This document shows positions 1 through 20,000 of a stretch of 20,000 bases of DNA, one piece after another. Location: positions 1-20,000 of the forward strand of contig JACVTC010000139.1 of NCBI GenBank assembly GCA_016946835.1, given 5' to 3'. The notes beneath the pieces are model-generated. The model did no database searches and was not told where the DNA came from. It saw only the letters and a list, made by a program, of their open reading frames with translations. The DNA is from Neocallimastix lanati (nom. inval.) (taxonomy: Eukaryota > Neocallimastigomycota > Neocallimastigomycetes > Neocallimastigales > Neocallimastigaceae). The position numbers and the translations under genes are program-made. Each line of letters starts with the position of its first letter. The first letter of the stretch is position 1.

Positions 1-280
1 CACATAGTATACATTACACCGAAATTTTTTGTAACTTTTAAACATATTTTTATTCTTTGATACATTAAATTAAATTTTCTATGATTAATTAAATTTTGTT
101 TCTTTATTTTTTTATTATTTTTAATTATTATTATTTTTTTATTTAACTTTATCTTTTCTATATACATTTTATTTTTACCTTTCTTTTTTATAATGTATAT
201 TTTTTAAAAATGTAATTCATAAAATATAATTCTCTATTTTATAAAACACTGGAAGTATATTCTCTTCCTTGTCTAAAAAA
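1..280 (+). mobile_element. LINE 3'-end fragment (copy A), partial at the window edge
   Basis: The last 30 bases (251-280) match almost base for base the 3' end of the LINE that finishes at 16227: GGAAG, an 8-base loop, CTTCC, then [T/C]TGTCT and a run of A. Upstream, the T-rich stretch and the opening acatagtat also resemble the LINE 3' UTR at 16072-16090. No coding part is visible. The copy is cut by the left edge of the window, so its 5' extent is unknown. Inference: a truncated insertion of the same family as the element at 11028-16227. The motif match is direct; homology of the T-rich part is weaker because such sequence aligns by chance. Confidence 0.45.
251..280 (+). repeat. LINE 3'-terminal hairpin motif, copy A
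   Basis: GGAAG and CTTCC form a 5-bp stem around an 8-base loop, followed by TTGTCT and six A. The same string recurs at 16194-16227 (one base different before the A run) and in degenerate form at 17874-17908. Confidence 0.6.
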
Positions 281-506
281 CGTCGAACAATTTGGTAAAA
301 TAAATTTTTTTCTTCTAAATGATAATGCAAAGAAGGAATTATGATAGAGATTTTAATGATAATATTAAACCACAAGATGTTATCATCAATTAATGGGAAG
401 AATTATAGGCTATTTCATTTTCGAAAACTCCTAATGTAGTTTTTTAATATTAATATGTAATTTTTTTTATATAAATATAAATAAAGTTTATTTCTAAACA
501 ACAAAT

Positions 507-509
<3 letters not shown>

Positions 510-542
<33 letters not shown>
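510..542. repeat. (TA)n microsatellite
   Basis: About 16 uninterrupted TA dinucleotides. Confidence 0.9.
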
Positions 543-545
<3 letters not shown>

Positions 546-768
546 ATAAAAAGATAAAATAAAACAAAATAAAAGGAAATTTGTAAATTATAAATATAAT
601 AATTATTTTTTTAAGTTTTTTTTTTTTTACGAATATATCTAAGTAAATTTCATATTTTATTACAATTAAAGTAATATGAAACAAACACAAACTATTATAA
701 TTTTGAGAATTTATAATAAATTTATTATATGAAAAGGAAAAAAGGAAATTTAATTAATAATATTAATT

Positions 769-963
769 ATTATTATTATTATTATTACTATTAATTAATT
801 AATTATTGTTACTATTATTATTTATTCATTATAATTATTCATTATTATTATAATTATTTATTATTATTATTATAATTATTACTATTATTATAATATTACT
901 ATTATTATTATTACTACTGTATTATTATTTATTATTACTATATTATTATTATTATTACTACTA

Positions 964-990
<27 letters not shown>
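769..990. repeat. (TTA)n microsatellite, interrupted
   Basis: Over 200 bases of TTA/ATT triplets broken by occasional C, G or dinucleotide changes, so an old, partly degenerate trinucleotide array. Confidence 0.85.
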
Positions 991-994
<4 letters not shown>

Positions 995-1372
995 TAAAAA
1001 AGAATCAAAATCTTATTACATCAAGTTTAAATTTAATATATCCAAAATATAATAATTAAAGTTTTAATAATTCTATAATATTTTAATTTAAAATTAATAT
1101 AGAATTTAATATAAATTTGTAATATTAAAAAATTAAATATTTAAATATATTTCATTTTATATTAAACTAATTATTAAGAAATCTAACTTTTTAATATAAG
1201 TTTAATAAAATATTTCATATAAAAATAGTTTAAATAAATACATTTATAGTTAAAAGAGCAAAAAATAATAAATAATAAATAATTTTAATATAAATTATAT
1301 TAAAAAAGAAATACATGTGTGACTAATTCAGGAACGAAATGAAGCAGTTCATGTTGTTCATGTTGTTCATGT

Positions 1373-1441
1373 TTGATCAATTTCAATATTGTTTTTCTTT
1401 TATTTATGCTTGATCAATTTCAATATTGTTTTTCTTTTATT
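1373..1441 (+). repeat. Tandem duplication, 37-bp period
   Basis: A 32-base segment starting ttgatcaatttcaatatt is present twice, at 1373 and 1410, without mismatch. Just before it (about 1348-1371) a 9-base unit, tgttgttca, is also iterated. The two together suggest a local slippage hot spot. Confidence 0.85.
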
Positions 1442-1869
1442 ATTAATACTATTCTAATTATTTATGTTTAATATTGATTTGGTTTTTTTTTTTTTTAATT
1501 TCTATTTGATTAATTGATCAGAACAAACAAATAATATAATACTTAATTATAATTCAAAAATAATAATAATAAAAATAAAAATTAAAAAAATAATTAATAA
1601 AAAATTACTAAAAAAATAACAATGATAAACAATTAAAAACTTTTATATTAAAAAAAAATATTATTAATAATTAATAATAAACTTCAAAAAAAAAAAAAAA
1701 TAAAAAATAAAAATAAAAATAAAAATAAAAAAAGTATCATTTAAAAATATTAATAGTATAAAAAAGCAAATATCAATTATTTTTAATTTATTTAATATAT
1801 TTAATTTTACTGATTGTATTTACCATAATTCAAAGTTTTTATAAATAGTCTAAAAAAAATAATTTTGAG

Positions 1870-1872
1870 AAA

Positions 1873-1906
<34 letters not shown>

Positions 1907-1918
1907 TAATATATATGT
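1870..1918. repeat. A21 tract followed by (TA)n
   Basis: An A run at 1870-1890 leads directly into TA dinucleotides to about 1918. Simple-sequence DNA; no function is visible. Confidence 0.85.
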
Positions 1919-1965
1919 AAATAAATATTATTAAAGGTGAAAAAAAATATAACTCAAATAAGAAA

Positions 1966-2107
1966 TTGTTTTAATAGTGGTCAATAAAAATATTGAAAAT
2001 TGAAATGGCAATAAATAAAAATAAGATATATATGTAGTTGTTTTAGTAATGGTCAATAACAATATTGAAAATTGAAAAAAAAAAAAATTGAAAAAGATAT
2101 ATATGGA
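1966..2107 (+). repeat. Diverged tandem duplication, 72-bp period
   Basis: The segment beginning ttgttttaatagtggtcaat at 1966 recurs at 2038 with a few substitutions. The shared stretch includes tattgaaaattgaaa and, further on, agatatatatg. The copies differ at several sites, so this is older than the 153-bp array at 18153. Confidence 0.8.
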
Positions 2108-3067
2108 ATAATGTAAGGTTGTAACTAAAATATAATAATAAAATAATAATAATAATAATAATAATAATAAACATTTAGTATTTTCTATATCAAGTTAATT
2201 CAAACTTTTTAAAGAGATATATGATGAATAATTAATTATTATTAAATAATTATAAATTATATGAGATAATAAGATTATTTAATAATATAGAGATTAAAAT
2301 CATCTTTGAAAGATTCAGTATTAGTAATATTATTGATATAATTAGTATTAGTTGGATAACGTATTATCAATAATATGAATAAATATTTTGTAATTCTATA
2401 CTTTATTACGCTTTTCAAAAAGAAAAATAATTCTCTTTTAAATAATATATACTTATTAAATATGTATTTATATATTGTTTCAAAAATATTAGTATATCTA
2501 CAAATTAATTATTTATTATTTAAATAATTTAAATAATTTAAATAAAAAACAATTTTAAAGTGTGAATAATTATTTATTATATTATTTAAATTATAATAAT
2601 GAAAAAAATAATATTATATATAAAAATTTTTAAAATTTTGTAAAATGAACAAATATATATATATATGTATATATTAAATGCAATTCAAAAAAAAAAAAAA
2701 AAAAAAAGAAAAAAAGTATTTGACAAATATTTAACATTAATATTAATTTTAATATTATAATAAAATACTTTATATTGTAATTTTTACTAATTCTTCTCTT
2801 TATTTTCTTATTTATTTTTATTTATTATTTATTATTTTATATTTATATATATATATTTTTTTTATAAAATTGTACTATTATATTTTAATATTATACTTCA
2901 TTACAAATGTTCCATTTATTAATTACTTATTTAAAATTTATTAATATTTCCCATAATATTAAAAAATTAATTATTGACAAAATTTTCATAATTTTTTTTT
3001 TTTTTTTTAATTATTATATGGTGCTATAAAAAATTAAATATTTTGTCTATTTTCAAATATATGTAAT

Positions 3068-3091
3068 ATAGAAGTATCTTTATACTTCTAT
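3068..3091. repeat. Perfect 10-bp hairpin
   Basis: The inverted repeat atagaagtat / atacttctat surrounds a 4-base loop (cttt). It contains two G+C pairs per arm in DNA that is otherwise nearly pure A/T, which makes chance less likely than for the many AT-only palindromes nearby. Its role is unknown. Confidence 0.7.
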
Positions 3092-5138
3092 GAATATTGT
3101 TATTGTTAAAATTTTATTTAAATGACTAATTCAAAATTAAATAAATTTTATTTTATTTTATTTGTAAAATATAAAATTCCTTTTAATAATATAATATCAT
3201 TTATTAAAATACTTTATAAATTAATTATTAATAGCTCATTTCTTTAATAATTGATTTTAAGGTACAATCATGTATATTTTACTATTTTTATATTAATATT
3301 CATTGAAATATTTAAACAATATAAAAATAAATATACAATACACATAAATTAAATTATATATTTAAAGAATATTATTTTAATTTTTTAAATCTTTTTTCTT
3401 TTAAACAATAAAAACTATTCTTTTATATATATATTTATTATTATAAAAATGATTATTTGATGATTTTTTAACAATCAAATAAATTTTAAAATTTTATATA
3501 ATAATAATATTAAGTATTTTAATTTAAACTTTTTTTTTTTTTTTCGTTTTTTCTTTCTTTCATTCAAGTATATTGATTATTATTTTAATTTAATTTAATT
3601 TAATTTAATTATTGTTATTATTATTATTATTTTTCATTAAATTAAAAATGGTAGGAGTTAATTAAAATAATTTATATATAAAGTTTAATATTATTTATTT
3701 TATCATTAATTTTATGACATTAATTATATATTACTATATTAATTGTTTTTTTATTCAAGTATAATTATACTCTAGTAATTTATATTTTAATAATAAACAT
3801 GATACAAAAAATTATTATGATATTAATAATAATGTGTTAAAGTATTACAAAAATAAAAATAATAGCCATAGTAATATAAGATGTATAGGATAACAATAAT
3901 TAATAAGTGTAATTAATAATTTTTTTTTTTAATTTTATATAATATATTAAAAATATTTTGTATATTATTATAACCTATATTAAAAATTAGATAATAATTT
4001 ATCTATTATACTATCATATGCTTAAATAAAACATAAAGAATATTATAAAAGATATTTTTCTTATTTTAAAATATATTGTAGTATTTGCACAATATCAATA
4101 TAAATGAAAAAAGTTATATATTGTATGAAAAAAAACAAACATGGAAATTAAATTATTTAAAAAATACTATATTTCACAATATTAAAGAGTTTAATAGTTT
4201 TAGGAATAAAGGTATTTTTAATTTTAAATGAAAAGAAAAGAAAAGAAAAAAAAAATAATAAATATATATTTAGCAAAAAAAAAAAAAAAAAAAAAAATCA
4301 GTTATCCCATTTATTTTTTTTAATAATTTTTCAATATTGCATTTATCAATATATTGACAAAATTTAAAAATTTTTTACTCTTTATTTATTTATTTTTTTT
4401 GTAGATGAGTAAAAAAAAAGTTAAAAAATGATAAAAATAATATTTTCAATATATTTAAACTCTAATATAATAAATATAATTAAATGTAAATCAATATATC
4501 TTATATTAATTAATTCTTTATTATTTTAAAAAAATATTTTTATTATTGTTACACATATTGTTATATTAATATTTTTTTAATACTTTTTAATTATTTAATA
4601 TTAAAGTTGAGATAAGGATAAAATAGTGAATAATATAAAAATTTTATTTATTATAATTCTTTGTATTTTCAAAAAAAAAATTTTTTTTTAATTATCTTTG
4701 AATAATATTTTTATTAATTATAATTATAATTATAATTTTAATTATTATTATTTTTAATCTTTATTTTTATTTTTATTTTTTATTATTTTTTTTACTATTA
4801 TTATTTTTTTTATTAATGATGATCTGTTGACTTTCTTTCAATATAAATTTTAAATGTATATTAATTTCCTGTGAAAGATATAGAAGAAATTATTTAATAT
4901 TATTATTAATCAAAATTAATGAAAAGAAAAAAAAAAAAAAAAAAAGAAATAATGTTTTGATTTTAATAAAATTAAAATTAATTAATTTTTTGTAAATTAA
5001 ATGGAAAAAAGTAATATTTATTATATACAATTTATACAATTTATTATTTTTTTTTTAATATTTTAAAATTATATAAAATGGTAAAAATTTCTTAAATTTT
5101 TTATTTCATTTTTTATTCAGTAATTCTTAATTGATAAA

Positions 5139-5144
<6 letters not shown>

Positions 5145-5182
<38 letters not shown>
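5145..5182. promoter_or_regulatory. A38 homopolymer tract upstream of the repeat-protein gene
   Basis: Thirty-eight uninterrupted A lie about 240 bases before the ATG at 5424. In other fungi poly(dA:dT) tracts keep promoters free of nucleosomes. Here similar runs occur in places with no gene (for example 18839-18870), so a regulatory role is inference only. Confidence 0.3.
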
Positions 5183-5184
<2 letters not shown>

Positions 5185-5307
5185 ATATATATATTATAAA
5201 ATATATATTTTTATAATATTTTTATAGATAAACAAAAAAATATATATATAAGTGTTTTAAATCACTAGTAAAGCTTGTGAATTAAAATTATTTAATAAAA
5301 TATTTAA

Positions 5308-5328
5308 AAAAATTCTTGAAGAATTTTT
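5308..5328. promoter_or_regulatory. Palindrome with TTCnnGAA core, possible heat-shock-type site
   Basis: The arms aaaaattct and agaattttt pair perfectly around tga. The centre, TTCTTGAA, fits the two-unit TTCnnGAA core bound by heat-shock factors, about 100 bases before the start codon. No third inverted unit is present, and the core could arise by chance in AT-rich DNA. Confidence 0.25.
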
Positions 5329-5423
5329 ATTAAATAAATACAAAATATAAAAAATATTAAAATAAAAATATTTAAGAAAGAATAAACTAATCCGTTATTT
5401 AATTAATTAATTTAAAATCCAAA

Positions 5424-8400
5424 ATGAAAAACGCCATTATTGGATCAATAATTCTTTTAATTGCTACAGCTTCCAAAGCTGCCAATCCATATCTTGTTTG
5501 TAGTCAAAACGATCATAATTGTAAGAATGAGCAAGCAAGTAAATGTCAACAAGTTGCAACCGCCTGTTGGCAACAACCATGGAGAGAAGGTCTTCAAGAA
5601 GAATGTGGTGCTTTAAACAATTTATGTAGTGAAATTTGGACATACCAAGGAGAACCAATTAGTAATGTTAATACTACATCAAAATCTCTTCCAAACACTA
5701 AAACTCTTCCAAACACTAAAACTCTTCCAAAAACTAAAACTCTTCCAGTAACCAAGACTCTTCCAAACACTTCTAAGACTCTTCCAAACACCAAGACTCT
5801 TCCAGTTACTAAGACTCTTCCAAACACCAAGACTCTTCCAGTAACTAAGACTCTTCCAAACACTTCTAAGACTCTTCCAGTAACTAAGACTCTTCCAAAC
5901 ACTTCTAAGACTCTTCCAGTTACTAAGACTCTTCCAAACACCAAGACTCTTCCAGTTACTAAGACTCTTCCAAACACCAAGACTCTTCCAAAAACTAAAA
6001 CTCTTCCAGTAACTAAGACTCTTCCAAACACTTCTAAGACTCTTCCAAACACCAAGACTCTTCCAAACACCAAGACTCTTCCAAAAACTAAAACTCTTCC
6101 AGTAACTAAGACTCTTCCAAACACCAAGACTCTTCCAGTTACTAAGACTCTTCCAAACACCAAGACTCTTCCAGTAACTAAGACTCTTCCAAACACTTCT
6201 AAGACTCTTCCAGTTACTAAGACTCTTCCAAACACCAAGACTCTTCCAGTAACTAAGACTCTTCCAAACACCAAGACTCTTCCAAAAACTAAAACTCTTC
6301 CAGTAACTAAGACTCTTCCAAACACTTCTAAGACTCTTCCAGTTACTAAGACTCTTCCAAAAACTAAAACTCTTCCAGTAACTAAAACTCTTCCAAACAC
6401 TTCTAAGACTCTTCCAGTTACTAAGACTCTTCCAAACACCAAGACTCTTCCAGTTACTAAGACTCTTCCAAACACCAAGACTCTTCCAAAAACTAAAACT
6501 CTTCCAGTAACTAAGACTCTTCCAAACACTTCTAAGACTCTTCCAAACACCAAGACTCTTCCAAAAACTAAAACTCTTCCAGTAACTAAGACTCTTCCAA
6601 ACACTTCTAAGACTCTTCCAAACACCAAGACTCTTCCAAAAACTAAAACTCTTCCAGTAACTAAGACTCTTCCAAACACTTCTAAGACTCTTCCAAACAC
6701 CAAGACTCTTCCAAAAACTAAAACTCTTCCAGTAACTAAAACTCTTCCAGTAACTAAGACTCTTCCAAACACCAAGACTCTTCCAGTTACTAAGACTCTT
6801 CCAAACACCAAGACTCTTCCAAAAACTAAAACTCTTCCAGTAACTAAGACTCTTCCAAACACTTCTAAGACTCTTCCAGTAACCAAGACTCTTCCAAACA
6901 CCAAGACTCTTCCAGTTACTAAGACTCTTCCAGTTACTAAGACTCTTCCAAAAACCAAAACTCTTCCAGTTACAAAGACTCTTCCAAACACCAAGACTCT
7001 TCCAGTAACTAAGACTCTTCCAAACACTTCTAAGACTCTTCCAGTAACCAAGACTCTTCCAGTTACTAAGACTCTTCCAAACACCAAGACTCTTCCAAAA
7101 ACTAAAACTCTTCCAGTAACTAAGACTCTTCCAAACACTTCTAAGACTCTTCCAGTTACTAAGACTCTTCCAAAAACTAAAACTCTTCCAGTAACTAAGA
7201 TTCTTCCAAACACTTCTAAGACTCTTCCAGTTACTAAGACTCTTCCAGTTACTAAGACTCTTCCAGTTACTAAGACTCTTCCAGTTACTAAGACTCTTCC
7301 AGTTACTAAGACTCTTCCAGTTACTAAGACTCTTCCAGTTACTAAGACTCTTCCAGTTACTAAGACTCTTCCAGTTACTAAGACTCTTCCAGTTACTAAA
7401 ACTCTTCCAGTAACTAAGACTCTTCCAAACACTTCTAAGACTCTTCCAAACACCAAGACTCTTCCAGTTACTAAGACTCTTCCAAACACCAAGACTCTTC
7501 CAGTTACTAAGACTCTTCCAAACACCAAGACTCTTCCAGTTACTAAGACTCTTCCAAACACCAAGACTCTTCCAGTTACTAAGACTCTTCCAAACACCAA
7601 GACTCTTCCAGTTACTAAGACTCTTCCAAACACTAAGACTCTTCCAAAAACTAAAACTCTTCCAGTAACTAAGACTCTTCCAAACACTTCTAAGACTCTT
7701 CCAGTTACTAAGACTCTTCCAAACACTAAGACTCTTCCAAAAACTAAAACTCTTCCAGTAACTAAGACTCTTCCAAACACTAAGACTCTTCCAAAAACTA
7801 AAACTCTTCCAGTAACTAAGACTCTTCCAAACACTTCTAAGACTCTTCCAGTTACTAAGACTCTTCCAAAAACTAAAACTCTTCCAGTTACTAAGACTCT
7901 TCCAAACACTAAGACTCTTCCAAACACCAAGACTCTTCCAGTAACTAAGACTCTTCCAAACACTTCTAAGACTCTTCCAGTTACTAAGACTCTTCCAAAC
8001 ACTAAGACTCTTCCAAAAACTAAAACTCTTCCAGTAACTAAGACTCTTCCAAATACTTCTAAGACTCTTCCAGTTACTAAGACTCTTCCAAACACTAAAA
8101 CTCTTCCAAAAACTAAAACTCTTCCAGTAACTAAGACTCTTCCAAACACTTCTAAGACTCTTCCAAAAACTAAAACTCTTCCAGTAACTAAGACTCTTCC
8201 AAACACCAAGACTCTTCCAGTTACTAAGACTCTTCCAGTTACTAAGACTCTTCCAGTTACTAAGACTCTTCCAGTTACTAAGACTCTTCCAGTTACTAAG
8301 ACTCTTCCAGTTACTAAGACTCTTCCAAACACCAAGACTCTTCCAAAAACTAAAACTCTTCCAGTAACTAAGACTCTTCCAAACACTTCTAAGACTCTTC

Positions 8401-8942
8401 CAGTAACCAAGACTCTTCCAAACACCAAGACTCTTCCAGTTACTAAGACTCTTCCAAACACCAAGACTCTTCCAGTTACTAAAACTCTTCCAAACACCAA
8501 GACTCTTCCAAACACCAAGACTCTTCCAAACACCAAGACTCTTCCAAACACCAAGACTCTTCCAAACACCAAGACTCTTCCAAACACCAAGACTCTTCCA
8601 AACACCAAGACTCTTCCAAACACCAAGACTCTTCCAAACACCAAGACTCTTCCAAACACCAAGACTCTTCCAAACACCAAGACTCTTCCAAAAACTAAAA
8701 CTCTTCCAAACACTAAGACTCTTCCAAACACCAAGACTCTTCCAAGAACTCAAGCTCAACCACAACCAACCAACTCTCAAAATGACTATTTAAGTTGTGG
8801 TGCTCAAGATTATGCTTGTAAGAACAAGATGTCTGAAGCTTGTTACGCTGAAGCTTCTGCATGTTGGTCAAAGCCATATTACTCAAATCAATCAAGTGAC
8901 TGTAATGCCATTAACAGTATTTGCCAAAAGATTTGGAGTTAA
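5424..8942 (+). CDS. Secreted K-T-L-P repeat protein with twin six-cysteine domains
   Basis: I do not recognise this 1172-residue protein. The ATG at 5424 opens a classic signal peptide (Lys2, hydrophobic core about 4-16, likely cleavage after SKA at 17-19). Residues 23-72 and 1122-1172 are copies of one domain with the same cysteine spacing: C26, C33, C41, C48, C61, C68 and C1125, C1132, C1140, C1147, C1160, C1167. Shared are YLxC, CKN, A[ST]ACW, Pro-aromatic and a closing IW. Between them, residues 87-1109 are about 167 units of KTLPxT, x being N, V or K, with 21 units carrying an extra Ser. The rod has no acidic residue, so it is strongly cationic, and Thr density invites O-glycosylation. 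No C-terminal GPI signal, membrane segment or intron is visible. Inference: an extracellular spacer, adhesive or wall protein holding two like domains apart. The six-Cys domain may bind a partner; it is not CBM1 (four Cys) or CFEM (eight Cys). Confidence 0.93.
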   Translation: MKNAIIGSIILLIATASKAANPYLVCSQNDHNCKNEQASKCQQVATACWQQPWREGLQEECGALNNLCSEIWTYQGEPISNVNTTSKSLPNTKTLPNTKTLPKTKTLPVTKTLPNTSKTLPNTKTLPVTKTLPNTKTLPVTKTLPNTSKTLPVTKTLPNTSKTLPVTKTLPNTKTLPVTKTLPNTKTLPKTKTLPVTKTLPNTSKTLPNTKTLPNTKTLPKTKTLPVTKTLPNTKTLPVTKTLPNTKTLPVTKTLPNTSKTLPVTKTLPNTKTLPVTKTLPNTKTLPKTKTLPVTKTLPNTSKTLPVTKTLPKTKTLPVTKTLPNTSKTLPVTKTLPNTKTLPVTKTLPNTKTLPKTKTLPVTKTLPNTSKTLPNTKTLPKTKTLPVTKTLPNTSKTLPNTKTLPKTKTLPVTKTLPNTSKTLPNTKTLPKTKTLPVTKTLPVTKTLPNTKTLPVTKTLPNTKTLPKTKTLPVTKTLPNTSKTLPVTKTLPNTKTLPVTKTLPVTKTLPKTKTLPVTKTLPNTKTLPVTKTLPNTSKTLPVTKTLPVTKTLPNTKTLPKTKTLPVTKTLPNTSKTLPVTKTLPKTKTLPVTKILPNTSKTLPVTKTLPVTKTLPVTKTLPVTKTLPVTKTLPVTKTLPVTKTLPVTKTLPVTKTLPVTKTLPVTKTLPNTSKTLPNTKTLPVTKTLPNTKTLPVTKTLPNTKTLPVTKTLPNTKTLPVTKTLPNTKTLPVTKTLPNTKTLPKTKTLPVTKTLPNTSKTLPVTKTLPNTKTLPKTKTLPVTKTLPNTKTLPKTKTLPVTKTLPNTSKTLPVTKTLPKTKTLPVTKTLPNTKTLPNTKTLPVTKTLPNTSKTLPVTKTLPNTKTLPKTKTLPVTKTLPNTSKTLPVTKTLPNTKTLPKTKTLPVTKTLPNTSKTLPKTKTLPVTKTLPNTKTLPVTKTLPVTKTLPVTKTLPVTKTLPVTKTLPVTKTLPNTKTLPKTKTLPVTKTLPNTSKTLPVTKTLPNTKTLPVTKTLPNTKTLPVTKTLPNTKTLPNTKTLPNTKTLPNTKTLPNTKTLPNTKTLPNTKTLPNTKTLPNTKTLPNTKTLPNTKTLPKTKTLPNTKTLPNTKTLPRTQAQPQPTNSQNDYLSCGAQDYACKNKMSEACYAEASACWSKPYYSNQSSDCNAINSICQKIWS
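5682..8750 (+). repeat. Coding minisatellite, 18/21-bp units
   Basis: About 146 units of 18 bp and 21 of 21 bp, always in frame, encode KTLP[NVK]T and KTLPNTS. Unit types carry linked codons: K units use AAA and ACT throughout, the V that follows a K unit is usually GTA, while V elsewhere is mostly GTT. A 57-bp superunit (K, V, N-Ser) recurs more than ten times. Two homogeneous blocks are the newest-looking: 11 V units at about 7219-7416 and 11 N units at about 8488-8690. Only a single Leu-preceding Ile (7200) and the terminal Ser and Arg variants break the pattern. Confidence 0.95.
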
Positions 8943-9841
8943 ATTTATGATTAAATAGAATTAATTATTTTAGTTGATTAATAGTCAATTAATTAATTAA
9001 ATAAAAGATTATATAATTATATAATTGATAATAATTTGAATAAATCATAAACATATTTTTATTCATTATTATTTAATATCAAAATTTAAAAAATTTTGAA
9101 AAAAAAAAAGGAATGAAAAAAAAATTAAAGAATTACTAATAATAAATAATTTAATGAAAATATATATATATAGATATATATAGATATATGGATATATGTA
9201 AAATCTTATTTTAATATATATATTTATATATAAGTAATATAAATATTTGAATATTTATGTTAAAATAAAAAATATATATATTTTTATATAAACTAATAAT
9301 AATTTAATAATAAAATAATACAAAATAATGATTTAAAAAGTTAAAAAATCATTATAAAACAACAAAAACAACATAAATTAAAATTATTAAAAAATAAAAA
9401 AAAAAAAAAATAATAATAATAATAATAATAAAATACAAAAAGAAAAACAAAAAAATAAAAAAGAAATATATTTTAAAAAAAAAAAAAATTTTTTTAAAAA
9501 ATTTAAAATATATATAATAATCTTCTATAATAATTAATATAATGAAGTATTAGAAATAAAATAATATAAAATATCATTTATTATTTTATTAAAATATTCT
9601 AATAAAAAAATAAATAATAATAGTAAAAGATAATTAATATATATAAATAAAATTTATAAATAATCAATAAAATTGTTAAATAATAAAAAAAAAAAAAAAA
9701 AAAAAAGAAATTTATAATTATTGTTTTAAAGCATAATTTTGGGAAATTTATATTAATATTATTAATTTTTATATTTAAATATTTATTAAAATTTATTTAT
9801 GAATTTATTAATATTAATATAAAGTAAATTTGATTCTATCA
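8943..9841. other. AT-rich downstream region
   Basis: The 3' flank of the repeat-protein gene. An AATAAA hexamer at 9000-9005 lies about 60 bases after the stop and could serve as a polyadenylation signal, but the hexamer is expected often in such AT-rich DNA. The rest is homopolymer runs and AT repeats with no gene visible. Confidence 0.6.
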
Positions 9842-10405
9842 ATGAATAATTTTTCATATTTTTTTATGAATAATGCTGCAAATACGTTAATTAAAGAAGA
9901 AAACTTAATAATGAATTTACATAGGTAGCCTTCATGAATCTTTAAAAAAAAGGCTATAGAAAGTGAACCGGATGTTTTATATTGATTTAAATTGGATATG
10001 TAGTAACATTGGAGTTGTATAACTAATAATATCATGTAGTTTCTACATATAATCATTGTAATGAATCTATTGTATTTTTTTACTTTAGCATTATTTTGTA
10101 TATGTATTTTTCTATTGTATTATTTATACTTTCATGTAGCTCTTGTAAAATGGAAATATAGGAAATTGATTCACTCCAAAGCTTGTGTTTAAGACATTAT
10201 TTAACGGATGGGAATCTTTTTTATAGTCTTTCTCTACTAATATTTTTTCCTTTTTTAAATATACTTTTAGCTAATTTATGATTATTCAACAGAAAATTTT
10301 TAACGTCTTAAAGAGATTTATTAATTGAAAGAATTACATTCAGTCAAAAGATAAAAAGAAACGATTATTCATTTTAACAGTATAAACAAGTAGTTTTGTA
10401 TCAAT
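9842..10405 (+). pseudogene. Decayed coding island, unrecognised
   Basis: This stretch is clearly richer in G+C than its surroundings and reads as coding with damage. From ATG 9842 one frame gives residues such as AANTLIKEENLIMNLH, then interruptions near 9926, 9935 and 9989. After a hydrophobic stretch (about 10060-10135) and a Lys/Arg-rich turn it stops at about 10192. The next frame (in phase with 10150) continues with LRHYLTDGNLFYSLSLL and RDLLIERITFSQKIKRND, again with stops. The switch of frame and scattered stops suggest a dead gene or exon. The hydrophobic segment followed by basic residues could be a membrane helix, but no family is recognised. It could also be the 5' part of the LINE downstream, from which a (TTA)n array separates it. 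Confidence 0.35.
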
Positions 10406-10611
10406 AATAACTTTCTAACCCTTGTGAAAAATTATAAATATGATAAAATCAAATCATCAAGAACGATATATTTCAATCTTTCTTATATTCAACACTAACA
10501 ATTTTTTTTATACTATTTAAAAGGGAGTTTACTTTCTCTTTTATTTTTTATTTTTATTTCATTTTATATATTGAAAAAAAAATATTTTATCTAATTTTAT
10601 TATTATTAATA

Positions 10612-10649
<38 letters not shown>

Positions 10650-10697
10650 TTATTATTATTATTTTTATTATTACTATTATTTTTATTATTATTATTA

Positions 10698-10744
<47 letters not shown>

Positions 10745-11027
10745 TTTATTTTATACTTCTTTTATTTTACTTTATTAGGCTCTTTTGAAATAAATAATAC
10801 TTCTTCAAATTCTGCAACTATACCTGTTTTGAGGCGAGGCCTTCGAAAAATTTGATATTCAGAATAATGATTTCATTCTTATCTTTATTCATGATCTTCA
10901 ATCATGATATGTTAGTAAACTTTGAGAATTTCTTAGTAAACATATTTCCAATTGCAATGAAATAGTTCATGGAATTACAAAAATAAGCACACACCTAATA
11001 TGGAAAATTACTTCATTTTAAGGATAA
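10406..11027. other. Intergenic spacer or LINE 5' UTR
   Basis: Holds the long trinucleotide array at 10597-10750. From about 10795 a G+C-richer stretch may be the 5' leader of the LINE, with broken coding-like text further on (10978-11137). No target-site duplication matching the 3' side of the element was found, so the left boundary of the LINE is not fixed. Confidence 0.4.
10597..10750. repeat. (TTA)n microsatellite
   Basis: About 150 bases of TTA triplets with a few T insertions and one C. Confidence 0.9.
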
Positions 11028-12215
11028 ACTATAATAAAACCCACTTATTATCTAAATATTTTATTTCTTCTTACCCATTGCCATTGCCTTCCAATCAACA
11101 AAATTAATTGGATCCAAACCAACAAAATCCGAACTTTCAGTGAAGTTAAGAAATTTAACAACAAATTTTCTTCTTTTGAAACTAAATCAATGGTTAAAGA
11201 TTTTCTATATAGTAGTATTTACTCATCGTCTACTCAGTTCTTTAATCTTTGTGTCAGTTGGAACATTAATGGATGGAATGATGAAAAACGCGATGGTATT
11301 AGATACTTTAATGAAATTTTTAAACCCATCTGTATTTGCTTGCAAGAGGTCGGTAATAGCCAATACCTTAATGTACATTCAAATAATTACCCATTTCTTT
11401 GTCACTATAATACAATTTTACGAAAAGCTGATCCAAATAAATCTGGTATGAGAGGTCTTAGTATATGTGTACATTTTTCTTATTCCTTTTCTCCAAATCC
11501 ATTTGAATATAAGTATATCATTTCTGTCAATATTACTTCTTTTGGGGGGAATTAAATGCACTATTGGTAATATTTATGTTCCTACGGTCACTCATAAGGA
11601 AGAAAGAACGAATGCCTTTCCAAAAAATTACTAATTGGATAAAGAAACATACTAATTCACCTTCTATTCTTGCAGGTGACTTTAATATGTCTAAAATCTC
11701 AATTAGAAAGTTTACTTAATAAATCATCTCATCAGTGGTTCACTAAAAACTTATCAGGTCTCGATTTCACATGGGCTCTGGATGGTAGATCGTCTTGTAT
11801 TGATCATGTTTTATTTAATTGTAAAATGAAAGAATACATTAATATGGTATCTGTTTGTAGTACATTCAATGATATTTCTGACCACTTCCCTCTTATCCTT
11901 TCCTATAAGAAAGATGACTCAGATAGTTTTCTTTCTCCTACTCCTTCAAGAAGATTCAAGTGGTCCCAACGCATATGTAATGAAAAGCATAATGAAATAT
12001 TCTCAAGTAACTACTTCTCAATTCTTCTTAATGAATTTAATGATAATAAAGAATTAAGTTCTAATGAAATGGTCAATAAATTTATAGAAATAGCCAATAA
12101 AGTTGGTGATAAAGTTCATGCTAGAGTTCCTTGTGATCTTAAAGGCTCAGCTTTCCACTGCCCTTATTATATCAAGAAACTTTCTCATGAAAAGTATGTT
12201 GGTTGCATTTTATGA
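11028..12215 (+). pseudogene. LINE endonuclease (EEP family) domain, frameshifted
   Basis: The domain would nick target DNA to prime reverse transcription. Family marks are present: the opening SWNING with Asn at 11262, the LQE glutamate at 11346, GDFN at 11675-11686, the DHVLF stretch at about 11797-11811 and the closing SDHFPL at 11877-11894. These are the catalytic Asn, Glu, Asp/Asn and Asp-His set of exonuclease-endonuclease-phosphatase enzymes. Three frames are needed: frame of 11190 to about 11550 (a G6 run at 11545 is the likely slip), then the frame giving IYVPTVTHKEERTN, another shift near 11616 before GDFN, and another near 11690 into the frame of 11670-12215. The first ATG at 11190 lies inside a frame already open from 11028, so the true start is uncertain. 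Confidence 0.8.
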
Positions 12216-12640
12216 AATCAAAAATTTTTCTTTAGGTCCTAATCTTGAAAAACCTTAATGATTTTTTAAATTTGCTTTGTAAAATATAAAAATATATGTG
12301 ATAAAGCCAGGTCAATTAAATTTTCTATTAAATCAAAACAATTTCATCAGTCTGAGAGAATCTGTATGTAATGATTTTCGTAACAAAAATGCTAGGAGTG
12401 CTTGGCTAAAAATTTAATAAAGAAGCTATCTCACCCTATATACTCTAATTCTATTTCGTCAAGTGTTTTAAAGGACAAGCAAGGTAACTTTTTTATTTTC
12501 TCATTCGGATCAATTGCATCGATTTGCTGAACATTATAATGAACTAGCTTCTAATGTTACTCAATATAGTCTGGATAATTAATACTGGGTTAATTTATTT
12601 GGAATTAATCCTAATAATAATCCATACTTTGGATACTAAT
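12216..12640 (+). pseudogene. LINE linker between endonuclease and RT, heavily decayed
   Basis: This region joins the endonuclease and the first RT module. Fragments read as protein in changing frames, with stops every 20-40 codons. No motif is recognisable, which is usual for this poorly conserved stretch of LINE proteins. It belongs to the first element by position only. Confidence 0.5.
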
Positions 12641-13620
12641 GATCCTATCACTATGGAAGAAATTCAAAATACTATGCTTGATAAGAAAAAATAATAAAGC
12701 TCCTGGCCCCGATGGTATTCCGATTGAATTTTTTTAAAGCCTTCTTTTTAGTGAATCTGATTTTATCTGATAATCAAGACGATCCTTCAGATGTTCACTA
12801 CTCTAATTGTGCTAAATGTTTAACTTTCATTATTTAATAAAATTTGGGATGGTGATTTCCCTGAAGAGTGGAATTCAGCTTCTATAATATCAATTCCAAA
12901 AAAAAAGGAGATCTTTCAGATTGCAATAATTATCGTGGTATTTCTCTTATTAATGTTGCCTTAAAAATCATTTCAAAGATTGTTACTAATAGAATTGCTA
13001 AATATGCCTTAGACCATAAATTTATTAGACCTGAACAATTTGGATTTAGAAATAAAGAAGAATGCATAAGTTTATATATTTCAATTAAAGAAATATGTTA
13101 GAGAAGAAAATTTCAAGGAAATTTTTACTTATCTTGATTTTCTCGATCTAAAAAAAGTGTATGATTCAGTACCTGTCTTTAATATTTTGACCAAATTATA
13201 TAACTTAGGAATTAGAGGTAAATGTCACCTATTTTTAAGGAACCTTTATTTATCCTCTAAAGCTCGTGCTTTTTATAATGGTAATATCTCAGAAGAATTT
13301 TCGATTAATCGTGGTTGTTCGACAAGGATGCCCTCTATCTCCTATTTTATTCAGTTTGTTCATTAATGATGTACTGGATAATTGTGATAAGTAAGGTGTA
13401 TATTTAGAATCTCAGTATTATTGTGGTGGACTTTTTGCCGATGATATTGTTTTAGTTGCTCCATATAAACAAGTTCTTAAGAAAACTTTGAAGAAGGTTC
13501 ATGAATTGGCTATTAAAAATGAATGAAATGGCTTTTGGAATTAATAAGTGTGCTACTCTTGTTGTAAAACCGATCAAACTTTGTTAAACCGATAAATTAT
13601 GAAGATCTTCTGCTTGGAAT
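12641..13620 (+). pseudogene. First reverse transcriptase module, broken and 3'-truncated
   Basis: RT blocks appear in the right order: PITMEEI (12644), PGPDGIPIEF (12702), FPEEWNSASIISIPKK (about 12857), YRGISL, RPEQFGFR (about 13030), the motif A aspartate in LDLKK[V]YDSV (Asp 13145-13147), the QGCPLSP block (about 13324-13344) and the catalytic FADD of motif C (13434-13445). At least five frame changes are needed (about 12693, an A9 run at 12898, about 13140, one extra T near 13316, about 13530). Stops lie at 13099 and 13390. Alignment with the second module continues through CATLVVKP and NYEDLLLG and ends near 13620, so the thumb and C-terminal part are missing. In motif A the usual Ala is Val. 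Confidence 0.85.
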
Positions 13621-13823
13621 ATCAACGGTCCAATTACAATTGAAGATATTAAAAAAAAAAAAACTATTTCATCAATGAAAAACAACAAAGTACCCGGCCC
13701 CGATAGTGTCCCGATTGAACTCTATAAAGTTCTATTTTGTTATGAAGAATTACTAGAAACGCATCCTGCTGCTGGAAAATGTCTTAAATTGATATTTAAT
13801 TAAATCTAGAATGTGTCCTTTCC

Positions 13824-13864
<41 letters not shown>

Positions 13865-15677
13865 AAAAATGGAACTCAGCTTCTATTGTATCTATCCCTA
13901 AGAAAGGTGGCCTATCAGATGGTAGTAACTATTGAGGCATTTCTCTCATTAATGTTGGACTGAAAATCATTTTAAAAATTATAATAGATAGAATATCTAC
14001 TTACGTACTTACATACAATTTCATAAGACCTGAACAATTTGGTTTCCGCAACCGTGAAGAATGTATTAGTTTATTCATTTCCGTTAAAGAAATTTGCCAA
14101 AGAAGAAAATTCCAAGGAAAATTCACATATTTAGCCTTTTTAGATCTTAAAAAAGAAAAAAAAAGCTTATGATTCAGTTCCTATTTTTAACATTCTTACT
14201 AAATTATATCATTATGGAGTACGTAGTAAATGTTTTGATTTTCTTTGTAATTTATATACTTCATCTAAAGCTCGTGCTCGATTTGCTTCAATGTTATCAA
14301 ATGAATTTCCTATTAAAAGAGGTGTTCGTCAAGGTTGTCCATTATCTCCAATCTTATTCAATTTATTCATCAATGATATACTAAATGAGTGTGAAAAGTA
14401 TGGTGTTAATATTGGAAGAAAAAAGTGTTGTGGTGGACTCTTTGCTGATGATGTTGTTCTAATTGCTCCAAGTGCAAAAAATTTAGAAAAATTACTAAAA
14501 AAGGTACATAGATGGGCTAATTTAAATGAAATGACTTTTGGTATTGAAAAATGTGCAACTATGGTTATAAAACCAATGAACTTCCAATCTCCTCCAAACT
14601 ATAGTGACCCAACCTTCTATTTAGGAATGAATGCTATTCCTAAAGTTTCTAGTTATATTTATCTTGGTATTCCTTTTTCTGATGATCTCTTACTAGAACA
14701 CATTATATCTCACATGCATTTTAAAGTTAGAAAATCCCTTCTTTCATTTACACATTTCTTCTTAAATAAACTTGTTCCTATTGCATACAAGAAAAAAGTT
14801 CTTCAATCCTTTGTTATTAGTAAAGTAATTTATTATTCTCCTCTACTTGGTTCAAACAAATCTAGAACGGCCAGAATTCAAACATTAATTAATACTGGTC
14901 TATTTTGGTGTATCGGCTCCTTCTCTAAAAATGATAAAACAAATTCAGAAAACAATGTCTCTATTAGACATAATTCTACTATGAGTACTTACGCTTTATC
15001 TCGAGATCTAAGTATCCCTCCTATTGCTGGTATCTGCGCAGCCTTACAGATTAAATCTTTTGCAAAATGGAGTAAATCAAATTGTATTATAAAGGATCTT
15101 ATTAAATCTATTCCCAAAATGCCTTATGATTCCTGGACTAAAGAATCTAGAACTTTGTACAAAAAAAATCAAAAAATATAAATGTGTAAAATATGACGAT
15201 ATTTTAGAACGTTACTGGAAATCAGTTTCCAAATTTCAAGGTATTAAAGGTCAAAATTACGATTGTAATAAGTTCTCAAACAATAAAGGTATAATTATGC
15301 TTAGCTTTAAATATCCCCAATTCAACTTAGGGTTTTCGTGGATTATACGTTTACGCTGTGTTTATAAATACAATACTACTATTGCTATTAGAATATGTAG
15401 AGTTTCAAAAGATTGTCCCAAGACTTGCCCCTGTCGTGGCGAAGGTAATCAATCTTTTGAGCATTGGATTTTTAAATGCGATGCTTTCGCATCTTATAAA
15501 TGGAACTCTTTAAATTTCATCGATGATCTCTATGTTTTATTCCTTAGGAAGATTAGAGCGTTTAATCCTCTTTCTTCCTATGACTCTATTTCTAATTTTG
15601 AAGATTATATCAATCATTATATATACTTGTTCCTTCTTGGTGGGACTTTAGCTTTAAATGAAGCTACATTTCGATAG
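13621..15677 (+). pseudogene. Second reverse transcriptase module with C-terminal Cys/His knuckle
   Basis: Homologous to the first module but more complete at the 3' side. It starts at ITIEDIK (about 13631) with PGPD (13693-13704), RPEQFGFR (about 14028-14052), motif A LDLKK (Asp 14143-14145), RQGCPLSP (14327-14350), FADD (14441-14452) and LGIPFSDD (about 14663). Lesions: TAA 13801, an A-rich insertion at about 13827-13869, TGA 13933 and 10 extra bases (14155-14164) that split motif A between LDLKK and AYDSV. From 14165 to 15181 one frame is open (about 338 codons). A slip in the A run near 15167 moves the rest into the frame of 15126-15677, which holds DCPKTCPCRG...H..FKC, a zinc-knuckle pattern typical of the LINE C-terminus that would bind nucleic acid. 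No RNase H domain is visible. Confidence 0.88.
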
Positions 15678-15681
15678 TGGG

Positions 15682-15994
15682 GAACAGAGACAATTAAATG
15701 AACTTCTTTTCAAAGGTTCATCTGAATCACCTGTTCCAAAAAATTGGGGGCTTGGCAGAATTCTTAATAGACGAAATACCCATCATAAGTAGTTCGTTTG
15801 AGTTATTATTTGATAGGTATTCCAAATTACCAAACTTAACCAAGAGCTTCGACGTCGTACAGATAAGACATAATGATAATACCGGATCATCATCTATTTC
15901 AACGAAGGATGAATCTCGCCTTAGTAGTTCAATAAATGATGAATCCAGGGAGAGTTTAGTGGACACCACACTATCTCACACTATCTATTTTTGA
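15682..15994 (+). pseudogene. LINE C-terminal tail, Ser-rich, frame uncertain
   Basis: After the stop at 15675-15677 the sequence still looks coding. One frame gives QRQLNELLFKGSSESPVPKN and then GRILNRRN up to about 15785. A second frame (ATG 15698, 98 residues) ends with ELLFDRYSK and a Ser-rich part containing KDESRLSSS and NDESRES. The copy at 17300-17593 has a 97-residue frame with the matching ELLFDWYCK, which favours the second frame for the distal part. Probably the frame shifts between the two. A separate small product is possible but unsupported by any start signal. Confidence 0.45.
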
Positions 15995-16227
15995 AGATGT
16001 TACTTCTAGGTTTTATTATTTTTTTTTATTTGTTAGGAAGGAAAAATTCCCATATAATACAACTTGTCGAAATACATAGTATTTTTGAGCTTTTTTATTT
16101 TTTATTTTTTTTTTTTTAACTTTTATTTTTTTATTTTTAATTTATAATGCACTTTTCACCTACATATACTTTTTATAAGATTTATAAATTTATGGAAGTA
16201 TATTCTCTTCCCTGTCTAAAAAAAAAA
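15995..16227 (+). other. LINE 3' UTR
   Basis: T-rich, non-coding, with G+C-containing patches near 16040-16080. It ends with the hairpin motif at 16194 and an A run. The corresponding parts of copies A (1-280) and C (17594-17908) are recognisable mainly at the terminus. Confidence 0.6.
16194..16227 (+). repeat. LINE 3'-terminal hairpin motif, copy B
   Basis: GGAAG-tatattct-CTTCC, then CTGTCT and ten A. It lies 200 bases after the last coding-like frame and marks the probable end of the element. LINE RTs of several clades recognise a 3' stem-loop; that role here is inference. Confidence 0.65.
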
Positions 16228-16387
16228 TTCATACAAATTTGACATTCATCATAGAAGGTATCCATATTTCTCCTATTTTTTTTTTTTTAATTTAATTTAT
16301 TTATCACTTAATGAACAATATGGTACCTTTAACTTTTTTTCTTTTTTAAAAAAAATATATATATATATATATATTTTAAAAACATAT

Positions 16388-16531
16388 ATGATCAGTAAGG
16401 CTCTTTGTACTTCATTATGTCCCTTGAACTTGATTTCAATAAAATTCGTACTTGGCATATTCAATATTCAATCTTTAATTAATATTGATATACTATGGCA
16501 TGGTGTAGTTCATCTCATAATATCAATATAA
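16388..16531 (+). CDS. Small ORF of 47 residues, unrecognised
   Basis: ATG 16388 to TAA 16529-16531 in a patch richer in G+C than its flanks. The product has two Cys (in CTSLCPLN) and is otherwise hydrophobic and Ile-rich. It is in the same frame as the ORF starting at 16553, with three stops between them. It could be an exon remnant, flanking genic DNA into which the LINE inserted, or chance. No family is recognised. Confidence 0.2.
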   Translation: MISKALCTSLCPLNLISIKFVLGIFNIQSLINIDILWHGVVHLIISI

Positions 16532-16552
16532 AAAATTTAAATAAATTAAAGA

Positions 16553-16705
16553 ATGGTTTATCTTGAAAAAAAGGTCACAGTCACAGTCACAATCTACATT
16601 AAAAAGAAATTCTACCATTGGGAACTTATAACTTATATATCCTTTATCGAGACCCTTCAAACCTTGTTTTCTATGTATGACGACAAACGAAAAAAGCTTC
16701 AGTAA
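16553..16705 (+). CDS. Small ORF of 50 residues with Val-Thr repeat, unrecognised
   Basis: ATG 16553 to TAA 16703-16705. The start reads MVYLEKK, then VTVTVT encoded by three exact GTCACA units (16574-16591), then a Lys patch, an aromatic stretch with HWELITYISF, and a basic end. The codons and amino acid mix look like real protein, unlike the AT-only surroundings. A reverse-strand frame across the same bases (Cys-Asp repeats) is also open, so strand is not certain. It may be an exon fragment of a lost gene. Confidence 0.25.
   Translation: MVYLEKKVTVTVTIYIKKKFYHWELITYISFIETLQTLFSMYDDKRKKLQ
16574..16591. repeat. (GTCACA)3 hexanucleotide repeat
   Basis: Three exact units at 50% G+C, inside the small ORF at 16553. 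It is conspicuous in this AT-rich DNA. Confidence 0.85.
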
Positions 16706-16804
16706 AAATGAAAAAAAAAAAAAAAAATCTAATGGCATTATTAAAAATATTTCAATTCTGTGTAAATATTTATTCATTATATTAAAAAAAATCTCATACT
16801 ATTT

Positions 16805-16856
<52 letters not shown>

Positions 16857-16890
16857 TTAAAGAAAAGAAAAGAAAAGAAAAGAAAAGAAA
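16805..16890. repeat. (AAT)n then (AGAAA)n microsatellites
   Basis: About 14 AAT units (16805-16848), an A-rich bridge, then six pentanucleotide AGAAA units (16860-16890). Confidence 0.85.
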
Positions 16891-17281
16891 TATCAAAAAG
16901 TTTAGTGATGTTATTAAAGTTATATTTGTCTGATATTATAACCAAACAAGATATTTAAAGAAAACTAAATATAATTAATTAAAATTCATTCATTTTACTT
17001 TCACTGGATATTTGAATCTTCCACTTTTTTTTATAATGTTTATAGAATGAAATCATTAAATTAGCATCAATAACCCTTTTTTACTTTGTTTTGGAATTAC
17101 AAAAAAAAAATAAAAAAAAAAAAATAAATAAAAAAAAAATAATAATAATAATAATAAAGAAATTACTTTTATTCTCTTTCTTTCTATTCATCTCTTTTTA
17201 GATTATGAAAAAAATAAATTTAATGAATATATTTTTATGCGTTCCTTTTTTTTTTTGGTGAACATTAACTTTAGATAAGGT
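16891..17281. other. AT-rich spacer
   Basis: Homopolymer A and T runs and a short (AAT)n at about 17140-17156. No coding or RNA gene is visible. Confidence 0.65.
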
Positions 17282-17483
17282 ACAATTAAATACTAGGGGT
17301 TGGGGGAAAAGAACTTTTTTCAAAGAATTCTGGGTCTTATACTACGTATATCGTTAGTCTTGAGAATTACCTTACCAACCCTATTCCAGTTAGTAGTAGC
17401 TCTCTCTCTTGAGTTACTCTTTGATTGGTACTGTAAAAAAAAAACGACCTTCACAATCAAGAAAGTCAAGAGAATTACAATCT

Positions 17484-17501
17484 TACACACACACACACAC
17501 A
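17484..17501. repeat. (CA)9 microsatellite
   Basis: Nine AC dinucleotides inside the LINE fragment. The other dinucleotide arrays in the window are TA. Confidence 0.85.
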
Positions 17502-17780
17502 AACAAATAATAATAAATCGTTCTTCACACAACAGATCTATAGAAATTGAATGGTCTGATAATATTTCTCTTGATTTGATGGGGAGTGTTTAATGGCTAT
17601 CATACAATCTACTTTAAAAGATGTTAACTTTTTTTTTTAACTCTATTTTATTAAACTTTTCTTGGTAGAGATGATTTCGATACAAATTACAATATCATAA
17701 TTCAAAAAAAAAAAAAAATTTTTTTTTCTTTATTTTCATTGTATTACATTAACTTTATTTTTTATTAAATTCTATTTTTA

Positions 17781-17812
<32 letters not shown>

Positions 17813-17873
17813 CATTTGATACATTTTTTATATAATAATTTTCTTTTTTTTTTTTTTAAAGATATAAAGTGAT

Positions 17874-17908
17874 GGAAGTGTATTCTCCTCTAGTCCAAAA
17901 AAAAAAAA
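17874..17908 (+). repeat. LINE 3'-terminal motif, copy C (degenerate)
   Basis: ggaagtgtattctcctct, agtcc, then twelve A. It aligns with copies A and B, but the right arm of the stem is altered, so the hairpin is weakened. Confidence 0.5.
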
Positions 17909-18152
17909 CTAATTTTAATAAAATCATATTAAATTTGGTAATATATTAGAAAAAATAATAATAATATAAAAAAAACATATAATTACTAAATGATATATAT
18001 TTATATTTATTTTATAGATAAAGTAAATTATCAAGTCATAGAGCTAATTATTTAACTGGCTTATTAATTTGATAAATATATATATATATATATATACCAA
18101 GAAATACTAAAAAAAAAAACTGTTCCATAAACCTTATTAAAAAAAAAATTGT
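17909..18152. other. AT-rich spacer
   Basis: Contains a (TA)n run at about 18079-18097. No gene is visible. Confidence 0.65.
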
Positions 18153-18611
18153 ATATTAATTCTATTAAATATACTTTATATAATTATTATTTTATCATTC
18201 ATTATTTCTATTATTATATATTTACTATCAAGTAATAACCAATATTATTAAACTTTTTCAATTTTTTTTATTGATTATTTACTATATTTAATTTTACTAT
18301 CCAAAATATTAATTCTATTAAATATACTTTATATAATTATTATTTTATCATTCATTATTTCTATTATTATATATTTACTATCAAGTAATAACCAATATTA
18401 TTAAACTTTTTCAATTTTTTTTATTGATTATTTACTATATTTAATTTTACTATCCAAAATATTAATTCTATTAAATATACTTTATATAATTATTATTTTA
18501 TCATTCATTATTTCTATTATTATATATTTACTATCAAGTAATAACCAATATTATTAAACTTTTTCAATTTTTTTTATTGATTATTTACTATATTTAATTT
18601 TACTATCCAAA
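18153..18611. repeat. Three exact tandem copies of a 153-bp unit
   Basis: The unit begins attaattctattaaatatac at 18155, 18308 and 18461, always 153 bases apart, and I see no mismatch among the three copies. It contains caagtaataaccaatatt and ends tttactatccaaa. No coding potential. Exact identity means recent amplification, or an assembly artefact. Confidence 0.93.
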
Positions 18612-18830
18612 CTATAATTTAATAATTTAACATGATTGTTCTATTATAGCTATTATTATAATTATTATAATAATTAATAGTATAATTAAAAATGAATATA
18701 GAACTTAATTATAACAATTTAATATTATTAATATTTCAAATAATTTATAATTAATTTTCCTCATTTGACTTTGAAAAAAATTTTTTTTCTTTCTATAATT
18801 TAAATATATATATTATCTTCATTCTTTATT

Positions 18831-18871
<41 letters not shown>

Positions 18872-19575
18872 CGTTTGTATATATTTTTACTATATATATA
18901 TTGTATTATAAAAATATTAAAATTAAATGAATATACCAATAAATAAATACTATAAATATCTAAATAGATAAGTAAATATAAAATAAATAAAATTTTAATT
19001 TATTTTTATCATTTTTTTTTTTTTTTAATTTTTTTAGTCTTTAATTCCATACGAAATTTCTTTTTTTTTTTTTTATTAAATAAAATTTTATAAAAATATA
19101 TTATTGGATATATATTTTTTATTAATGAAATTTAAAAAAAAAAAAAATAACTTTAATAAAATGGCTTGAAAATATCAAAATTTCATTAATATATATTTTA
19201 ACAAATTAAATTGTTTAATTCCAAATTAAAAAAAAAAAAAATACTAATAAAATTATTAATAATTTATATATAACATTAATATTTATAAATTATTCATTAT
19301 ATTTTTATTTATATTTATAAAAAAAAAAAAAATTATTAATTATCATTTTTTAATTACATTTTATAGAATTACTTAACAAATGAAAATACTTTATTAAAAT
19401 ATATATATATAATTGAAATTATTAATATTTAATACGTTTAAATATTCAATTTATTATTTATTATTATTTATTAATAAAAAAAAATAATTTTTTTTTTTTA
19501 AATATAATTATGTTACAGGTAAATTAATATTGATATACCATAAATTTTTAAATTAATAATGTTATAAATAAAATA

Positions 19576-19607
<32 letters not shown>

Positions 19608-20000
19608 CTTAAAAGATATTTGGTAATAACAAATATTTATTGAGTATTTAAAGATTTAATTTATAAATTTGAAGTATTTGTCATAGATGCTATAGTATAT
19701 TTTTTTTTTATTCCACATTTAGATTAATATATCAATTTATATTTTAATTTTATCATTTCTTTTTTTTTTCTTTTTTTTTTTTTTTTTATCTTTTTTACAT
19801 TTTCTAATTTTATAATAATAAATTTATTTTTTTTTTTTACTCTTTTTTTTATATAAAAAATTATTTTTATTTTAATAAAAATAAAAAAGGAAAAATAAAA
19901 ATATTTAAATTATATACAATTTAAACATTTTAAATTTAAGGAATATTAATATAAATATATTTATTTATTAAATTGAAATAATAATAATAATAATAATAAT
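18612..20000. other. AT-rich DNA without recognisable genes
   Basis: Homopolymer runs (A32 at 18839-18870, A27 at 19581-19607, long T runs near 19759-19788), short AT palindromes and a closing (AAT)n at the window edge. Nothing coding is seen on either strand. Confidence 0.75.

Follow-up and report, generated by a model that had tools for sequence, protein, structure and literature searches.

In the window, a 20,000-nucleotide stretch of the genome of the anaerobic gut fungus Neocallimastix lanati, one gene encodes a protein in which a long KTLP rod lies between two related six-cysteine modules, a head type and a tail type (Table 1). Because the same module sits on cellulases at sites of dockerins and cellulose-binding modules, we read the protein as a probable tether and the module as a probable new means of positioning enzymes. 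By a narrow balance, we favor the reading that it is a secreted, non-catalytic, two-ended tether whose ends hold targets in the fibre-digesting layer.

Table 1. Layout of the rod gene and its product, in window coordinates.
Feature	Position	Strand	Basis
Secreted two-headed rod protein, 1,172 residues, single-exon gene	5424..8942	+	ATG-to-stop open frame; paralogues with identical head-rod-tail order
Putative signal peptide, residues 1-19, MKNAIIGSIILLIATASKA	5424..5480	+	Read from sequence; in two-headed paralogues a hydrophobic leader likewise precedes the head
Head-type six-cysteine module, residues 20-72	5481..5639	+	Six-Cys spacing; head clade 100/99; predicted helical hairpin, mean pLDDT 82.8
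Short hinge, residues 73-86	5640..5681	+	Read from sequence
Acid-free rod, 167 KTLP-type units, residues 87-1107, K 189, D/E none	5682..8744	+	Unit counts, composition
Short hinge, residues 1108-1118	8745..8777	+	Read from sequence
Tail-type six-cysteine module, residues 1119-1171	8778..8936	+	Six-Cys spacing; tail side of tree; predicted helical hairpin, mean pLDDT 85.7

The sequence observation behind the initial annotation was confirmed: leader, six-cysteine domain, rod, second domain, and stop follow one another in a single 1,172-codon frame, and the rod has 167 units and no acidic residue over 1,021 residues (1023 in the earlier count). The domain bounds it gave, residues 23-72 and 1122-1172, mark the same two ends but were redrawn to 20-72 and 1119-1171. 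The mature protein has a mass of ~125 kDa, and its tail module stops one residue short of the C-terminus, where no hydrophobic stretch resembling a GPI anchor or membrane span was read from the sequence. A Pfam scan of the whole protein found no catalytic domain, the single match being Drf_FH1, within the rod. Window positions 1819-11724 also match contig C68 (8000-17900, reversed) at 99.93% identity with 0 mismatches and 5 gap openings, close to the start of both contigs; a contig-end overlap is the simplest account of this near-identical stretch, which is probably not a second gene copy.

The rod is built of T 331, K 189, L 167, P 167, N 72, V 72, S 22, and I 1, in 166 units matching K[TS][LI]P plus one KILP. 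Tandem Repeats Finder reported an 18-bp unit in 166.5 copies (score 3334, far exceeding chance), within which codon use varies between units and a 7-residue form, KTLPNTS, occurs once, all in an uninterrupted frame. Judging from composition, the rod is probably O-glycosylated, perhaps densely. Judged by sequence, it is a known kind of linker: acidic residues are absent from 28 of 36 KTLP rods, and because such acid-free rods also connect GH10 xylanases with CBM1 in this genome, a KTLP rod does not by itself mark an adhesive protein. The precedent is xylanase B of Neocallimastix patriciarum (Black et al. 1994), whose repeat linker is reportedly built of an octapeptide containing SKTLPGG. Both rods consist of KTLP-bearing units repeated in tandem, in secreted proteins from one fungal phylum, but the catalytic domain that the xylanase B linker connects to a further module has no counterpart in the window protein, whose rod lies between two six-cysteine modules.

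The two end modules share 37% identity and the spacing C-x6-C-x7-C-x6-C-x12-C-x6-C, and the pattern C-x6-C-x7-C-x6-C-loop-C-x6-C is kept in 30 modules found by BLAST, with gaps confined to the loop. All six cysteines are invariant (30 of 30 modules), and no Gly or Pro is invariant in the same alignment. The module recurs in approximately 58 frames of this genome, among them seven two-headed rods, in which spacers vary while KTLP and both end types are kept, and one protein carrying esterases between head and tail; the architecture is thus not without parallel, as had been supposed. Many rods carry a tail with no head found near them, so two-endedness is not general. The expectation that the ends belong to no described family held up in comparisons with Pfam and PDB, and by these searches the module family is apparently undescribed. 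The modules are under purifying selection: of 780 module pairs, 585 were usable, and 569 of these have dN/dS below 1, as do 202 of the 218 pairs with dS below 1; the ten closest pairs have dN of 0-0.009 against dS of 0.08-0.17.

Both ends are predicted to fold as helical hairpins, in models that rest on two-sequence alignments and for which Foldseek returned no PDB match at E 0.001 or better. The hairpins are probably stapled by disulphides, with Cys1-Cys2, Cys3-Cys6, and Cys4-Cys5 as the expected pairs; the even number of invariant cysteines fits internal pairing. CHCH domains, alpha-hairpinins, and hefutoxin are cystine-stapled helical hairpins with twin C-x9-C or twin C-x3-C motifs. The module resembles them in that each predicted helix of its hairpin carries cysteines, and its head form has a very weak PF08095 hit (E 0.21), but its spacing is C-x6-C and it has no significant sequence or fold match. 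Another comparison is with rusticalin-type repeats, Cys-rich modules that likewise occur on hydrolases secreted by the related Neocallimastix californiae; PMC7379824 describes these as paired, with conserved Gly and Pro, on lysozyme/peptidase domains, and that description sets them apart from the 30-row module alignment.

The module is present on enzymes as well. Terminal modules were found on all eight GH5 cellulases that were fetched and scanned, both Agd3-type deacetylases, one GH30, and one double CE2 esterase, a range of plant-wall enzymes and deacetylases that indicates no single ligand. One of these GH5 enzymes has a paralogue ~4 kb away with a double dockerin at the equivalent place. 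In Pfam scans at E 0.01, PF02013 was absent from the module-bearing enzymes and present in the dockerin GH5. As a small, Cys-bearing terminal module on secreted fibre-degrading enzymes, exchanged with a dockerin on one GH5, it resembles the fungal dockerin (PF02013, CBM_10), many of which this 199-Mb genome encodes; it differs in matching PF02013 in 0 of 30 sequences at E 0.1, in its predicted helical fold, and in being split into two types.

These two types were counted in 50 non-tandem module sequences picked by the six-Cys pattern from fetched loci, of which 11 are heads, near the frame start, and 39 are tails. All tails but one stop within 6 residues of the frame end, the 39th being the first of two modules in a deacetylase. 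Heads and tails form separate clades (support 100/99), and charge is inverted at one site, position 51, acidic in 11/11 heads and in 0/39 tails, 34 of which have K or R there. Heads and tails are distinct types, each with a fixed terminus, so that what had looked like symmetric ends, two copies of one domain, are homologous but of different type. In the tree of all rows, the Agd3 tails group with heads, perhaps through long-branch pull.

On the tether reading, the rod would be a flexible, strongly cationic, probably O-glycosylated spacer of the kind that lies between xylanases and a cellulose-binding module, and the ends would be terminal targeting modules with a role like that of dockerin or CBM1 on other enzymes of these fungi. 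The N-terminal head and C-terminal tail could then hold two targets together, probably different ones, in the extracellular fibre-digesting layer or the wall matrix, with an estimated reach, at ~0.3 nm for each of the 1,021 residues, of a few hundred nanometres at most. Several observations count against this reading: many rods are tail-only, the fold models draw on two-sequence alignments and lack a confident PDB match, all-helical modules that bind polysaccharides are to our knowledge unusual, the attached enzymes indicate no one ligand, and the Agd3 tails group with heads. A bivalent linker, as first suggested, remains the natural reading of the architecture, and the initial interpretation as a whole is partly supported.

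Two narrower accounts of the module are possible, though each appears a good deal less probable than the tether. It could be strictly a carbohydrate-binding module for plant cellulose or xylan, or for the fungus's own chitin or exopolysaccharide, with rods that crosslink polysaccharide or make hyphae adhere to fibre. Like CBM1 (PF00734), it takes the terminal position on KTLP linkers; the enzymes that bear it act on polysaccharides; and an aromatic residue follows Cys4 in 37/37 tails and 9/9 heads of the tree set. The aromatic directly after Cys3, present in 39/39 tails, is found in just 1/11 heads, however, and strict head and tail classes are unexpected for a plain polysaccharide binder. The predicted fold is a helical hairpin, not beta. 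Pfam profiles matched no CBM family among 30 modules, and from CBM1 the module also differs in Cys spacing and predicted fold.

Alternatively, and with a similarly modest chance, the module could serve in protein docking, much as dockerin does, and attach enzymes and rods to a putative partner protein. The fungal scaffoldins are described in PMC8262932 as binding dockerin, and no link between them and the six-cysteine module was seen. Like the window protein, scaffoldins are large, repeat-rich, secreted, non-catalytic proteins of anaerobic fungi, yet that paper puts ScaA at over 500 kDa, far above the protein studied here, whose repeat is a linker unit of 6-7 residues.

The strict terminus split, separate clades, and charge inversion suggest a further, rather unlikely arrangement in which heads bind tails as a complementary pair, linking two-headed rods into long head-to-tail cationic filaments, with tail-bearing GH5, Agd3, and CE2 enzymes and the head-bearing GH30 plugged into chain ends. 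Equally doubtful is that the rods are mucin-like coat or matrix proteins of little-constrained repeat length, their modules serving as caps or inter-chain disulphide sites. The window rod is a long Ser/Thr/Pro-rich repeat region (T+S 35%, P 16%, K 189/1,021), rod length and spacers vary widely among paralogues, and many rods are tail-only; purifying selection on the modules, invariant cysteines suited to internal pairing, and attachment to at least four enzyme families at sites of targeting modules argue against it. That no functional gene exists, only an 18-bp satellite open by accident, is very improbable: the sequence is almost pure repeat and the antisense strand too has open frames, of 1,046 and 1,033 aa, but leader and both conserved modules are intact and in frame, paralogues keep their order despite different repeats, the modules are under selection, and GC is 38% in the gene against ~10% around it.

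With these findings, the linker of xylanase B can be seen as a single example of a KTLP rod class that is widespread in this genome and mostly acid-free. Since one terminal module both stands in for dockerin on a cellulase, close to a paralogue that has dockerin, and caps the two ends of non-catalytic rods, a census of dockerins would leave out some of the machinery with which these fungi degrade fibre. According to PMC8262932 and PMC10485095, fungal dockerins still have no known cohesin partner; the module offers a small, expressible domain for direct tests of attachment. If head-tail pairing were true, it would constitute a second, dockerin-independent system of enzyme assembly in anaerobic fungi, beside the cellulosome.

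The window gene encodes the protein outlined in the initial annotation, a product of 1,172 amino acids in which a leader, a six-cysteine module, a KTLP-type rod and a second six-cysteine module run in order to the stop codon. The description of the rod as acid-free also held: its 167 KTLP-type units, covering 1,021 residues, contain neither Asp nor Glu. At the DNA level the repeat is a tandem array of an 18-bp unit in 166.5 copies, with codon variants and one seven-residue form among its in-frame units, and a GC content of 38% compared to about 10% in the flanks. Assuming a leader of 19 residues, the mature protein has a computed mass of about 125 kDa, a pI of 10.8, and a charge near +185. Window positions 1819 to 11724 recur in reverse at positions 8000 to 17900 of contig C68 (locus L031), with 0 mismatches and five gap openings. 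Because the matching stretch lies near the start of both contigs, we take this to be one locus seen twice, probably through an unmerged contig-end overlap. The window also carries retroelement remnants.

Features of the window on the forward strand
Feature	Position	Strand	Basis
Gene for the KTLP rod protein	5424-8942	+	
LINE-like retroelement remnants, frames broken over several reading frames	10900-16000	+	
Reverse transcriptase frame, RVT_1	14291-15181	+	Pfam E 2.3e-18
Endonuclease-like frame	within 10900-16000	+	by reading of sequence

The 199-Mb genome (762 contigs) holds at least 150 matches to the fungal dockerin PF02013 (150 scored of 1,440 first-look candidates), with 0 in 14 control genomes; on sequence grounds, these matches and the very AT-rich flanks place it among the anaerobic gut fungi. 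With an E cutoff of 10, a head-only query of this one genome, in six-frame translation without gene models, gave at least 70 matches. Once the two on C68 are removed, these give at least 58 open frames (45 at E 1e-3 or better), a few of which are exons of one gene or contain stops. Nine of the 58 have more than one match: eight a head (N-terminal-type module) plus a tail (C-terminal-type module), and one the tandem type. Several family members, including part of the cluster on contig C113, are represented by search-table rows alone. All six cysteines are kept in 30 of 30 aligned BLAST-found modules, in the pattern C-x6-C-x7-C-x6-C-loop-C-x6-C with gaps confined to the loop. The end module matched no Pfam family, no PDB sequence at meaningful E, and no confirmed relative in the bacteria, archaea or viruses searched. 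Among 780 module pairs, dN/dS was below 1 in 569 of the 585 usable; for pairs with dS below 1 the figure was 202 of 218 (median, 0.50), and the ten closest pairs had dN of 0 to 0.009 and dS of 0.08 to 0.17.

A C-terminal tail was present on 8 of 8 GH5 cellulases fetched and scanned; the nearest solved relatives of one are 3ayr (endoglucanase) and 8ghx (CelD), and the GH5 linkers of L055, L058 and L064 include PPKTLP or PPKSLP. A ninth probable GH5 of the family, at C654:748158, is known as a search-table row alone. Two GH5 paralogues about 4 kb apart on contig C761, with domains assigned by Pfam, give one example of a swap: L057 has the six-cysteine tail at its end, and L065 has a double dockerin at the same place. 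KTLP rods also occur without the module: L073 and L074 encode GH10-KTLP-CBM1 by Pfam, and a CBM1 follows the rod in L076 by Pfam and in L075 and L077 by reading. From the GH5 pair and the CBM1-ended rods, we conclude that the KTLP rod is a linker class of Neocallimastix lanati and that the six-cysteine module occupies the slot of a targeting module. Xylanase B of Neocallimastix patriciarum is reported, in a paper that PMC3177772 cites, to have a linker of this kind. KTLP frames L078 and L079 have another ending or end outside the stretch read; in L078 a KTIP/KSLP rod is followed by a Thr-rich stretch and a globular C-terminal part, which had no Pfam match at E 0.01.

Other carriers include a GH30 with an N-terminal head, a protein in which head and tail flank two CE2 esterases, and two Agd3-type deacetylases (L062 and L063, with L081 and L080), the second module of each in a probable spliced last exon. 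Heads also begin open frames of 448 and 489 codons (L060 and L061; frame beginnings read). Tandem divergent modules, a long and a short form, occur in L051, L071 and L072, and in the tree of all rows the short forms group apart from the other modules as their own clade (99/97); L051 ends in a Lys/Thr-rich stretch.

The window gene has six two-headed paralogues (L032 twice, L033, L034, L037 and L044), whose rods hold KTLP constant among diverse spacers (PPKTSTG, SSTVAT, NAQPTAA, NQNQNQP and SGGNA). In eight tail-bearing genes (L036, L039, L042, L045 and L067 to L070), rod sequence directly follows the leader. Interspersed with KTIP-type repeats, L036 and L042 additionally hold two copies of a different small cysteine motif, CTKI...DCxPGY...C, with no Pfam match at E 0.01. 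In a further eight tail-bearing rod genes (L038, L040, L041, L043, L046, L047, L049 and L050), no head lay within the fetched stretch and the first exon was not identified. Of these, L049, L050, L040 and L041 belong to tandem arrays of near-identical genes (contigs C43 and C741), whose modules show synonymous change well above non-synonymous.

Thirty-six rods contain eight motifs or more, and 28 of them lack both Asp and Glu, the longest pure rod being that of the window gene; the set comes from fetched loci, some cut by the locus end, and L048 includes its esterases. L066, omitted for its run of N, is a KTLP-type frame of 1,792 codons, mostly N between rod and tail. Fungal low-complexity regions are reported in a survey to be Arg- and Lys-depleted (PMC11878562), so these rods are compositional outliers. 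A match of the SKTLPGN rod of L073 (residues 386 to 466) to a grass ice-binding beta-roll profile (E 2e-37) was judged a low-complexity match.

Heads and tails are distinct. In a tree of 46 modules (two heads, two long-branch tails and four tandem modules of the 54 omitted), a branch with 100/99 support splits nine heads from 37 tails. The 54-row tree, in which one row is mislabelled, groups the heads with two Agd3 tails (100/99), and an AU test on that set gave p 0.15. These trees rest on 53 columns, and many other forks are weak. Among 50 non-tandem modules, all 11 heads and none of the 39 tails have Pro at column 3. The residue after Cys3 is aromatic in every one of the 39 tails and in a single head of the 11. 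Column 51 is acidic in all 11 heads and in none of the 39 tails, 34 of which have K or R. Since median net charges differ little (heads, -3; tails, -2), this inversion is confined to column 51 rather than extending to the whole module. Within their frames, heads are found close to the start, and 38 of 39 tails end within 6 residues of the frame end.

The placement of this one module in the slot of dockerin and CBM1, on enzymes with extracellular action, argues for a targeting role. Its ligand could about equally be protein, as the predicted helical fold, the dockerin swap on GH5 and the head-tail split would favor, or carbohydrate, as the CBM1 slot and the aromatics of the module would favor. 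If the module does target, a protein that lacks a catalytic domain and carries the module at both ends of a long flexible rod would be a tether, a reading that we hold, taken whole, to be slightly better than an even bet. The distinction between heads and tails suggests either two different targets for such a tether or contact of heads with tails. The Agd3-type deacetylases add a hint by analogy: a fungal exopolysaccharide is the reported substrate of their described relative (PMC7229062, PMC4817252), so one of those targets may be the fungus's own matrix.
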